Assembly: GCA_021848545.1 (NCBI GenBank)
Contig: JAJZUL010000003.1
Location: forward strand, 1-64,000
Direction of reading: 5' to 3'
DNA from: Pseudomonadota bacterium
Lineage (GTDB): Bacteria; Pseudomonadota; Alphaproteobacteria; Rhodospirillales; Magnetospirillaceae
Length of the DNA stretch: 64,000 nt
Part shown: piece by piece, positions 1 to 64,000 of the stretch
Layout of the letters: every line of letters begins with the position of its first letter
Position numbering within the stretch: the stretch's first letter is position 1
The notes under the pieces: generated by a model
Told to the model about the DNA's origin: nothing
Seen by the model: the letters and a program-made list of their open reading frames with translations, nothing else
Database searches by the model: none
Translations under genes and position numbers: made by a program

Positions 1-62
1 TCGGCGGCGCACAGGCGGCAGGCGCGGATACGGGCGACAAGGGCGGCGAGCGGATCGGACAT
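1..62 (-). CDS. Uracil-DNA glycosylase family protein, N-terminal fragment
   Basis: Only the first 20 codons lie in the window. Reading leftwards from an ATG at 62, they give MSDPLAALVARIRACRLCAA. The arginine-rich helix followed by a CRxCA-type cysteine pair resembles the start of family 4/5 uracil-DNA glycosylases, where these cysteines help to hold a 4Fe-4S cluster. The downstream end of a histidine kinase gene lies 9 nt upstream, so the two are probably co-transcribed. With so short a fragment the family call is tentative. Confidence 0.4.
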   Translation of the reverse strand, partial: MSDPLAALVARIRACRLCAA

Positions 63-71
63 CGCGGGCCA

Positions 72-2090
72 TCAGGCGGGACGTTGAGCGGATTCGCCCT
101 CGAACGCGTCGGCCGGCGCCATCGCCTCCGGCGGAGCCGAGACGGGCAGGACGACCTCGACGATCGTTCCCTGGCCGGGCGTGCTGTCCAGGCTCATCCG
201 GCCGCCATGCAGCTCGACCAGGCTGCGGGCGATGGGCAGGCCCAGGCCGGTGCCGCCATAGCGGCGGGAATAGGCGCTTTCCACCTGGCCGAAGGGCTGC
301 ATGATCCGCTCGATATTCTCTGATCCGATGCCGATGCCGGTGTCGTGCACGACGATATGAATCTTGTCCCGATCCCTGAAGCTGCGCACGGTGACGGTCC
401 CGCCCGGCGGCGTGAACTTGACCGCGTTGGTGACCAGATTGACCACCACCTGGGTCAGACGGGGACCATCGGCGGCCACGCGCAGGCCGCTATCCCCCTC
501 GATATTCAGGGTGATGCCGTTTTCATCGGCGGGGCGGCGCACCATGCGCATTGCCGCCGCCACGATTTCGGCGACCGAACAATCGCTGTAAAGCAACCGC
601 ATCCGGCCCGCCTCGATCTTGGACAAATCGAGAATATCGTCGATGATCACCAGCAACAGCCGCCCCGCTTCGTGAATGTTGCCGGCATAATCGCGGTAGC
701 GGTCTTCGGTCAGCGGGATGGCGCCCGACATCAACGCGTCGGAATAGCCGATGATGGCGTTGAGCGGGGTCCGCAATTCGTGACTCATGCTCGCCAGGAA
801 TTGCGATTTGGCGGCATTGCTGCTTTCGGCGGCGACGCGGGCGCGGTCCAGTTCGGCCTCGGTCAGCTTGCGCAGGGTCACGTCGTGCAGAATCACCAGA
901 CGGGCCTCGGCGCCGTCGCGGCGAAAGGACGAACAGCTTACCTCATACGTGCGCCCGGAAAGGGGATCGACGATTTCCTGGCGGTCGAAACCGGTCACCC
1001 GGCATTGCTGCCCAAGGTTGCCCGGCGCGGCGCGGCAGAACAGGGCGCAGCCCGTCTGGTCGCCGAATTGCCGCTTCGCCGACGGACTGGCGTACTGCAC
1101 CGAGCAATCGCCGTCCAACAGCAGAACCGGGTCCTCGATTTCCGATACGATCAGTTCAAACGTCCGGTCGCGGTCGGCCAGGGCGTCCTTGGCGGACCGC
1201 ATCGCCCGGGCGATGCCGATCAGAGCGCGAATGGCCAGACCGACCACCGCCAAGGTGGCCAGGGTCCCCACGATGAGATGAGCCAGGGCGTCACCGGCCC
1301 GCACCTCGGCCTTATGGGCCAAGGCCTCGAGAAAACCGGTGTTGGCCCGTTCGGCCTTGCGGAGAAGATCGGCGCTGCCGGCGATCCAGGTCCGCCAGAC
1401 CGCCATATCGGATCGCGGCCGGTTGGCCAGACCGCGCAATTTGGCCAAAAGCGGCAGGTCGACGGCAAGTTCGGCACCGGCCGGACCGCCCACACCCATG
1501 CGATCGATCGCCTTGATGTCGGATCGGGCGGCCGCCGAAAGGTCGTCGCCGTCGTCATCGCCGTCGCCGGGCGCGGTGCTGGCGCCGGGCACCAGCGCCG
1601 CCGCCCCCCGCCACCGCATATCGTCCAGGCGTCGCTCCAGGTCGCTGCGGGCGCGAAAGGCCATGGCCGTCGCGGGCGGAACATTGCCCGCCACCGTGGT
1701 GATTTCGGCCCCGCGCAAATTGTCGAGCGCCCCCTGATAGGTGTCGCCGATGGCGACGGCGGTCCGCCCCTCCGTCAACCGCAAGCGGTACAGATCGGGC
1801 AGAGCGTCGCGTACCGGCGCGGACAATCTGGCGATGGCCCGATCGGTCGCGCGCGACGCCCGCGCCACGTCGAAACCGGGGGTGGCCCCCAGCCAGCTCA
1901 GAACCCGGCCGTCCCGTTCCTGCTGAAGTTGATCAAGCGCCTGATGAATAACCACCGCCGCGGCGATATTGTCGGCGGCGAAACGCGCATGGCGATAGGA
2001 CAGGGTGAGAATCGCCACCACCCAGATGGCGGCGCCGACCAGGGCGATCGATGGCAAAAGCAATCGCGCGCGTCGGATTTCCGTACGCAT
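72..2090 (-). CDS. Membrane-bound PAS sensor histidine kinase
   Basis: Predicted inner-membrane two-component sensor of 672 aa. A membrane helix at about residues 10-30 and a second near 265-290 enclose a roughly 230-residue, mostly helical extracytoplasmic region. A PAS-like domain (about 310-420) with several cysteines follows. Next is a HisKA domain with the H-box SMSHELRTPLN near residue 435, and then a HATPase domain with the N-box NLVTNAVKF and glycine motifs (DTGIGIG, GGTGLGL). There is no receiver domain and no response regulator gene next to it, so this looks like an orphan kinase. The ATG at 2090 is chosen because AGAGGT lies just upstream; the frame stays open for another 19 codons. 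The ligand cannot be deduced. Confidence 0.88.
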   Translation of the reverse strand: MRTEIRRARLLLPSIALVGAAIWVVAILTLSYRHARFAADNIAAAVVIHQALDQLQQERDGRVLSWLGATPGFDVARASRATDRAIARLSAPVRDALPDLYRLRLTEGRTAVAIGDTYQGALDNLRGAEITTVAGNVPPATAMAFRARSDLERRLDDMRWRGAAALVPGASTAPGDGDDDGDDLSAAARSDIKAIDRMGVGGPAGAELAVDLPLLAKLRGLANRPRSDMAVWRTWIAGSADLLRKAERANTGFLEALAHKAEVRAGDALAHLIVGTLATLAVVGLAIRALIGIARAMRSAKDALADRDRTFELIVSEIEDPVLLLDGDCSVQYASPSAKRQFGDQTGCALFCRAAPGNLGQQCRVTGFDRQEIVDPLSGRTYEVSCSSFRRDGAEARLVILHDVTLRKLTEAELDRARVAAESSNAAKSQFLASMSHELRTPLNAIIGYSDALMSGAIPLTEDRYRDYAGNIHEAGRLLLVIIDDILDLSKIEAGRMRLLYSDCSVAEIVAAAMRMVRRPADENGITLNIEGDSGLRVAADGPRLTQVVVNLVTNAVKFTPPGGTVTVRSFRDRDKIHIVVHDTGIGIGSENIERIMQPFGQVESAYSRRYGGTGLGLPIARSLVELHGGRMSLDSTPGQGTIVEVVLPVSAPPEAMAPADAFEGESAQRPA

Positions 2091-2356
2091 GGGCACCTCT
2101 CGCCGATCCGCCCGCATCGCCGAGACCGACGGATTGAAAAAACACACAATCGCTTAATGATACATTGAATCTTTGGCGCATCCATAGAGAAACACAGGCG
2201 CCGGATAGAGAAATAAAACGCCAGAGATTGAAACAATTAATTAAATACGGGAGGGACCGCACACAAACATAAATTGGCCACGACCACAACCGGCGCCCCC
2301 GCATGCGCGCATTGGATGTTTTTTCATTGCGGACTGATCCGCGTCGCCGCCGTGCG

Positions 2357-2905
2357 TTATTCGCCCATATCCGCCGTGTCCTCGATAGGCAGGAATCGCG
2401 ACGCGCTGGGCGCGATATGCAATCCCGGCACCGGAATATCGGCGAGAAACCGGCCCGCGGCCAAATTCGCCCGCCGCTGGATCAAGGCGACGTGCAGGAA
2501 TGCCAGGGCGACGACATCGGCGACGAACAGGGCGATGGCGGGACGCATCCAGATGGGATTGAAATGCCCCAGAAGCGGCACGGCGAACAGCAGCGGAAGA
2601 ATGCAGAACAGGGCGATGTCACGCCGGCGCCTGGCTTTGAAAACCATGGCGGCCAGGGTGGCGGCCGGGGATTCCAGGACCAGGGCGGAACCGGTTTCGC
2701 GAATGGTCGCGGCGGCGACCTTGGCGTAAGCGGCCGGCAGCCCCTCGAAAACGGCATCGAGAAACAATCCGTCCGGCGATGGCTGGAAAGAGACGCGGAC
2801 GCTTTCGGGCGGCCAGAAGTGGCGCGGTATCCGCGGCCGGACACGCTTGTAAATTTCTTTTGAAAAAGGCGAATGGGGCGGGAGCAGAAGCAGGGGTGTG
2901 GTCAT
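2357..2905 (-). CDS. Hypothetical protein with two C-terminal membrane helices
   Basis: No family recognised. The 182-residue product has a soluble N-terminal portion (about 1-95) and a basic stretch (KARRRRD). Two hydrophobic segments follow at about 97-116 and 124-145, then a short tail of about 35 residues. The pattern suggests a small inner-membrane protein with cytoplasmic ends. The ATG at 2905 has no clear ribosome-binding site. It lies upstream of, and in the same direction as, the histidine kinase gene, with a 266-nt AT-rich gap between them that probably holds the kinase promoter. Steady GC-rich third positions and hydrophobic patterning support a real gene. Confidence 0.55.
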   Translation of the reverse strand: MTTPLLLLPPHSPFSKEIYKRVRPRIPRHFWPPESVRVSFQPSPDGLFLDAVFEGLPAAYAKVAAATIRETGSALVLESPAATLAAMVFKARRRRDIALFCILPLLFAVPLLGHFNPIWMRPAIALFVADVVALAFLHVALIQRRANLAAGRFLADIPVPGLHIAPSASRFLPIEDTADMGE

Positions 2906-3005
2906 GGGCCGAACGATGCGGACGGAATCATGGCAGAATAATCCGCCGGCGGATCAACGCAAGGCCATGGACGCATCCGGCCAGGGTCATCGGGTGAAGG
3001 CGCGT

Positions 3006-3104
3006 TGGAGCGGAGCGACTAGGCCGTTGAGGCCGCCGCAGCGTAAGCGAGGATAGCCCAGGGCGCGGACGCGCCCGCCCGGCGATTGAGGGAAATATAC
3101 ATAA
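3006..3104 (+). repeat. Dispersed repeat family A, copy 1 (internally deleted)
   Basis: This copy starts at TGGAGCGGAGCGACTAGGCC and ends at GGGAAATATACATAA. It matches the 130-bp copies at 3135 and 18451 but lacks 31 bp in the middle, the hairpin segment after CCGCAGCG. The element contains nested inverted repeats (GGCC-GTTGA-GGCC and GGGCGCGGACGCGCCC). It is followed by 32 bp shared with copy 2, up to about 3136. The whole 2906-3482 interval has no convincing gene, and small open frames in it are products of the repeat. Confidence 0.8.
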
Positions 3105-3134
3105 TGCAGGGGAAGCGGGTTCACCCGATTCCCC

Positions 3135-3264
3135 TGGAGCGGAGCGACTAGGCCGTTGAGGCCGCCGCAGCGTGCGGAGAGGCTCCATCGGGGCCTCGGA
3201 GCGCAAGCGAGGATAGCCCAGGGCGCGGACGCGCCCGCCCGGCGATTGAGGGAAATATACATAA
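3135..3264 (+). repeat. Dispersed repeat family A, copy 2 (full length)
   Basis: A 130-bp unit nearly identical in length and sequence to the copy at 18451-18580, arranged as a head-to-tail pair with copy 1. It carries three hairpin modules: GGCC/GGCC, a central palindrome around CTCCATCGGGGCC, and GGGCGCGGACGCGCCC. It then ends in an AT-rich tail. A 20-bp direct repeat (GGCCATGGACGCATCCGGCC) brackets the pair at 2963-2982 and 3296-3315. The remaining DNA up to 3482 shows only a weak hairpin near 3370-3392. Confidence 0.8.
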
Positions 3265-3482
3265 TGCAGGGGAAGCGGGTTCACCCGATTCCCCTGGCCA
3301 TGGACGCATCCGGCCCCGAGAGTTTGTGAAAGAATGCCCATCCGGCGTGAAATCGACGGAAAAACGCCAATGTTTCCAATGGGCGTTCTTTTGCAAGTTC
3401 GATTGATTTACAAGCTCTGACGCTTGGACCATTCATCGGCTGGTGGTACACCCTGAAGGATGATGAGCGGAAGAGGCTCGCG

Positions 3483-3893
3483 GTGCGTAGCGGCTGGGAC
3501 TATCTGCTGGCGGATGTGGAACGCCGGATGCGGACGCTGGGAAATCTTCTGGCGGCGCTGTGCGTCGCCTGGATGGCGATCGTCGGCATCCTGATGCTGG
3601 ACCAGTTGACCCCCCGGATTCTGCAAAATCACCGCGACCCGGCCATCATGAAGCAGGTCAAGGATTGCCGCGGGCCGTCCTATGCCCGCAAATTCCGCTG
3701 CGCCCAGACCATCTTGCTGACCGGGGAACGGGTCGGCGCCTTCGAGGTGTTGCTGCGGGTGATCGCCGTCATCGCCCTGCCCACCATCGCCTGGCTGGTC
3801 TGGCGGTTCGTGATGCGCCGCGTCCGCCATACCCTGTGGGAGACGATGGTGGTGCCCCGGCTCCGCGCCCACGACCTCATCTCCCGCCTGTAA
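3483..3893 (+). CDS. Hypothetical two-helix membrane protein
   Basis: No named family recognised. The 136-residue product has a membrane helix at about 20-42. A loop of about 50 residues with two cysteines (KDCRGPSYARKFRCAQ) follows, then a second helix at about 90-112 and a basic C-terminal tail. If the N-terminus is cytoplasmic, the two cysteines lie in the periplasm and could form a disulfide. The start is a GTG at 3483 with AGAGG upstream; nearby ATG codons are out of frame. It is convergent with ubiD, from which a perfect hairpin separates it. Confidence 0.65.
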   Translation: MRSGWDYLLADVERRMRTLGNLLAALCVAWMAIVGILMLDQLTPRILQNHRDPAIMKQVKDCRGPSYARKFRCAQTILLTGERVGAFEVLLRVIAVIALPTIAWLVWRFVMRRVRHTLWETMVVPRLRAHDLISRL

Positions 3894-3899
3894 CGCCGC

Positions 3900-3934
3900 T
3901 ATACCGTGATGCGGTAAATCCGCATCACGGTATA
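3900..3934. terminator. Perfect 15-bp inverted repeat between convergent genes
   Basis: TATACCGTGATGCGG is followed by a TAAAT loop and its exact reverse complement. It lies 6 nt after the stop of the small membrane protein gene and 34 nt from the stop of ubiD. It has no U-run on either side, so intrinsic termination is uncertain. A bidirectional terminator or mRNA 3'-end stabiliser is the simplest reading, and a regulator operator is less likely between two 3' ends. Confidence 0.6.
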
Positions 3935-3968
3935 AGTTGTAAATCCGCCCTCGCCGAAGCGCGGCGCC

Positions 3969-5495
3969 CTATTTCCAGATGGGCCGGCCGCCGCCGGGCA
4001 GGCCGTATTCCGCCCAGCGCGCGGTCACTTTTTCCACCATGTCGTCGCTCATGCGGATTTTCGTTCCCCATTCACGATGGGTTTCGGGCGGCATCTTGTT
4101 GGTGGCGTCCATGCCCAGCTTGCCGCCCAGCCCGCTTTCGGGACTGGCGAAATCGAGATAATCGATGGGGGTGCCCTCGATCACGGTGATGTCGCGGGCC
4201 GGGTCCATGCGGGTGGCGACCGCCCACATCACGTCCTTCCAGTTCCGGGCGTCGATGTCGTCGTCCACCACGATCACCAGCTTGGTGTACATGAATTGCT
4301 TGAGGAACGACCACACGCCGAACATCACCCGCTTGGCGTGGCCGGGATAGGCCTTTTTCATCGACACCACGGCGATGCGATAGCTGCACCCTTCCGGCGG
4401 CAGCCAGAAATCGACGATTTCGGGGAATTGCTGAACCAGCAGGGGAATGAACACCTCGTTCAGAGCCTCGCCCAGAACGCTGGGCTCGTCCGGCGGCCGG
4501 CCGGTAAAGGTGGACAGGTAGATCGGCTTCTTGCGCATGGTCATGCAGGACACCCGGAAAACCGGGAAATCCTCGACGTTGTTGTAATAGCCGGTATGGT
4601 CGCCGTAGGGACCCTCGGGGCCGAATTCGTCAAGCATGACGTGGCCTTCCAGGATGATCTCGGCCTCGGCCGGCACCTTCAGCGGCACCGTGCGGCAATC
4701 GACCAGTTCGACCTTGCGGCCGCGCAGCAGGCCGGCGAACTGATATTCCGACAGGGTTTCCGGGACCGGGGTCACCGCCGCCAGGATGGTGCCGGGATCG
4801 GCGCCGATGGCCACCGCCGCCGGCAGGGGTTCCCTTTTTTCCGCCGCCCAGCGGCGGTAATGCTGGGCGCCGCCGCGATGCTTGAGCCAGCGCATCAGCG
4901 TCGTGTTGCGCCCCGTCACCTGCATGCGATAGATGCCGAGATTGAAATCGTCGCGCCGGTCGGCGTCACTCGTGCCTCGCGGCTTCGGCCCCTGGGTCAC
5001 CACCAGGGGCCAGGTGATCAGCGGCGCCGGTTCGCCCGGCCAGCAGCTTTGCACCGGCAGCAACGACAGATCGACGGCGTCGCCCTCCAGCACCACCTGC
5101 TGACACGGCGCCGAACCGACCGTCTTCGGCCGCATGGAAAACACCGTCTTCAGCAACGGCAGCATCTCGAGGGCTTCGCGCCACCCTCCCGGCGGCTCCG
5201 GCTGCTTGAGAAAAGCCAAAGTCTCGCCCACCTCGCGCAACTGGGCGGGTTCGCGATCCATCCCCCAGGCCACCCGCTCGACCGTGCCGAACAGATTGAC
5301 CAGAACCGGCATGTCATACGGGCGGCCGTCGGCGCGCACCACGTTTTCGAACAGGACCGCCGGCCCGCCCTCGGCCAACAGGCGGGTCTGAATCTCGGTC
5401 ATCTCCAGATCGGGGGAAACCGGCGCCGCGACCCGCGCCAGCTTTCCAGCCTGCTCCAGACGTTTTATGAAATCGCGAAGAGACTCGTAAGGCAT
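3969..5495 (-). CDS. ubiD: UbiD family decarboxylase (3-polyprenyl-4-hydroxybenzoate carboxy-lyase)
   Basis: Predicted prenylated-FMN-dependent decarboxylase that removes the carboxyl group of 3-polyprenyl-4-hydroxybenzoate in ubiquinone biosynthesis; cytoplasmic or membrane-associated. The 508 residues are close to the usual UbiD length. Visible signatures are the N-terminal [15 protein letters not shown] segment, the cofactor/metal region NLGIYRMQV...[15 protein letters not shown], and the acidic active-site stretch [15 protein letters not shown]. The start is the ATG at 5495 with AGGAGG 5 nt upstream, preferred over an ATG five codons earlier. No ubiX neighbour is seen here. Related UbiD enzymes act on other aromatic acids, but the match to the quinone-pathway type looks strong. 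Confidence 0.93.
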
Positions 5496-5604
5496 TGAAC
5501 CTCCTACCATCAGCCCTGTGCGTTTCCATTTTCACTTTGAGGGCTTCCGGCTGTACGGTTACCCTGAACAGGGTGACACCGCTTAAGGAAACAAGGAACC
5601 GGCC

Positions 5605-7374
5605 ATGGCTGCCACACGGGAAGAACGGTACCGCACGCTGATCGAACTGGGAATCGCGCTATCGGCCGAACGCAACCACAACCGGCTGATGGAGATGATC
5701 CTCAAGGGGGCCAAATCCATGGCCAACGCCGACGGCGGCACGCTGTACCTGCTAACCGAGGACCGGGCCGGGCTCAAGTTCGAAATCATGCTCAACGACA
5801 CGCTGGGCATCGCCATGGGCGGCACCACCGACAAGCCGATCCCCTTTCCGCCGCTGGCCCTGTACGCCGAGGACGGCACGCCCAACCATAAGAACGTCGC
5901 CAGCCATTGCGCCCTGACCGGGACCACCGTCGACATCGCCGACGCCTATGACGCCGACAAGTTCGATTTCAGCGGCACCAAAGCCTTCGACGCCAAGACC
6001 AATTACCGGTCCGCCTCGTTCCTGACCGTGCCCTTGAAGAATCACGACGGCGAGGTGGTGGGCGTCCTGCAATTGATCAACGCCCGCGGCGATTCCAACC
6101 AGGTCGGCCCCTTCAACGACGAAGTCTCGGCGATGGTCGAATCGCTGGCCAGTCAGGCCGCGGTGGCGCTGGACAACGCCCACCTGATCGAAGCGCAGAA
6201 GGCTCTGTTCAAGGCCTTCATTCAATTGATCGCGGGCGCCATCGACGCCAAAAGCCCCTATACGGGGGGCCATTGCAACCGCGTTCCCGTGCTCACCCAG
6301 ATGCTGGCCAAGGCCGCCTGCGATGCCAAGGACGGCGTATTCGCCGATTTCTCGCTGACCGAAGACGAGTGGTACGAGCTGGAAATCGCCGCCGACCTGC
6401 ATGATTGCGGCAAGGTCACCACCCCCGAATTCGTCGTCGACAAGGCGACCAAGCTGGAAACCATCTACAACCGCATCCATGAAATCCGCACCCGCTTCGA
6501 GGTGCTGAAGCGCGACGCCACCATCGCCTATCTGGAGGCCTCCCTGGCCGGCGACGGCGACGCGGAGACGCTGAAGACCCGCTGGCAGGAGCGCATCGCC
6601 GAACTGGACGCGGATTTCGCCTTCGTCGCCGAATGCAATGTCGGCGGCGAGTTCATGGCGCCCGAACGGGTGGAGCGGCTGAAACGCATCGCCGCCAATA
6701 CCTGGACCCGCACCCTGGACGACCGGCTGGGCCTGTCCCACGAGGAATTGCGCTTCCGCGGCACCGATGACGCGCCGGTGCCGGTGGCGGAGAAATTGCT
6801 GGACGACAAGGATTGGCACCTCGTGCCCCATGACGGGCCGATCGACACCGCCAAATACGAAGCCGAAGGCATCACCCTGATGCCGCGGCCCCACAAATAC
6901 AATCGCGGCGAAATCTACAATCTGTCCATCGGCCGGGGCACGCTCACCGACGAGGACCGCTTCAAGATCAACGACCACATCATCCAGACGATCATGATGC
7001 TGAAGGCCCTGCCCTTCCCCAAGACCCTGTCGCGGGTCCCCGAATGGGCCGGCGGCCATCATGAGAAGATGGACGGCAGCGGCTACCCCAAGGGCCTGCG
7101 CCGCGAGGAGATGACCCTGCCGGCCCGGATGATGGCTATCGCCGACATCTTCGAGGCCCTGACCGCCTGCGACCGGCCTTACAAAAAGGCCAAGACCCTG
7201 TCCGAGGCCCTGAAGATCATGTCCTTCATGGTCAAGGATCAGCACATCGATCCCGATCTGTGGATATTGTTCCTCAGCTCGGGAATCTGGAAATCCTACG
7301 CCGAAACCTATTTGAAGCCCGAACAGATCGACGAGGTCGATATCAGCCGTTACCTGCCCAAGGCTGCGGAATAG
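5605..7374 (+). CDS. GAF-HD-GYP domain protein, putative c-di-GMP phosphodiesterase
   Basis: A 589-residue cytoplasmic protein with an N-terminal GAF domain (about 10-200) and an HD-GYP domain (about 210-570). The metal-binding pair is in AADLHDCGK (HD near 266), and the signature HHEKMDGSGYP is at about 486-496. HD-GYP enzymes hydrolyse cyclic di-GMP to GMP or pGpG at a di- or tri-iron centre. The HD and GYP motifs are about 220 residues apart, far more than the usual 60 or so. The intervening insert is charged and helical (KATKLETIYNRIHEIRTRF onward) and may be regulatory. All metal ligands in the visible motifs are kept. AAGGAA precedes the ATG. It is divergent from ubiD. Confidence 0.88.
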   Translation: MAATREERYRTLIELGIALSAERNHNRLMEMILKGAKSMANADGGTLYLLTEDRAGLKFEIMLNDTLGIAMGGTTDKPIPFPPLALYAEDGTPNHKNVASHCALTGTTVDIADAYDADKFDFSGTKAFDAKTNYRSASFLTVPLKNHDGEVVGVLQLINARGDSNQVGPFNDEVSAMVESLASQAAVALDNAHLIEAQKALFKAFIQLIAGAIDAKSPYTGGHCNRVPVLTQMLAKAACDAKDGVFADFSLTEDEWYELEIAADLHDCGKVTTPEFVVDKATKLETIYNRIHEIRTRFEVLKRDATIAYLEASLAGDGDAETLKTRWQERIAELDADFAFVAECNVGGEFMAPERVERLKRIAANTWTRTLDDRLGLSHEELRFRGTDDAPVPVAEKLLDDKDWHLVPHDGPIDTAKYEAEGITLMPRPHKYNRGEIYNLSIGRGTLTDEDRFKINDHIIQTIMMLKALPFPKTLSRVPEWAGGHHEKMDGSGYPKGLRREEMTLPARMMAIADIFEALTACDRPYKKAKTLSEALKIMSFMVKDQHIDPDLWILFLSSGIWKSYAETYLKPEQIDEVDISRYLPKAAE

Positions 7375-7446
7375 TCCAGTTTCCATTAGGCGCCGCCGCC
7401 CGCATACGATATCGTAATACAACGTTCTGATATGGCAGGTGGCGGA

Positions 7447-8193
7447 ATGGCGGGGGATAGCGCGGCACGGCACTCCGTGGATGGCGATGCGGCACCCGCC
7501 TTGCCCGTTTCCGATGAAACCGGCGCCAATAAATCCTGCGGGCGTTTCCGTCCCATACCCTGCCGGACCGTCGCTCAAACGGTCGCGACCACCATCCGCG
7601 TGTTGCTGGAAGAGAACGCCACCGACGGCGCCATTCGGCTGGAGGACGCCTGCCGCATTCTCGACCATGTGGCCGATGCCGGCGGCGCCCTTGAGACCTA
7701 TCTCAATTCCCGGGTTCGGAAATGCCGGCGCTCGTTGTGGCAGCGTGGCGACGCCACCGGCCGCAGCCATCCCTTTCACCGCCTGCTCACCCGCCCTCTG
7801 GAACCGCTGCTGAACGGCGAAGAGGCGGCCTTCCCCCGCGAATACCTGCCCAATGTCCTGACCTTCGCCGAGAGCGTGCTGGGCGGCAAACGCGTCGCCA
7901 AATACGATGCGCGCTGCCGCGAAATCTTCCAGTCTCTGGTGGTGGAATTCGGCCATTCCATGAGCTGGGAGCATTTCCACGCCGACCGGCGCTCGATCCA
8001 TCTGCTCGCCCATGTCCTCGACCGCCTGGTGGCCGCCTTGGACAGCCCCGAGGGGCAATGGGCTTGGCTCAGCACCATGACCACGGGGGCGTCCGTTCCC
8101 TCGGACGAGCAGGCCATGCTGGTCCGCCAGGTGTTGATTTCCACCCACCGCGCCCTGAGCGGCCAGACCGGCCCCCTCGACGAGCCGGGCTGA
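7447..8193 (+). CDS. Conserved hypothetical protein
   Basis: No family recognised. It gives a soluble 248-residue product, mostly helical after a disordered N-terminus of about 45 residues. It has many histidine, arginine and tryptophan residues (RKCRRSLWQRGD, MSWEHFHADRRSIH) and no membrane segment or signal peptide. The ATG at 7447 is preferred because AGGTGG lies at a good distance; an ATG five codons earlier has no ribosome-binding site. It follows the HD-GYP gene by about 70 nt in the same direction and may share its transcript. Codon use matches its neighbours. Confidence 0.65.
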   Translation: MAGDSAARHSVDGDAAPALPVSDETGANKSCGRFRPIPCRTVAQTVATTIRVLLEENATDGAIRLEDACRILDHVADAGGALETYLNSRVRKCRRSLWQRGDATGRSHPFHRLLTRPLEPLLNGEEAAFPREYLPNVLTFAESVLGGKRVAKYDARCREIFQSLVVEFGHSMSWEHFHADRRSIHLLAHVLDRLVAALDSPEGQWAWLSTMTTGASVPSDEQAMLVRQVLISTHRALSGQTGPLDEPG

Positions 8194-8228
8194 TTCCCCG
8201 CCGACCTTCGTCAAAATTTGCCCTGGCC

Positions 8229-8262
8229 CGCCATTCGGAGTAAATCACTACCCCGAATGGCG
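8229..8262. promoter_or_regulatory. Inverted repeat upstream of the large flavoenzyme gene
   Basis: CGCCATTCGG and CCGAATGGCG form perfect 10-bp arms separated by 14 AT-richer bases. The site lies 35 nt after one stop codon and about 100 nt before the next start. It has no following U-run. It could be a dimeric-regulator operator for the downstream gene or an mRNA hairpin; the sequence alone does not decide. Confidence 0.4.
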
Positions 8263-8360
8263 AGTGCCCGCCGTCGCCCCTTTGCCAAAACGGGGGACGG
8301 GCCGCGTTTCATGCCGCCCCGCAAGCCCCCCCGGCCGTACGACCGAAATGGACCTTTTTG

Positions 8361-11300
8361 ATGAGCCTTGACATGACCGTCCCCCCGCTCGGGTTCGAAC
8401 TCAGCTTTGCCGATCTGTACCGCCCGGACGGGATGGAGCGCATCGATTCCGCTTTCATGGCGGCCCTTGCCGCCACCGACCCGGATTTGGCGAACCGGCT
8501 GACCGCTGCCCGCGCCGCCCCGGACGGCCTGGACGCCAAGGCCGAGTCCGGGCTGATCGGCGCGCTCGCCCCCCATGTCGAGGATTTCTTCGCCACCCTG
8601 TTCGGCATCCGCGCCGCCCTGGCCGAGGCCCATGCCCGCCACGACGAGCTGGCGCCCCTGTTTTCCGCCAAGCGCCTGTTCGTGCAGCGCCGCGCCCTGA
8701 AGGAGGTCAAGGCGGACGAAGCCGCCACCCTGGACGGCGACGCCCTGGAAGCCGATATCGCCCGCCGTCTGGGGGACGAGACCGTCACCGAACTGGCCTT
8801 CGCCAGGATGGTGCTGGCCTGGATGGACAAGGCCGACGCCCATGGCGAGGATCTGGCCGCCGCCGCCCGCTGGGCCGCCTGGAAGGTCCACCACGCCCAG
8901 AAGATCGGCCATGCCGACGGCGTCCTGTTCCGCATCCCGGAAAAACGCGATCCCCTGGCCCGGGTTCCGGCCGAGACGGTGGAGGTGGCGGGGGGGATCT
9001 GCGCGCTGGCCTATCCCCATGAACGCTACCGGGAAGGGTTCACGCTGACCGATCACGGCACCGATCTCGCCGGCGCCCTCGATCAGGTCAATTACTGCAT
9101 CTTCTGCCATCACCAGGGCAAGGACAGCTGTTCCAAGGGTCTGATCGACCGCAAGGAAGGCGGGCTGGTCACCAATGCCGTCGGCGTGCTCCTGGCCGGC
9201 TGCCCGCTCGAGGAAAAGATTTCCGAGATGCACGAGGCCAAGGGCAAGGGGCTGATGGTGGCCGCCCTGGCGGTGATCGCCATCGACAATCCCATGGCCG
9301 CCGGCACCGGACATCGCATCTGCAACGATTGCATGTCGGCCTGCATCTATCAGGGCCAGAACCGCGACCCGGTGGACATCCCCCAGGCGGAAAGCCGCAC
9401 CCTGAAGGATGTTCTGGAGCTGCCCTGGGGCTTTGAAATCTATTCCCTGCTGACCCGCTGGAACCCGCTCAACCTGCGCCGTTGGCTGCCCCGGCCCGCT
9501 TCGGGCCGCAAGGTGCTGGTGGTCGGCCTGGGGCCGGCCGGCTTCACCCTGGCCCACCACCTGATGCAGGACGGCCACGCGGTGGCCGCCGTGGACGGGC
9601 TGAAGATCGAACCGCTGCCCGCCGATCTGGTCGGGGTGGAAAGCGACGGAAGCCGGGTGCCGTTCCGCGCCATCCGCGACGTCCGCACCCTGTGGGAGGA
9701 TTTGAACGAACGGGTCAGCGCCGGATTCGGCGGCGTCGCCGAATACGGCATCACCGTGCGGTGGGACAAGAATTTCCTCAAGATCATCCGCCTGCTGCTG
9801 GAACGCCGCGCCGAATTCGCCCTTTATGGCGGCGTGCGTTTCGGCGGCACCCTGACCCTGGAACAGGCCTTCGCCATGGGCTTTGACCATGTGGCCCTGG
9901 CCACCGGCGCCGGCAAGCCGACCATCCTGGGCATGGAGGGCGGCCTGGCCCGCGGCGTGCGCCAGGCGTCGGACTTCCTGATGGCGTTGCAATTGACCGG
10001 CGCGGCCCGGGCCGATTCGGTGGCCAATCTGCAATTGCGCCTGCCGGTGGTGGTGATCGGCGGCGGGCTGACCGCGGTCGATACCTGCACCGAGGCCATG
10101 GCCTACTATCCGGTCCAGGTGGAAAAATTCCTGGCCCGCGCCGAGGAACTGGGGCTGGAGACGGTTCGCGCCTCGTGGAATGACGAGGACCGCGAAATCG
10201 GCGAGGAATTCATCGCCCACGCCCGCGCGCTGCGCGCCGAACGCGCCGCCGCCGCCGCCGAGAACCGCACGCCGCGCATCCGCGAATTGCTGGACGGCTG
10301 GGGCGGCGCGCTGATCGCCTATCGCCGTCGCCTGATCGACAGCCCCGCCTATCGCAACCATGAAGAGGTGCACAAGGCGCTGGAGGAAGGCATCCGCTTC
10401 GCCGAAAAAATGACCCCCGTCGCCGTCAAGACCGACCGTTTCGGCGCCGCCTGCGGGCTGGAGGTCAAGGATGCCGACGGCGCGCTCCATCTGCTGCCGG
10501 CGCGCTCGGTTCTGGTCGCCGCCGGCACCGTGCCCAACACCACGCTGGCCCGCGAACGCGCCGGCATCCATCTCGACGGCAAGTATTTCCAGGCGGTGGA
10601 CGAGAACGGGGACCCGGTCACGCCCGAAAAGCGGACCAAGCCGTCGGAGGCCAACGTGCTGATGCATGTGGACGGCATGGGCCACGATGTCAGCTTTTTC
10701 GGCGACCTCCATCCCTCTTACGCCGGCAACGTGGTCTCGGCCATGGCCTCGGCCAAGCAGGGCCACCCCATCATCACCCGGTCGCTGATGCGCCGCGAGG
10801 CGTCGAAGGTCGCCGCCGGCGATCTGTTCCGCGCCCTCGACAAGGGCCTGCGCGCCCGCGTTCACGCCGTCAACCGCCTGACCCCCACCATCGTCGAGGT
10901 GGTGGTGCGCGCGCCCATGGCGGCGCGGGCCTTCCAGCCGGGCCAGTTCTATCGTCTCCAGAATTTCGAGGCCCTGGCGCCCAAGGCCCGCGGCACCGCC
11001 CTGGCCATGGAAGGGCTGGCGCTGACCGGCGCCTGGACCGATCCCGAACGGGGGCTGGTCGGGTTGATCGTTCTGGAAATGGGCGGATCGTCCAATCTGG
11101 TCACCCTGCTGAAACCGGACGAGCCCGTCGTTTTGATGGGTCCCACCGGCACCCCCACCGAAATCGCCGAAAACGAAACGGTGCTGCTGGCCGGTGGCGG
11201 GTTGGGCAACGCGGTGCTGTTCTCCATCGGCGCCGCCATGCGCCGGGCGGGGTCCAAGGTGCTGTATTTCGCCGGTTATCGCGAAGCCAAAGACCGGTTC

Positions 11301-11813
11301 AAGATCGCCGATATCGAAGCCGCCGCCGATATGGTGGTGTGGTGCGTCGATGCCGGCGAGCCCCTGAGCCCCGGCCGTCCCCAGGACCGGAGCTTCGTCG
11401 GCAACATCGTCGCCGCCATGGAGGCCTACGCGACGGGCAAGCTGGGCGAGGCGCCGATCCCGCTGGCCGATGTGGACCGCATCATCGCCATCGGCTCGGA
11501 CCGGATGATGGCCGCCATCGGCAAGGCCCGCCATACCAGTCTGGCCCCGTATCTCAAGCCCGGACACGAGGCCATCGGCTCGATCAATTCACCCATGCAA
11601 TGCATGATGAAGGAAATCTGCGCCCAGTGCCTGCAACGCCACATCGACCCCGTCACCGGCGAGGAAAAGGTGGTGTTCACCTGCTTCAATCAGGACCAGT
11701 CCCTGGATCACGTCGATTTCGGCAATCTCGCCGACCGCCTGTCCCAGAACGCCACCACCGAAAAACTGACCCGCCAATGGATCGCCCATTGCGCGGCGGC
11801 GCTGGAGCGGTAA
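8361..11813 (+). CDS. Fused GltD/NfnB-like and PyrK/NfnA-like iron-sulfur flavoprotein
   Basis: A 1,150-residue cytoplasmic oxidoreductase. Residues 1-230 are helical and of unknown family. Cysteine groups in NYCIFCHHQGKDSC, AGCPLEEKI and CNDCMSACIYQ (about 235-330) resemble the Fe-S domain of glutamate synthase small subunit-like proteins. Two Rossmann folds follow (GLGPAGFTLAHH near 390, VIGGGLTAVDTCTEA near 565). The C-terminal third resembles ferredoxin-NADP reductase/PyrK (FQPGQFYRLQNF, MGPTGTPTEI, LLAGGGLGNA). It ends with a cysteine cluster (CMMKEICAQC...FTC) of the 2Fe-2S type. The domain pair is that of the two subunits of the NADH-dependent ferredoxin:NADP oxidoreductase Nfn, here in one chain. 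Electron transfer between pyridine nucleotides and an iron-sulfur partner is likely; bifurcation is inference. Confidence 0.8.
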   Translation: MSLDMTVPPLGFELSFADLYRPDGMERIDSAFMAALAATDPDLANRLTAARAAPDGLDAKAESGLIGALAPHVEDFFATLFGIRAALAEAHARHDELAPLFSAKRLFVQRRALKEVKADEAATLDGDALEADIARRLGDETVTELAFARMVLAWMDKADAHGEDLAAAARWAAWKVHHAQKIGHADGVLFRIPEKRDPLARVPAETVEVAGGICALAYPHERYREGFTLTDHGTDLAGALDQVNYCIFCHHQGKDSCSKGLIDRKEGGLVTNAVGVLLAGCPLEEKISEMHEAKGKGLMVAALAVIAIDNPMAAGTGHRICNDCMSACIYQGQNRDPVDIPQAESRTLKDVLELPWGFEIYSLLTRWNPLNLRRWLPRPASGRKVLVVGLGPAGFTLAHHLMQDGHAVAAVDGLKIEPLPADLVGVESDGSRVPFRAIRDVRTLWEDLNERVSAGFGGVAEYGITVRWDKNFLKIIRLLLERRAEFALYGGVRFGGTLTLEQAFAMGFDHVALATGAGKPTILGMEGGLARGVRQASDFLMALQLTGAARADSVANLQLRLPVVVIGGGLTAVDTCTEAMAYYPVQVEKFLARAEELGLETVRASWNDEDREIGEEFIAHARALRAERAAAAAENRTPRIRELLDGWGGALIAYRRRLIDSPAYRNHEEVHKALEEGIRFAEKMTPVAVKTDRFGAACGLEVKDADGALHLLPARSVLVAAGTVPNTTLARERAGIHLDGKYFQAVDENGDPVTPEKRTKPSEANVLMHVDGMGHDVSFFGDLHPSYAGNVVSAMASAKQGHPIITRSLMRREASKVAAGDLFRALDKGLRARVHAVNRLTPTIVEVVVRAPMAARAFQPGQFYRLQNFEALAPKARGTALAMEGLALTGAWTDPERGLVGLIVLEMGGSSNLVTLLKPDEPVVLMGPTGTPTEIAENETVLLAGGGLGNAVLFSIGAAMRRAGSKVLYFAGYREAKDRFKIADIEAAADMVVWCVDAGEPLSPGRPQDRSFVGNIVAAMEAYATGKLGEAPIPLADVDRIIAIGSDRMMAAIGKARHTSLAPYLKPGHEAIGSINSPMQCMMKEICAQCLQRHIDPVTGEEKVVFTCFNQDQSLDHVDFGNLADRLSQNATTEKLTRQWIAHCAAALER

Positions 11814-11821
11814 GAACAGGT

Positions 11822-12760
11822 TCAGGCGGCGCTCACGTCTTGGGGACGCGAGCGCCCGACCGCGAGGAACAGGAAGACCAGCGCGTAGATCAGGACGTTG
11901 CCCAGAACGTCCCCGCGCACGCCGGTCCCAGCGGGGCCGTAGGGACCGCCGAAGCCCTCGGCGCTGGACCAGACCGCCAGGGAATAGAGAAAGCCCAGCG
12001 GGATCGACAGCGACGCCAGCACCCCCGACAGCAGGCTGAGGCCCAGGGCGGTTTCCGCCACGGCCACCACCACCGCCACCAGGGTCGGCCCCACCGCGCG
12101 CACGACGGTAATGATCAGTCCGATATAGGCGACGATCCAGGCCGGCTGACCTTGGACCGCCGGGGTCAGCTGATCCATGAAATGGAACAGGAAGCCGGGC
12201 ATCCATTTCAGCGCGGCATCGAAGCACCAGAGCAGCGCGAACAGGATCGAGCCGGCCCGCCACAGCCGATGGCAGGGCTGCGCCCCCTCGGGCGCGTCGG
12301 GGGCGATCGCCGGGGCCACGGCCAACACGAACAAAAAGGCGATGGCATAGGCCGGAAACACGCCGGGATCGGTCTGCCCGCCGCCATAGGGATAGCCCAG
12401 AGCGCCGATGGTCACCCAGCAGAACAGGCTATAGACGAATCCCAGCCAGCCGGCCGGGACCAGAAGGCGGCGCGAGAGCAGCGCCAACCCAAGCGCGAGA
12501 TCGATCGCCACCAGGATCAGGGACGTGGTCTGGGGATCGATGGCGGTCGCCACATGGCTGAACCACAGCGGCGCGGGTTGCAGCCAGACCGGCGCCACCT
12601 TCACCGCCTTGGCCAGCACGTCCAGAAGCGGCGCCCGTAACGTGCCCCCGCCCTGCTGCACCCAGCCGGAGAATTGGAACCAGGCGTTGGCCAGCCAAAA
12701 AAGACCGAACAGAGCCACGATCAGGCGGTAATGACGCGCCGCGGATTTGCTGTCAGCCAA
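11822..12760 (-). CDS. DoxD/DoxX-like polytopic membrane protein
   Basis: Predicted inner-membrane protein of 312 residues with eight or more hydrophobic segments. It appears to be built from two similar halves, each with a GW/GxxYPYGGG-type or GGPYGPAGTG-type loop followed by a helix. The C-terminal half (FLYSLAVWSSAEGFGGPYG) resembles DoxD, the small subunit of thiosulfate:quinone oxidoreductase, and the wider DoxX family. No DoxA partner is visible, so thiosulfate oxidation is not established. The best in-frame start is a TTG at 12760 with AAGGGG some 9 nt upstream. An imperfect GC-rich hairpin lies between it and addA (about 12779-12807). It is convergent with the flavoenzyme gene, 8 nt apart. 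Confidence 0.68.
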   Translation of the reverse strand: MADSKSAARHYRLIVALFGLFWLANAWFQFSGWVQQGGGTLRAPLLDVLAKAVKVAPVWLQPAPLWFSHVATAIDPQTTSLILVAIDLALGLALLSRRLLVPAGWLGFVYSLFCWVTIGALGYPYGGGQTDPGVFPAYAIAFLFVLAVAPAIAPDAPEGAQPCHRLWRAGSILFALLWCFDAALKWMPGFLFHFMDQLTPAVQGQPAWIVAYIGLIITVVRAVGPTLVAVVVAVAETALGLSLLSGVLASLSIPLGFLYSLAVWSSAEGFGGPYGPAGTGVRGDVLGNVLIYALVFLFLAVGRSRPQDVSAA

Positions 12761-12853
12761 GCGGAATGTCCCCTTGCGAACGCCCGCCGATACCCCATCG
12801 GCGGCGGGTTGGAGTCTGACACAACCACATGGGGACGCCGCATGACAAAATGT

Positions 12854-15800
12854 TCATTTCGCAGGCGGGCGCAGGACTTCATCCATCAGGGCGGGAGCGA
12901 TTTCGGTCACGGCGGGACCGTCGGTCCAGACCAGGGCGCAGCGCACCGGCCGGTCGGGATAAATGGCCGACAAGGCGGCCCGATAGGCGGCCATCTGGCG
13001 CACATAGACCGGCGGCGGCGCCTCGCCGGGGCCGGGCGGACGGCGGTTGGTCTTGTAATCGGCCACCAGCACCGCGTCGTCGGTGACCGCCAGCCGGTCC
13101 ACCATGCCGGCGATGGCGCCGTCGCCGATGCGCCCCGCCACCGGCACCTCGGCGCGGCTGCCCGGCGCGAACAGGGGGGCGAAGGCGGGATGGTTCAGCA
13201 CCGACGCCACCTCGGCGGCGATGGCGGCGCGCAGGGCCGGATCGAGATCGGCGGCGAACCCGTCCAGAAAGCGCCGCGCCGCGTCGTCGCGGACGTCCGG
13301 CTCCAGATCGGGAAGGGTCTGGAGCAGGCGATGGATCAGGCGGCCGCGGCGAAACCGATGATCCGCCTCGCCCTCCAGGGGCGAGCGGACCGGCGGCTCG
13401 TCGCCTTCGGGCCGGGACGGCGCCAGGGGCCGCGGCGGCAAGGGTTCCGGCGGCGGCGGCCGATCCGCCCAGGCCGGCAGCGCCACCATCGTCGCCACGC
13501 CCGCGGCGGCGGCGGCTTCGTCCTTTTCGAACGGCGCGTCCTGCGCGCTCTTCAGGCGCAGGACGGTCGCGCCTTCGGTTTCCCCGGCCGCGGCCAGGAA
13601 CGGATCTTCGATTTCGGCGGCCAGACCGGCCACCGCATCCCGGATCAGATCGTACCAGCACCCCGCCGCCGGAGCGGCGCCGGTCTGCCAGCCGCAGACG
13701 ATCAACCGATCGCACGCCCGCGTCATCGCCACATAGAGCAGCCGATGGAATTCCCGGTCGCGCGCCTGTTTCTGCGCCTCGCGTCCCGCCAGACAGACCG
13801 GATCGGCCATGTCGGCCCGGGGAGGCCACAACACGATGTCGTCCCCCTGGCGGCGGGCGCGGTTTTCAGCCGCCGGCGGTTCCTGGGGGCTTACCCATAA
13901 CAGCCGGTCGCCCATTTTCGGCACCTGCATGGTGTCGGGCAGAAAGACGATGGGCGCCTGCAAGCCCTTGGCGCCGTGGACCGTCATGATCCGCACCGCA
14001 TCCAGGACGCCTTGGTCCAGGTCGCGCTTGATTTCCACCGCGCCGGCCTCCAGCCAGCGCAGAAATCCCTGCAAGGACGGCGGGTGGGCGCGTTCGAAGG
14101 CCAGGGTCAGGGCGATGAATTCGTCCAACGGATCCTCGGCCTCGGCCCCCAGCCGCGCCAACAGCCGGCGCTTGCCGCCCAACGGCCCCAGGATATGGGC
14201 GAACAGATTGTGGGGCGTCAGGCGATCGGCCTTGGCCATCAGATCGCCCAGGGTCGCCCAAGCGTTTTCGAAGGCGGGATCGGCGCCCATGCGGGCGCGC
14301 AACGCCTCCCACAGGGTTTGCGGGCCGCGATCCCAGGCCAGATGGAACAATTGCTCCTCGGTCAAGCCGATCAACGGCCCCTTCAGCACCGTGGCCAGGG
14401 TCAGATCGTCCTCGGGCAGCAGCAGCACCCTGGCCAGGGCCATCAGATCCATCACCACCAGCTGATCGGTCAGCACCATGCGATCGGCGCCGGCCACCGC
14501 CACCCGGCGCTGTTTGAGGGCGCGCACCAGATCCTCGACGAATCCGCCGCGGCGACGCACCAGCACCAGGATGTCGCCGGCCCGGACCGGCCGGTTCCGC
14601 GAGTCCAGCCGTTCGGTGCCGATCATGGCTTCGATGCGCGCCGCCATCAGCCCCGCCAGACGGGTGCTGGGCGAATCGCCGCGGATCCGATCCACCGGCG
14701 GTTTCCACGGCGGCGGCGGCTCCAAAGCCCGGGGCGCCACCGGCGGCCAGATTTCCACCGAACCGGCCTGCCCCATGCGTTGGGCGAGATGGCCGATATC
14801 CTCGCCGGGATGGGCCACGCCGTCGCGGCCGGGGCGGGTTTCGGCGAACACCGCATCCACCGCGTCCAGCACCGCCCGGGTCGAGCGGAACGACACGTTG
14901 AGGGGAATTTCCCGCCAATCCAGCCGGGCGTCGCCGACCACCATCCGGAAATGGTCGCGCATGGATTCAAAGGCGGCGGGATCGGCGCCCTGAAAGCTGT
15001 AGATCGATTGCTTGACGTCGCCCACGGCGAAGACGGTACGGATATCATCGCGCGCGCCGGCGCCGGCGAAGAAATCGGCCACCAGCGCGCGGACCACCGC
15101 CCACTGGTCGGGGTTGGTGTCCTGGGCCTCGTCGATCAGCACATGGTCGATGCCGCCGTCGAGCTTGAACAGCACCCACGGCGCCACCCCCGGCCGGGCC
15201 AGCAAGGTCCGCGTCCGCAGAATGAGGTCGTCGTAATCGAGGGCGGCGCGCGCTTCCTTGCGGCGGGAATAGGCGGCCAGCAGGCGGTCGGCCAGGGCCA
15301 GAAGAGCGGCGGTCGCCTCGGCCACGCTTGCGGCCCGCAGCCGCTCGCCGACGCGGATCAGACGTTCCGCCTCCTTGGTCAAATCATCGACGATGCCGGG
15401 ATGGCGGGCCTGCACCGCCTTGGTCGCCAGGGCCTTGCGCACCTCGCCCCCCTGGGTGAGATAGGCGCGGCCATAAGCGGCGAAACCGGCCATCCGCCGG
15501 GATTGATCGGCGGCCAGCCACGCCGCCATGGCCGCCGCCCGTTCGTTATCGCCCTTGCCCCCTTCGGACAGCGCCGGGACGGCGCGGCGCAGAGCGGCGC
15601 CGTCGAAGGCGGTCTCGGCCGAGGCCGCCGCCAGGATGGCGGCTTCGTCCTCGCCCGGCTCCAGCCCCAGCCGCGCCCGCATCGAAGCCACCGCGCCGTC
15701 CAGACCGCCGGCGCCGTCCAGCAGCCGTTGCAGCCGGCCGCGCGCCCCCACCAGTTCGGCCAGCAATTCGGGAAAATGGGTTTCGTGGATGCGCCCGGCG

Positions 15801-16333
15801 ACCGCCGCCACCACCGCGCCGCCGCCCACCAGGATATCCTCCTTGGCGGCTTCCAGCATCTCGCCGGCATCGCGATCGTCCATCACCTGGAAATGGGGCG
15901 CCAGCCCGGCCTCGACCGGGAACCGCCGCAGCAGGGATTGGCAGAAGGCATGAATGGTTTCGATGGCGAGCCCGCCCGGCGCGTCCAGCACCCGGGCGAA
16001 CAGGCGCCGGGCTTCGACCGTCTGGCCGGCATCGGCCGGCCGTCCCAGCAATCCGGCCAGTTCACCGGCCAGCGCCGCCTCGTCCATCACCGCCCAATCG
16101 GCCAGATTGCGGGCGATGCGGTTGGCCATTTCGGCCGCCGCCGCCTTGGTGAAGGTCAGGCATAGAATCTTGTGGGGTCTGGTGCCGGCCAGCAACAGCG
16201 ACAGCACCCGGTCGGCCAGCACCTTGGTCTTGCCGGTTCCGGCGCTGGCCGCCACCCAGACGCTGGCGGCGGGGTCGGCCGCGCGGCGCTGGGCCCGGCC
16301 CGCGTCGCCGGCCAGACCCGCCCCTTCGATCAC
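12854..16333 (-). CDS. addA: Double-strand break repair helicase-nuclease AddA
   Basis: The 1,159-residue product is the UvrD-like helicase and nuclease subunit of AddAB, which resects double-strand DNA ends for recombination. Walker A is AASAGTGKT (about 28-36), followed by CLTFTKAAAAEMANR, and motif II is LIDEAQDTNPDQW. Further helicase motifs are VKQSIYSFQGADP and MTVHGAKGL. The C-terminal RecB-type nuclease domain carries the catalytic VADYKTNRR. The GTG at 16333 overlaps the stop of the upstream gene (GTGA), which implies translational coupling; an ATG 66 codons earlier would sit inside that gene. In alphaproteobacteria addB usually lies just upstream; here a PfkB-fold gene takes that place. 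Confidence 0.93.
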   Translation of the reverse strand: MIEGAGLAGDAGRAQRRAADPAASVWVAASAGTGKTKVLADRVLSLLLAGTRPHKILCLTFTKAAAAEMANRIARNLADWAVMDEAALAGELAGLLGRPADAGQTVEARRLFARVLDAPGGLAIETIHAFCQSLLRRFPVEAGLAPHFQVMDDRDAGEMLEAAKEDILVGGGAVVAAVAGRIHETHFPELLAELVGARGRLQRLLDGAGGLDGAVASMRARLGLEPGEDEAAILAAASAETAFDGAALRRAVPALSEGGKGDNERAAAMAAWLAADQSRRMAGFAAYGRAYLTQGGEVRKALATKAVQARHPGIVDDLTKEAERLIRVGERLRAASVAEATAALLALADRLLAAYSRRKEARAALDYDDLILRTRTLLARPGVAPWVLFKLDGGIDHVLIDEAQDTNPDQWAVVRALVADFFAGAGARDDIRTVFAVGDVKQSIYSFQGADPAAFESMRDHFRMVVGDARLDWREIPLNVSFRSTRAVLDAVDAVFAETRPGRDGVAHPGEDIGHLAQRMGQAGSVEIWPPVAPRALEPPPPWKPPVDRIRGDSPSTRLAGLMAARIEAMIGTERLDSRNRPVRAGDILVLVRRRGGFVEDLVRALKQRRVAVAGADRMVLTDQLVVMDLMALARVLLLPEDDLTLATVLKGPLIGLTEEQLFHLAWDRGPQTLWEALRARMGADPAFENAWATLGDLMAKADRLTPHNLFAHILGPLGGKRRLLARLGAEAEDPLDEFIALTLAFERAHPPSLQGFLRWLEAGAVEIKRDLDQGVLDAVRIMTVHGAKGLQAPIVFLPDTMQVPKMGDRLLWVSPQEPPAAENRARRQGDDIVLWPPRADMADPVCLAGREAQKQARDREFHRLLYVAMTRACDRLIVCGWQTGAAPAAGCWYDLIRDAVAGLAAEIEDPFLAAAGETEGATVLRLKSAQDAPFEKDEAAAAAGVATMVALPAWADRPPPPEPLPPRPLAPSRPEGDEPPVRSPLEGEADHRFRRGRLIHRLLQTLPDLEPDVRDDAARRFLDGFAADLDPALRAAIAAEVASVLNHPAFAPLFAPGSRAEVPVAGRIGDGAIAGMVDRLAVTDDAVLVADYKTNRRPPGPGEAPPPVYVRQMAAYRAALSAIYPDRPVRCALVWTDGPAVTEIAPALMDEVLRPPAK

Positions 16334-18258
16334 GGCGTCGCCGACCGGAAAATGCCGGCCAGCAGCGCGTCGATCCGCAAGATCAGCTGGTCGGTCATTT
16401 CCTGATGGAACTCTTCGAGATTGGTGGCCCGGGCATGGCCGAACCGGACCTGCGGCCCCATATGCTCGATCACGTATTCGCGTAGCGCCTGGCGGGTCAC
16501 CTCCTGGCCCTGTTCGCGGGTGATGCCCCATTGCCGCGCGTGCCAGATCAGCCGCTCATCCACGTTTTCGGTGGCGAAATGCCAGAATTTGATGTCCTCG
16601 AACAGTTCGGCGACATCCTCCGAGGACATCACCTCGACCGCTTCCCACAGGGTGACCCGGAGCAACGTCACCCCTTCGTGACCGGCCAGATCCGACCACC
16701 GCACCGCGCTGCGCGGCTCGACGTCGAGATTGCCCAGGCAATTGCACACGCCGCGGCCGGCCGCCAGCATGTCCATCTGGTCGGGACTGACCCGCTTCAT
16801 CGCCGCGGTGTCGCGAACGGACGCGTCGGTGGTGATGCGCGGAACGATGCGGATCAGCGGCGCCGGCGGATAATGGCCCGAGCGCATCATCGCCGCCAGC
16901 CGCTCCACCGCCGCCGCCGCGCCGGTGACGTGGGGCTGGGCGGGATCGTTGGGATCGCCGCCCAGAAGCAGCACCAGCACCCGGCGGCGCGGCCCGCGCG
17001 GCGACAATTGCGCGGGCCTGATCTGACAACGGGTGCGGTCGAAATTGACCCGGCTGGCCACCAACGGGCCGACATCCTGGGCGCGCCGGTGCGCGGTCAG
17101 GATGAAATCATGATCGTCGGGCGTCAGATTGGGACGGCGGCGCTGATAGACGATGCCGGCGATGTAATGGGCGAAATTCGCCGCCTCGTTCAGCTTGAAC
17201 CGCTCGGGCGAGGTCAGGAAATAGGCGGCCACCGCGGCGGCGAAACTGTCGCCGCAGCCGGTATCTTCGCGCACCGAGGGATCGACCTGGACGATGTTTT
17301 CGTGAATCAGCGGCGAATAGACGAACTCGACCCGCCCGCCCCTGGCTTTGCGCGCCAGGCTGGCGCCCTTGGCGCCGTCGGTGATGACGACGTGGCTGGC
17401 CCCCAGCTCCAGGGCGCGGCGGCTGATTTCGCGGGCCACCATCTTGCGCAGTTCGGACGCGTCGCGATGGCGCTGCCGCAAAGGCTCGAACCCGAAGAAA
17501 TTGGCGGCCTCGGACAAATTGAGGCTGATGAGATCGACCACCGACAGAAAATCGCGATATTCGGTGTAAAGCCGCTTCAGCTGGTTGCCGCCCACCAGCC
17601 AGAACACCTTGAGCGAGGGATTGCCCAGCTTGGCGCGGCGAATCCGGTCGAATTTCTGCGTGTCCAACGGTTCCTGACCGATGAAGACGAAGGCGTTGCG
17701 GCCGGCATAGAAATTCTGCTCGACGGCGAAGGGGTCCAACTCGGCCGGGTCCCAATGCGGCCCGCGCTCGGTCAGGATCAGTTTCTCGAACCCGTCGTCA
17801 CGCAACACCAGCGACGTCCGCGACCGCCCGGCCACCGGCTTCGCCCCGAATTCGGCGGCGGCATCGGACCAGGACAGATGCTCGATCGGCGGGATGCCCT
17901 GCCCGCCATCCAGGGTATCGAGAATCACCGCCAGATCGCGGGCGAGATTGCTCAACCCCCCGCCCGGCGTCCGGGTGACGTCGCCGATGTCGGAATCGGT
18001 CAGAACCATTTCCATGGCGCCGTCCAATATCCGCCAGCCGTCATCCACGCGCTCGATGGAATCCACCGCCACCTTGACCCCGTCGGGCGCGGCCCCGCGC
18101 AGCCGTTCCAATTGCGGCCTGACATCGGCGCCGACACGGGCGGCGAACAGATCGATGGTTTGCGACCATAACAGCGAAATCGCCACCACTTCGCGGGGGC
18201 GATGAATGCTCTGTATCGCCTGGGCGCGCGCCTCGGAAGCTTTATCCTGCACGGTCAT
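16330..18258 (-). CDS. PfkB-fold kinase-like protein with a large C-terminal extension
   Basis: A 642-residue cytoplasmic protein. The N-terminal 380 residues carry a ribokinase/PfkB fold: the phosphate-binding signature reads REDTGCGDSFAAAVAAYF (about 325-343), with the general base Asp in GCGD. It is preceded by VITDGAKGASLARK, which corresponds to the ITxGxxG strand. About 260 further residues of unrecognised type follow, with the segments RRVLVLLLGGDPNDPAQ and MLAAGRGVCNCLGN. PfkB enzymes phosphorylate sugars or nucleosides; the substrate is unknown. AAGGAG lies 10 nt before the ATG. The stop overlaps the addA start, so the two proteins are probably made together, although no functional link is obvious. 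Confidence 0.75.
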   Translation of the reverse strand: MTVQDKASEARAQAIQSIHRPREVVAISLLWSQTIDLFAARVGADVRPQLERLRGAAPDGVKVAVDSIERVDDGWRILDGAMEMVLTDSDIGDVTRTPGGGLSNLARDLAVILDTLDGGQGIPPIEHLSWSDAAAEFGAKPVAGRSRTSLVLRDDGFEKLILTERGPHWDPAELDPFAVEQNFYAGRNAFVFIGQEPLDTQKFDRIRRAKLGNPSLKVFWLVGGNQLKRLYTEYRDFLSVVDLISLNLSEAANFFGFEPLRQRHRDASELRKMVAREISRRALELGASHVVITDGAKGASLARKARGGRVEFVYSPLIHENIVQVDPSVREDTGCGDSFAAAVAAYFLTSPERFKLNEAANFAHYIAGIVYQRRRPNLTPDDHDFILTAHRRAQDVGPLVASRVNFDRTRCQIRPAQLSPRGPRRRVLVLLLGGDPNDPAQPHVTGAAAAVERLAAMMRSGHYPPAPLIRIVPRITTDASVRDTAAMKRVSPDQMDMLAAGRGVCNCLGNLDVEPRSAVRWSDLAGHEGVTLLRVTLWEAVEVMSSEDVAELFEDIKFWHFATENVDERLIWHARQWGITREQGQEVTRQALREYVIEHMGPQVRFGHARATNLEEFHQEMTDQLILRIDALLAGIFRSATP

Positions 18259-18450
18259 CGAGTACCATCTCCTTTGAAAACGAGAGCGGCGCGCTCAAAA
18301 CCCGAGGCGCCCGGCTTCGGACGATAGCATTGTTCCGGCCATCGTCCACCATCAGCCCGGATTCCCAACACGCGCCGGAACCGTGAATAGATCGGGTCAA
18401 ATTCTCTTCTAAATCAATAGATCACTGGGCGATTCGCAGGGCAGGCGACT

Positions 18451-18580
18451 TGGAGCGGAGCGACTAGGCCGTTGAGGCCGCCGCAGCGTGCGGAGAGGCC
18501 CCACCGGGGCCTCGGAGCGTAAGCGAGGATAGCCAAGGGCGCGGACGCGCCCGCCCGGCGATTGAGGGAAAGATACATAA
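18451..18580 (+). repeat. Dispersed repeat family A, copy 3 (full length)
   Basis: A 130-bp copy of the element at 3135-3264, with the same orientation relative to the window and the same ends (TGGAGCGGAGCGACTAGGCC to GGGAAAGATACATAA). The central palindrome is perfect here (GGCCCCACCGGGGCC), while copy 2 has changes on one arm, which hints at selection for base pairing or recent origin. It fills much of the 356-nt gap between two leftward genes. The rest (18259-18450) holds the PfkB gene promoter region and the AT-rich motif TCTAAATCAATAGAT near 18408, and no gene. Confidence 0.8.
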
Positions 18581-18614
18581 CCCAGGGCATTGAGCGGACG
18601 CCATCCGGCGTCGG

Positions 18615-20708
18615 TCAAAAATCGTCACGCGCGCCGCCCGCCGGCTCCTTGACGGCGTCGCGCAAATAGCGCTCGATCCCGTCCTCCCGCATGGGCTTAC
18701 AGAAAAAATAGCCCTGCGCCAGCGCGCAATCACGTTCCCGGAAGAAATCGCACTGTTCCCGGGTCTCGATCCCCTCGGCCACCACCGCCAAAGACAGGCT
18801 GTCGGCCATGGCCATGATGGCATCCACCAGCTTGGCCGATTCGCGATTGACGGTGACGTCCTGGACGAAGGACTTGTCGATCTTCAGGGTGTGGAACGGA
18901 AACCGGCGCAGATAGCTGAGCGACGAATAGCCCGTGCCGAAATCGTCGATGGACAGCCGGATGCCCATGGCGGAGATTTCGTCCAGGGCGCGGGACACCT
19001 CGTGACCGTCATCCATCAGCGCCGATTCGGTGATCTCCAATTCCAGACGCTCCGGCCCGATGCCGGTCCGTTCCAGCACCTGGATCACGTCCCTGACGAT
19101 GCCCCCCTGGCGCATCTGGCGGCTGGACACGTTGACCGCCACGCGGAATTGCTCGGGCAGCAGCGCGCCCAGGGCGGCCACCCGGCCGCAGGCGGTTTCC
19201 AGCGCCCAATGGCCCAATGGCACGATCAGTCCGCTTTCCTCGGCCAGGGGAATGAATTGCGACGGCGGCACCGGCCCCGATTCGCCGTCGTAGCGCATCA
19301 GCGCCTCGGCCCCCACCGGAATGCCGTGACGCAGATCGACGATGGGCTGATAGTCCATGCGGAATCGCCGTTTTTCGAAGCCGCGGCGCAGCTCCTGTTC
19401 CAGCAGCAGGCGATCTTCGGCCCGTTTGCGCATGCCGATGGCGAAACGGCTGATGGAACTGGTTCCCCGTTCCTTGGCCGCGTACAGGGCGAAATCGGCG
19501 TTACGGATCAAGGTTTCGCCATCGGCGCCGTCTTGCGGATGGACGGCGATGCCGATGCTGATGGTGGCGTAGGATTCCACGCCCCCCGCCATGAAGGGCC
19601 GGTTGAACGACGCGACGATGCGATCGGCGACGATTTCGGCCTGCTTGAGATCGGCGAGATTGGGCAGCACCACGACGAAATCGTCGCCCCCCAGCCGGCC
19701 CGCCGTATCGGCCGGTCCCACCGCTTCGCTCAGGCGCGCGGCCGCTTCCACCAGAACCGCGTCGCCGGTGGCGTGGCCGAAACTGTCGTTGATATGCTTG
19801 AACCGGTCCATGTCGAAGAACAGCACCGCCACCTGCCCGGCGCCGGCATCCGCCTCGGCGATGCTCTGGCTCAGCCGCTCCAGCACCAGACGGCGGTTGG
19901 GCAACCCGGTCAGGGGGTCGTGCAAAGCCTGACGGATCAGCAGATCCTCGTATTCCTTCCGGACGCTGATATCCTCGCGCACCACCACGTAATGGCTGAC
20001 CATGCCGTCTTCGCCGCGCATGGGCGCCACCGACGCCTTTTCCCACAACAGCCGCCCATCCTTGCAGCGCGACCGCACCTCCGCCTGCCAGGGGCGGCCC
20101 TCGGCGGCCTCGATCGCGCCCGCCTCCAGCAGGGCCGCGCATTCGCACCCGGTATCGTGCAGGCTGCGGCCCACCGCCTCGTCCGCGAAATAGCCGGTGG
20201 TTTCGATAAAGCGGGGATTGACGTATTCGATGATCCCCCTGCGATCGACGATGATCACCGAGGCCGGGCTTTGTTCCACCGCCATCGACAACTTGCGCAG
20301 GGTGTTTTCGGCCTCGCGCCGGGCCAGGCGGCTTAAGCATTCCCGCCTTTCACGCTCGATGGCCGGCCCCAGCCGCGCCAGATCGTGCTTTTCGACGAAA
20401 TCGACGGCGCCGGCCTTGAACAGCACCACCACATCCTCGGTCTTCACCGCCCCCGACAGGATGATGAACGGCGCCTGGGGCGCCAACGCCCGTTGCACCA
20501 GCAACGCCTCCCTGGCGCTGAAACGCGGCAATTTGACGTCCGAAAGCACCACGTCGGGAGCGGAGCGGATCAACGCCGCTTCCATCTCCGCCCGCGTCTC
20601 GACCCGGATCCAGCGCAGATCGGGCCAGGTTCGCCGTAATTCATGCTGAACCAGGAGGGCATCGTCGCGGTCGTCCTCGACCATCAGAACCGTGAGCGAT
20701 TCCTCCAT
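18615..20708 (-). CDS. Receiver-PAS-GGDEF-EAL cyclic-di-GMP signalling protein
   Basis: Response-regulator output of the upstream sensor. A CheY-like receiver (1-125) has acidic pocket MVEDDRDD and phospho-acceptor in VVLSDVKLP near residue 57. A PAS domain (about 135-260) with cysteines CECAALLEAG follows. The diguanylate cyclase-type domain has RLGGDDF near residue 340, an accepted variant of GGDEF. The phosphodiesterase-type EAL domain has GAEALMRY near 468, and its metal and catalytic residues are in NVSSRQM, EITESALM, SIDDFGTGYSS and VVAEGIE. Both catalytic sites look intact, so it may make or degrade c-di-GMP depending on receiver phosphorylation. The start codon overlaps the stop of the preceding response-regulator gene by 1 nt. 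Confidence 0.92.
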   Translation of the reverse strand: MEESLTVLMVEDDRDDALLVQHELRRTWPDLRWIRVETRAEMEAALIRSAPDVVLSDVKLPRFSAREALLVQRALAPQAPFIILSGAVKTEDVVVLFKAGAVDFVEKHDLARLGPAIERERRECLSRLARREAENTLRKLSMAVEQSPASVIIVDRRGIIEYVNPRFIETTGYFADEAVGRSLHDTGCECAALLEAGAIEAAEGRPWQAEVRSRCKDGRLLWEKASVAPMRGEDGMVSHYVVVREDISVRKEYEDLLIRQALHDPLTGLPNRRLVLERLSQSIAEADAGAGQVAVLFFDMDRFKHINDSFGHATGDAVLVEAAARLSEAVGPADTAGRLGGDDFVVVLPNLADLKQAEIVADRIVASFNRPFMAGGVESYATISIGIAVHPQDGADGETLIRNADFALYAAKERGTSSISRFAIGMRKRAEDRLLLEQELRRGFEKRRFRMDYQPIVDLRHGIPVGAEALMRYDGESGPVPPSQFIPLAEESGLIVPLGHWALETACGRVAALGALLPEQFRVAVNVSSRQMRQGGIVRDVIQVLERTGIGPERLELEITESALMDDGHEVSRALDEISAMGIRLSIDDFGTGYSSLSYLRRFPFHTLKIDKSFVQDVTVNRESAKLVDAIMAMADSLSLAVVAEGIETREQCDFFRERDCALAQGYFFCKPMREDGIERYLRDAVKEPAGGARDDF

Positions 20709-21172
20709 CAGGCCCCTCCGCCCGACCGGGGCGGCGCAAGATTGAGGACCAGCCAGTACAGTCCCACCTGTTCGATGACCCGGGAAAATTCATCGAAATC
20801 GACGGGTTTTCGGATGTAGCTGTTCACCCCCAACCGATAACCCTGGATCAGGTCCTGCTCGCTGTCCGACGTGGTCAGGATCACCACCGGCACCGCATGG
20901 CCCCATTCGCTGGCGCGCAGACGCCTCAGCACGTCGAGCCCCGACACCTTGGGCAAATGCAGATCGAGCAGGATCAGGGCCGGCAGATCGTCGGGCGAGC
21001 GGTCGGCGTAATTGCCGGTGGCGAACAGGTAATCGATGGCATCGGCGCCATTGCGCACGACATCCACGTCATTGGCCAGACGGTGGCGGCGAAACGCGTG
21101 CAGCGTCAGCTCGATATCGTCGGGGTTGTCCTCCACCAACAAGATGGTGCTGCTGGTCCGGTCGGCCGTCAT
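20708..21172 (-). CDS. Single-domain response regulator (Rcp1-like)
   Basis: A 154-residue CheY-like receiver. The acidic pair is in LLVEDNPDDIELT, the phospho-acceptor Asp in LILLDLHLPKVSG, the switch Thr in VVILTTSDSE and the Lys in YIRKPVDFDEF. The insert NYADRSPDDLP and the overall length are typical of Rcp1-type regulators that partner phytochrome-class histidine kinases, and the upstream kinase is of that class. There is no output domain, so it may relay phosphate or act by protein contact. It is translationally coupled (TGATG) to the GGDEF-EAL gene. A 186-nt gap with an 18-bp palindrome separates it from the kinase gene. Confidence 0.9.
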   Translation of the reverse strand: MTADRTSSTILLVEDNPDDIELTLHAFRRHRLANDVDVVRNGADAIDYLFATGNYADRSPDDLPALILLDLHLPKVSGLDVLRRLRASEWGHAVPVVILTTSDSEQDLIQGYRLGVNSYIRKPVDFDEFSRVIEQVGLYWLVLNLAPPRSGGGA

Positions 21173-21236
21173 ACCGCGCTCCCGGCGCCGGAGGCGCCAA
21201 ATCGACGTACTTTTCCGCTCACCCCTAGAGCCGGAT

Positions 21237-21275
21237 GCGATTAGGTTGAATCGCTTCGCGATTCAACCTAATCGC
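21237..21275. repeat. Perfect 18-bp inverted repeat
   Basis: GCGATTAGGTTGAATCGC, a TTC spacer and its exact reverse complement form a 39-nt hairpin between the sensor kinase and response regulator genes of one operon. It has no U-run. It is followed at 21284-21300 by CTCTAAATCAATAAAT. A close relative of this motif occurs near 35060 (CTCTCAATCAATAAAT) and 18408, so it may be part of a larger dispersed element. It could attenuate or process the operon mRNA, or bind a dimeric protein. Confidence 0.7.
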
Positions 21276-21358
21276 TGAATTCGCCTCTAAATCAATAAAT
21301 GCGATGGTAAAGCAGCTTGGCTTTCGCAGAAAGGATTTCAACATGGACTCCCCTTCCG

Positions 21359-23179
21359 TTATAGCGTGAAGCGGAAGGTGGCGCCGTGACCCGGACTGCC
21401 GTCGGCCCAAATGCGGCCGCCATGACGCCGGATGATGCGATCGACCAGGGCGAGGCCGATGCCGGTGCCTTCGAATTCCTCGGCATCGTGCAGACGCGTG
21501 AACGGCTTGAACAGGGATTCGGCGTATTCCATGTCGAAACCGGCGCCGTTGTCGGTGACGAAAAACACCCGCTCGCCATCCATGGTCTCGGTCCCGAAGG
21601 CGATTTCCGCCCTGTCGGTGCGGCCGGTATATTTCCAGGCATTGGTCAGCAGATTTTCCAAAGCCGCGGTCAACAGGCGCGAATCGCCTTCGACTTGCAT
21701 CCCGGGCTCGATACGCCAATCGATCCGGCGCTCGGGCGAACGGGCGGAAAGCTCGGCGGCGATGCGCGACGCGATGGCCGACAGGTCCACATCGGTCCGG
21801 ACCATGTCGGACCGGGCGCTGCGCGACAGGCCCAAAAGGGCGTCGATGGTCTGCCCCATGGTCTGGCTGCCCGCCCGGATACGGTCGAGGTAATGCCGCG
21901 CGTCCTCGTCCAATCGCCCGCCATGGTCCTCGACCAGGATGCGACTGAACCCGTCGATGCGCCGTAAGGGCGCCCGCAGATCGTGCGAAACCGAATAGGC
22001 GAAGGCCTCCAACTCGCTGTTGACCATTTGCAGTTCGGCGGTGCGCTGGCGCACCCGTTGTTCCAGATCGTCGTTAAGGCGACGGATTTCGGTCAAGGCC
22101 CGATGGGTTTCGGTCCGGTCCTGGACGATCACCAGGGCATGCCGCGGACCACCGGGCACGGCCAGCGGCAGGGCCTGGGCATGAAACACCCGATCGGCAT
22201 AGTCGATGTCGATGGCGCCGACGGTTCCTTCGACGGCGGCGGTCACCAGGGCGGCGAATTGCGGAATTTCGGCCACGCGCGGGCAGGTCTTGCCGACTTC
22301 CACCATCATCCCCTCAAGACCGAAGGGCGGTTGCCCCTCGCGATTGACCAGCACCACCCGCCCGTCGGGTTCCAGTTCGGCGATGAAGAACGGCGCATTG
22401 TCGATGACGATGCGCAACCGGGTCTCGCTGTCGATCAACGCCGCTTCGACCGCCGTGCGGCGTTCGATATCCCGTTCCAGTTCGCGATTGACGCGACTGA
22501 TCTCCTCATAGGATTTGGCCAGGGATCGGCGCATGGTATTGGTGGCGGCGACCACATCGTCCAATTCGTCCGTTTTGTCGCGGAGGGCGCGCGCCAACAC
22601 CACCGGCATACCCAGGGTGCCGATGGTCGTCGTTCGCGCCACCGCGGCGATCGCCCCCAGATGGCGGATGACCAGACGATGGACCAGAAAGACGATGACC
22701 AGAGCCAGAACCAGCATCTGCAGGGTCTGGGACGCCAGAATCAACTCCCCCTGCCGTAACAGCCCGCCGTAGATGCCGCCCAGGCCGGCGACGACCACCA
22801 GATCGCCCAGATGCAGGTTCCGGCCCTCGTAGCGATAGGTCAGGGGGACCCGCTCGGTCAATGTTTCGCCCTTGGGCTTGCTGCCGATGACGATGTCGGG
22901 GCCGGAATCGCGGTCGCGTATGGCCACGAAGCGGATATCGGGAAGCCGGTAGATGCCGGCCAGCTCGATGTGGAGCAGGTGATCGTTGGCCACCCACAGA
23001 CTGTTGGAAAGACTGTTCGCGTAACTGGCGCGGATATCGGCGAAGCGGCCATGGATCGCCTGAACGTCCCACCGATATTGAACGAAAAGCAGGAACGCCG
23101 CCGACAACAGGGCCGCCACCGCGCTGATGGCCAGCACACCGACGAGAATACGGGTGACGAGGCGTGTTCGTCGGCTCAC
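21359..23179 (-). CDS. Membrane sensor histidine kinase, phytochrome-kinase class
   Basis: A 606-residue inner-membrane kinase. A helix at about 8-32 and another near 165-190 flank a periplasmic domain of about 130 residues (LSNSLWVANDHLLHIELAG). A HAMP-like linker and coiled coil lead to a PAS-like domain (about 265-370). The HisKA domain has the H-box AYSVSHDLRAPL near residue 398; the wording of this box is that of bacteriophytochrome-type kinases. The HATPase has NLLTNAWKYT and DNGAGFDMEY. The GTG start overlaps the stop of the upstream periplasmic protein gene, so the two are probably made as a pair, the binding protein presenting a ligand to the kinase. The two genes downstream are its likely phosphotransfer partners. 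Confidence 0.9.
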   Translation of the reverse strand: MSRRTRLVTRILVGVLAISAVAALLSAAFLLFVQYRWDVQAIHGRFADIRASYANSLSNSLWVANDHLLHIELAGIYRLPDIRFVAIRDRDSGPDIVIGSKPKGETLTERVPLTYRYEGRNLHLGDLVVVAGLGGIYGGLLRQGELILASQTLQMLVLALVIVFLVHRLVIRHLGAIAAVARTTTIGTLGMPVVLARALRDKTDELDDVVAATNTMRRSLAKSYEEISRVNRELERDIERRTAVEAALIDSETRLRIVIDNAPFFIAELEPDGRVVLVNREGQPPFGLEGMMVEVGKTCPRVAEIPQFAALVTAAVEGTVGAIDIDYADRVFHAQALPLAVPGGPRHALVIVQDRTETHRALTEIRRLNDDLEQRVRQRTAELQMVNSELEAFAYSVSHDLRAPLRRIDGFSRILVEDHGGRLDEDARHYLDRIRAGSQTMGQTIDALLGLSRSARSDMVRTDVDLSAIASRIAAELSARSPERRIDWRIEPGMQVEGDSRLLTAALENLLTNAWKYTGRTDRAEIAFGTETMDGERVFFVTDNGAGFDMEYAESLFKPFTRLHDAEEFEGTGIGLALVDRIIRRHGGRIWADGSPGHGATFRFTL

Positions 23180-23985
23180 CGGACGTCCCCCTCCCGGTAA
23201 TAGCGGTCGATCTCGGCCTGCAACGGCGCCTTGGCGTTGAGGCGGTCGATGGCGGCGGCCAGCGGCGCCGCCAAAGCCCGGTAGCGCTGATTGAGATACA
23301 GGTAGCCGGGCATCACCACCAACGGCCGGCCGACCACATGAATGTCGGTCAGCTTCAACGCCCGCAGGGTTCCCAGCCCCGTCGCCTCGTCGATGAGCAC
23401 GACGTCGGTGCGACCGCGCTCCAACAGCCGGAACAACTGGGCGGCGTCGTCCACCTCGACCCGGTTGCGGGAATCGGTATGGGTTTCAAGATATTTGTAG
23501 CCCCGCACCAGGGCGAGGGAATAGCGGTCAAGCGACAACCAGCCCGTGACCCGGACCGACGGATCGCGGGCGAAGGCGACGAAAACCATGTCGCACAGCT
23601 TGGCCGGCACTTCCACGAGATGGGAGGCCACGCTGGCGTAGCGCTGGCCGAGACCGGCGATGCGCATGGCGTCGCCATCGTCGATGCCGTTATCGGCGTT
23701 GATCAGCGCCCTTTGGCCCGGCAGCCATTGCACCCGCACCCGCCGCCCGATGGCGGCGAAAGCCCGATGCAGAAACCGATCGAGAAAACCGGACTGGTCG
23801 GGCCGGTGCAACGGCGCCTGGAACGCGGTGTCGAGAACCACCACCGGCCCATGAAGGGGGGGCCGGGGGGGCGAAGCTTCGCCGTGGACCGCCGCCGACG
23901 CCGCCGGGACGGCCAGGGCCGAAACGATCGCGATTGCCGCCCACCTCGATCCCGGGCGAAGCGCTCCCTGGAGACGCGATCCCAC
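23176..23985 (-). CDS. Periplasmic solute-binding protein of a sensor system
   Basis: An exported protein of about 269 residues. A basic n-region, the hydrophobic core WAAIAIVSALAVP and the cleavage site AASAA form a clear signal peptide. The mature part resembles family 3 extracellular solute-binding proteins in size and layout (VVVLDTAFQAPLHRPDQ at the start, DVVLIDEATGLGTLRAL in lobe 2, a C-terminal helix NQRYRALAAPLAAAIDRL). No transporter genes lie nearby. Its stop overlaps the start of a membrane histidine kinase gene, so it most likely acts as an input protein for that kinase. The start is uncertain: the GTG at 23985 best fits the signal peptide, and the frame is open to a GTG at 24051. 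Confidence 0.75.
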   Translation of the reverse strand: MGSRLQGALRPGSRWAAIAIVSALAVPAASAAVHGEASPPRPPLHGPVVVLDTAFQAPLHRPDQSGFLDRFLHRAFAAIGRRVRVQWLPGQRALINADNGIDDGDAMRIAGLGQRYASVASHLVEVPAKLCDMVFVAFARDPSVRVTGWLSLDRYSLALVRGYKYLETHTDSRNRVEVDDAAQLFRLLERGRTDVVLIDEATGLGTLRALKLTDIHVVGRPLVVMPGYLYLNQRYRALAAPLAAAIDRLNAKAPLQAEIDRYYREGDVR

Positions 23986-24205
23986 GCCGATGGCTTCCCC
24001 CTGCCGCCCGACGGCGACGCGTGCATTGTGGTTGCCTGTCGATTGTGACACTTCAACCGTTACCGCTTCAACTCCCTTGGCTTTGGCGGAACATTCCCGG
24101 CCGCCGCCATATCAAGACTCGCCATTTCCGCCCGGTAATGCCAAGTTTCCAAAAAATTTGCGGCGATGCGAAAAACCACCCCCGGTCGGGGGGGAAGGAT
24201 GGGCG

Positions 24206-27001
24206 ATGCGGACGGATGACGACAAGGAGTTGCGGGCGCGGGTCAAGCTGTTCGGCAACCTGCTGGGAGAGGTGCTGAAGACCCAGGAGCCGGCCTGCGT
24301 GTTCGACACCGTCGAGACGTTGCGCAAGGGCTTCATCGATCTGCGCCAAAGCGAGAATGCCGACCGTCGCCGCGCGCTGATGGATCTGGTCGGCCGTCTT
24401 GACGCCGACACCCTGTCGCGGGTGGTCCGCGCCTTCGCCATCTATTTCCTGCTGGCCAACATCGCCGAGGATGACTGGGCCCATTACGCGCGCCGCACCC
24501 AGGTGGAAAGCGGCGAACGCCTGTGGCTGGGATCGTTCGACGACACGCTTCGCCTGCTTCAGGCCGAAGGGGTGAACGCCGGGGGCCTGTATGAATTGCT
24601 GGCCCTGCTGCGCTACCAGCCGGTCTTCACCGCCCACCCCACCGAGGCCAAGCGCCGCACCCTGCTGGAGACGCAGCGGCGCCTGTGGCTGCTGGCCAAG
24701 CAGTTGAACGACACCCGGCCGGAATCGCGCCGGCACCGCGCCCTGGAAGACAAGATCCGCAACCAGATCCAGATTTTGTGGAAGACCGACGAAGTGCGGG
24801 TCCACAAGCCCGAGGTGCTGGACGAGATCAAGAATGGCCTGTTCTATTTCCGCACCACCTTGTTCGACGCGGTGCCGCAGCTTTACCGCAATCTCGAACG
24901 CGCCATCGCCCTGGTCTATGGCAAGGCGGCCGCCGAGCGGCCGATGCCGCGATTCGTGCGATTCGGGTCGTGGATCGGCGGCGACCGCGACGGCAATCCC
25001 TTCGTCACCCACGACGTGACCGGGGTGGCGGTGATGCTGCAATCGCGGGAGGCATTGGCCGAATATCGCCGGCGCATCGAGGAATTGTCCGAGGTGCTGA
25101 CCCATTCCTCGTCGCTGGTGACGCCCACGGCCGAGTTCACCGCCAGCCTGGAAGCCGACGAATCCATCGCCGCAATCTGTTTCCGCAGCCAGCCCAACCG
25201 CTTCGCCGGCGAACCCTATCGCCGCAAGCTGGGAATCATGAGCTTCCGCCTGGAGCGGATGATCGCCAGGCTCGACGCCATGATCGACGGCCATTCCAAT
25301 CCGAAAGAGCCGGGCGGCTATGCGTCAGAGGCGGATCTTCTGGCCGATCTCGCCGCCATCGCCGGATCGCTGGCCGGTCACGGCGACGCCAATCTCGCCG
25401 ATGCCGAGCTCAAGGATCTGATCGTCCTGGTGGAGACGTTCGGCTTTTTCCTGGCGGAGCTGGACGTCCGCCAGGAATCGACCCGCCATACCGAAGCGGT
25501 GGCCGAATTGTTCGCCCGCGCCCCCAACCTGCCCGATTACCGGAAGCTGAGCGAGGCCGAGCGACTGGACGCGCTGGGCCGGCTTTTGTCCCACGGCGGC
25601 ACGCCGCTGATCTACGAGGACGGGCTGTCGGACCAGACCAAGGAAACGATGAACGTGATGCGCGGCATGGCCCGGTTGCGCCGCGACATTTCGCCCAAGG
25701 TGTTCGGCGCCTACGTCATTTCCATGACCCATCAGGCCAGCCACGTTCTCGAAGTGATGATCCTGGCCAATTTCGCCGGATTGTGCGGCCGCCACGCCGA
25801 CGGCACCTGGTATTGCGACATCCGCATCGCGCCGCTGTTCGAGACCATCGAGGACCTGGCCCATGTCGAGCCGGTGCTCGAAGCGCTGCTGGCGGTGCCG
25901 GCCTATCGCGCCCTGCTGAAGGCGTCGGGCGACGTTCAGGAAGTGATGCTGGGCTATTCGGATTCGTGCAAGGATGGCGGCATCCTGGCCTCGTCCTGGG
26001 GGCTGTATCAGGCCCAGAAGACCATCACCGTCACCACCCGGCGCCACGGCGTCGGCTGCCGCCTGTTCCATGGCCGCGGCGGCACGGTCGGCCGTGGCGG
26101 CGGACCGACCCACGCGGCGATCATGGCCCAGCCGCCGGGCACGGTGAACGGGGAAATCAAGTTCACCGAACAGGGCGAAGTGCTGTCCGCCAAATATTCC
26201 AACGCCGAGACCGCCATCTATGAATTGACCATGGGGGGCACCGGGCTGATCAAGGCCAGCCGCTGCCTGATGGTGAGTTGCGACACCGACCCGCCGAACT
26301 TCATGGAGATCATGGGCGATCTGGCGCAGCGCGGCGAACGGGCCTACCGGGCGCTGACCGACGACACGCCGCATCTGATCGATTATTTCTACGAAGCGAC
26401 GCCGGTCACCGAGATCGGCATGCTCAATATCGGCTCGCGGCCGTCGCACCGCACCAAGACCGACCGGTCGAAATATTCGGTGCGGGCCATTCCCTGGGTA
26501 TTCGCCTGGGCCCAATCGCGCCAGACCCTGCCCGCCTGGTACGGGATCGGCGCCGCTTTGGAATCCTGGATGGAGGATCATCCGGGCCGGCTGGCCGATC
26601 TGCGGGCCATGTACAAGGATTGGCCGTTCTTCCGCGCCCTGCTGGACAATGCCCAGATGTCGCTGAGCAAGTCGGAAATGACCACGGCGCGCGAATATGC
26701 CGGGTTGTGCCGCGACGGGGCGGTGGCCGACGAGATCTATGGGCGGATCCGCGAGGAATACGATCGCAGCGTCAAGACCATCCTGACGGTGAGCGAGGGG
26801 GGGGAATTGCTGGCGGAAAATCCCCAGTTGGCCCTGTCGCTGGCCCGGCGCGATCCTTACCTCGATCCCATCAACCACATTCAGTTGGCGACCCTGCGGC
26901 GCTATCGCGGCGCCGATACCGACGACGACCGCAACACCTGGCTGGAACCCCTGTTGCGGTCGATCAACGCCCTGGCCACCGGGATGCGCAATACTGGCTG
27001 A
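24206..27001 (+). CDS. ppc: Phosphoenolpyruvate carboxylase
   Basis: The cytoplasmic enzyme converts phosphoenolpyruvate and bicarbonate to oxaloacetate and phosphate, refilling the TCA cycle. The 931 residues match the family. The first catalytic signature is VFTAHPTEAKRR with the active-site His near 143. GSWIGGDRDGNPFVT follows, then SDSCKDGGILAS and the glycine loop FHGRGGTVGRGGGPTH near 626. The C-terminus ends in TGMRNTG, as in PEPC, whose last residues bind the allosteric inhibitor aspartate. The ATG at 24206 is preferred, with AAGGA upstream; the frame is open 72 codons further but that part does not resemble PEPC. A polyphosphate kinase-family gene follows after 18 nt. Confidence 0.96.
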   Translation: MRTDDDKELRARVKLFGNLLGEVLKTQEPACVFDTVETLRKGFIDLRQSENADRRRALMDLVGRLDADTLSRVVRAFAIYFLLANIAEDDWAHYARRTQVESGERLWLGSFDDTLRLLQAEGVNAGGLYELLALLRYQPVFTAHPTEAKRRTLLETQRRLWLLAKQLNDTRPESRRHRALEDKIRNQIQILWKTDEVRVHKPEVLDEIKNGLFYFRTTLFDAVPQLYRNLERAIALVYGKAAAERPMPRFVRFGSWIGGDRDGNPFVTHDVTGVAVMLQSREALAEYRRRIEELSEVLTHSSSLVTPTAEFTASLEADESIAAICFRSQPNRFAGEPYRRKLGIMSFRLERMIARLDAMIDGHSNPKEPGGYASEADLLADLAAIAGSLAGHGDANLADAELKDLIVLVETFGFFLAELDVRQESTRHTEAVAELFARAPNLPDYRKLSEAERLDALGRLLSHGGTPLIYEDGLSDQTKETMNVMRGMARLRRDISPKVFGAYVISMTHQASHVLEVMILANFAGLCGRHADGTWYCDIRIAPLFETIEDLAHVEPVLEALLAVPAYRALLKASGDVQEVMLGYSDSCKDGGILASSWGLYQAQKTITVTTRRHGVGCRLFHGRGGTVGRGGGPTHAAIMAQPPGTVNGEIKFTEQGEVLSAKYSNAETAIYELTMGGTGLIKASRCLMVSCDTDPPNFMEIMGDLAQRGERAYRALTDDTPHLIDYFYEATPVTEIGMLNIGSRPSHRTKTDRSKYSVRAIPWVFAWAQSRQTLPAWYGIGAALESWMEDHPGRLADLRAMYKDWPFFRALLDNAQMSLSKSEMTTAREYAGLCRDGAVADEIYGRIREEYDRSVKTILTVSEGGELLAENPQLALSLARRDPYLDPINHIQLATLRRYRGADTDDDRNTWLEPLLRSINALATGMRNTG

Positions 27002-27019
27002 TCCTTTCGGGGGGCGACC

Positions 27020-28537
27020 ATGTTCGAGGCGGCGGAACTGGGATGCAAGGTGACGCGGGCGGCCTTTGACGAGGCCGCGCCGGCTTTGCGCACCGAATTG
27101 CTCGATTTGCAGATGCGCCTCAAAGAGGCCGACTGCCCGGTGATCGTGGTGCTGGCGGGCGTGGACGGAGCCGGCAAGAACGAGACCGTCAATCTGCTGA
27201 ACGAGTGGATGGACCCGCGCTGGATCATCACCTGCGCCTATGGCGAGCCTTCGGACGAAGAGCGCGAACGGCCCGAATTCTGGCGCTATTGGCGCGATCT
27301 GCCGCCCAAGGGCCGGTTCGGGCTGTTCCTGTCGTCCTGGTATCACGACCCCCTGATCGACCGGGTCACCGGCGATATCGACATGGCCACCTTCCAAAGC
27401 CGGCTGGACCGCATCGTTCATTTCGAGCGGATTCTCGCCGATGGCGGGGCGCTGATCCTGAAATTCTGGATGCATCTGTCGAAAAAGGCGCAGAAGACCC
27501 GGCTCAAGAGCCTGGAGAAGAACCCGCTGACCGCCTGGCAGGCCACCCGCCAGGATTGGGCGCATTGGCGCCGCTACGACAAGTTCAAGAATGCGGGCGA
27601 ACGGCTGATCCTGCACACCAATCGCGGCCACGCGCCATGGAGCATCATCGACGGCGAGGATTCCCGCTACCGCTCGCTGGCGGTGCTGACCACGCTCCGC
27701 GACGCGGTGGCCCGCCATCTGGAGGAACGGGCGGTGACCGACACGGTGTCGGCCAGTCTGGCCCGTTCCGCCGTCAGCCTGCCGGCGGTGCCGGTCTTGG
27801 CCGACCAGCCGTCGATCCTGTCGTCGCTGGACATGACCCAAAGCCTGACCCACGACATCTATGCCCGGCAATTGCGGGAACAGCGGGCGCGACTGGCCGC
27901 CTTGCACCGCCAGGCGGTGGCGCGGGGCGTTTCGACGGTCCTGGTGTTCGAAGGATGGGACGCCGCCGGCAAGGGCGGCACCATCCGCCGCCTGACCGCG
28001 GCGCTGAACGCCCGCGACGTCAAGGTCGTCCCCATCGCCGCGCCCACCGACGAGGAACGCGCCCAGCATTACCTGTGGCGGTTCTGGCGCCACCTGTCGC
28101 GGGCCGGCCGGGTCACGGTGTTCGACCGCTCCTGGTACGGACGGGTGCTGGTGGAACGGGTGGAGGGTTTCTGTTCGGAAGAGGCTTGGCGCCGCTCGTA
28201 CGGCGAGATCAACGAGTTCGAGGAACAACTGGCCGCCCACGGCATCGTGCTGGCCAAATTCTGGCTGCACATCACCCCCGAAGAGCAATTGGCCCGCTTC
28301 AAGGCGCGCGAAAGCATCGAATACAAGCGCTGGAAGCTGACCGACGAGGATTGGCGCAACCGGGACAAATGGCCGCTTTACGAGCAGGCGGTCAACGACA
28401 TGGTCGAACAGACCTCGACCCATCGCGCCCCCTGGACCCTGGTGGAGGCCAACGACAAGTCCTTCGCCCGGATCAAGGTGCTGCGCACCGTCTGCGACAG
28501 CCTGGAACGGGGCCTGGACAAGCAGCGTAGGAAATAA
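27020..28537 (+). CDS. pap: Polyphosphate:AMP phosphotransferase (two-domain PPK2)
   Basis: The 505-residue product consists of two tandem PPK2 domains, as in Acinetobacter Pap, which uses polyphosphate to convert AMP to ADP. The C-terminal domain has the full active motifs (GWDAAGKGGTI, FDRSWYGRVLVERVEGF, and a lid rich in Arg and Lys). The N-terminal domain keeps a P-loop (GVDGAGKNETV) but its second motif is altered (FLSSWYHDPLIDRV), which fits a degenerate regulatory or structural copy. It begins 18 nt after ppc and is probably in its operon. Such pairing could link anaplerosis with recycling of AMP from polyphosphate stores; that link is inference. Confidence 0.92.
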   Translation: MFEAAELGCKVTRAAFDEAAPALRTELLDLQMRLKEADCPVIVVLAGVDGAGKNETVNLLNEWMDPRWIITCAYGEPSDEERERPEFWRYWRDLPPKGRFGLFLSSWYHDPLIDRVTGDIDMATFQSRLDRIVHFERILADGGALILKFWMHLSKKAQKTRLKSLEKNPLTAWQATRQDWAHWRRYDKFKNAGERLILHTNRGHAPWSIIDGEDSRYRSLAVLTTLRDAVARHLEERAVTDTVSASLARSAVSLPAVPVLADQPSILSSLDMTQSLTHDIYARQLREQRARLAALHRQAVARGVSTVLVFEGWDAAGKGGTIRRLTAALNARDVKVVPIAAPTDEERAQHYLWRFWRHLSRAGRVTVFDRSWYGRVLVERVEGFCSEEAWRRSYGEINEFEEQLAAHGIVLAKFWLHITPEEQLARFKARESIEYKRWKLTDEDWRNRDKWPLYEQAVNDMVEQTSTHRAPWTLVEANDKSFARIKVLRTVCDSLERGLDKQRRK

Positions 28538-28539
28538 AT

Positions 28540-28887
28540 CTACTTGCCGGGATTGGTGCTCCAGCCATGACGGTACAGGCAGGCGCGGACATATTGGGCG
28601 CGCACGCCGGCATTGGCGTCATAGGCGCTTTGGCTGGGCGGGGTGTAGGTGGAATAGCCGGAACAGCCGAACGGACCGCATTCCTCGCTATGGTAACCGG
28701 TGCCGGGTTCGATGGTGTAGCGCATGTCGGGCGGGACCGCGCGGCTTGCCTCGATCTGGCAGGCGCTCAGGGTTTCCTCGAACTGCGCCCGGGTGGCGCC
28801 GGCCTTGTACCAGCGGGTGGCGCAGCCGCCCAACAGGATCGTGGCCGCCAAGGCGACCAGCAGCGCCGAACCGAACCTGACCGTCAT
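28540..28887 (-). CDS. Small lipoprotein
   Basis: A 115-residue protein with an N-terminal basic segment, hydrophobic core ALLVALAATILL and lipobox LGGC, giving a lipid-modified Cys near residue 22. The mature part has five more cysteines (in SACQIEA, SEECGPFGCSGY and RACLYRHGW), which suggests disulfides in the periplasm. The C-terminal YVRACLYRHGW ending is seen in small alphaproteobacterial lipoproteins of unknown role. It is convergent with the polyphosphate phosphotransferase gene, 2 nt apart. No specific function can be given. Confidence 0.8.
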   Translation of the reverse strand: MTVRFGSALLVALAATILLGGCATRWYKAGATRAQFEETLSACQIEASRAVPPDMRYTIEPGTGYHSEECGPFGCSGYSTYTPPSQSAYDANAGVRAQYVRACLYRHGWSTNPGK

Positions 28888-29005
28888 TTCACCCTCTGCC
28901 CGCCGTCGATCGAACCATCCGCAGGTACCATAAAACGGGGATGGTTCGGAAATATGGCGGAATCAGGACATTGCCCCGATCGAGGGTGATCGGGCGAAGG
29001 CGACT

Positions 29006-29067
29006 TGGAGCGGAGCGACCAGGCCGTTGAGGCCGCCGCAGCGTGCGGAGAGGCCCCAATGGGGCCT
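29006..29067 (+). repeat. Dispersed repeat family A, copy 4 (left half only)
   Basis: The first 62 bp of the family A unit, starting TGGAGCGGAGCGACCAGGCC and ending in the central palindrome GGCCCCAATGGGGCC; the GC-rich third hairpin and the AT tail are absent. About 20 bp before it also match the DNA before copy 1 (GGGYGAAGGCG...TTGG). It lies 37 bp upstream of tRNA-Leu. Confidence 0.75.
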
Positions 29068-29104
29068 GGATTATCGATCCGTCCCATCGCATCATGGCGC
29101 CCGT

Positions 29105-29188
29105 GCGGGCGTGGCGGAATGGTAGACGCAGCGGACTTAAAATCCGTTTCCGTATGGAGTGGGGGTTCGAGTCCCCCCGTCCGCACCA
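29105..29188 (+). tRNA. tRNA-Leu (anticodon UAA)
   Basis: The 84-nt gene, CCA included, folds as a class II tRNA. The acceptor stem GCGGGCG pairs with CGTCCGC (one G-T pair). The D arm is GGCGGAATGGTAGACGC. The anticodon arm has loop CTTAAAA with anticodon TAA, a long variable arm follows (TTTCCGTATGGAG), and the T arm is GGGGGTTCGAGTCCCCC. The encoded CCA is at 29186-29188. It reads leucine UUA codons. No duplicate of its 3' end was found in the window, so no integrated element with an att repeat can be shown. Confidence 0.97.
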
Positions 29189-29218
29189 CTCTCAGCGGCA
29201 AAACCCGGAATGCGCGAC

Positions 29219-29426
29219 ATGTGGATTGCGGACAATGAAAAATATGCCGTGATCGCCTTGTCCGTAAAAATAGAGAGCGACGGCGTATTCGGTCAAATGT
29301 CCGATGAGCTGTGGGTTGCCCACCCATGAACGCCGCGCCATATGGGGCGCCCCGATCGATCCCCTGGACGCGCTGACCGACTTCAATCCGGAATACATCA
29401 ACAATGCCGAGCTTGGCGCGGCGTAG
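29219..29426 (+). pseudogene. Decayed short gene after tRNA-Leu
   Basis: An ATG at 29219 opens 36 plausible codons (ADNEKYAVIALSVKIESDG, then LWVAHP) and stops at 29329. In the +1 frame, protein-like sequence continues at once (AIWGAPIDPLDALTDFNPEY, NNAELGAA) to a TAG at 29424-29426. A single frameshift in a once continuous frame of about 69 codons explains this. The family is not recognised, and no upstream part is present. The following gap to 29565 is AT-richer just before the Fic gene and contains nothing else identifiable. Confidence 0.35.
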
Positions 29427-29565
29427 CGGTGACGACCCAACTCTTGACGCCCGGAATGGGATGCCCAGACGCAGACCTTGATGAATCGGCTTCAGCCAAG
29501 ATCGGCCGAAAGATCGGCCATACCGCCTAGCCAAGCTCACATTTATCTTTTAATATCACTGTATT

Positions 29566-30786
29566 ATGGGAAAAAGAAAATCGGCCAATCCTGAAATCAT
29601 CGAAAGCGTGGACCGCATCGAACCGGCGCGCCTCGAAGAGATCCCCGAAGCCCTTTCCGACGTGGTCGCCGAGCTGGCCGCCGCGTCGGCCACGCTCGGC
29701 CGCGCCCTTCATCCCCGCACGGCGGCCAATCTCGCCGATCTGGTGCGGATCATGAACAGCTACTACAGCAACCTCATCGAGGGGCACAACACGCGACCGA
29801 AGGACATCGAACGCGCGCTCTTTGGACAATTCGACTCCGACAGCGAGCGGCGTAATCTCCAGGTCGAGGCGGCCGCCCATGTCCGTCTGCAGGCCGAGAT
29901 CGATCGCAAAGCCATAGAGGGTGGCCTGCCGGAACCGGCATCCGCCGGCTTCATCCTCTGGCTCCACCGGGAATTCTACCGCGACGCCGCGCCGGAAATG
30001 CTGGCGATACGCGGCGCCGGCCGCGCGCTCACGATGGTGCCGGGCGAATGGCGTTCCAGACCGGATCACGATGTGGCCGTAGGGCGACATTTGCCGCCGT
30101 CGAGCGACAGGGTCGCGGCCTTCATGGACCACTTCGCCACCCGTTATCGTTTCGAGCCTCTTGGAAAGGCCGCCCGTATTCTCGCCATTCCAGCCGCCCA
30201 CCGCCGCCTCAGCTATATCCACCCCTTTCCCGACGGGAATGGACGGGTGGCGCGCCTGATGAGCCATGCCATGGCGCACATGGCCGGCATCGGCGCCCAT
30301 GGCCTATGGTCGATTTCACGCGGGCTGGCGCGCGGCCTGGAGAGCCGTGGTGACTATAAGCGGATGATGGATCATGCCGACACGCCGCGCCAAGGCGATC
30401 TGGACGGTCGCGGCAATCTGTCGCAACGCGCGCTGATCGACTTCATGCTGTGGTTCCTGCGCACCTGTCTCGACCAGGTCACCTTCATGACAGGCCTGTT
30501 CGAACTCGACACCCTCGCGCGACGGCTTCGCACTTACGTCGAACGCAGCGAGACCCTGAAACCCGAAGCGGCCCGGCTTCTGGAAGACGCCCTGATCCGG
30601 GGAGAATTGGAACGGGGCGACGTGCCACGCATCACCGGCTTGCCGGAGCGAACCGCGCGACGCGTATTCAACGACGTCATCGCCGCCGGTCTTCTGGCCT
30701 CGGACACCCCGAAGGGACGGGTATCGCTCCGCTTTCCCGTGGAAACACTCGACATCCTGTTCCCACGGTTGTTTCCGGAATCCTGA
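29566..30786 (+). CDS. Fic domain protein with N-terminal inhibitory motif
   Basis: A 406-residue protein of the Fic family, whose members transfer AMP or other nucleotide moieties to target proteins. The catalytic motif HPFPDGNGR begins with His219 and is complete. An inhibitory motif of the [S/T]xxxE[G/N] type is present upstream as SNLIEG (Ser68-Glu72), placing the protein in the class whose own N-terminal helix blocks the active site. The C-terminal 100 residues resemble a winged-helix region ([19 protein letters not shown]), as in stand-alone Fic proteins. The ATG has no clear ribosome-binding site and follows an AT-rich segment (TTTATCTTTTAATATCACTG), so leaderless translation is possible. 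No antitoxin gene adjoins it. Confidence 0.9.
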
Positions 30787-30800
30787 CCCGGATGCGCTCA

Positions 30801-30942
30801 GAGCCTGACCCGAAAGTCGGCAGGGTGTGCCGAAAATGGCGGTTTTCGAGAACCGCAGCGGAGCGTACTCCATGTACATGAGCAGCGGAAGCGCAGAAAA
30901 CCGCCATTTGCAGGCCGCCATGGTGACTTTCGGGTCAGGCTC
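30801..30942 (+). mobile_element. 142-bp palindromic MITE-like element, copy 1
   Basis: Terminal inverted repeats GAGCCTGACCCGAAAGTC and GACTTTCGGGTCAGGCTC bound a 142-bp unit that is one long imperfect hairpin. Inner arms AAAATGGCGGTTTTC and GAAAACCGCCATTT pair as well, and the centre is TGTACATGAG-like. A second copy of exactly the same length lies inverted at 54506-54647. It codes for no transposase. No clear target-site duplication is visible. It starts 14 nt after the Fic stop codon. Confidence 0.8.
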
Positions 30943-30972
30943 CAGAGCGGGCGGCCCGCTCTATCGCCCCTC

Positions 30973-31377
30973 TCACTCCACCCCGTGATCCAGCAAATGG
31001 GCGACGTAATCGAAATCCATTTCGGTGACGTGATCCACGAACCAGCGTTTGAACTGGCGCATCATCGCCGGGTCCAGGGTCCGGATGACGCCGCCCAGCA
31101 GCCGGTGACGGGCATTGTAGAATTCGGTGATGATGAGATCGTGTTCCACTTCGTGCCTGGACAGACCGGAGAAGGCGGTGGCGCGCATCACATCCTCCTC
31201 ATGACGGAAATGATCCTGCGTCATCGCCAGTAAACGCCCAAGGCTTGCGGCCACGTCCGCCGCGACGCCGTCCGCCAGCGCCTCGACCAGATCGTTATGG
31301 GCCGCGATCAGATTTCGATGCTCCGCATCCATGCTGGCGATGCCGGTGGCCATGTTCGGTGTCCAGGTCAGCCTCAT
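30973..31377 (-). CDS. Bacteriohemerythrin
   Basis: A 134-residue oxygen-binding di-iron four-helix bundle protein. The full ligand set is visible: MDAEHRNL (first His), HFRHEEDVM (His and Glu), SRHEVEHD (His), and the C-terminal HVTEMDFDYVAHLLDH (His and Asp). Single-domain bacterial hemerythrins bind oxygen and serve in sensing, storage or delivery. The gene stands alone, convergent with the Fic gene across the 142-bp element. A broken paralogue lies at about 34716-35018. Confidence 0.93.
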   Translation of the reverse strand: MRLTWTPNMATGIASMDAEHRNLIAAHNDLVEALADGVAADVAASLGRLLAMTQDHFRHEEDVMRATAFSGLSRHEVEHDLIITEFYNARHRLLGGVIRTLDPAMMRQFKRWFVDHVTEMDFDYVAHLLDHGVE

Positions 31378-31670
31378 CGCGCGCAGCCTTCACAGCGAAT
31401 CCCAACTAAAACTGTACGTTGGCCTCGCTTAAAATCAAACCCGTTTAGTGAAAAAACACTAATGACACGTTATGGAATCGGATGTGCCATCTGTTTTTTT
31501 GGTTTTTATCAATTCCACCTTTTATCACGTTTTTCCCGCGGCAACCGCCCATGGGCGGATAGCGGTCTTCGCGCGGAGCGGCCGCTCTTAGCCATAGGGT
31601 AGACCGGCCAGCGATGGTATGAAGTCCGACCGGCATCCACGGAAGTCGCCGCAAGGAACGAGGGGGGGAC

Positions 31671-33110
31671 ATGGGGGTCAGTATCCGCAACGCGCCGGAC
31701 ACGGTCCGGGACCGGCGCTGGGCCGTCGGCGTGTTCGGCGCGGTGGCCGCGATCAAAATCGGGCTGTTGTTCGGCCTGGGGCCGACATTGTTTCCCGACA
31801 GCGGTTTGTATCTCAGCCTCGGCCATCTCATTGCCCACGATTCCGGCTGGTGGCGGCAGAACGATTGGAACCAGGGACCGATTCCGACGCTCCTGTTGCG
31901 GCCCTACGGCTATCCCCTGGTCATCGCCCTGGCCGAAACTTTGGCCCCGGACCGCTATCCGTTCCTGCTGACCGCCCTGCAAACGCTGGCCACCCTGGCC
32001 GTGCTGGGGCTGGTCTGGCGGATCGCCGGCCGGTTCGGCCTGCCCGCGCGATGGCGCGCCCTGGTGGTCGGGTTGTGCGCCCTGTCGGGCACCAGCCTGT
32101 TCGACCTGACCATTCTCAGCGACAGTCTCTATGCCGCCTGTTTCGCGGTGGTGATCCTGGGGTTGGCGGGCGACATCGCTTGCGACCGGGCGCCATCGCC
32201 CGGCCGGCTGGTCCTGATGGGTGTGGTGTGGGCGGCGTCGATGACCCTGCGCGACGTCGCTTTGTACCACACCGTCCTGCCGGTCGCCGGGATCGTCGTC
32301 GCCGGCAGCCGGCAACGGATCGGGAACCGGCGCCTATGGGGCGATGTCGCCCTGTTCTGCCTGCCGGTGGCGGCGGTGGTCGCGGCGGTGATGGAATGGA
32401 ACCTGTTCCGCACGGGGCACCCGTTCTTCAGCCTTACCGGCGCTGAAAACTGGTTATGGCCGGGGGTCAATATCGCCGATCGCGGACTGGCCCACCCCTT
32501 CGATTGCGCCGGCCCCGTCTGCCAGGCGGCGGCGGCGACCAGCGGCCACGGAATGGCGCGGGTATCGGCCATCGTCGCCCGGCTGTGGCAGACCTCCCAC
32601 CCCGACCCGCTGCAATTGGGCCATCTGACCTTTCACTATTTTCTCGCCACCATTGTTCGCCACCCGGTGGCCATGGTGGTGGCGATGTTGGGTAATCTCC
32701 AGTTCGGCCATCTCGCCAATCTGGTGTTCAACCCCTTCGTCAATCTGAACACCCTGGCCCATTACCACCATGACATCGGCCATCGGCTCGTCCCCGCCAT
32801 TCGCCAATTGTGGCTGGGCGTGCGGGCGGGTCACTGGTCGTGGAGCGTGCCGCTGTTGGGGACGGCGCTTCTGGACGCCGCCGCCATCGCCGGTCTTGTC
32901 GCCTTTTTCACGCTGACCCCGAAACGGGCCGTCCAAGGGGTCCGCCGGGGCGAGCCCCGGGCGGCGGCGGCGCTGTATCTGTGGGCGGCGGCGGTTCTGT
33001 TTGTTTTCAGCTACGCCGCGATCCACCTGGAAATGCGCCTGGCGATGCCCGCCGTACCGGCGATCCTGGTGGCGTTCGGTTGGACCATGAGCGGAAGAAC
33101 ACATCCATGA
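31671..33110 (+). CDS. Polytopic membrane protein, GT-C glycosyltransferase-like
   Basis: A 479-residue inner-membrane protein with about ten hydrophobic helices. After the first helix comes an extracytoplasmic loop with an acidic residue (FPDSGLYLSLGHLIAHDSGWW), the layout of GT-C enzymes that use polyprenyl-phosphate sugars, where an Asp or Glu in this loop is catalytic. A large loop with two cysteines (HPFDCAGPVCQAAAATSGHG) follows around residue 280. The exact family is not recognised. The stop overlaps the next start (ATGA), so it is coupled to another polytopic protein. An AT-rich gap of 293 nt upstream (31378-31670) is likely the promoter region. Confidence 0.68.
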   Translation: MGVSIRNAPDTVRDRRWAVGVFGAVAAIKIGLLFGLGPTLFPDSGLYLSLGHLIAHDSGWWRQNDWNQGPIPTLLLRPYGYPLVIALAETLAPDRYPFLLTALQTLATLAVLGLVWRIAGRFGLPARWRALVVGLCALSGTSLFDLTILSDSLYAACFAVVILGLAGDIACDRAPSPGRLVLMGVVWAASMTLRDVALYHTVLPVAGIVVAGSRQRIGNRRLWGDVALFCLPVAAVVAAVMEWNLFRTGHPFFSLTGAENWLWPGVNIADRGLAHPFDCAGPVCQAAAATSGHGMARVSAIVARLWQTSHPDPLQLGHLTFHYFLATIVRHPVAMVVAMLGNLQFGHLANLVFNPFVNLNTLAHYHHDIGHRLVPAIRQLWLGVRAGHWSWSVPLLGTALLDAAAIAGLVAFFTLTPKRAVQGVRRGEPRAAAALYLWAAAVLFVFSYAAIHLEMRLAMPAVPAILVAFGWTMSGRTHP

Positions 33111-34537
33111 AGACACGCATCGAATCCATCCTGTCCCGTCCGGACGTCCAGTCCTGGGTGGAGGCGCTCGGCTGGGGCCTGCTGGTTCTGTGGTTCGTGC
33201 TGAGCGCCGCCATCAAGATCGGCCTGTATCGGAACGGCGTGGCGGTCGGCGATATCTTCCTGCACGCCAACGCCATGGCTAACAGCCACTTCCCCGGCAA
33301 GCTGCTCTATACCGCCGCCTATCAGGTGGAACGCGGGATAACCAGCCTGCTGCAGGATCACTTCCAGCCGACCTCGCTGCTGCTGATTCCGCTGTTCCAC
33401 CTGTTCGGAACCCCGATTTTTTTGATCCTGATCCAGGCCCTGGGGCCATTGTTTCTGGTCGGCGCGCTGTGGGTGACCGGACGCCGTTTCGGCGCCAGCC
33501 GCCGACTGATCCTGGCGGTGGCCCTGTTCACCCTCTACAACGCCATGTTCCTCAAGGCGGTCGTCGACGGTCCCGGCGGTTATCGCCACGATGCCCAATT
33601 CCTGGTGTACCTGCCCTTGTTCCTGGCCAGCTTCCTGGCGCGGCGCTGGCTGCCGACGATCCTGTTCCTGTTTCTGTATATGGGGATCAAGGAGGATGCG
33701 GCCTTTTATCCCATCGCCTTCGGCGTCGCGGTCCTGTTGTTCGGCCTGCCGGTCGCCCATGACCGACGCCTGACCCTGACCGTCGTCGCATTGGCGACGG
33801 CCTATTTCATATTGTCGGTGTTCTATATCCCGGCCTGGATTCACTCGCCGAACATATATGTGCACTCCGGCATGTCTAAAATAGGAACAGGCCTGATTTA
33901 CGAGGCGGCTCACGGATTCATAAAGAGTAATTGGTACAATTTTTACCTTTACTTCATTTATGTAATCCTGTGCCTTCCATTTTTCCTTGCCGGGGCACTG
34001 GATGTCGCGGTCTTGTCGATCATGTCGCGACCCGCCAGTCTTTATTACGACTTCAGCATCGTGATTTTTTTCGCTTTCGGCATGCTGCTGGTCCTGACGA
34101 CGCTGAACCGGGCGACGGGACGGGTGGCGCGGATCAGGCGGCTGCTGTGGATCGCCTTCGGCATCCAGTTGATCGTGGTGGTGCCGGTGGGACTGGCCGC
34201 ATTCCATCACACCTGGCGGAAATCGATGGAGGCGGCGGTCACCGTCCCCGCCGCCGATACCGAGGCGGCGTGGAAGATGGTCGACAAGGCCTGCACCGTC
34301 TCTCCGGCCGACGCGCTGTTGCAGCGCTTCTACCGTCTGCCCTATTGGGTCCGGCCCCGGGCGGCGGAACACGCCCGGACCGTGGTGATGGTCGACCCCG
34401 GATTGTACCCGCCCCAGGCGCTGTGGCGCGACCACATCCATGGTTTCGTCGCCGCCAACCGCGCCCGTCTGCGTCTGGTCGGCCGGGCCGGGCCGGTCAG
34501 CGTCTGGCTCGACCCCAAGGCGCCCTGTCTACCCTGA
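33107..34537 (+). CDS. DUF2079-like polytopic membrane protein
   Basis: A 476-residue membrane protein with about nine helices. The segment DHFQPTSLLLIPLFHLFGTP followed by IKEDAAFYPIAFGVAVLLF fits the DUF2079 family of putative membrane glycosyltransferases, as does a C-terminal soluble part (VVMVDPGLYPPQALWRDHIH). It is coupled to the preceding GT-C-like gene by an ATGA overlap, so the two probably act on the same lipid-linked sugar or envelope polymer; the substrate is unknown. The stretch from about 33835 to 34070 is markedly AT-richer than the rest (SKIGTGLIYEAAHG, SNWYNFYLYFIYVILC), with unusual codons. Confidence 0.7.
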   Translation: MKTRIESILSRPDVQSWVEALGWGLLVLWFVLSAAIKIGLYRNGVAVGDIFLHANAMANSHFPGKLLYTAAYQVERGITSLLQDHFQPTSLLLIPLFHLFGTPIFLILIQALGPLFLVGALWVTGRRFGASRRLILAVALFTLYNAMFLKAVVDGPGGYRHDAQFLVYLPLFLASFLARRWLPTILFLFLYMGIKEDAAFYPIAFGVAVLLFGLPVAHDRRLTLTVVALATAYFILSVFYIPAWIHSPNIYVHSGMSKIGTGLIYEAAHGFIKSNWYNFYLYFIYVILCLPFFLAGALDVAVLSIMSRPASLYYDFSIVIFFAFGMLLVLTTLNRATGRVARIRRLLWIAFGIQLIVVVPVGLAAFHHTWRKSMEAAVTVPAADTEAAWKMVDKACTVSPADALLQRFYRLPYWVRPRAAEHARTVVMVDPGLYPPQALWRDHIHGFVAANRARLRLVGRAGPVSVWLDPKAPCLP

Positions 34538-34550
34538 GGATTCCGGGTTA

Positions 34551-34715
34551 GCGCTTCTCCGCCGCGATCGCCCGCCAGCCGATGTCGCGGCGGCAGAATC
34601 CCTCCGGCCAGTCGAGACGATCGATGGCCGCATAGGCGCGGTCGCGGGCCTCGCGCACCGTCGCCCCGCTGGCCGTCACCCCCAGCACCCGGCCGCCGGC
34701 GGCCAGGACCGCCCC
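34551..34715 (-). pseudogene. Duplicated 3' end of purD
   Basis: Bases 34556-34715 match 36022-36181 in the 3' end of the intact purD with one visible mismatch in 160 (C/G in the GGCCASTCGAGAC stretch). It encodes the PurD C-terminus ([20 protein letters not shown] onward) with a different last few codons. The fragment has no start and stops being similar abruptly at 34715, where hemerythrin-like sequence begins. The near identity implies a recent duplication. Confidence 0.85.
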
Positions 34716-35018
34716 ACCCCGTGATCCTGGAAATGGGCGACGTAATCGAAATCCATTTTGATGAGGTGGCCCGGAAACCGGCGTCAAAACCGGCCCCGCT
34801 ATTGGAGGGCCAAGGTCCGAACGACACCGCTCAGCAGCCGATGGCGGGTGTTGTGAAACTCGGTGAGGATCAGATCGTGTCCCGCTTCACGCCAGGACCA
34901 GACCGGGGAAACCGGTACGGCGCATCGAATCTTCCTCGTGGAGGAAATGCGCAGGCGTCATCGCCGGTAAATATTCAAGGGATTCGGCCATCTCGGCGGT
35001 GGCGTCATCCATCAACGC
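34716..35018 (-). pseudogene. Broken hemerythrin paralogue
   Basis: Translated leftwards in pieces this gives AMTPAHFLHEEDSMRRTGF, GHDLILTEFHNTRHRLLSG and IKMDFDYVAHFQDHGV. Each matches the intact hemerythrin at 30973-31377 in order, and the HFxHEE, HNxRH and DxxxH positions are recognisable. In-frame stops and shifts separate the pieces, and the N-terminal quarter is missing. The 3' end at about 34716 abuts the duplicated purD fragment, so this stretch is a mosaic of two gene ends. Confidence 0.75.
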
Positions 35019-35115
35019 CCCACCAAATGGTTACAGTTTGTAAATTCCACTTAATCGCCGAACCAACCTCTCAATCAATAAATAAGAGCGCGATTCAACT
35101 TCGTTTCATCCCGTT

Positions 35116-35811
35116 CTAACCCACCGCCTGAACTTGGAGCTGTGGTGACGCTGTTATTCCTGTTTGAGAGACCATCCAGGCCATGAACCACCGCATCGCC
35201 CACGGGGCGGGAATCACGAGAATACAAAGGACAAATAAAACTAAAGTTCTCCACAATATGTTAACGCCCGTTCCATGAAATTCGAATTGATGAGTCCCGG
35301 TTATATTTTTAAACACCCAACGCAAAAAATATGCCTCGGCCCACGCCCACCCGATAATCGTCAGGATCGAAACAATAGCAAGAGCGTATCTCCACACAAA
35401 CCCAAAAATACTTCCCGTAAAAACGATATTCAGATGTCCGCCGCGCACCCCCATGGATGCGCACAGCCACCTTATAATATATATCATCAAAATAACGCCT
35501 ATTATTAACTGAGCGACCATAATGCCATATTTGTACATTAAGGCCACGTGCACGATATTACTTATTCGTAGCGCTTGGCCAGAAATCGCGGCAGCAATGA
35601 ATATGTACCAGATATCGCCCGCCCGCCCGCCGAACGTCAGTTGCCGACCATCCGGCAACGCGATCTGCCGGCACATGTATCCCCAATACGCAGATTGGGT
35701 CCATGGCGCCGGAATGATCAACAGGTTACCGACTATCGCCAACACAAAACGCCAGAACAGGCCCCATACCGAAAACGTCGGCCTCAGCCGATCGGTGGCT
35801 TCCACTGTCAT
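35116..35811 (-). CDS. Membrane protein with repeated IPAPW motif, family unknown
   Basis: A 231-residue protein with about five membrane helices. The motif IPAPW occurs near both ends (GNLLIIPAPWTQSAYWGYM and ILVIPAPWAMRWFMAWM), each after a hydrophobic helix, and the middle contains another FVWRYALAIVSIL-type helix like the first. This suggests internal duplication of a W-R-x-x-L helix unit. Base composition is clearly lower in GC than neighbouring genes and codon use is different, so recent acquisition is likely. It starts at an ATG after a G-rich stretch. It lies between the gene debris and purD. Confidence 0.65.
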   Translation of the reverse strand: MTVEATDRLRPTFSVWGLFWRFVLAIVGNLLIIPAPWTQSAYWGYMCRQIALPDGRQLTFGGRAGDIWYIFIAAAISGQALRISNIVHVALMYKYGIMVAQLIIGVILMIYIIRWLCASMGVRGGHLNIVFTGSIFGFVWRYALAIVSILTIIGWAWAEAYFLRWVFKNITGTHQFEFHGTGVNILWRTLVLFVLCILVIPAPWAMRWFMAWMVSQTGITASPQLQVQAVG

Positions 35812-36013
35812 CCCCCCACCCCCGCCTCACGGCTGACATTGTAATGGCATTTTAATTTGCTGATTCAGAGGCTAGCCTTACCGATGCCTCTTTTAATTGA
35901 CGATTCGCCATGAACAATTAAAAGTATTTCATGCGTGCTCAGCACATGCAAGGCGGATTTACGAGCAAGCGGTCTAAATCCGCTGGTTTCAAAACCCTAC
36001 ACCGGCCCGCCCC

Positions 36014-37297
36014 TCACGCCGTCTCCGCCGCGATCGCCCGCCAGCCGATGTCGCGGCGGCAGAATCCCTCCGGCCACTCGAGACGATCGATGGCCGCATA
36101 GGCGCGGTCGCGGGCCTCGCGCACCGTCGCCCCGCTGGCCGTCACCCCCAGCACCCGGCCGCCGGCGGCCAGGACCGCCCCGCCGGGACCGGACGTGGTG
36201 CCGGCATGAAACACCGTGACCCCATCCACCGCGCCGGCCCGGCCCAGCCCGCCGATCACCGAGCCCTTGGCATAGGCGCCGGGATAGCCGTTGGCCGCCA
36301 TCACCACCACCATCGCCGCCTGATCCGACCAGGCGGGGGTGATGCCATCCAGTTTGCCGGCGGCGGCCGCCGCCAGGATCGGCAGCAGGTCCGAGGACAG
36401 GCGCGCCATCAGCACCTGGCATTCGGGATCGCCGAAACGGACGTTGAATTCCAGCAGCTTCGGCCCATCGGCGGTGACCATCACGCCGGCGAACAGCACG
36501 CCGGTATAGGGCATGCCGCGCCCGGCCATGGCCGCCACCGCCGGCGCCATGATCCGGTCCATGATTTCGGCTTCCAGCGCGGGCGTGGCCACCGGCGCCG
36601 GGGAATAGGCACCCATGCCGCCGGTATTGGGGCCGGTATCGCCGTCGCCGACCCGTTTGTGATCCTGGGCCGCGCCGAAATAGACGGCGGTGCGTCCGTC
36701 GCACAGGGCGAACAGCGAAACCTCCTCGCCCTCCAGATATTCCTCGATCACCACCTCGTCGCCGGCGGAGCCGAACGCCTTGTCGGCCATCATCGCATCG
36801 ACGGCGGCCAGGGCCTCCTCGACATTCATGGCCACCGTCACGCCCTTGCCGGCCGCCAGACCGTCGGTCTTGACCACGATCGGCGCGCCCTTTTCGCGGA
36901 TGAAGGCGCGGGCGGCGTCGGCGTCGGTGAAACGCTTGTACCAGGCGGTGGGAATACCGGCCGCGGCGACCACGTCCTTCATGAAGCCCTTGGACCCTTC
37001 CAGGGCGGCGGCGGCCCGGGTGGGGCCGAACACCTTGATCCCGGCTTCGATGCAGGCATCGGCCAGCCCCAGCACCAGCGGCGCCTCCGGCCCGGCCACC
37101 ACCAGATCGACCCCCTGGGCCTTGGCGAAGGCGACCAGGGCCGGCACGTCCTCGGCCCCGATGGCGACGCATTCGGCGACGTCCGTTATGCCGGCATTGC
37201 CCGGCGCGCACCATAATTTGGTCAGGATCGGCGATTGCGCCAGTTTCCAGCACAAAGCATGTTCGCGACCGCCGCCGCCGACCACCAGAACCTTCAT
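36014..37297 (-). CDS. purD: Phosphoribosylamine-glycine ligase
   Basis: The 427-residue ATP-grasp enzyme joins glycine to 5-phosphoribosylamine in the second step of purine synthesis. The N-terminus [19 protein letters not shown] is typical, followed by [12 protein letters not shown] and [27 protein letters not shown] is the ATP-grasp metal-binding region, and the C-terminal domain reads [20 protein letters not shown]. The start is the ATG at 37297 with AAGGAG upstream, not the ATG six codons earlier. It is divergent from xseA; the gap carries a tandem repeat array. The last 160 bp are duplicated at 34556-34715. Confidence 0.96.
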
Positions 37298-37390
37298 GGC
37301 GCGCTCCTTTTTCAATCCGCCGCCGCTTTTACCACGGTCCAGAGCAATCGGGGGAAACCCGATTGATGGTTTGTTGGTTGGGGCTCTGTT

Positions 37391-37700
37391 GGTTGGACCT
37401 CAAGCGCCGGCGCTCGCGCTTGGCTTATCCTCACTCGGCTCGCGCTCGCTCCGGCGCGCTGGTCTTGGTGCTCCGCTCCGCTTCGGGGCGCATAGTCGGC
37501 CGCTTAGTTTTTTGGTTGGCCTCAAGCGCCGGCGCTCGCGCTTGGCTTATCCTCACTCGGCTCGCGCTCGCTCCGGCGCGCTCAACGCGCATAGTCGTCG
37601 CTTAGTTTTTTGGTTGGCCTCAAGCGCCGGCGCTCGCGCTTGGCTTATCCTCACTCGGCTCGCGCTCGCTCCGGCGCGCTCAACGCGCATAGTCGTCGCT
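37391..37700 (+). repeat. Three tandem copies of a ~98-bp GC-rich repeat
   Basis: The unit begins GGTTGGCCTCAAGCGCCGGC. Units start at 37391 (123 bp, with a 25-bp insertion after GCGCTGGT), 37514 (98 bp) and 37612 (about 90 bp). Copies 2 and 3 are almost identical. The repeat contains internal inverted repeats such as CAAGCG/CGCTTG. It fills most of the 486-nt gap between divergent purD and xseA. Small open frames across it are only repeat translations. Confidence 0.9.
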
Positions 37701-37783
37701 GCGCTCCTCCGAGTGCCGTAGGTCGACAGTGTGCGGGCGGGGGCGGGTTTGCAATCGGGCGGCCTTTGCCCCATGCTTCGCCC

Positions 37784-39298
37784 ATGTCCGACCTGACCCC
37801 CCGCCCCGCCGGCAATGTCCCGGAATACACCGTCAGCGAGATTTCCGGCGCGTTGCGGCGCACGGTGGAGGACACCTACGCCCTGGTGCGGGTGAAGGGC
37901 GAGATTTCCGGCTTCAAACGCCCCGCCTCCGGCCACCTTTATTTCGCCCTGAAGGATGCCGAGGCGGTTCTCGACGCCGTGTGCTGGCGCGGTCAGGCGG
38001 GACGATTGGGCATCGCCCCGGAAGACGGGATGGAGGTGCTGTGCACCGGCCGGCTGACCACCTATCCCGGCCGTTCCAAATACCAGATGGTGGTCGAGCA
38101 GATGAGCCTGGCCGGCCAGGGCGCCCTGCTGAAGCTGCTGGACGACCGCCGCCGCAAACTGGCCGCCGAGGGCCTGTTCGATACGGCGCGCAAGCGGCCG
38201 CTGCCGTTCATGCCCAAGGTCATCGGCATCGTCACCTCGCCCACCGGCGCGGTCATCCGCGACATCCTGCACCGTCTGGACGAGCGTTTTCCCCGCCGGG
38301 TGCTGCTGTGGCCGGTGCTGGTGCAGGGCGACGGCGCCGCCGAGCAGATCGCCGCCGCCATCGCCGGCTTCAACGCCATCGAACCGGGCGGACCCGTGCC
38401 CCGGCCCGATCTGCTGATCGTGGCCCGCGGCGGCGGGTCCATCGAGGATCTGTGGGCCTTCAACGAGGAAGTGGTGGTCCGCGCCGCCGCCGCGTCGGCC
38501 ATTCCGCTGATTTCGGCGGTGGGCCACGAAACCGATACCACCCTGATCGATTACGCGTCCGATCTGCGCGCCCCCACCCCCACCGCCGCCGCCGAGAAAG
38601 CGGTGCCGGTGCGCGCCGAGCTGACCGCCCTGGTGGCCGAGAACGGGGCGCGGCTGACCGGGGCGATGGTGCGGCTGCTGGCGACGCGGGCCGAGCGGGC
38701 GGCGTCCCTGTCCCGCGCCTTGCGCCACCCCCGCGCCGGCATCGAGGAAGCCAGCCGCCGCCTGGACGACCGCGCCGAGCGGCTGCGTCTGGCCCTGCCG
38801 GCCGTCCTTCACCGCCGCCTGGTGGAGGTCGAGCGTCTGGGCGCCCGGCTGCGCCATCCCCGCGATCTGCTGACCGAGCGTCGCCACGCCCTCGACGAAT
38901 TGACGCTGCGCCTGTCCCACGGGCTGGAACGGGCGCTGGCCGCCGAACGGGCGGCGCTGTCGCGCCATAGCCTGGCTCTGGATGCCGCCGGCGGCCGGCT
39001 GAGCCCTTCCATGGCCCGCCTGCTGGCCGACAAGACCCGCCGCCTGGAACAGGCCGGCCAGATGCTGGAAAGCCTGTCCTATCGCAAGGTGCTGGAACGG
39101 GGCTATGCGGTGGTGAGGGACGAGACCGGCCACCCCGTCACCAGCGCCGCCTCCACCCCGCCCGGCGGCCGGCTGGCGGTGGAATTCAAGGACGGCACCA
39201 TCATGGTGCGGGCCGAGGGCGAGGCGCCGCCGGAATCCGGCCCGGCGCCGAAACGCCGTCTTGGGAAAAACGACGGGCGCCAGGGCAGCCTGTTATAG
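37784..39298 (+). CDS. xseA: Exodeoxyribonuclease VII large subunit
   Basis: The 504-residue large subunit of ExoVII degrades single-stranded DNA from both ends. An N-terminal OB-fold (VRVKGEISGFKRPASGHLYF) is followed by the catalytic domain with GVVTSP-type IGIVTSPTGAVIRDIL, ARGGGSIEDLWAFNEE and SAVGHETDTTLIDY. Next come a long coiled coil (about 285-430) and a short C-terminal domain. The ATG at 37784 is preferred because the OB-fold starts right after it. The frame continues upstream through the tandem repeat but is not protein-like there. XseB is not nearby. Confidence 0.95.
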   Translation: MSDLTPRPAGNVPEYTVSEISGALRRTVEDTYALVRVKGEISGFKRPASGHLYFALKDAEAVLDAVCWRGQAGRLGIAPEDGMEVLCTGRLTTYPGRSKYQMVVEQMSLAGQGALLKLLDDRRRKLAAEGLFDTARKRPLPFMPKVIGIVTSPTGAVIRDILHRLDERFPRRVLLWPVLVQGDGAAEQIAAAIAGFNAIEPGGPVPRPDLLIVARGGGSIEDLWAFNEEVVVRAAAASAIPLISAVGHETDTTLIDYASDLRAPTPTAAAEKAVPVRAELTALVAENGARLTGAMVRLLATRAERAASLSRALRHPRAGIEEASRRLDDRAERLRLALPAVLHRRLVEVERLGARLRHPRDLLTERRHALDELTLRLSHGLERALAAERAALSRHSLALDAAGGRLSPSMARLLADKTRRLEQAGQMLESLSYRKVLERGYAVVRDETGHPVTSAASTPPGGRLAVEFKDGTIMVRAEGEAPPESGPAPKRRLGKNDGRQGSLL

Positions 39299-39376
39299 GC
39301 TGACAGCCTTTCGTTGTAGACTGGGCCTTGCGCGCCTATTTTCAGAGTCGTTCCCCTGTCACGGCGGAGTCCCACC

Positions 39377-41644
39377 ATGGCCAACGACAAACCGCGCTTC
39401 AAACCCTATGACCGTCCCGCCGGCGGCTGGGGCTCCGCCCGGGCCACCGCCAAGGTCCTGATGGAGCAGAGCGTCATCGCCAAGGGATCGCGGGCGCTGC
39501 TGGCCATGAACCAGCCGGGCGGCTTCAAGTGCCCAAGCTGCGCCTTTCCCGACCCGGAATGCCGCAAGACCCTGGAATTCTGCGAGAACGGCGCCAAGGC
39601 GCTGGCCTTCGAGGCCACCAAATTCCGGGTCACCCGCGATTTCTTCGCCCGCCACACCGTCGCCGAATTGAGGGAACAGTCGGATTACTGGCTGGAAATG
39701 CAGGGCCGCCTGACCGAACCCATGCGCTACGATGCCGCCACCGACCATTACGTGCCCTGCGATTGGGACGATGCCTTCGCCCTGATCGGCGAGCATTTGC
39801 GGGGGTTGGACAGCCCGGACCAGGCCGAATTCTACACCTCGGGCCGCACCTCCAACGAGGCCGCGTTCCTGTACGCGATCTTCGTGCGCGAATTCGGCAC
39901 CAACAATTTCCCCGATTGCTCCAATATGTGCCACGAGCCCACCAGCCGGGGTCTGCCCCCGGCCATCGGCATCGGCAAGGGCACGGTGATTATGGAGGAT
40001 TTCGCCCACGCCCGGGCGATCTTCGTGATCGGCCAGAACCCCGGCACCAATTCGCCGCGCATGATGACCAAGCTGGTGGAGGCGCGCAAACGCGGCGTGC
40101 CGATCGTGATGGTCAATCCCATGCCGGAACGGGCCTTGATCAGCTTCACCGAGCCGCAGGACGTGGTGCAGATGGCGACCCTGGGCGCGACGGCCATCGC
40201 CAGCGATTTCGTGCATGTCCGCATCGGCGGCGATCTGGCCCTGCTGAAGGGCATAATGAAGGTCATGTTCGAGCGCGAGGCGGCCGGCGAATCGGTCATC
40301 GACCGGGATTTCATCCGCACCCATACCGTGGGGATGGAGGCCGTCCGCGACGAAGTGATGGCCCTGTCCTGGGCGGACATCGTCGCCGTGTCGGGGGTGA
40401 GCGAGGCGCAGATCCGCCACGTCGCCGACATCTATATCCGCTCCGACGCCACCATGATCTGCTACGGCATGGGCCTGACCCAGCATCAGCAAGGCGCGCG
40501 CCTGTTGCAGCAGGTCGCCGGCCTGTTGCTGCTGAAGGGCAATTTCGGCAAGCCCGGCGCCGGCATCTCCCCCATCCGCGGCCATTCCAACGTCCAGGGC
40601 GACCGCACCGTGGGCATCGACGAGCAGCCCGCTCCGGCCTATCTCGACCGCGTGCGCGATGTTTTCGGGTTCGATCCGCCGCGCGAGCACGGCCATCACA
40701 CCGTCGCGGCGCTGGCGGCGATGGAGGCCGGCACCGCCAAGGTCTTCATCGGCCTGGGCGGCAATTTCGTGCGCGCCGTGCCCGATACCGAACGGGCCTA
40801 TCGGGCGATGGGCAAGCTGGCCCTGACGGTGGCCATCTCCACCAAGCTCAATCGCGGCCATCTGATCCATGGCAAGGACGCGCTGATCCTGCCGGTGATC
40901 GCGCGGTCCGAAATCATCCGCACCAGGGCCGGCGAGCAATTCGTCACCATCGAGGATTCCATGGCCAACGTGACGGCGTCGCGGGGCGTGCTGGAACCGG
41001 CCAGCCCGCATCTGCTGTCCGAGATCGAAATCGTCTGCCGCATGGCGCGCGCGACCCTGCCCGACAGCCACGTGCCGTGGGAACGCTATAGCGACGAATA
41101 CGGTCCCATCCGCGACAAGATCGCCGAAATCTATCCCGAGATTTACGCGGACTTTTCCGAGCGGATCAAAGCCCCCGAGGGCTTCCATCTCGACATTCCG
41201 CCGCGCCGGCTGGTGTGGAAGACCCCCAACGGCAAGGCCAATTTCCTGCTTTTCCCCGGCCTTGCCGTCGATGCGGCGGTGGCCGATCCGGCCATGTTGC
41301 GGCTGGCCACGGTGCGCTCCCACGACCAGTTCAACACCACCATCTACAGCGACGACGACCGCTATCGCGGGATTTACGGCACCCGCATGGTGCTGTTGAT
41401 GAATGCCGAGGACCGGGCCGAGCGGGGGTTGGAAAACGGCGCCGAAATCTTCGCCGAAACCATCGCCGACGACGGCATCCATCGCCGGGTCGAGGGGCTG
41501 ACGGTGGTGGATTACCCCATGGCGCGGGGCTCGGTGGCCGGCTATTACCCCGAACTCAACCCCCTGCTGCCGCTGGATCATTATGACGAGATCAGCGGCA
41601 CCCCGGCGGCGAAATCGATCCCGATCCGGGTCGGCGCGATGTGA
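39377..41644 (+). CDS. FdhF/YdeP-family molybdopterin oxidoreductase
   Basis: A 755-residue cytoplasmic molybdenum enzyme of the formate dehydrogenase alpha-like family. An N-terminal cysteine group (CPSCAFPDPECRKTLEFC, about 51-68) may hold an Fe-S cluster. The likely molybdenum ligand is the Cys in NMCHEPTSRGL (near 183). Cofactor-binding segments include VIGQNPGTNSPRM and GHSNVQGDRTVG, and the C-terminal domain has VRSHDQFNTTIY. It is convergent with fdhD, 1 nt apart; FdhD transfers sulfur to the cofactor of such enzymes, which supports a formate dehydrogenase-like activity. YdeP relatives also take part in acid resistance, so the substrate is not certain. Confidence 0.88.
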   Translation: MANDKPRFKPYDRPAGGWGSARATAKVLMEQSVIAKGSRALLAMNQPGGFKCPSCAFPDPECRKTLEFCENGAKALAFEATKFRVTRDFFARHTVAELREQSDYWLEMQGRLTEPMRYDAATDHYVPCDWDDAFALIGEHLRGLDSPDQAEFYTSGRTSNEAAFLYAIFVREFGTNNFPDCSNMCHEPTSRGLPPAIGIGKGTVIMEDFAHARAIFVIGQNPGTNSPRMMTKLVEARKRGVPIVMVNPMPERALISFTEPQDVVQMATLGATAIASDFVHVRIGGDLALLKGIMKVMFEREAAGESVIDRDFIRTHTVGMEAVRDEVMALSWADIVAVSGVSEAQIRHVADIYIRSDATMICYGMGLTQHQQGARLLQQVAGLLLLKGNFGKPGAGISPIRGHSNVQGDRTVGIDEQPAPAYLDRVRDVFGFDPPREHGHHTVAALAAMEAGTAKVFIGLGGNFVRAVPDTERAYRAMGKLALTVAISTKLNRGHLIHGKDALILPVIARSEIIRTRAGEQFVTIEDSMANVTASRGVLEPASPHLLSEIEIVCRMARATLPDSHVPWERYSDEYGPIRDKIAEIYPEIYADFSERIKAPEGFHLDIPPRRLVWKTPNGKANFLLFPGLAVDAAVADPAMLRLATVRSHDQFNTTIYSDDDRYRGIYGTRMVLLMNAEDRAERGLENGAEIFAETIADDGIHRRVEGLTVVDYPMARGSVAGYYPELNPLLPLDHYDEISGTPAAKSIPIRVGAM

Positions 41645-41645
41645 A

Positions 41646-42467
41646 TCACCGGATATTGCCGGCGGTGTCGCACACCACCAGGGCCGAATCGGGACGGGCC
41701 AGGCTGACCAGGGTCAGGCCGGCCGCCATGGCGCGTTCCACCGCCAGACTGGTGGGGGCCGAGATGCTGACCAGCATCGGACAATTCATGCGCGCGGTCT
41801 TTTCCACCAATTCATAACCGCAGCGCGCCGACAGCAGGACGAAGCCCGATGACGGGCTGATTCCCCGTCCGGCCAGGGCGCCGAACACTTTGTCCAGGGC
41901 GTTGTGGCGGCCCACATCCTCGCGGACATGGAGGATTTCGCCATCGGGGGTGCAAAAGGCGGCGGCGTGAACGGCGCCGGTGATCTGACCCAACTTCTGA
42001 TGCGCCCACAGGCCGGCCAAGGCCCGGGCGATGGCGGCGGCATCGGTGGCGATGCGGGCGCTGACCGGCGGCAGGGGGCGCAATGCCTGCTGCATGGTCT
42101 CGATCCCGCACAGGCCGCAACCGCTTTCCGCCACCCGCCGGCGGGCGCGGGCGCGGGCCGCGTCGGCGCATTCGTCGGCCAGGGTGATGCGCAGGACCCA
42201 GCCGCCGTCGACCGGCTGGGCGAACAGATCGTGGATTTGATCGGGCCGCTCGACCAGACCCTCGGTCAGCAGAAAGCCCAGGGCGTAATCATCCAGATCG
42301 GCGGGGGTCGCCATCATCACCACGTAGCCGGTCCCATCGATTTCGATCGAGACCGGCGCCTCGATCGGCACCGGACGCGAGGGCGAATCCTCGCCGCACG
42401 GATCGCCGAAGGCGAGCCGGCGAACCGCGACGGCGCGATGGGCGGGGTCGGATGTCATCGCCCGCAT
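41646..42467 (-). CDS. fdhD: Formate dehydrogenase accessory sulfurtransferase FdhD
   Basis: The 273-residue protein passes sulfur from a cysteine desulfurase to the molybdenum cofactor of formate dehydrogenases. The conserved CGLCG pair is in SGCGLCGIETM. Other family features are the early VMMATPADLDDYALGFLLTEG, HAAAFCTPDGEILHVREDVGRHNALDK and SAPTSLAVERA. There are two nearby in-frame ATG starts (42467 and 42458) and neither has a strong ribosome-binding site. The start lies only 25 bp from the first CRISPR repeat, leaving little room for its own promoter or an array leader. Confidence 0.94.
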   Translation of the reverse strand: MRAMTSDPAHRAVAVRRLAFGDPCGEDSPSRPVPIEAPVSIEIDGTGYVVMMATPADLDDYALGFLLTEGLVERPDQIHDLFAQPVDGGWVLRITLADECADAARARARRRVAESGCGLCGIETMQQALRPLPPVSARIATDAAAIARALAGLWAHQKLGQITGAVHAAAFCTPDGEILHVREDVGRHNALDKVFGALAGRGISPSSGFVLLSARCGYELVEKTARMNCPMLVSISAPTSLAVERAMAAGLTLVSLARPDSALVVCDTAGNIR

Positions 42468-42492
42468 GATACGCCGAAAAGGGCGCCGGTTT

Positions 42493-43386
42493 GCTGCGGA
42501 TTGCAGCCGCCCCTCGATTTGCTACAGTGCATCAGATCAGACGCCGGGAGGGGACACCGCTGCGGATTGCGGCCGCCCCTCGATTTGCTACAGTAAAAAA
42601 CATAGGGACACTGAATACATTCACGCTGCGGATTGCGGCCGCCCCTCGATTTGCTACAGTGACAATCCGCGATGGGTCGGATATGTCCGGGCTGCGGATT
42701 GCGGCCGCCCCTCGATTTGCTACAGTCCGGAGCTTGAGAAGGCCGTACACTCGCTTGCTGCGGATTGCGGCCGCCCCTCGATTTGCTACAGTCGATCAGC
42801 CGCCAAGCTCAGCGGCAATGCTGCTGCGGATTGCGGCCGCCCCTCGATTTGCTACAGTCGCACCGGCATCCCTCCGGCAGGCCGTAGTGCTGCGGATTGC
42901 GGCCGCCCCTCGATTTGCTACAGTTGATCGCGTGCGTGTCACCACCGACGCGGAGCTGCGGATTGCGGCCGCCCCTCGATTTGCTACAGTCAGTCCCGTG
43001 GCCGCATCGACTAGTGTCGCGCTGCGGATTGCGGCCGCCCCTCGATTTGCTACAGTTAGACCCACGAACGCGGTTAAGCGTCCCCTGCTGCGGATTGCGG
43101 CCGCCCCTCGATTTGCTACAGTCGATCTGACCAGCGAATGTCCCGGCATCCAGCTGCGGATTGCGGCCGCCCCTCGATTTGCTACAGTACCGGCCAGCAA
43201 TATTATGTTCTTGCATGAGCTGCGGATTGCGGCCGCCCCTCGATTTGCTACAGTCTTCGCCACCGTCGAACACAGTCTTGCCCAGCTGCGGATTGCGGCC
43301 GCCCCTCGATTTGCTACAGTGGCGATGTTTCTGGCCCACCGTCTTTTGCCGCTGCGGATTGCGGCCGCCCCTCGATTTGCTACAGT
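42493..43386 (+). CRISPR. Type II-C CRISPR array, 14 repeats and 13 spacers
   Basis: Repeats of 36 bp (GCTGCGGATTGCGGCCGC then CCCTCGATTTGCTACAGT) recur with a strict 66-bp period; every spacer is 30 bp. Thirteen repeats are identical. The first, at 42493, has A for G at position 13, which also removes the NotI site seen in all the others. The last repeat starts at 43351. The tracrRNA anti-repeat shows that crRNAs are read rightwards on the + strand. Each repeat ends in TGCTACAGT, an extended -10-like box, as in Neisseria type II-C repeats that carry their own promoters. No AT-rich leader is seen on either side. By eye, no spacer matches another place in the window. Confidence 0.98.
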
Positions 43387-43421
43387 CGCCCTATGGGTAA
43401 CCTTTTGAAAACACAGGCTAC

Positions 43422-43465
43422 TCCCCTTCCCGGATGGGCTAAAAAAGCTCCATCTGGGAAGGGGA
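43422..43465. other. 16-bp hairpin spanning the cas2 stop codon
   Basis: Arms TCCCCTTCCCGGATGG and CCATCTGGGAAGGGGA pair with a single G-T wobble, around a short GCTAAAAAAGCT loop that contains the cas2 stop. The structure separates the cas operon (leftward) from the last repeat (rightward crRNA transcription). It has no U-run after either arm, so it may block or stabilise transcript ends rather than act as a classical terminator. Confidence 0.65.
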
Positions 43466-43792
43466 TGGCTTTGCTGGCTGGCGTTTTTTCCCGACATAGA
43501 CCCTGATCCGTGCGAATTGCTTGTCTGTAATCGTCAGAAATCGGACCTCGCCGGCGGCGGGCACCCGCTCGCCCATCCTTTTGGCGTGGACCTCGGCGTT
43601 TTCGATCGAGGCGCAATGCCGAGAATAGACCGAGTATTGCATCATGGTGAAGCCGTCCTCGATCAAATCCTTGCGGAAGCGGGCATAGGCCTTGCGGTCC
43701 TGGGGGGTGAAGGTCGGCAGGTCGAACATGGCGATCACCCACATCGAGCGCCACCCCCAGGGCAATTGCGGAATGGGTCGGGCGTGGGCCAT
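43439..43792 (-). CDS. cas2: CRISPR-associated endonuclease Cas2
   Basis: A 117-residue type II Cas2. The ferredoxin-fold start MWVIAMFDLPTFTPQDRKAY contains the conserved Asp, followed by FRKDLIEDGFTMMQYSVYSRH. The C-terminal strand is EVRFLTITDKQFARIRVYVG. Cas2 forms the scaffold of the Cas1-Cas2 spacer integration complex. Its ATG follows the cas1 stop directly (TGAATG). A strong hairpin covers its stop codon. About 15 residues precede the usual family start, so a downstream start (near MWVIAMF) is possible. Confidence 0.95.
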   Translation of the reverse strand: MAHARPIPQLPWGWRSMWVIAMFDLPTFTPQDRKAYARFRKDLIEDGFTMMQYSVYSRHCASIENAEVHAKRMGERVPAAGEVRFLTITDKQFARIRVYVGKKRQPAKPSPSQMELF

Positions 43793-44728
43793 TCAGTCCG
43801 GCTCCTCGCCTTCATCGGATTCGCCCTGTACTGGCAACCCTTCGGGCAGGGCGAGCCCCTTGGCCCCGTCGGTCAAGGTCCGGCACAGCGATGTCGCACC
43901 GGATTCAATGGCCAACAGAAACGGCAACCGCCGGCCTTCCACAACAACGGTTTCGTTGAACACGGACAACAGCGCCGCCCGCGTCGGCCGATGATCCAGC
44001 GATAGAATTGTTTCGTTGTTCTGGTCGCACAACAGCCGGACCCGCCAATCGACGAACGGCCGATAGGGCTCCAAAAGGTCATCGGCGAGACAAAACGGAT
44101 TGCCCCGATTCTTGTGGAATACACCGAGAGAGGGAATCAGCCCGGAGGCGACCACCGCCCGCGCCGTGGCCGCGCGGACGACGGCATAGCCGTAATTGAG
44201 CAGGGCGTTGACGCCCTCCGCCGTCCGGTCGCGGCGAAAATCGGACCCGAACAGGCGCGGCCAATAACGCTGGGCCGCCTGGGCCTCCAGATTATCGGGA
44301 TCGCCGGAACGGACGCGGCGGGCCATCGGCGCCAGACCGCCATCCTGTCCGGTGAACATTCGCAGCACCTCGGCTTGCAAGGCGATCTTGGTGCGGATCA
44401 GGGTTTGCCAGACCCGCTTTTTGGTCGGCTCGCTGGCCGCGACCTGGGCGATGTGGCGCGCCGTCTGGACATGATGGGCGTCGAGCGGCAGCATCATCCC
44501 GGCCGGCAGGTGGTCGCGCCCCGAGACCATCACCGTCGCCCCGGCCTCCAGCAGGTCGATGAACACCGCCTGGGTGTAGGTGGCGCGGATATCGTCCACC
44601 ACCACCACCCCCAGGTCCTCGATCGGCACCGTCGTCTTCGGCTGGTCCGGCCGCTCGACCACCAATTGGCGGTGGGCGACCGAAAGCCGTGTGCCGGGGG
44701 TGGCGATCTCTATCGTCTTGCGCAGCAT
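43793..44728 (-). CDS. cas1: CRISPR-associated integrase Cas1 (type II)
   Basis: A 311-residue Cas1, the integrase of new spacers. The metal-binding residues can be placed at Glu in NLEAQAAQRYWPRLFG, His in PSLGVFHKNRGN and Asp in LADDLLEPYRPFVDW. The N-terminal beta domain reads RKTIEIATPGTRLSVAHRQL. It begins 9 nt after the cas9 stop and ends directly before the cas2 start, so the three genes form one operon. No csn2 or cas4 is present, which fits subtype II-C. Confidence 0.96.
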   Translation of the reverse strand: MLRKTIEIATPGTRLSVAHRQLVVERPDQPKTTVPIEDLGVVVVDDIRATYTQAVFIDLLEAGATVMVSGRDHLPAGMMLPLDAHHVQTARHIAQVAASEPTKKRVWQTLIRTKIALQAEVLRMFTGQDGGLAPMARRVRSGDPDNLEAQAAQRYWPRLFGSDFRRDRTAEGVNALLNYGYAVVRAATARAVVASGLIPSLGVFHKNRGNPFCLADDLLEPYRPFVDWRVRLLCDQNNETILSLDHRPTRAALLSVFNETVVVEGRRLPFLLAIESGATSLCRTLTDGAKGLALPEGLPVQGESDEGEEPD

Positions 44729-44737
44729 CGGCCGAGA

Positions 44738-47700
44738 TCAATCCGCCGCCGGCCGGACGCCGCCGATGGGATCGATGGAAATTTTTCTGGCGCCGTTGCT
44801 GAGTAACGAACCGGCATTCGGACGCCAAACGGAACCGCCCTCCGCGTCGATGTGGGTAAGCGTCACGATTACGCCCGAAGCCCAGACGCCTTGCACGATC
44901 CTAATGCCCTTTTTTTCTCCTTCCGGAAACTCTACCGCGTCCCCTGGTGCCAACGACATCACGAACATCGAATCATCGCCGCGATCGCGCTGGACGACTG
45001 GCTCCTGCCGGGCCAAGCGGCGGGTGGCCTCGTAAAGGCTCACCACATCGAAATCGGCTTTGCCGTCCGGCTTGCGGTAGATGGCGATGTGGTGATTGGC
45101 GCCAAGGTCGGCATAACCGGTGGACACCGGCGCCATCAGCTTCAATTGCTGCTTGCTCGTCAGGCGAACCTTGCGGATTTCCGGACCATCCGGGCCGAGG
45201 CGCGGGTAGCCGTTGGCCAAAGCCTTTTTGATGTCACGTTTGTCGCCCCCGTGGGCTTCCACCCAGTCCGTGACGGCTCGACGCACCGAGTCGTCACGAA
45301 TGCTATTCAGTTCATCCTTGCTCAGAGCCTCGATTTTTTTGCGTGTGACGAACTGACGGTAAACGCCGGTCTTGGTGGTAACGTTCTCACCGGTATCCCC
45401 ATACGTCGTTTCCTTGTGCAGCGCCCCCGAAACCTTTTTGCGCACCCGATGGGAGACGACGATTTCGGCCACCGCCTTGTCGGCGTCAGCGCGGATGCTC
45501 GGCCAGGGCGGCGGCAGATGCGGACGTTGGGCCACCGGGTTACCCTCGTCCTGCCAATAGCGCGACAGCCGCTGGGTCATCCCCGGATGAGCGCAGGCGA
45601 CGGCCAGCGCATCGACCGCATGGTGGCGGTGGTCGGCGCGGGTCTTCTCGCCATCGTCGGATAGAATATTGTTGAGGCTCCACAGCCGGCGAAGCTGGGC
45701 GGTGACCCGGCCCGAAACCGTCTGCACCATCACCGGCGCCTCAGGCCCCACGTCCGGCCACAGCCGTTTGAGGAGCGCCACCGCCTGCCGGCTGGCATAG
45801 CCGGTATCGTTCAATTGCCGGCTGACGAAATCGTCGCCAAGCGGCTCCGTCCGACAGAAACGCGCCGCCTTTCCTTTGGACATCCGTTTTTCAGCGACAT
45901 GCCGCCATATGCGCTCCGTCATCGCTGCCCAGTGTTCGCCATGACCAAATGCTTCGTACGGTGTCCGGTCGCCCTTCACCAGGTTCAGATCGCGGTGGCA
46001 CAGCGTCTTGTTGCCGAACCCGTTATCAAAGGATTTCGAGCGCGGAAAGATGTGCTCGACCTGAAAAACGCCGGTGCGGAACAGATCGTCAAAGTTGATC
46101 GCTTGGCCTGAATAGGGGTCGAACTTCCCGCATTCCTGCCACAGCAGCCATTTTTCGATATCGTCGCGAGACGGATCGGTAATGCCCTGGGAAACGAGGT
46201 CGGTCTTGGCCCATTTGCGCCTTTTCTCGTTCTCGCGGTTGCGCTTTTGCTCTTCCTCGCGCTCGCGCTTGGATTTGCCGACCTGCCGGGCCAGTTCCAC
46301 CCGGATGCGATCGGGCTTGCCGTAGACCCGGATCAGATTGTTGACCACCTTGCGCAGTTCGTTCTGGACCCGGACCACGGTGGGATTGCGCAATTTGGCG
46401 ATCCGTTCCTGTTCCTCCCTGGCCGCCGGGCTGGGGAGCCGGTCCAGGATTTCGCCGGTGGGACGCTCGCGGTCCGGGAAGGTTTCGTTGCGCCAGCCTT
46501 CCCAGTCCGGGCCGTTGAGCAATTCGCCCATGCGAACGCCCTGTTCCAGTTCGGACAGGAAGGCGCGCAGGGCGGCGGTGGAAAACGGCTCCCACCCAGG
46601 CTGAAATTTCAGCTCTCGCAAAGAATTGGCTTGCTCCGGGGTAACGCCGAAATCGGTGACGAAGCTCTGCGCCGCCGCCTGCCGCCGCCGTTGACGCTCA
46701 TCCTCGGACAGGATCACGACCCGTTTTCCGTCGGGTGTATGGCCGTAATCGGCGCCCCCGAGCCGCTCATAAGCGGCGTCGCGGATCGCCTGCCGATAAG
46801 GATGCGTCGGCCAATCCTTGCCGAAAATATCGCTCAACTTCGCTTCCAGCGGATTGCCGAGCAGGACCTTTTCGCCACCCATTTCAAGGTTGAAGGTTAA
46901 AGCCTTTTCGTTGCCCTTGCCCACGAACGGAATCAGCGCCTTGCGCACGCCGTTCCAGGTCATGCTGCCCTGGGTCTGGAGCGCGGACAGGATCGCGGCC
47001 CGTTCCTCGGGATCGAGCGGACGCTGGTTGCCGCCCGCCAGGGCCAGATTGTTCAGCTTGTCCAGCATCCGCCGCTGGTGTGACAACCACGCGCCTTTCG
47101 GGCATGGCGGATCGTCAGGCACGAAACGACAATGCCCGAGGGTATTGGTGCGCCAAAAAACCGGGCGCTGGAGGAATATCGCCTCTCGGATCGCTTCCTT
47201 GAAGGACGGGTCTCGCAGGATCGGGTGGTGCCGCTCCTGAGCGGCCCAGAGTCGCTCGAACTCCGTCATGACCGCGTGGCGGTCGGCATGAACGCCGCGC
47301 CGCTTTTCGCCCAGGGCCTTGTTCGCCAGCCATGTGCCGAGGGGGACGCCCTCCGCTTTGAGGGCGGCCAGGGTCGACTCTCGGTTGGTCTTGGCCTCCT
47401 TTTCGTCGGCCGCCGCGTCATCCGACTCGGTCTCGGCGATGTCGCGGCCCTTGAAGTGGCGACGTTTGGCGAGATGGTAAAGCGCCCGGCCCAATTCGTG
47501 TGCTGTCAACGCCTCCAGAAAGCCCCGCCGGCGAAGGCAGTAGGGATCGGCTTTCATCGCGCCCGACCATTCGGAATCCTTGTCCTGGTCGAACCGGGGC
47601 AACAGGCCCGCGTCCCGCAACGCCTCGTTTAGCGACCGGCGTCGCTGTTTCCGCCGCCGTAGCTGGCGGCGCATCATTCGCTTGGCGCGACGCTGCTAGT

Positions 47701-47851
47701 TCAGGGGCGTGCCATCGGGATCGCGGGCTTCTGGAAAAATACGGACCCCGAGACGATGGATATGGCCCGACTGCCGATCGGGATCGTGGTCGATAACCGC
47801 GAAACCGATCGACGTGGTGCCGATATCGAAACCGAAAATACGCTCCTGCAT
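44738..47851 (-). pseudogene. cas9: Type II-C cas9 interrupted by one in-frame amber codon
   Basis: The reading frame from the ATG at 47851 (AAGGGG upstream) runs 1,037 codons with a single TAG at codon 52 (47696-47698). The first 51 residues hold RuvC-I (IFGFDIGTTSIGFAVID, Asp9). After the stop the same frame continues with QRRAKRMMRRQLRRRKQRRR, the bridge helix. All other catalytic residues are present: Glu519 (RIRVELARQ), His600 (VEHIFPRS), Asn623, and His744/Asp747 (HHAVDALAVA). Parvibaculum Cas9, as remembered, reads NQQRR here, so one CAG-to-TAG change explains the break. No other damage is visible. The rest could restart at ATGATG (47677), but its upstream AAGCGA is weak. Outcomes range from null allele to suppression or split protein; a sequencing error is also possible. 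Confidence 0.93.
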
Positions 47852-47894
47852 GGCCACCCCTTGCGCGAAAACACAAAAAATGATAGCCATTTAA

Positions 47895-47903
47895 GTGTAG
47901 CAA
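47895..47903 (-). promoter_or_regulatory. Candidate extended -10 of the cas9 promoter, inside the anti-repeat
   Basis: Read leftwards the bases are TGCTACACT, nearly the same box (TGCTACAGT) that ends every CRISPR repeat and that in Neisseria type II-C repeats serves as an extended -10. A start about 7 nt downstream would give a 5' leader of roughly 35 nt before the cas9 ATG. A -35 is not convincing. The position is inside the tracrRNA anti-repeat on the opposite strand. Confidence 0.4.
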
Positions 47904-48010
47904 ATCGAGGGGCGGTCGCTTTTCGCAAGCAAAATTGACCCCTTGCGCGGGCTCGGCGTCCCAAGGTCACTCCGCCGACACCAATCCCCGCCTTCGGGCG
48001 GGGATTTTTG
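47896..48010 (+). ncRNA. tracrRNA
   Basis: The anti-repeat TGTAGCAAATCGAGGGGCGG (47896-47915, continuing to about 47930) complements the CRISPR repeat over its whole length. There is a bulge around GGATT/TTTT and a closing lower stem GCTGCG with CGCAAGC, the duplex form recognised by Cas9. Downstream lies a nexus-like region: CCTTG (47941-45) can pair with CAAGG (47962-66), and TCGGCG (47953-58) with CGCCGA (47973-78). A UUCG-capped terminator ends it. It is transcribed opposite to cas9, and its 5' end is 45 nt from the cas9 start. The exact 5' end and promoter cannot be fixed; the promoter must lie to the left, within the cas9 leader or first codons. Confidence 0.9.
47984..48010 (+). terminator. 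Rho-independent terminator of tracrRNA
   Basis: A perfect 9-bp stem ATCCCCGCC/GGCGGGGAT closed by a UUCG tetraloop and followed by TTTTGTTT. It ends the tracrRNA and insulates it from the leftward groESL transcript, whose own terminator is about 20 nt further on. Confidence 0.93.
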
Positions 48011-48027
48011 TTTGCGCCCCTCCGCCC

Positions 48028-48061
48028 AACAAAAAACCCCCTCCCGTTTCCGGAAGGGGGT
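48028..48061 (-). terminator. Rho-independent terminator of groESL
   Basis: On the minus strand a CCCCCTTCCG/CGGGAGGGGG stem with one mismatch and a short loop is followed by TTTTTTGTT. It begins 29 nt after the groL stop codon. Together with the tracrRNA terminator it makes a back-to-back pair between convergent transcripts. Confidence 0.92.
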
Positions 48062-48089
48062 CGTTTGTCGCGAGGACGGAGCGGACTTC

Positions 48090-50046
<1,957 letters not shown>

Positions 50047-50121
50047 TACAAGCCTCCGTCAATTCGGTTTCCCGGCGTCGCGCGCATGCGCACGACCCGG
50101 CACAGCCCGCCGGAGGGCCTG

Positions 50122-50148
50122 TTGGCACTCATGCCCGGCGAGTGCCAA
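50122..50148 (-). promoter_or_regulatory. CIRCE element (HrcA operator)
   Basis: TTGGCACTC, nine spacer bases and GAGTGCCAA match the CIRCE consensus TTAGCACTC-N9-GAGTGCTAA with one compensated change per arm. It lies immediately downstream of the proposed groESL -10, so HrcA bound here would block transcription under normal growth. Confidence 0.96.
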
Positions 50149-50149
50149 C

Positions 50150-50178
50150 GATCTAGGGGGGGTATCCCACCCTGTCAA
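50150..50178 (-). promoter_or_regulatory. groESL promoter
   Basis: On the minus strand TTGACA (50173-50178) and TAGATC (50150-50155) are 17 nt apart, with a C-run just before the -10. The -35 is a perfect vegetative hexamer. CTTGACA with CCCCCCC before the -10 also resembles alphaproteobacterial heat-shock (RpoH) promoters, so dual recognition is possible. CIRCE begins 1 nt after the -10. Confidence 0.75.
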
Positions 50179-50316
50179 GGACGCAAAAACCCGCTTTTGG
50201 CAGCACTCTCGTTCAAATGCTGCTAACATATTGAAAAATATGATTTTTTATTGACGCCTATTCGGGACGGCGCGACCATTCTTATTGTTGTTTCGCGAAA
50301 AATCCGGGAGAACCCG

Positions 50317-50580
50317 ATGTCGCTCTTAGCCGATCAATTGCGGGGATGGCGCCTGACCACGGCGGAAATCCTGTATTTTCTTCCCGACCATCCCAGCCTG
50401 CTGCAAAGCTTCGTCTGGCAGGAAATGGACCGCGCCCCCGATTTCCCCGCCCTGGCGCGGTTCCTGTCCTTCTGGGAGCGGCGCATCGAGGGACGCCTGC
50501 ATTCGGTGACGGTCGCCGCCAAATCCCTGATCGCCGCCCCCGAAATCCGGCTGGTCTGCGAGGCGGGCCGCCTGAACTGA
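50317..50580 (+). CDS. usg: Usg family protein
   Basis: An 87-residue protein of the Usg family, first noted beside tryptophan genes and of unknown function. The conserved core is complete: WRLTTAEILYFLPDHPSLL, then QSFVWQEMDRAPDFPALARF and LSFWERRIEGRLHSV. The ATG at 50317 with GGGAG upstream is preferred; the frame is open 22 codons earlier but that part does not match the family. It is divergent from groESL across about 270 nt. Confidence 0.9.
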   Translation: MSLLADQLRGWRLTTAEILYFLPDHPSLLQSFVWQEMDRAPDFPALARFLSFWERRIEGRLHSVTVAAKSLIAAPEIRLVCEAGRLN

Positions 50581-50704
50581 CGGCCCGCCTTCAGCCTGGT
50601 TATACCGTCGCTCACGGTCTGCGACCGATCGCGAGCGGGTTTCGCTCAAACGCCGCGCGGGCTTGGACCTTATCCCGATGAGTCATGCTCACCGGGATTT
50701 GGTC

Positions 50705-51436
50705 TTACAGCACGGTCAGCATGCTGGCCACCAGCGGGTGGCGGACGATGTCGCTTTCGTCGAGATCGACCACCGCCACGCCGGTCACCGCCCGCAGCCG
50801 CTGGGCGATGTCGGCCAGACCCGACATGCCGGGCAGCAGATCGCTTTGATCGGGGTCGCCGTTCAGGACCATGGTGGCGTGCCAGCCCAGCCGGGTCAGC
50901 ATCATCTTGATCTGGCTGTAGGTGCAGTTCTGGGCCTCGTCGATCACCACGAAGGCGTTGTTCAGCGTGCGTCCACGCATATAGGCGATGGGCGCGATTT
51001 CGATGGACCCGTCGGCCAGCAGGCCGCGCAGGCGCTTGCCGCCCAGCCGATCCGACAGGGCGTCGTAGAGCGGCCGCAGATAGGGGGCCAGCTTTTCCTG
51101 CATGTCACCGGGCAGAAACCCTAAGGATTCGCCGGCTTCCACCGCCGGCCGCGACAGGATGATGCGGGCCACCCGGCCCTCCTCGAACGCCTCCACCGCC
51201 GCGGAAATGGCGAGATAGGTCTTGCCGGTCCCCGCCGGCCCCAGGGCCAGGGTCAGGCTGTGTTCGCGAAAGGCCGCCAGCAGCTCGCGCTGATTGTCGC
51301 TTTGCGGCCGGACCTTACGCACATAGCTTTGCTCGCGCCCCTCCTCTTCCAAAGGCGTCCATTCCCCATGGGGATAAAGAGGCACGACGCAATCCGCTTT
51401 GGATTGGACGCCACCACGCTGAGCACGCTTGGCCAT
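50705..51436 (-). CDS. PhoH-like ATPase
   Basis: A 243-residue protein with the PhoH fold: Walker A ALGPAGTGKTYLAISAA, then RPAVEAGESLGFLPGDMQEK, YMRGRTLNNAFVVIDEAQN (Walker B) and TRLGWHATMVLNGDPDQSD. PhoH proteins are ATPases or RNA helicases; some are induced by phosphate starvation and others act in RNA quality control. This one lacks the N-terminal domain of the YbeZ type. The ATG at 51436 with GGAGACGAGA upstream is favoured; earlier in-frame starts run into non-conserved sequence. Confidence 0.9.
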   Translation of the reverse strand: MAKRAQRGGVQSKADCVVPLYPHGEWTPLEEEGREQSYVRKVRPQSDNQRELLAAFREHSLTLALGPAGTGKTYLAISAAVEAFEEGRVARIILSRPAVEAGESLGFLPGDMQEKLAPYLRPLYDALSDRLGGKRLRGLLADGSIEIAPIAYMRGRTLNNAFVVIDEAQNCTYSQIKMMLTRLGWHATMVLNGDPDQSDLLPGMSGLADIAQRLRAVTGVAVVDLDESDIVRHPLVASMLTVL

Positions 51437-51922
51437 TCTCGTCTCCATAAAATATCGCGGAAATCCTGCACGAACGGACGCGCATGAAAACGAAAGGCCC
51501 CCCACGAAGGGAGGCCTGAAGGATGATGCAAGGTGGGAACATCGCAAACGGGGAAGGGGAGAGGGAAGGCGGCACCGACCGAATTTTCCGCCGTCGCCGG
51601 GCTTTTGGCCCGGAACAGAAGGATTTTCTTTCGGCCAGGACGGTCAGCCAATCCTACGGTTCCCCCGTCATCACGCCCCCGTCATCGACGAAGGCCGGTA
51701 TTTATGACGGTACGCGCCCTTCCCCCGCCTGTCACCAATAAAAGGGGTGGCATATCAATAAAAAGTGCCCCATTCCCAAATCGCCCACGAGATATTGAGC
51801 ATTTGTGACAAATTCATATAAGCCCGCGCCGCGCGGCTTCGCCGCCGAATCAAATCCAGGGCGCATCCGCGCCCAGCGGCTTCGCCGCCGAATCAAATCC
51901 AGGGCGCATCCGCGCCCGGGGA
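51437..51922. other. Gene-free interval with a 43-bp tandem duplication
   Basis: This interval of about 490 nt holds no convincing gene. It contains an imperfect hairpin near 51491-51514 (AGGCCCCCC/GGGAGGCCT) in the likely leader of the PhoH-like gene, and an AT-rich stretch near 51730-51830. Two tandem 42-bp copies starting GCGGCTTCGCCGCCGAATCA lie at 51833-51874 and 51876-51917 with a 43-bp period. Each copy contains two small palindromes (GCGGCTTCGCCGC and GGGCGCATCCGCGCCC). The second copy ends 5 nt before the stop of the next gene. Confidence 0.75.
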
Positions 51923-52354
51923 TCAGATCCGATCGATCCGCCAATCGAGCAGCCGGCCCATATTGCGTTCCATGCGGTGGCGCAGCATGCCGGTGGCGAT
52001 GTCGACATAGGTATGGCCGCGCTTGGCGCTGGGCAGATCCCGGATCTTGAGAAACACCCCGGCCGCCGTCGAAAAGGCGTCGCCGATCTCGGGCGACACC
52101 CCTTCCTGCCCGTCGGCGAAAGCGAAGGCCACGCCTTCGACCGCCGTCACCTCGTCGTTGGGGTCGATATACAGCAGGGTCAGATTCTGGCGGTCGCCCA
52201 CCGGATCGACCGGCACCAGGAAATGGTTGACGTGGTCCTTCCCCACCCGCTCGACCTTGAGACACAAGGTGCGGTGGCCATCGATGGCGGTGGCGACGAA
52301 GGTTCCCGGGGTGATCTCCACCGCCGGCCGGATGTGCTTACTTTTTCTTGGCAT
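51923..52354 (-). CDS. Conserved hypothetical protein
   Basis: No family recognised. A soluble 143-residue protein with a basic start (MPRKSKHIRPAVEI), a beta-rich middle (GHRTLCLKVERVGKDHVNHF, LTLLYIDPNDEVTAVEG) and a basic C-terminus (RMERNMGRLLDWRIDRI). It overlaps the 3' end of the TPR gene by 17 nt in another frame, so the two are translated from one mRNA. It ends next to a tandem duplication. No catalytic motif is evident. Confidence 0.65.
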   Translation of the reverse strand: MPRKSKHIRPAVEITPGTFVATAIDGHRTLCLKVERVGKDHVNHFLVPVDPVGDRQNLTLLYIDPNDEVTAVEGVAFAFADGQEGVSPEIGDAFSTAAGVFLKIRDLPSAKRGHTYVDIATGMLRHRMERNMGRLLDWRIDRI

Positions 52355-53129
52355 CGAGCAGTTCCAAATCGTGTTTCGCCTGTTTCCGCACCAGGCCCTT
52401 GGGCGCGGTTTTCACAATCTTCGTCCAATCGGCGCGGGCCCCGGCATTGTCCCCCATCAGATGGTGGATGATGCCCCGCTCCAACAGCGCATCGACGAAT
52501 CCCGGCTGCAACGCCAGAGCGCGATCGATATCGGCCAATGCCGGCGGCAGCCGGCCGAGATGACGATAGGCGCTGGCCCGCAAGGTCAGCGCCTCCACCC
52601 GATTGGGTTCGCGCCTCAACACGCTTGTCAGCACCGCGGCCGCCTCCTTGTAGCGATGCATCCGCCCCAGGGTGACGGCGCGGTCCACCATGATATCGGG
52701 CTTGTCGGGCACCAATACCAGGGCCGCCTTCTGATCGGCGTCGGCCAGACGAAGCTGGCCGGCCACGATGTGCGCCTGGGCCGCCTGCGCCAGCAATTCG
52801 GCGCGCAGGTCGGGCGCCAGGGCGCCGTCCTTGGCCGCCCGCTCCAGTTCGGTGGCGGCCTTGTGGAAACGCCCCAATCCCATCAGGGCGACGGCGGCGC
52901 ATTGGCGGGCGGGCGCGCCGCCGCCCAGGGTTTCCCAGGCCAGCGCCTCGTCATAACCGCTCTGCGGGCGGCTTCGGGCCAGGGCCATGCAAGCCAGATA
53001 TTCCCGTTCCGGCGTCATCTTGACCGATTTGCCGGCCGCCTTGGGCGGAGCGGAAGGCGTTTCGGCCCGCGCGGCGGAAAGAACGAGGGCGGCGAAAAGA
53101 AGGGCGAACGACAAATGGCGAAAATGCAT
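52338..53129 (-). CDS. Exported TPR-repeat protein
   Basis: A 263-residue protein with a signal peptide (basic start, core LSFALLFAALVLSA, site ARAET) and at least four tetratricopeptide repeats over about 95-250. The clearest are RAVTLGRMHRYKEAAAVLTS, LRASAYRHLGRLPPALADID and ERGIIHHLMGDNAGARADW. A cysteine pair (EYLACMALA, ARQCAAVAL) lies in the first half. Such proteins act as periplasmic scaffolds. The ATG at 53129 follows GGGAAAG. It is divergent from the SDR gene across 60 bp, and a small conserved gene overlaps its end. Confidence 0.82.
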   Translation of the reverse strand: MHFRHLSFALLFAALVLSAARAETPSAPPKAAGKSVKMTPEREYLACMALARSRPQSGYDEALAWETLGGGAPARQCAAVALMGLGRFHKAATELERAAKDGALAPDLRAELLAQAAQAHIVAGQLRLADADQKAALVLVPDKPDIMVDRAVTLGRMHRYKEAAAVLTSVLRREPNRVEALTLRASAYRHLGRLPPALADIDRALALQPGFVDALLERGIIHHLMGDNAGARADWTKIVKTAPKGLVRKQAKHDLELLDAKKK

Positions 53130-53189
53130 GGCTTTCCCGACGATGAAATCGAACCCATTGTAAAGGGAGCGTAGCGGGAGGAAAACGCC

Positions 53190-54035
53190 ATGCCCCGTCT
53201 TTTCGTCTTCGGTTTGGGATTTTGCGGGCGGACCATCGCCCGGCGGCTGGCCGCCCAGGGCTGGGAGGTGGCCGGCACCACCCGCTCCGGCGATGTCGCC
53301 GACGTTCCCGGCCTTCGTCCCTATCCGTTCGACGCCGATCACGCCCTGCCCGACGATGCCCTGGAGGGCGTCACCCATATCCTGTCCTCGGTGCCGCCCG
53401 GACCGGACGGCGATCCGGTGCTGACGCGCATGGCGCCCCGGTTGGCAGCGCTGGCCCCGGCCTGGGTCGGCTATCTGTCCACCACCGGAGTCTATGGCGA
53501 TCGCGGCGGCGCCTGGGTGGACGAGGAGTCCGAATTGCGCCCCGACCTCGACCGCTCGCGTCGGCGCGCCGACGCGGAACGGGCTTGGATGGCGAGCGGT
53601 CTGCCCGTCCATGTCTTCCGCCTGGGCGGCATCTACGGTCCCGGCCGATCGGCCATCGACACGGTCCGGGCCGGCAAGGCCCGGCGCATCGTGAAACCGG
53701 GCCAGGTGTTCGGGCGCATCCATGTCGAGGACGTGGCCGCCACCGTCGCCGCCTCGATCAATCGGCCCCGCCCCGGTGCCGTCTATAACGTGGTGGACGA
53801 CGATCCCGCGCCCCCCCAGGACGTGATTTTCCATGCCTGCACCCTGTTGGGGATCGAACCGCCGCCGGAAGTGTCGTGGGACGAGGCCAAGGCCACCCTG
53901 TCGCCCATGGCCCTGTCCTTTTACGCCGACAACAAGCGGGTCGGGAACGACCGCATCAAAAGCGAATTGGGCGTGCGGCTGACCTATCCCGATTATCGCG
54001 CCGGTCTGGCCGCCATCCTGGCGGAAAGCCGGTGA
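53190..54035 (+). CDS. SDR-type NAD(P)-dependent epimerase/dehydratase-like protein
   Basis: A 281-residue protein of the extended short-chain dehydrogenase fold. The glycine motif FGLGFCGRTIARRL (about 7-20) is the compact form found in YeeZ-like proteins. The segments SSVPPGPDGDPVL, YLSTTGVYGDRGG and FRLGGIYGPGRSAID follow. The usual YxxxK catalytic pair is not evident after the STTGVYG strand, which is also true of YeeZ relatives. Substrate unknown; a nucleotide-sugar or cofactor-repair role cannot be settled. Confidence 0.85.
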   Translation: MPRLFVFGLGFCGRTIARRLAAQGWEVAGTTRSGDVADVPGLRPYPFDADHALPDDALEGVTHILSSVPPGPDGDPVLTRMAPRLAALAPAWVGYLSTTGVYGDRGGAWVDEESELRPDLDRSRRRADAERAWMASGLPVHVFRLGGIYGPGRSAIDTVRAGKARRIVKPGQVFGRIHVEDVAATVAASINRPRPGAVYNVVDDDPAPPQDVIFHACTLLGIEPPPEVSWDEAKATLSPMALSFYADNKRVGNDRIKSELGVRLTYPDYRAGLAAILAESR

Positions 54036-54037
54036 CC

Positions 54038-54385
54038 CTACCGCCCCGGCCCCGGCGCGCTGCGGTCGATGACATGGCGCATGCCGCGCGGCAGGGACGG
54101 CTTGATCCGGTCCAGCCCGCGCGACAAGGGCGGCACCTGACGGCGCGACCATTTCACCGCTTGGCGGGTGTGGCGCGACCCCCGGATCAGGAAATAGATG
54201 GCGCCGGCGAACAGGATCAGGCCCAGGCCGGGCACCGGCGTCGGCACCGAGGCGAGACCGGCCACCAGCAGGGCGATCCCGATACCAAGAAAAGCCGCCC
54301 GCCGCGCGGCCACGCCGGCCCGACGCCGCCAGCGCCGCCGTTGCGCCGCCCGCGTCAAGCCCCCGTCATCGACCATGGTGGCCAT
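54038..54385 (-). CDS. Small basic membrane protein
   Basis: A 115-residue protein with a very basic N-terminal part (RRRWRRRAGVAARR). One long or two closely spaced hydrophobic segments follow (FLGIGIALLVAGLASVPTPV and GLGLILFAGAIYFLI), broken by a VPTPVPGLG turn, and then a basic tail. The PxPGLG turn between two helices recalls the PGPGW family of small membrane proteins, but the match is loose. ATG at 54385 or 54376 is possible. It is convergent with the SDR gene, 2 nt apart. The gap to 54505 contains nothing clear. Confidence 0.55.
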   Translation of the reverse strand: MATMVDDGGLTRAAQRRRWRRRAGVAARRAAFLGIGIALLVAGLASVPTPVPGLGLILFAGAIYFLIRGSRHTRQAVKWSRRQVPPLSRGLDRIKPSLPRGMRHVIDRSAPGPGR

Positions 54386-54505
54386 ACTCGCCGTAACGTC
54401 CCAAACGCACCCGACCGGAACCATACCGGTCAGGGTCCAGGAGGATGATATTGGATTGAGGCGGCAATGCGTCAATCCAATATCCAAAACTGTTTTGTTT
54501 ATTGA

Positions 54506-54647
54506 GAGCCTGACCCGAAAATCGCCAGGGCGGCCTGCAAATGGCGGTTTTCTGCGCATCCGCTGCTCACGTACATGACGTACGCTCCGCTGCGGGTCTC
54601 GAAAACCGCCATTTTCGGCTCACCCTGCCGATTTTCGGGTCGGGCTC
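54506..54647 (-). mobile_element. 142-bp palindromic MITE-like element, copy 2
   Basis: It has the same 142-bp length and ends (GAGCCTGACCCGAAAATC, GATTTTCGGGTCGGGCTC) as the element at 30801-30942 but is inverted. Inner arms AAATGGCGGTTTTC and GAAAACCGCCATTTT pair, and the centre is CACGTACATGACGTACGC. It overlaps the last nine codons and the stop of the bufC-like gene, so insertion appears to have replaced the original end of that gene. Confidence 0.8.
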
Positions 54648-55420
54648 TGAGGGGAGCCGCCCTCGGCCCCGGCGAGACGACCGGCGACGAGATACCCGGC
54701 CAGAAGAGAGGGACCGGCGTCGCCCGCCGCCTCCAGCAGATCGCCAAGGGTGGCGCCGCCGCTCAAGCCGGCGCCGAATCGCCAGGCGGCATCGTCCAGA
54801 CGTTCCACCACCGGCAGACCGTCCACGCGATCGACCAGCACCCGTACCGGCCCCTGATCGGGATCGATTGCGGCCAGCCCCTCGTCATCCTCGTCCAGAA
54901 CCCGCCGCCAGATAAGATCGGCGGAATGGGCGACCTCGACCATCCTGACCGAGGGAATCAGGGTCAGCCGCAGATGTTCCGCGTCCGCCTCGGCGAGGGC
55001 GGCCAAGTCGTCGGCGGACAGGGGTGTGGCATCCTCGGCGTGAAGCGCCTGGGCGATGGCCCATTCGAGACGGGCGACATGGGCGAGATAGGGCACGGAC
55101 GCCGCCGGTCCGAACTCGGCCAGAAAGCCGGGAAAGCCGCCGCCGTAATCGTCGAGATTGCCGGTCCGGGGCGGGTCCGAGGCGATATAGAGATGGGCGG
55201 CGGCGTCGAAGAACGCCTCGCCCACCAGCCGGCGCACCACCGGGAAGCTTTGCGCCAGGGCCACCGCCACGCCGATCAGAAAACCGCTGCGATAGACCGA
55301 CAGACCTTCGGCCGCCATGTCGCCCTCGGTCAAATCGAGAAGGCCGGTGTCGCCCTCGACCAGGGCCCGGCTCATGGCGCGCTGCACGTCGCGCAAAGAA
55401 GAAGGCGCGTCAGGCGACAT
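54620..55420 (-). CDS. bufC: DUF2063 protein, partner of a DUF692 RiPP enzyme (BufC/HvfC-like)
   Basis: A 266-residue protein of the DUF2063 family. The N-terminal helical domain has the conserved GLSVYRSGFLIGVAVALAQ and FPVVRRLVGEAFF, followed by YIASDPPRTGNLDDYG and FLAEFGP. Such proteins bind the peptide precursor and present it to the DUF692 enzyme, whose gene overlaps this one by 11 nt upstream. The last residues (PQSPTRKSAG) are encoded by an inserted palindromic element and are unlikely to be native. The cysteine-rich precursor is the first gene of the operon. No DoxX-type membrane gene (bufD) follows. Confidence 0.85.
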   Translation of the reverse strand: MSPDAPSSLRDVQRAMSRALVEGDTGLLDLTEGDMAAEGLSVYRSGFLIGVAVALAQSFPVVRRLVGEAFFDAAAHLYIASDPPRTGNLDDYGGGFPGFLAEFGPAASVPYLAHVARLEWAIAQALHAEDATPLSADDLAALAEADAEHLRLTLIPSVRMVEVAHSADLIWRRVLDEDDEGLAAIDPDQGPVRVLVDRVDGLPVVERLDDAAWRFGAGLSGGATLGDLLEAAGDAGPSLLAGYLVAGRLAGAEGGSPQSPTRKSAG

Positions 55421-56297
55421 CGGCCGTCCCCTTCGCGGTTTCGTCCATCAGCGACTGGGCGATGGCGGCTTCGGCCATCAGCACCTCGATGGGGGGCACG
55501 TCCGTGTCCCATTCGATCAGGGTCGGCACCGGCCCGAACCGGGACAGGGCCTCGGCGTAAAGGCGCCACACCGCCGGGCAGACGATCGAACCGTGATCGT
55601 CGATTCTGAGCGCGTTCCCGTCTTCCAGAATCCGGGTGCTGTGGCCGGCCAGATGAATCTCCTCGATCATCGCCGGCGGCAGCGCCGCCAGATAAGCCGA
55701 CGCGTCCCAGCCGTGATTGCAGGCGCTGACATAGATGTTGTTGACGTCGCACAGAATGCCGCAGCCGGTGCGCCGGGCCACTTCCACCAGAAAGTCCGGT
55801 TCGGGAATCGTCGTGTGGCGATAGCGGATGTAACTGGAGGGATTTTCCATCAGAATGCGCCGGCCCAATCCCTCCTGCACCCGGTCGACGTTGCGGCACA
55901 CCACCGCCAGCGTCTCTTCCGTCAAGGGCAGCGGCAGCAATTCCGCCAGATTGATTCCGTCGATCGCCGACCAGGACAGATGGTCCGAGACCAGCCCCGG
56001 CTCCACCCGCTCGACCACCTGGCGGACCCGGCGCAGATGGTCTTCATCGATGCCGTCGGCGCCGCCGAGCGACAGGCCGACCCCGTGGAGCGAAACGGGA
56101 TAGTCGCGGCGGATGGCGTCGAGATAGGCGGGAATGGCGCCGCCGCCCATGTAATTCTCGGTATGGACCTCGAACCAGGGGATCATCGGCCGCTCATTGA
56201 TGACCGGCCGATGATGGCGGAAACGCAGGCCGACCCCCGCCGCCACCGGAATGGCGGCGGGGAAAACCGGCCGATCGCTGTCGGAGGCGATGGTCAC
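55410..56297 (-). CDS. bufB: DUF692 multinuclear non-heme iron enzyme (BufB-like)
   Basis: A 295-residue TIM-barrel enzyme of the DUF692/MNIO family, to which MbnB and BufB belong; these oxidise cysteines in precursor peptides using two or three irons. Likely metal ligands lie in WFEVHTENYM, SLHGVGLSLGG, VSDHLSWS, LMENPSSYI, CDVNNIYVSACNHGWD, EIHLAGHS and LIEWDTDVPP. The start is a GTG at 56297. It lies between the precursor gene (17 nt upstream) and the DUF2063 gene (11-nt overlap). The expected product is a thiooxazole-type modification of precursor cysteines for copper binding; that is by family. Confidence 0.9.
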   Translation of the reverse strand: MTIASDSDRPVFPAAIPVAAGVGLRFRHHRPVINERPMIPWFEVHTENYMGGGAIPAYLDAIRRDYPVSLHGVGLSLGGADGIDEDHLRRVRQVVERVEPGLVSDHLSWSAIDGINLAELLPLPLTEETLAVVCRNVDRVQEGLGRRILMENPSSYIRYRHTTIPEPDFLVEVARRTGCGILCDVNNIYVSACNHGWDASAYLAALPPAMIEEIHLAGHSTRILEDGNALRIDDHGSIVCPAVWRLYAEALSRFGPVPTLIEWDTDVPPIEVLMAEAAIAQSLMDETAKGTADVA

Positions 56298-56313
56298 GAT
56301 CGCTGCCGCCGGC

Positions 56314-56619
56314 TCAACCGGCCTTCAGCTTACCGCCGGCGATCTTCATGCAATCGCCCGCCGGCAACACCACGAACGCATCGACATCCCGCGCCTTGGC
56401 CTGGTGGGCGCGCACGGTCGCCGTCCGGCAATCGTTCTTGCCGGCGGCATTGACGCCGTAGCATTTCTGCATCCCCGAAGGCGACATGCCCGAAGACGCC
56501 ATTTGGCCACCACCCATGCCCTGACCCATGCCTTGGGCGTTGGCCGGCTCGGCCTGCACGGCCAAAGCCATGCCGACAGCCATGGAAAGGGCGGACGCGA
56601 CGATAATACGACGGCTCAT
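56314..56619 (-). CDS. bufA: Bufferin-type RiPP precursor with three cysteines (BufA-like, DUF2282)
   Basis: A 101-residue exported protein: signal peptide with core SALSMAVGMALAV and site PANAQ, a Gly/Met-rich linker, then the DUF2282 core. The core reads QKCYGVNAAGKNDC (Cys53, Cys64) and ends LPAGDCMKIAGGKL (Cys90). In the usual bufferin a fourth cysteine lies in an SCAG motif between them; here that place reads VRAHQAKARD with no cysteine. Met-rich stretches (GMGQGMGGGQM) could add copper ligands. GGGGAG precedes the ATG. It heads an operon with the DUF692 and DUF2063 genes, and is divergent from accA. Confidence 0.85.
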   Translation of the reverse strand: MSRRIIVASALSMAVGMALAVQAEPANAQGMGQGMGGGQMASSGMSPSGMQKCYGVNAAGKNDCRTATVRAHQAKARDVDAFVVLPAGDCMKIAGGKLKAG

Positions 56620-56820
56620 GGAGGGACTCCCCTGTTGGATGATCCTGTTTGAAACGAAAACGGCAGAACCGACGGAGCCGCCGTTACAAAGGATTTCGTA
56701 CCGACGCTACCCAAGGTTACACGCCTTTCGACATTTTTTTGCCGAAGCGGCGCCCGCGAACGCCCCTTTCCCATCGCTTCCGCTTGCCCGCGGACGCGGC
56801 TGCCGGTATGACATCCTCCC

Positions 56821-57774
56821 ATGCATGTCCTGGATTTCGAAAAACCGATCAGCGAACTCGAAGGCAAGATCGAGGAGCTGCGTCATCTGTCCGACGGCGG
56901 CGACGTCAATATCGCCGACGAGGTCGGACGCCTGCAGGCCAAGGTCGACAAGCTGCTGCGCCAGACCTACGCCAAGCTGACGCCCTGGCAGAAGACGCAG
57001 GTGGCGCGCCACCCCGAACGCCCGCACACCGCCGATTACATCGCGGCGCTGATCACCGATTTCACGCCGCTGGCCGGCGATCGCTGTTTCGGCGAGGACC
57101 GGGCGATCATGGCCGGCCTGGGCCGCTTCCGCGGCGCCTCGGTGATGGTGATCGGCAATGAGAAGGGACACGACACCGACAGCCGGCTTGCCCACAATTT
57201 CGGCATGGCCCGCCCCGAGGGCTATCGCAAGGCCCGGCGCCTGATGGACATGGCCAGCCATTTCGGCTTGCCGGTTCTGACCCTGGTGGACACCGCCGGC
57301 GCCTATCCCGGCATCGATGCCGAGGCGCGCGGCCAGGCCGAAGCCATCGCCCGGTCCATCGAAACCTGTCTCGACATCCGCGTGCCCTTCGTCACCGCCA
57401 TCATCGGCGAGGGCGGATCGGGCGGCGCCATCGCCCTGGCCGCCGCCAATACCGTGCTGATGCTGGAACATTCCATTTATTCGGTGATCAGCCCCGAAGG
57501 CTGCGCCTCGATCCTGTGGCGTTCGGGCGAGGCCGCCCGCGACGCGGCCGAAGCCCTGCGCCTGACCGCCCAGGACTTGCACAAGCTGGGCGTGGTCGAT
57601 GGGATCGTGCCCGAACCGCTGGGCGGCGCCCACCGCAACCGCGAACAGACCATCCAAAGCCTGTCGGCGGCCCTTGACGCGGCCCTGGGCGAACTGGTGC
57701 CCCAGAGCGGCGGCGTGTTGCGGGCGCAACGGCGCGACAAATTCATCGAGATGGGGCGCTCGGGGCTGGCATGA
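56821..57774 (+). CDS. accA: Acetyl-CoA carboxylase carboxyltransferase subunit alpha
   Basis: The 317-residue alpha subunit, which with AccD transfers the carboxyl group from biotin to acetyl-CoA to form malonyl-CoA. It has the N-terminal helical segment [20 protein letters not shown], then [20 protein letters not shown], the crotonase-type core with [20 protein letters not shown], and [32 protein letters not shown] and [11 protein letters not shown]. The stop overlaps the start of a glycosyltransferase gene (ATGA). The ribosome-binding site is weak. Confidence 0.97.
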
Positions 57775-58553
57775 GCGACGCCGCAGCGTCCACGCCCCCC
57801 ACCGACGAAATTGTCTCCGCGACGCCGGAACTGGCGGTGGTGGTGCCGGTTCGCAACGAGGCCGACAATGTCCTGCCGCTGATCGAGGAAATCCACCAGG
57901 CCCTGGCCGGCGGACCGGAATTCGAAGTGGTCTATGTGGATGACGGATCGACCGATGCCACCGGCGACCGGCTGGCGGAAGCCCGCCGCCGCTATCCCCG
58001 CCTGCGCATCGTGCGCCACCGCGCCGCCTGCGGCCAAAGCCAGGCCGTGGCCACCGGAATCCGCCACGCGCGGGCGCCGATGATCGCCACCCTGGACGGC
58101 GACGGCCAGAACGATCCCGCCGATATCCCCGCTTTGCTGGAACGCTGGCGCGCCGCGCCCGAAAGCATGCGGCCGCGCCTGCTGATCGCCGGCTGGCGGG
58201 CCAAACGGCGCGACACCGTGTGGCGCCGCCTGGCCTCACGCGCGGCCAACGCCATCCGCAGCCGGCTGCTGGGCGACGACACCCCCGATACCGGCTGCGG
58301 CACCAAGCTCTTTCCGCGGGATCTGTTCCTGGACCTGCCCCGCTTCGATCATATGCACCGCTTTCTGCCGGCGCTGGTCCTGCGCGCGGGCGGACAGGTC
58401 GAATCGGTGGCGGTCAACCATCGTCCCCGCGAACGGGGCCGGTCGAAATACGGCAATCTGCGCCGCGCCATCGTCGGCGTGCCCGATTTGTTGGGGGTGA
58501 TGTGGCTGATGCGCCGCGCCACCAACCCCGTCATCGAGATCGCGGACCCGTGA
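57771..58553 (+). CDS. Family 2 glycosyltransferase, dolichol-phosphate mannosyltransferase-like
   Basis: A 260-residue GT-A fold enzyme. The UDP/GDP-sugar site is in [19 protein letters not shown] and [15 protein letters not shown], and the DXD-type motif is in [14 protein letters not shown]. The acceptor-side segment [18 protein letters not shown] is as in DPM1-like enzymes. It has no membrane helices apart from a weakly hydrophobic C-terminus. It is coupled by overlapping starts to accA upstream and to a VTT membrane protein downstream, so it may glycosylate a polyprenyl phosphate or lipid A precursor. Donor and acceptor are unknown. Confidence 0.88.
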
Positions 58554-59254
58554 CCGCGCCGTCGCCGACCACCCCGGAACGGCCGCCTCTGGTCGATTCC
58601 GGCACCCTGATCCGCAGTCTGGGGCTGGTCGCCACCCTGATCGCGGTGGGGGTGCTGATGGATGTTCTGGGCATCCGCACCCTGCTCCAGGCCCATTGGG
58701 TGGACAACGAGATCCGCGGCAACGGCCTGTTGGGCGCGGCCCTTCTGGTGCTGGTGGGGGCGGTGGCCACCGCCATCGGCCTGCCGCGCCAGGTTCCCAC
58801 CTTTCTCGCCGGCTATGCCTTCGGCTTCGTTTCCGGCGCGGCGGTTGGTCTGCTGGCCACCGTTCTGGGCGCGGCGATCACCTTCCACTACGCCCGCTTC
58901 ATGGGCCGGCCCTTGCTGGCCCGGCGCTTTCCCCAGCGCATCCGCAGGATCGACGCCTTTTTGTCGCGCAACACCCTGACCATGGCCTTGATCCTGCGCC
59001 TGGCGCCGATCGGCAGCAACCTGATCGCCAATCTCGCCGCCGGCGTCTCGGGCGTGCGGGCGGCGCCGTTCTTCGCCGGATCGATCATCGGCTATCTGCC
59101 CCAGACCGTGATCTTCGCCCTGCTGGGATCGGGATTCGCCATCGATCCGGCCATCCGCACCTCGATCAGCATCGTCCTGCTGATCGCCACCTCCATGCTG
59201 GGGGTGTGGCTGTGGCGCCGCACCCGTCAGCAGGGAGCGCAGGACCCGGTATAA
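58550..59254 (+). CDS. VTT-domain (TVP38/TMEM64) membrane protein
   Basis: A 234-residue membrane protein with about five helices. The VTT core is visible: PTFLAGYAFGFVSGAAVGLL, GAAITFHYARFMGRP, LILRLAPIGSNLIANLAAGVSG and FFAGSIIGYLPQTVIFALLG. Families with this fold (DedA, YdjX, TMEM64) move or flip lipids. The start is a GTG at 58550 overlapping the GT2 stop (GTGA). Third gene in the accA-GT2 cluster. A lipid-carrier function with the GT2 enzyme is plausible. Confidence 0.88.
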   Translation: MTAPSPTTPERPPLVDSGTLIRSLGLVATLIAVGVLMDVLGIRTLLQAHWVDNEIRGNGLLGAALLVLVGAVATAIGLPRQVPTFLAGYAFGFVSGAAVGLLATVLGAAITFHYARFMGRPLLARRFPQRIRRIDAFLSRNTLTMALILRLAPIGSNLIANLAAGVSGVRAAPFFAGSIIGYLPQTVIFALLGSGFAIDPAIRTSISIVLLIATSMLGVWLWRRTRQQGAQDPV

Positions 59255-59269
59255 CCGGAGGGGCTCCGG

Positions 59270-59605
59270 TCAGGCCGGATCGACGGTGCCGTCGGCCTTG
59301 ACGCCCTGAACCGATTCGAGCAATTCCAACTGCGGCGGCCCCAGATAGACGCCCTGGCTGGCGCCGGCCCGGGAATGGGCCTTTTGGAACGCCTCGGACC
59401 GGGTCCAGGCCTCGAAATCGGCGCGGCTCTGCCAAATGGTGTGCGAAACGTACAGGACGTGATCCTCCGCTTCCGGGCCGCGCAACAGGTTGAAGGCGAC
59501 GAAGCCGGGAAGCCCCGGCAGATGGGTGTCGCGATTCCGCCACATGGTCTCGAACTCGGCGGTCCTGTCCTTGGCGATGCGAAAGCGGTTCATGGCGACG
59601 AACAT
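59270..59605 (-). CDS. Antibiotic biosynthesis monooxygenase (IsdG/HmoA-like)
   Basis: A 111-residue ABM-fold protein. MFVAMNRFRIAKDRTAEFET is followed by PGFVAFNLLRGPEAEDHVLY and the signature WQSRADFEAWTRSEAFQKAH. The Trp and the His correspond to conserved residues of heme-degrading IsdG-type monooxygenases, and an Asn is present in the first strand, so heme breakdown is plausible. The ATG at 59605 has AAGGAGA 6 nt upstream. It lies alone between two rightward genes. Confidence 0.87.
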   Translation of the reverse strand: MFVAMNRFRIAKDRTAEFETMWRNRDTHLPGLPGFVAFNLLRGPEAEDHVLYVSHTIWQSRADFEAWTRSEAFQKAHSRAGASQGVYLGPPQLELLESVQGVKADGTVDPA

Positions 59606-59796
59606 GGATCTCCTTTCCCGGGACGGCCCCAATCAATGCAAATTGGTATCAGCCCGGACTGTGCGCCCCCTTACCGATCGATGCAAGGCGGCGTTTGGGG
59701 CTGTCGATACCGGCGATCTTGCCGTACCATCCCCCCCTGATCGCCCGCCTGAACGGGGCGGCGGCGAGGACTTGCGGCGCAGAGACCCACCTGACC

Positions 59797-61848
59797 ATGC
59801 CAACCCGGTCTTCACCGACCAGAACACCCGTGCAGGCGGCGCTGATCGTCCTGATCGCCTGCGCCATCGTCGGCTGGAACATGGCGCAGGCCTATTACGG
59901 CACCCTGGCCGGCGCCCGCGCCCAATTGTCGGCGCTGGCGCGTTCGGTGGCGGTCGAGGTGTCCAGCACCCTGTCCACCGCGGATGGTTTGCTGAAGGAC
60001 ACCGCCGCGCTGACGCCCACCGCCAATGGCGGATTCGACGCGTTCCTGCGCATGCGGGCGCGCATCAACGGCAATGTGCTGGGCTTGTCGGTCGCGGACG
60101 GCACGGGACGCATCCGGTTCTCCAGCGCGCCGGCCCTGGTGGGCCGATCCATCGCCGATTCGTCCGATTTTCTTCATTTCCGCAACCACCCCAACGATCG
60201 ATCGCTGTTCATTTCGCAGCCGGAGGCGGGACCGCGCGGGACGCTGCGGATCTATCTCGCCCGTCATTTGATCGACCGGCGGGGCCGCTTCGCCGGCGTG
60301 GTCCAACTGGCCATATCGCCGGACCTGTTCACCCGTTATCTCGATTCGGCGCGCCCCAGCTTCGCCCATGGCGGCTCCGCCTTGTTCGGACCGACCCGCA
60401 TGGTGTTGGCCCGCGTCCCCGATCCCGGCCACAGGCTGATCGGCCGGTCGCTGGCCAAGGGCGTGCTGCTGTTGCGCCATTTGGCGAGCGGCCGCCGGGA
60501 AAGCGTCCAGCAAGGCGTCACCACCATGGACGGCATCGACCGGATGGTGGCCTTCAACTCTTTGCCCCGTTTCCCCATCACGGTGGCCGTGTCGGCGCCC
60601 GTCGCCTCCATCCTGCAACCGTGGTGGCGCGACCTGACCAGCAATCTGATCATTCTGGCGGTGGTGGTGCTGGTGGCGATCGCGGTGACCCGGCTGGCCG
60701 GCGCCAGACGACGCGAACAGGCCCGGGCGGCATCAATGATCGCCGCCGAACGCGATTTTTCCCGCACCCTGGTCACCAGCCTGCCCGGCCTGTTTTACCT
60801 GTTCGACGCCGATGGGCGTTTCCTGCGCTGGAATACCAATCTTGAGTCCGTCACCGGCCGCAGCGCGGTGGAATTGACGAACATGTGCATGGCCGATCTG
60901 TTCGACGAAACCGACCGCGAAGCCATCGACCGCCATATCTACGATATCCTCACCACCGGCAGCGGCGCCGGCGAAGCGGTCATCGTCGCCGCTTCGGGCC
61001 GGCACCATCCCTATTATTTCAGCGGCATGCGCATCCTGGTGGACGGGCGGACCTGCATCATCGGCGTCGGCCAGGACATTTCCGAACTGAAGCAATTGCA
61101 ACGCTCGCTGGAAGTCTCCAACGAGGATTTGCGCCAATTCGCCTATGTGGCCGCCCACCAATTGCAGGAACCGCTGCGGGTGATCGCCGGCTACGTCCAA
61201 TTGCTGGCCCGGCGCTATCAGGGGCGGCTGGATGCCGATGCCGACGATTTCATCGGTTTCGCCGTGGCCGGGGTCGAGCGCATGTCCAGCCTGATCAAGG
61301 ATCTTCTGGATTTTTCGCTGGTATCGGCCAAGGCCCCGATTCTGCGGCCGGTCGATTGCCATCAGGTGGTGAGCGCGGCCATCGCCGATCTGGCGGTGGC
61401 GATCGACGATGCCGGGGCCAAGGTGACCATCGCGGGAACCCTGCCGACGATCGAGGGCGACGGCACCCTGCTCGCCACCCTGTTCCAGAACCTCATCGAC
61501 AACGCCATCAAATACCGGGCCGAGGGACGCCGGCCGCAGGTGACGATCGCGGCGAAGCGAACGGGACCGACCTGGGAATTCACCGTCACCGACAACGGAA
61601 TCGGCATCCAGCCGGAACATTTCGCCAAGATTTTCGACCTGTTCCAGCGCCTGCACCGGCAAACGGACTATCCCGGAACCGGTATCGGCCTGACCATCAG
61701 CCGCAAGATCGTCGAACATCACGGCGGGCGTATCTGGGCCACCAGCGAGCCGGGCCAGGGAAGCTGTTTCCACATCGCCCTGCCGGCGATGGATTCCCGG
61801 CCCGCCGCCGACAGCGTGATCGATCAGGGAAAACGCGCCCATGGATGA
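59797..61848 (+). CDS. Cache-PAS sensor histidine kinase
   Basis: A 683-residue inner-membrane kinase. A helix at about 12-35 and another near 275-300 enclose a Cache-type extracytoplasmic sensor of about 240 residues (ARSVAVEVSSTLSTADGLL, FSSAPALVGRSIADSSDFLH). A PAS domain follows (about 325-435). The HisKA has an atypical H-box AYVAAHQLQEPLRVIAGY (His near 453), typical of the phytochrome-like kinase class. The HATPase has FQNLIDNAIKYR, DNGIGIQPEHF and GTGIGLTISRKIVEHHGG. No response regulator adjoins. Its 3' end overlaps the tag gene by 8 nt. Confidence 0.91.
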   Translation: MPTRSSPTRTPVQAALIVLIACAIVGWNMAQAYYGTLAGARAQLSALARSVAVEVSSTLSTADGLLKDTAALTPTANGGFDAFLRMRARINGNVLGLSVADGTGRIRFSSAPALVGRSIADSSDFLHFRNHPNDRSLFISQPEAGPRGTLRIYLARHLIDRRGRFAGVVQLAISPDLFTRYLDSARPSFAHGGSALFGPTRMVLARVPDPGHRLIGRSLAKGVLLLRHLASGRRESVQQGVTTMDGIDRMVAFNSLPRFPITVAVSAPVASILQPWWRDLTSNLIILAVVVLVAIAVTRLAGARRREQARAASMIAAERDFSRTLVTSLPGLFYLFDADGRFLRWNTNLESVTGRSAVELTNMCMADLFDETDREAIDRHIYDILTTGSGAGEAVIVAASGRHHPYYFSGMRILVDGRTCIIGVGQDISELKQLQRSLEVSNEDLRQFAYVAAHQLQEPLRVIAGYVQLLARRYQGRLDADADDFIGFAVAGVERMSSLIKDLLDFSLVSAKAPILRPVDCHQVVSAAIADLAVAIDDAGAKVTIAGTLPTIEGDGTLLATLFQNLIDNAIKYRAEGRRPQVTIAAKRTGPTWEFTVTDNGIGIQPEHFAKIFDLFQRLHRQTDYPGTGIGLTISRKIVEHHGGRIWATSEPGQGSCFHIALPAMDSRPAADSVIDQGKRAHG

Positions 61849-62452
61849 CACGGTTTTGGGGCCGGACGGCAAGGCGCGCTGCCGCTGGTGCGCGGCCACC
61901 ACCGATTTCCTTCCCTATCATGATCGCGAATGGGGCTTTCCCGTCGCCGATGACGTACGCCTGTTCGAGAAACTGTGTCTGGAGGGATTTCAGGCGGGGT
62001 TGAGCTGGCGCACCATCCTGGCCAAGCGCGGGAATTTTCGCGCCGCCTTCCAGGGATTCGATTTCGACGCCGTCGCCCGTTTCACCGACGCCGATATCGG
62101 GCGCCTGCTTGACGATACGGGCATCGTCCGTCATCGCGGCAAGATCGAGGCCGTCATCAACAATGCCGCGCGGGCGCGGGAGATGGTGGCGCGCGAAGGC
62201 TCGCTGGCCGCCTTCTTCTGGCGCTTCGAACCCGATCCCGCCGAACTGGGGCCGCCCCAGAGCCGAACGACCTCGCCCACCTCGATCGCCTTGTCCAAGG
62301 AATTGAAGAAACGCGGCTGGCGCTTCGTCGGCCCCACCACGGTCTACGCCTTCATGCAGGCCATGGGGCTGATCAATGATCACGCCCTGGGGTGCGTCAC
62401 CTGGCCGCTGGTGGACAGCGCCCGCGAGCGTTTCCGACGCCCGGGGCGCTGA
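61841..62452 (+). CDS. tag: DNA-3-methyladenine glycosylase I
   Basis: The 203-residue base-excision enzyme removes 3-methyladenine from DNA. The N-terminal RCRWCAATTDFLPYHDREWG contains zinc-binding cysteines and the YHDxEWG signature. LFEKLCLEGFQAGLSWRTIL, RHRGKIEAVINNA and FVGPTTVYAFMQAMGLINDH follow, ending with a His/Cys pair for zinc (NDHALGCVTW). It overlaps the end of the kinase gene by 8 nt, probably only for co-expression. Confidence 0.96.
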   Translation: MDDTVLGPDGKARCRWCAATTDFLPYHDREWGFPVADDVRLFEKLCLEGFQAGLSWRTILAKRGNFRAAFQGFDFDAVARFTDADIGRLLDDTGIVRHRGKIEAVINNAARAREMVAREGSLAAFFWRFEPDPAELGPPQSRTTSPTSIALSKELKKRGWRFVGPTTVYAFMQAMGLINDHALGCVTWPLVDSARERFRRPGR

Positions 62453-62464
62453 CCCACGGTCAAC

Positions 62465-64000
62465 CTACGCGGCGAAGCCGCGCTCCATCACCGCCGCCAT
62501 GCGCCGGGCGAAGGCGCTGGGATCGGCCGGCGGCTCGCCTTCGACGATGCGCGCCTGATCCAGCAGCAGATGGGCGATATCCTCGATATCGGCGCCGGTG
62601 CCGGCCGCCTTGACCCGTCCCGCCAACCCCTTGATCAGGGGATGGCGGGGATTGAGTTCCAGAACCCGGGGGAAATCCTGGTCGAGCTGGCGGTGGCTGC
62701 GCAGCATCTTTTCCAGATGGATGGACATCTGGCCGTCGCCCGCCACCAGACAAACGGCGGATTCGGTCAGACGGGCGGAACCGCGCACATCGGCCACCGT
62801 TTCGCCCAGGGCCAGTTTGAGCGCGGCGATCAGCGCGTCCATGTCGCTATCGGCCGCCGCCGGCTGCTCGTCCTTGGGGGAATCGCCGGCGATGGCGGAC
62901 ACATCGATGCCGGCGTCAGTGACCGAACGGAACGGCTTGTCCTGATAATTGCCCACCGACGGCATCCAGAATTCGTCCACCGGATCGGTCAGCAGCAGCA
63001 CCTCGATCCCCTTGGCGAGAAAACCCTCCAATTGCGGGCTTTTGCGCAGCAGGGCGAGGTCGTCGCCGGAAATGGTGTAGATGGCGTCCTGGCCCTCCTT
63101 CATCCGCCCGACCACCTCGTCCAGGGTGGTCCAACCCTCGACGGCGGTGCTGCGGAAGCGGCACAGCGGCAGGATGTCGGCGCGACGGTCGTAATCCTCG
63201 TACAGGCCTTCCTTCAACACCGCGCCGAAGGTTTCCCAGAAGCTGTCGAAGCTTTCGCCGCCCTCTTCCGACTTCTTTTTCAATTCCGACAGAATCCGCT
63301 TCACCAGACCGGTCTTGATCTTGGCCAGCAGCGGATTGTGCTGGAGCAGTTCGCGGCTGACATTGAGCGGCAGATCGGGGGTATCGACCACGCCGCGCAG
63401 GAAGCGCAGATAGGGCGGCAGCAATTCCTCGACCTGATCGGTGATGAACACGCGCTTCACGTACAGCTTCACATGCTGCTTGCGGTCGGGATGGAAGATG
63501 TCGAACGGCTTCTGGGTGGGAATGAACAGCAGGCCGGTATATTCGATGGCGCCTTCGGCCTTGTAATGGATGGTCAGCCACGGCTCGTCGAAGGCATGGG
63601 CGGCGTGGTGATAGAATTCCTTGTATTGCTCGGGCGTGATCTCGCCCTTGGACCGCGTCCACAGGGCGTTGGCCGAGGTCAGGCTTTCCTCCCTGTCGGC
63701 CTCGACCAGAAGCACCGGAATGGCGATATGGTCGGAATAGCGTTTCACCACCCGGCGCAGTTCGCCCGGATCGGCGAAATTGCGCGCATCTTCGCGCAAG
63801 GTCAGCCTGATCGAGGTGCCGCGGGGCGCATCCGCCACCTCGGTCACGGTGAATTCGCCGTCGCCGGCCGATTCCCAACGCCAGCCCGCGGATTCCCCGG
63901 CCTTGCGGCTCACCACCTCGACCCGCTCGGCGACCATGAAGGCCGAATAGAAGCCGACGCCGAACTGGCCGATCATCGCCGTGTCGCGGGACGCGTTTTC
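62465..64000 (-). CDS. htpG: Chaperone HtpG (Hsp90), C-terminal 512 residues
   Basis: The gene continues beyond the right edge; the start and first 110 or so residues are missing. The visible part begins ENASRDTAMIGQFGVGFYSA, the end of the GHKL ATPase domain. The middle domain has SRELLQHNPLLAKIKTGLVK, the region IYTISGDDLALLRKSPQLEG and PVDEFWMPSVGNYQDKPF, and the C-terminal dimerisation domain ends RRMAAVMERGFAA. It assists protein folding under stress. Convergent with tag, 12 nt apart. Confidence 0.96.
   Translation of the reverse strand, partial: ENASRDTAMIGQFGVGFYSAFMVAERVEVVSRKAGESAGWRWESAGDGEFTVTEVADAPRGTSIRLTLREDARNFADPGELRRVVKRYSDHIAIPVLLVEADREESLTSANALWTRSKGEITPEQYKEFYHHAAHAFDEPWLTIHYKAEGAIEYTGLLFIPTQKPFDIFHPDRKQHVKLYVKRVFITDQVEELLPPYLRFLRGVVDTPDLPLNVSRELLQHNPLLAKIKTGLVKRILSELKKKSEEGGESFDSFWETFGAVLKEGLYEDYDRRADILPLCRFRSTAVEGWTTLDEVVGRMKEGQDAIYTISGDDLALLRKSPQLEGFLAKGIEVLLLTDPVDEFWMPSVGNYQDKPFRSVTDAGIDVSAIAGDSPKDEQPAAADSDMDALIAALKLALGETVADVRGSARLTESAVCLVAGDGQMSIHLEKMLRSHRQLDQDFPRVLELNPRHPLIKGLAGRVKAAGTGADIEDIAHLLLDQARIVEGEPPADPSAFARRMAAVMERGFAA

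Follow-up and report, generated by a model that had tools for sequence, protein, structure and literature searches.

The 142-bp palindromic element found twice in the window (the whole stretch of 64,000 nucleotides analysed here) represents a MITE family of a known kind, and the unusual feature of this family is that its hairpin core is spread more widely than its ends. The best explanation overall, to which we assign a probability of about 0.8, is that of a MITE inserting at TNA and mobilised by an IS1031-type transposase, the hairpin core of which would serve as an element of mRNA 3' untranslated regions. Neither this MITE family, nor a core that is spread more widely than its ends and is seated directionally on stop codons, was found described in the open-access literature searched.

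Two copies of the element in the window

The preliminary description had reported two copies of exactly 142 bp, inverted relative to each other and lying just after or inside the 3' end of a gene, all of which was confirmed at the coordinates listed in Table 1. Aligned to each other in inverted order, the copies agree at 91% over 154 nt, and each forms a palindrome with arms of 47-48 nt (83% and 85% complementary in the two copies) and 48 nt between the arms. The predicted fold of the + strand of copy 1 reaches -89.8 kcal/mol, compared to a mean of -47.6 for shuffled sequences (z -10.8). The target duplication of copy 1 is imperfect, with CAG on the right flank (30943-30945) versus TCA on the left. 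The element has also been said to lack coding capacity, which is correct in that it contains no gene of its own but does not hold for copy 2, since the last eight codons and the stop (54620-54622) of the neighbouring DUF2063 gene consist of copy 2 sequence.

Table 1. Coordinates of the two element copies and the adjoining genes in the window.
Feature	Position	Strand	Remarks
Element copy 1	30801..30942	+	142 bp; core in GCGGAGCGTAC..GTACATGAGC sense on +
Copy 1, left terminal inverted repeat	30801..30815	+	GAGCCTGACCCGAAA, exact
Copy 1, right terminal inverted repeat	30928..30942	-	exact GAGCCTGACCCGAAA in reverse
Copy 1, left target TCA	30798..30800		
Copy 1, apical hairpin motif	30849..30894	+	model R3 (training includes a sequence of copy 1), 56.4 bits
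Element copy 2	54506..54647	-	142 bp; orientation opposite to copy 1
Copy 2, low-coordinate terminal inverted repeat	54506..54520	+	exact GAGCCTGACCCGAAA
Copy 2, high-coordinate terminal inverted repeat	54633..54647	-	GAGCCCGACCCGAAA, one mismatch
Copy 2, target duplication TGA, left	54503..54505		
Copy 2, target duplication TGA, right	54648..54650		
Copy 2, apical hairpin motif	54554..54599	-	model R3, 54 bits
Fic/DOC-family gene	29566..30786	+	PF02661; stop 14 nt before copy 1
Hemerythrin-domain gene	30973..31377	-	PF01814; converges on copy 1, 3' end 30 nt beyond copy 1
DUF2063 gene	54620..55420	-	PF09836; 3' end inside copy 2

When the 15-base end was searched with up to three mismatches in the 64-kb window alone, 4 matches were found versus 2.17 expected, which is not above chance. 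Rfam searches of the window and of 15 related loci at gathering score each returned nothing but a tRNA; under lax settings, the 351 nt surrounding copy 1 gave four weak matches, three of them to plant-type miRNA families (best E 0.16). No match to the element was found in the phage records searched.

The window holds several other repeats. Thirteen 66-nt units stand in tandem at 42493-43386, with one conserved stretch that has an inverted partner at 47890-47927. A second dispersed family (GGAGCGGAGCGACTAGGCCGTTGAGG...) is found at 2975-3271, 18443-18587 and 28998-29067, and also adjoins a truncated element on contig C39. A 98-nt GC-rich repeat occurs three times at 37379-37696, two of the units being identical and adjacent, and a 163-nt repeat occurs at 34556-34718 and 36022-36184 (99% identical, 1466 nt apart).

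A high-copy family in its own genome

The window belongs to a genome of 3.17 Mb in 85 contigs, in which the 142-bp query gave 116 first-look candidates. All 40 of those that were scored were strong matches, and most of these 40 places matched twice, once per strand, owing to the palindrome. The 15-base end alone, allowing up to two mismatches, matched 170 times in the genome compared to 8 times for the reversed control pattern, so that the further copies of the ends for which the preliminary description had suggested a search do exist, in at least 66 elements. This number was obtained from 70 automatic end pairs by removing six (contig-end partials, overlaps and one false pair) and adding two that were re-cut. 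The cleaned set comprises 51 elements of 142 bp, six of 44 bp, four of 58 bp and five of other lengths, among them a 152-bp entry that includes a run of N. The 50 automatically paired 142-bp copies include 47 different sequences. As several contigs start or stop within a copy (e.g. C27, C28 and C69), the true copy number is probably above 66.

The 44-bp form consists of the outer palindrome only, without the core, and all six of its representatives are flanked by an identical TNA duplication. The core is thus not needed for insertion, or at least not for persistence. Both the 44-bp and the 58-bp forms look like products of slippage between short direct repeats at the base of the hairpin. Two loci with unequal TNA flanks, C83:623-764 and C44:75132-75273, have a short flank in common (CAGAGCTTGTA), as if they were adjacent or recombined. 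One 58-bp form (C78:54478-54535, locus L032) lies directly beside a short IS5-type transposase-like stretch (PF13340, below the cut-off).

Target duplication and the candidate transposase

Among the 62 copies with both flanks readable (64 elements plus 5 re-cut ones, minus 7 at contig edges), 46 are flanked by an identical 3-bp TNA duplication. The middle base of these is nearly evenly distributed (TGA 13, TCA 12, TAA 11 and TTA 10). The remaining 16 copies have TNA on both sides with a different middle base (7), on one side (7) or on neither (2), and TNA also precedes each of five unpaired ends that were examined. In the flanks, C is preferred before and G after the TNA.

A preferred TNA target and a 3-bp repeat made on insertion are described for the IS1031 group of the IS5 family (PMC12016507). 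In the own genome, contig C80 carries a 955-bp element encoding an IS5-family transposase of 281 aa, which scores 234 bits with NF033580 (cut-off 110) and is over the cut-off of PF01609 and PF13340 as well. The ends of this IS (GAGCCCGACTCATAA / GAGCCCGCCCCATAA) each differ from the MITE end at 3 of 15 positions, and its flanks, TGA and TCA, form no duplication. It is the only IS-length pair of ends, at up to three mismatches each, in the approximately 285 kb of the own genome examined. The preliminary description had suggested a search for a transposase gene flanked by the ends of the element; the C80 element comes nearest, and a transposase flanked by exactly the MITE ends was not found in the approximately 285 kb examined out of 3.17 Mb.

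Related transposases were detected in 23 of 99 genomes (own included). Across 30 such loci, a script found a TNA-flanked pair of ends in 6 and none in the other 24; the duplication is identical in four of the six, two of which (L268 and L286) are one and the same element. The IS of relatives in nearby genera thus have similar ends next to TNA, and those in genomes G031, G466 and G033 combine ends like GAGTCCGTCCGAAAAGTT with an identical duplication. From these similarities, we infer that the element is very probably mobilised by an IS5-family transposase of the IS1031 type, the exact one not having been found in the approximately 285 kb examined. The transposase of C80, or a closer relative of it, would recognise the 15-bp ends in trans and insert the element at 5'-TNA-3', duplicating these three bases, the element itself being a non-autonomous transposon, i.e. 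a MITE.

REP-type repeats are mobilised by RAYT, a tyrosine transposase acting on single strands, and leave no target duplication. The preliminary description had named a REP-type element beside a MITE, and the palindromic structure, the mostly intergenic position, the high copy number and the lack of a gene of its own would all suit such a repeat. As against this, the element has IS5-type inverted repeats of 15 bp at its termini and is flanked by a 3-bp TNA duplication, and its length of 142 bp is far from the 20-40 bp given in the description of REPs cited (PMC3733652), which makes movement by RAYT extremely improbable. The MITE reading, by comparison, is upheld by the terminal inverted repeats, the TNA duplication, the high copy number and the IS5-family element of C80 with its similar ends.

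Seating on stop codons in the own genome

A TNA target always contains a stop codon, TAA or TGA, which is read directly or, where the target is TTA or TCA, in reverse complement. An insertion on a gene's own stop leaves the protein intact, and this is one reason for the accumulation of copies at such sites. The exact stop of a called gene is abutted by 16 of the 57 copies whose flanks both extend to 500 nt or more (the 66 minus 9 with shorter flanks), and in the window, used as a control, 30 of 427 intergenic TNA sites are such gene stops. With the count restricted to the 41 copies that have both an identical TNA duplication and the same minimum flank, 12 were found exactly on a stop. A set of 1997 intergenic TNA sites with matching neighbouring bases leads to an expectation of 2.98, and none of 20,000 resamples reached 12. 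The genes were called with a simple codon-usage script, applied alike to copies and controls.

With regard to gene context, the genes on either side of the 57 copies are divergent in 20 cases, convergent in 12 and tandem in 18, and for 7 copies a gene call is lacking on at least one side. A role in 3' untranslated regions is impossible for the 20 copies between divergent genes. The suggestion that insertion takes place at 3' ends is thus only partly borne out in this genome, by the approximately fourfold over-representation of exact stop seating, and it does not extend to these 20 copies. More generally, the TNA target provides a simple rule by which a transposon can land at the end of a gene without harm to the protein.

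A core shared by elements with other ends

A core of approximately 75 nt with covarying stems was found to be common to elements with unrelated ends across Alphaproteobacteria. Searching with the 142-bp query by blastn returned 30 plasmid records (from Sphingobium, Shinella, Agrobacterium, Phyllobacterium and others), none of which covered 80% of the query. Eleven of the 30 plasmid loci were examined, and in these the core is present with different ends, e.g. GGATGTGTGGGGATTCAG, GGACCGATCGACATTCA, AAATCCGTGAGGC and CATGTCTCG. A match was also obtained in 5 of 61 genomes (own included). The own type of element is kept in G002, the core lies within elements with ends GAGCCTGACCCATAA or similar in G003, and it is joined to quite different ends in G008 and G019.

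An alignment of 18 cores showed 91.4% of cells to be paired, compared to 78.5% in shuffles and at most 42% when the pairing was slid, and 44 double-sided changes compared to 11.8 in shuffles. On a fifth measure (further pair types), 48 of 500 shuffles came up to the value of the alignment. The letters of the unpaired internal loop are conserved as well. A reading of the GAG/TGA loop as a k-turn was dropped, because the three-base bulge that belongs to the definition of a k-turn is missing.

With strict filters and 12 candidates scored per genome, which makes the count a lower bound, the core model matched at least 29 of 385 genomes of the class (own included), the weakest matches retaining mainly the apical part. 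The exact 23-base pattern GTGCTCACGTAC-N3-6-GTACGCTSCGC, in which one of the fixed bases is S, was found in at least 119 stretches of the GTDB set, where we estimate that well under one chance match would be expected in 257 Gb. According to the record titles, 16 of the 80 motif loci listed are non-alphaproteobacterial (Nitrospirota, Nitrospinota and Bacillota, including two Listeria genomes), several of these being MAGs of which single cases could be misbinned. The ends of these elements differ once more, and many look like complete palindromes. The apical pattern also occurs in 46 stretches of viral contigs (L325-L370).

Two other origins of the shared core can be considered. First, the element could be a composite, with a small mobile hairpin of separate origin (the core) having entered a 44-bp MITE that comprised only the outer palindrome. 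The 44-bp forms do consist of the outer arms alone, with the TNA duplication in six of six, and the core does occur with other ends. Slippage between short direct repeats at the base of the hairpin would however yield the 44-bp and 58-bp forms equally well, no duplication around the core is apparent by eye in the 142-bp consensus, and the cores of several plasmid loci, with their TGCAAATGG / CCATTTTCG shoulders, are similarly nested within other ends. We therefore regard a composite origin as unlikely. Second, unrelated palindromic repeats could have converged on a similar hairpin without common ancestry, as the unrelated look of the ends and outer arms between phyla might suggest. Such convergence would have to produce 23 fixed bases exactly in at least 119 stretches, against an estimate of well under one in 257 Gb, and would have to account for the conserved letters of the unpaired internal loop too (in alignment A3, which retains 25 of 26 rows, 18 of the 25 were chosen by the apical motif). 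We consider it very unlikely.

Stop codons and orientation outside the own genome

The 80 listed loci contain 85 motif matches (two in each of 5 loci), of which 75 have callable ends (150 sides) and 47 passed the filters for end quality, length and flank. In 34 of these 47 foreign elements, a boundary coincides, within -4 to +12 nt, with the stop of an ORF no shorter than 150 codons; this applies to 32 of the 42 elements from Alphaproteobacteria and to 2 of the 5 from elsewhere. Stop triplets at boundaries end an ORF of at least 150 codons in 41 of 84 cases, compared to 39 of 664 at a distance of 25-400 nt (odds ratio 15, p 2e-22), the ORFs having been called mechanically and alike for boundaries and controls. 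Target duplications were tested in the 47 foreign elements and not established. The same pair of bases stands on both sides as TA in 10, CG in 8, AT in 7 and GC in 6 of them, with an identical TNA in 1 and an identical CNG in 5.

Where an ORF abuts the element on a single side, it lies upstream of the GTGCTCACGTAC sense in 23 cases and on the other side in 4 (p 0.0003, among the matches listed), the cases being partly non-independent as some sites are common to related species. The own genome shows a ratio of 9:4, with three further copies giving no call, which is not significant alone; taken together, foreign and own elements give 32:8 (p 0.0002). Such a preference suggests that the transcript, and not the DNA, is what matters.

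One site is occupied in several genera of rhizobia. In Rhizobium WSM1274, Ensifer adhaerens, a Rhizobium MAG and a Mesorhizobium, the element starts at the stop of etfB and separates this gene from etfA (names taken from the annotation of homologous records). Four rhizobial homologues carry no element and have an etfB-etfA spacer of 22-27 nt, and the comparison of occupied and empty sites recommended in the preliminary description was made for this rhizobial etfB site, with four of each. Two of the four occupied etfB copies and all four empty rhizobial copies are plasmid-borne. No core was found within 330 nt of etfB in any of 30 other alphaproteobacterial loci (the best 30, with 280 of 385 genomes positive); etfA starts -1 to +2 nt from the etfB stop in 24 of these, and its start was not recognised by the script in the other 6. 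The four occupancies likely stem from one insertion, the alternative being repeated insertion or gene transfer. In Sinorhizobium (L320 and L321), a different palindrome of approximately 49 bp (GTTCATGCGTCCGG...CGCATGAAC) is located on the same etfB stop codon.

A possible role in mRNA 3' ends

The likeliest role of the core is that of a hairpin in the mRNA 3' untranslated part of the gene that it abuts, where it would affect processing or stability. A role of this kind would account for the bias in orientation and for the occurrence at the etfB stop across several genera, and it is in this sense that we infer a function of the core, to which the data point, in mRNA 3' ends. Precedents exist for repeats acting within transcripts, as Correia hairpins in mRNA are described as being cut by RNase III and ERIC as able to unmask an RNase E site (PMC2229807, PMC10969869). 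For Thalassospira lucentensis, putative microRNAs from both arms of a hairpin have been described at two places on the basis of small-RNA sequencing (PMC6413936). This hairpin carries the apical motif and, in our own reading, would be the same kind of element; the words "repeat" and "copies" do not occur in the cited text of PMC6413936, and a search for the literal strings of the apical motif in open-access papers found no paper on repeat elements, PMC6413936 being the only matching paper that deals with such bacteria. Together, the RNase precedents and the Thalassospira microRNAs make a role of the core at the mRNA level plausible.

It is also conceivable that the element is a purely selfish MITE without any host function, in which the core is kept by descent, the ends are swapped by recombination and stop codons are merely the least harmful TNA or TA sites. 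Neutrality combined with a TNA target could indeed yield stop-codon seating, 20 of the 57 own copies lie between divergent genes, and forms without the core (44 and 58 bp) persist. On the other hand, neither the 23:4 orientation bias nor the conserved internal-loop letters and compensated stems are expected of a neutral passenger, the presence at etfB in several genera fits poorly, and seating on stops exceeds that on other intergenic TNA sites (12 of 41 versus 2.98). We regard this alternative as a serious one, with a chance only somewhat short of even, and retain the hairpin with an mRNA-level role as the preferred reading of the core.

On a wider scale, the elements might form a pan-bacterial superfamily, in which a conserved core is combined with lineage-specific transposase ends and kept as a stop-codon-seated element of mRNA 3' ends, with ERIC as one member. 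We put this forward tentatively, as a conjecture more apt to fail than to hold. If true, each lineage would pair the core with the ends of whatever transposase it has available (IS5/IS1031 in the present genome, other ones in other lineages). Bacterial MITEs tend to be viewed as remnants of an IS that are particular to one lineage, and here it is the inside that is more widely spread than the ends: one hairpin motif with unrelated ends is found in at least four phyla, seated on stops and with one preferred orientation where tested. The purpose of intergenic palindromes thereby becomes directly testable, for example at a site common to several genera such as etfB-etfA.

Comparison with known repeats

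ERIC (also IRU or RU-1) is described as an imperfect palindrome of 127 bp, mostly intergenic, for which the passage cited from a 2007 review gives no matching IS known at that date (PMC2229807). It resembles the present element in being an imperfect palindrome with a mostly intergenic position, and its apical GGAGC-TTAC-N4-GTAA-GTGA has the AGC.TAC / GTA.GTGA loop and stem of the core. The enterobacterial ERIC apex, GGAGCTTAC-ATAA-GTAAGTGA, likewise shows the GAG/TGA internal loop of the core. Model R3, which was trained without ERIC, scored ERIC (GGAGCUUAC..GUAAGUGA) at 13.5 bits (E 0.13), rank 2 of 17 in 49 kb, the top match being a fragment without a hairpin at 13.6 bits. The same-strand alignment score of ERIC beat the reverse in 26 of 26 elements, with p <=0.01 in only 4 of 26; when the motif was masked, p <0.05 was obtained in 2 of 26. 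A similarity along the whole 127 bp was not seen, and it is only the apical hairpin that shows a likeness to the core. Kinship of ERIC with the core family is accordingly a hypothesis for which the likeness of the apex is suggestive only.

Several other repeats share part of this profile by description. QMITE2 of Coxiella burnetii is a 150-190-bp MITE found mainly in 3' untranslated and intergenic regions, from which an sRNA arises and of which relatives are reported in alphaproteobacteria (PMC5896051). It agrees with the element in kind, in location and in having alphaproteobacterial relatives, but is set apart by its 7-11-bp duplications and a GTAG REP inside. CIR, from Caulobacter and Brucella, is likewise an alphaproteobacterial intergenic repeat, of approximately 110 bp, though it is said to consist of a pair of stem-loop arms connected by a linker that exposes GANTC (PMC2229807), whereas the element is a single long palindrome. 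RUP, proposed to be moved by IS630-Spn1 (PMC2229807, PMC10969869), and Correia/NEMIS are also MITEs, differing by description in having TA at their termini.

Finally, the comparison with the IS5/IS1031 group itself shows both sides of the element. Its ends are not identical to those of any IS found in the stretches examined, and the interior, in which an informal comparison noticed no likeness to an IS, is a conserved hairpin core that does not look like a transposase remnant. The TNA target and the 3-bp duplication, on the other hand, are those of the group, an IS5 transposase with similar ends being present in the same genome.

What the first reader, a model, noticed from the sequence alone, without database searches (positions are those of the whole stretch)
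56314..56619. Bufferin-like precursor lacking one of four core cysteines
Seen: DUF2282-type core with Cys53, Cys64 and Cys90; the place of the usual SCAG cysteine has VRAHQAKARD. Known: bufferins are copper-binding RiPPs in which DUF692 enzymes oxidise core cysteines while the others can form a disulfide. Inference: this peptide could carry only one modified cysteine, with the added His and Met-rich linker giving a different copper site, or it may be a degenerating precursor.
Basis: partly seen in the sequence, partly recalled or inferred. Interest (0 to 1): 0.6.

Follow-up and report, generated by a model that had tools for sequence, protein, structure and literature searches.

The report
Bufferin precursor missing its third cysteine
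This bacterium has two copies of a small copper-binding peptide gene, and the copy that sits next to the genome's only maturation enzymes has lost one of the four cysteines present in every other intact copy examined, so it probably carries at most one chemical modification or is a copy losing its function.

Summary
Window 56314-56619 (-) encodes a secreted DUF2282 (Buf1-type bufferin) precursor, followed by the MNIO gene bufB and the DUF2063 gene bufC. It keeps Cys53, Cys64 and Cys90; the SCAG cysteine is gone (in-frame; TGC to CGC is the simplest reading). About 260 homologues examined (184 sampled in order, class and phylum, plus the 80 nearest database loci) keep all four cysteines where complete, so no three-cysteine clade was found. 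The genome is unusual: it has one bufB and one bufC, both here, but two precursors. The second, on contig C60, is canonical (four Cys) and sits with doxX and sigma/nrsF genes without any bufBC. The system is split, and this bufBC pair must serve the four-Cys paralogue in trans if that is modified at all. The three-Cys copy has the longest branch of its subfamily; its departures cluster in the linker and Cys3 loop. It keeps an intact frame, signal peptide, conserved core and a perfect sigma-F-type promoter. Best reading: a diverging paralogue able to carry at most one thiooxazole. Decay and neofunctionalisation cannot be told apart here. The 'added His and Met-rich linker' are not distinctive.

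The parts
56314..56619 (-). bufA paralogue (A3), DUF2282 precursor with three core cysteines (Cys53, Cys64, Cys90); Sec-type signal peptide, probable cleavage after Ala28
   Evidence: PF10048 5.6e-14; alignments; signal peptide read by eye
56695..56720 (-). sigma-F-type promoter GTAACC-N16-CGAA, 101 nt upstream of the bufA start
   Evidence: consensus from PMC3511200; the motif precedes 82 of 185 bufA homologues, reversed control 2
55410..56297 (-). bufB, MNIO (DUF692) bufferin maturase, the only MNIO gene found in the genome
   Evidence: PF05114 1.8e-102; NCBIfam MNIO_BufB 372.8 bits over cut-off 310; single copy; keeps 51 of 52 near-invariant columns
54620..55420 (-). bufC, DUF2063 partner protein, the only DUF2063 gene found in the genome
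   Evidence: PF09836 2.7e-22; single copy
54504..54650 (.). palindromic dispersed repeat of about 147 bp overlapping the last codons and stop of bufC; doxX, which follows bufC in most relatives, is absent here
   Evidence: 40 near-identical copies scored in the genome; terminal inverted repeats; hairpin z-score -10.4

Best explanation
The gene encodes a genuine Buf1-type (DUF2282) bufferin precursor paralogue inside a bufferin system that is split over two loci. The window locus has an ECF sigma-F-type promoter, this three-Cys precursor and the genome's only bufB and bufC. The other locus (contig C60) has a canonical four-Cys precursor, doxX and the sigma/nrsF pair. Inferred mechanism: under copper stress the sigma factor transcribes the window operon; BufBC oxidises the two central cysteines of the four-Cys paralogue in trans, giving the main copper-binding bufferin, and can oxidise at most one cysteine (Cys64) of the window peptide, while Cys53 and Cys90 pair as a disulphide. 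With the four-Cys copy covering the function, the window copy has diverged under relaxed but not absent selection. Shown: anatomy, gene counts, missing Cys, promoter, divergence pattern. Inferred: trans-modification, a single thiooxazole, disulphide, copper response.
For: One MNIO and one DUF2063 but two DUF2282 genes in a 99.75% complete genome. The C60 copy sits with doxX, sigma and nrsF without bufBC, while relatives usually hold sigma/nrsF and bufABC-doxX together. The two signal peptides are alike (dN/dS 0.47), and the signal peptide is reported, as a preliminary result, to be part of the BufBC recognition sequence (PMC12452194). BufB keeps 51 of 52 near-invariant columns. Perfect GTAACC-N16-CGAA promoter. 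Core dN/dS of the window copy 0.36-0.44 against its paralogue and L219, against 0.10 for the four-Cys copy and its sister L219. Departures from 52 conserved columns: 21 in the window copy, 5 in the four-Cys copy, at most 11 in others. In the related EGKCG family one Cys of a pair is still modified when the other is mutated, 4 H per Cys (PMC12538549).
Against: No close relative with the same variant exists in the data, so conservation of the three-Cys form cannot be shown. The linker motif (VKxNM.R) present in 43 of 52 subfamily members is also lost (AlphaFold gives a helix at 38-49 in the four-Cys copy and none in the window copy), which may impair recognition by BufBC. An intact frame with at least 3 of 4 Cys kept arises in 2-25% of neutral simulations, so decay is not excluded. 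That the disulphide and Cys64 modification happen at all is untested.
Confidence: 0.5

Rival explanations
1. Decaying copy. The four-Cys paralogue took over, and this gene is losing function; the frame survives by youth or because its translation is coupled to that of bufB, which starts 16 nt after its stop.
For: Longest branch of the subfamily, 1.26 against a median of 0.1; 21 of 52 conserved columns lost; loop dN/dS above 1 on 10 codons; an intact frame alone is expected in 10-37% of neutral simulations; a relative (L281) holds an orphan bufA broken by a stop.
Against: Changes are not uniform: 11 of 40 core positions differ from the paralogue against 28 of 29 in linker plus loop, p = 3e-9, though the segments were chosen after seeing the alignment; core dN/dS below 1; all length changes are in frame; Cys1, Cys2 and Cys4 are kept.
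Confidence: 0.33
2. Neofunctionalised three-Cys bufferin with a different metal site, such as one thiooxazole plus His/Met ligands.
For: Concentrated change in exactly the Cys3 loop with a retained scaffold; intact promoter and secretion signal.
Against: Met-rich linker and a His near Cys3 are already the norm in the subfamily; single occurrence; no orthologue conserves VRAHQAK.
Confidence: 0.14
3. Sequencing or assembly artefact that hides the cysteine.
For: Draft genome of 85 contigs. In the +1 frame a TGC does occur in the loop (sequence).
Against: Several substitutions and two in-frame codon deletions in the loop, plus a wholly different linker; the in-frame reading CGC GCC CAC CAG GCC matches TGC GCC GGC CAG GCC at 12 of 15 bases; frame closed correctly on both sides.
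Confidence: 0.03

Closest known systems
Buf1 bufferins (DUF2282, PF10048), founding member of Caulobacter vibrioides; operons CC3254-3257 and CC2907-2905
   Same: Signal peptide, Cys1/Cys2/Cys4 context, adjacent bufB and bufC, sigma-F-type promoter
   Different: Third core cysteine missing; doxX and sigma/nrsF at another locus beside a second, canonical precursor
Genomes with several bufferin precursors and one MNIO/DUF2063 pair (described in PMC12452194)
   Same: One BufBC pair, two precursors
   Different: Here the precursor next to bufBC is the aberrant one and the canonical one is the orphan
Burkholderiaceae/alphaproteobacterial subfamily with KCYGINAVAKNDCAEGAHSCAGQATQARD (for example Paraburkholderia sp. 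LEh10, L202)
   Same: Nearest homologues of both precursors and of bufB (up to 73% identity)
   Different: All complete members have four Cys, and most have the VKDNMARM linker
EGKCG-type MNIO RiPPs (oxazolin, fontiphorin, bulbicupramide)
   Same: MNIO plus DUF2063 pair forming thiooxazoles on Cys
   Different: Repeat-type core, no DUF2282 domain

Membership tests
Buf1 bufferin precursor (DUF2282) | DUF2282 profile match over the curated cut-off | tested here: met
   52.3 bits, cut-off 22.4
Buf1 bufferin precursor (DUF2282) | Four conserved core cysteines | tested here: not met
   Three of four; Cys3 replaced
Buf1 bufferin precursor (DUF2282) | Sec signal peptide | tested here: inconclusive
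   Read by eye (basic start, hydrophobic stretch, ANA before Gln29) and aligned with homologues; no signal-peptide predictor available
Buf1 bufferin precursor (DUF2282) | Gene order bufA-bufB-bufC | tested here: met
Buf1 bufferin precursor (DUF2282) | Thiooxazole on central cysteines, copper binding | not testable with these tools
   Needs mass spectrometry and metal binding
BufB (MNIO bufferin maturase) | NCBIfam equivalog cut-off and residues conserved across BufB homologues | tested here: met
   372.8 bits over 310; 51 of 52 near-invariant columns kept, D119 to E
BufC (DUF2063 partner) | DUF2063 profile match | tested here: met
   79.3 bits, cut-off 27.2
BufA2 / Buf2 bufferin | NCBIfam BufA2 cut-off | tested here: not met
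   15 bits against cut-off 60
   None among 184 sampled, 80 nearest and 3 plasmid homologues

The most novel reading that the evidence does not exclude
A natural single-thiooxazole bufferin: one BufBC pair makes a two-heterocycle bufferin from the distant canonical precursor and a one-heterocycle bufferin with different metal affinity or preference from the adjacent three-Cys precursor, as a two-tier copper buffer.
Probability: 0.15. Interest if true: 0.6.

Novelty: new variant of a known kind. Interest (0 to 1): 0.4.

Why it matters
Whether one MNIO/DUF2063 pair modifies several precursors encoded elsewhere, or leaves some unmodified for another purpose, is stated as open in PMC12452194. This genome is a clean natural test: one enzyme pair, one canonical precursor in trans and one precursor in cis that lacks a target cysteine. 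It also offers a natural variant to ask whether the two modifications depend on each other.

Tried and rejected
Compensated double frameshift as the cause of the missing Cys: a TGC does occur in the +1 frame, but the in-frame alignment is simpler. Added His/Met-rich linker as a distinctive metal site: it is the subfamily norm. Single-protein scan of genome contigs: no relative found; the alignment query gave 80 loci. Genome-wide count of the promoter motif: not enriched over its reversed control (17 against 36); only its position upstream of bufA genes is informative. AlphaFold models are of low to moderate confidence (mean pLDDT 59.8 and 67.5), used only for the presence or absence of the linker helix; no fold search was run. 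Literature: the founding bufferin paper was not found in the library; its results are taken from later papers.

Full report
Observation. The ORF at 56314-56619 on the minus strand is present as described. It matches Pfam DUF2282 well above its cut-off. The core holds three cysteines, Cys53, Cys64 and Cys90. bufB (55410-56297) starts 16 nt after its stop, and bufC (54620-55420) overlaps the end of bufB. A purine-rich AGGGGAG lies 7 nt before the ATG (sequence).

Genome context. The whole genome (3.17 Mb, 85 contigs, 99.75% complete) has two DUF2282 genes, one MNIO gene and one DUF2063 gene. The second precursor lies on contig C60 (L033:6790-7107, minus) and is canonical: KCFGINAIGKNDCAMGNHSCAGQATIARDPGSFVLLPAGDCSKIAGGKL. 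Next to it are doxX (L033:6237-6722) and, pointing towards them, sigma (4867-5586) and nrsF (5579-6229) genes, with no bufBC. In relatives of the family and in most of the nearest database loci these genes stand together. The bufferin system here is therefore split, and the aberrant precursor is the one that stayed with the enzymes. PMC12452194 notes that genomes with several precursors and one enzyme pair exist and that it is not known whether all the precursors are modified.

Is there a three-cysteine clade? Homologues were collected from relatives, class and phylum. Of 184 different core sequences, the window peptide was the only complete one lacking a core cysteine; one other was cut by a contig end. 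The 80 nearest loci of genome contigs all have four, except L281, whose frame is broken by a stop after CAGTS. Three plasmid homologues have four. The samples overlap in part and are not exhaustive: the metagenome collection could not be scanned.

Nature of the change. The nearest subfamily has the consensus VVKDNMARM...HLEKCYGINAVAKNDCAEGAHSCAGQATQARDPKSFVLLPAGDC. The window peptide departs at 21 of its 52 conserved columns, the four-Cys paralogue at 5, all others at 0-11. Departures cluster in the linker and in the Cys3 loop: 28 of 29 positions differ from the paralogue there, against 11 of 40 in the rest of the core (segments were chosen after seeing the alignment). The loop reads CGC GCC CAC CAG GCC where relatives read TGC GCC GGC CAG GCC or close to it, so Cys to Arg by one transition is the simplest path, with Gly to His and two codons lost. 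Pairwise dN/dS in the conserved core is 0.44 against the paralogue and 0.36 against L219; the paralogue against L219 gives 0.10. The tree gives the window copy a branch of 1.26 (median 0.1) and unsure placement; the four-Cys copy is sister to L219 with 99/92 support. Neutral simulation keeps an intact frame with at least three Cys in 2-25% of cases, so retention of the frame alone proves little.

Machinery. BufB passes the NCBIfam BufB cut-off and keeps 51 of 52 near-invariant columns. A perfect sigma-F consensus GTAACC-N16-CGAA (PMC3511200) lies 101 nt before the bufA start. The motif, with a looser spacer, occurs upstream of 82 of 185 homologues against 2 for a reversed control. The four-Cys copy has GTAACC with an imperfect -10 (GGAA at N16). 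The window operon therefore looks able to respond to the sigma/nrsF pair of C60; this is inference.

Structure. AlphaFold2 with a 60-sequence alignment gives two short strands around Cys53 and before Cys90 in the window peptide, as in the paralogue, but no linker helix (paralogue: helix 38-49). Confidence is low to moderate.

Operon break. A palindromic element of about 147 bp, with at least 40 near-identical copies in the genome, overlaps the last codons and stop of bufC (54504-54650), where relatives continue into doxX. A copy also lies about 770 bp upstream of the four-Cys precursor (C60:7880-8028). Whether such copies took part in splitting the operon is a guess.

Interpretation. Shown: a divergent DUF2282 precursor without Cys3, beside the only BufBC pair of the genome, with a canonical paralogue elsewhere. 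Inferred: the paralogue is modified in trans; the window peptide carries at most one thiooxazole, on Cys64. A precedent is that in the EGKCG family one Cys of a pair is still modified when the other is mutated (PMC12538549). Decay and a new function cannot be told apart without sister genomes or mass spectrometry.

Verdict. A real, so far unique variant of a known kind, of moderate interest mainly as a natural test of how one BufBC pair treats two precursors.

Noticed in passing
window 54504-54650: MITE-like palindromic repeat of about 147 bp with terminal inverted repeats AGAGCCCGACCCGAAAATCGCC; 40 copies scored (173 first-look candidates) in the genome, folding z-score -10.4. It supplies the last codons and stop of bufC.
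   Followed up: partly
L281 (Rhodospirillales bacterium Dino_bin47), about 3887-4200: sigma-nrsF-bufA-doxX locus without bufBC nearby in which bufA is interrupted by a stop right after CAGTS.
   Followed up: partly
L033 (contig C60) about 4700-4900 and about 8200: A second dispersed repeat (reading frame RVNPLPL.YV.FPQSPGGRVRSLGYPRLRSE) flanks the sigma/nrsF/doxX/four-Cys bufA block on both sides, as if the block had moved.
   Followed up: no
L214 (Acidobacteria MAG contig QHWF01000713.1): A bufferin operon very close to betaproteobacterial ones sits in a contig binned as Acidobacteria; binning error or transfer.
   Followed up: no
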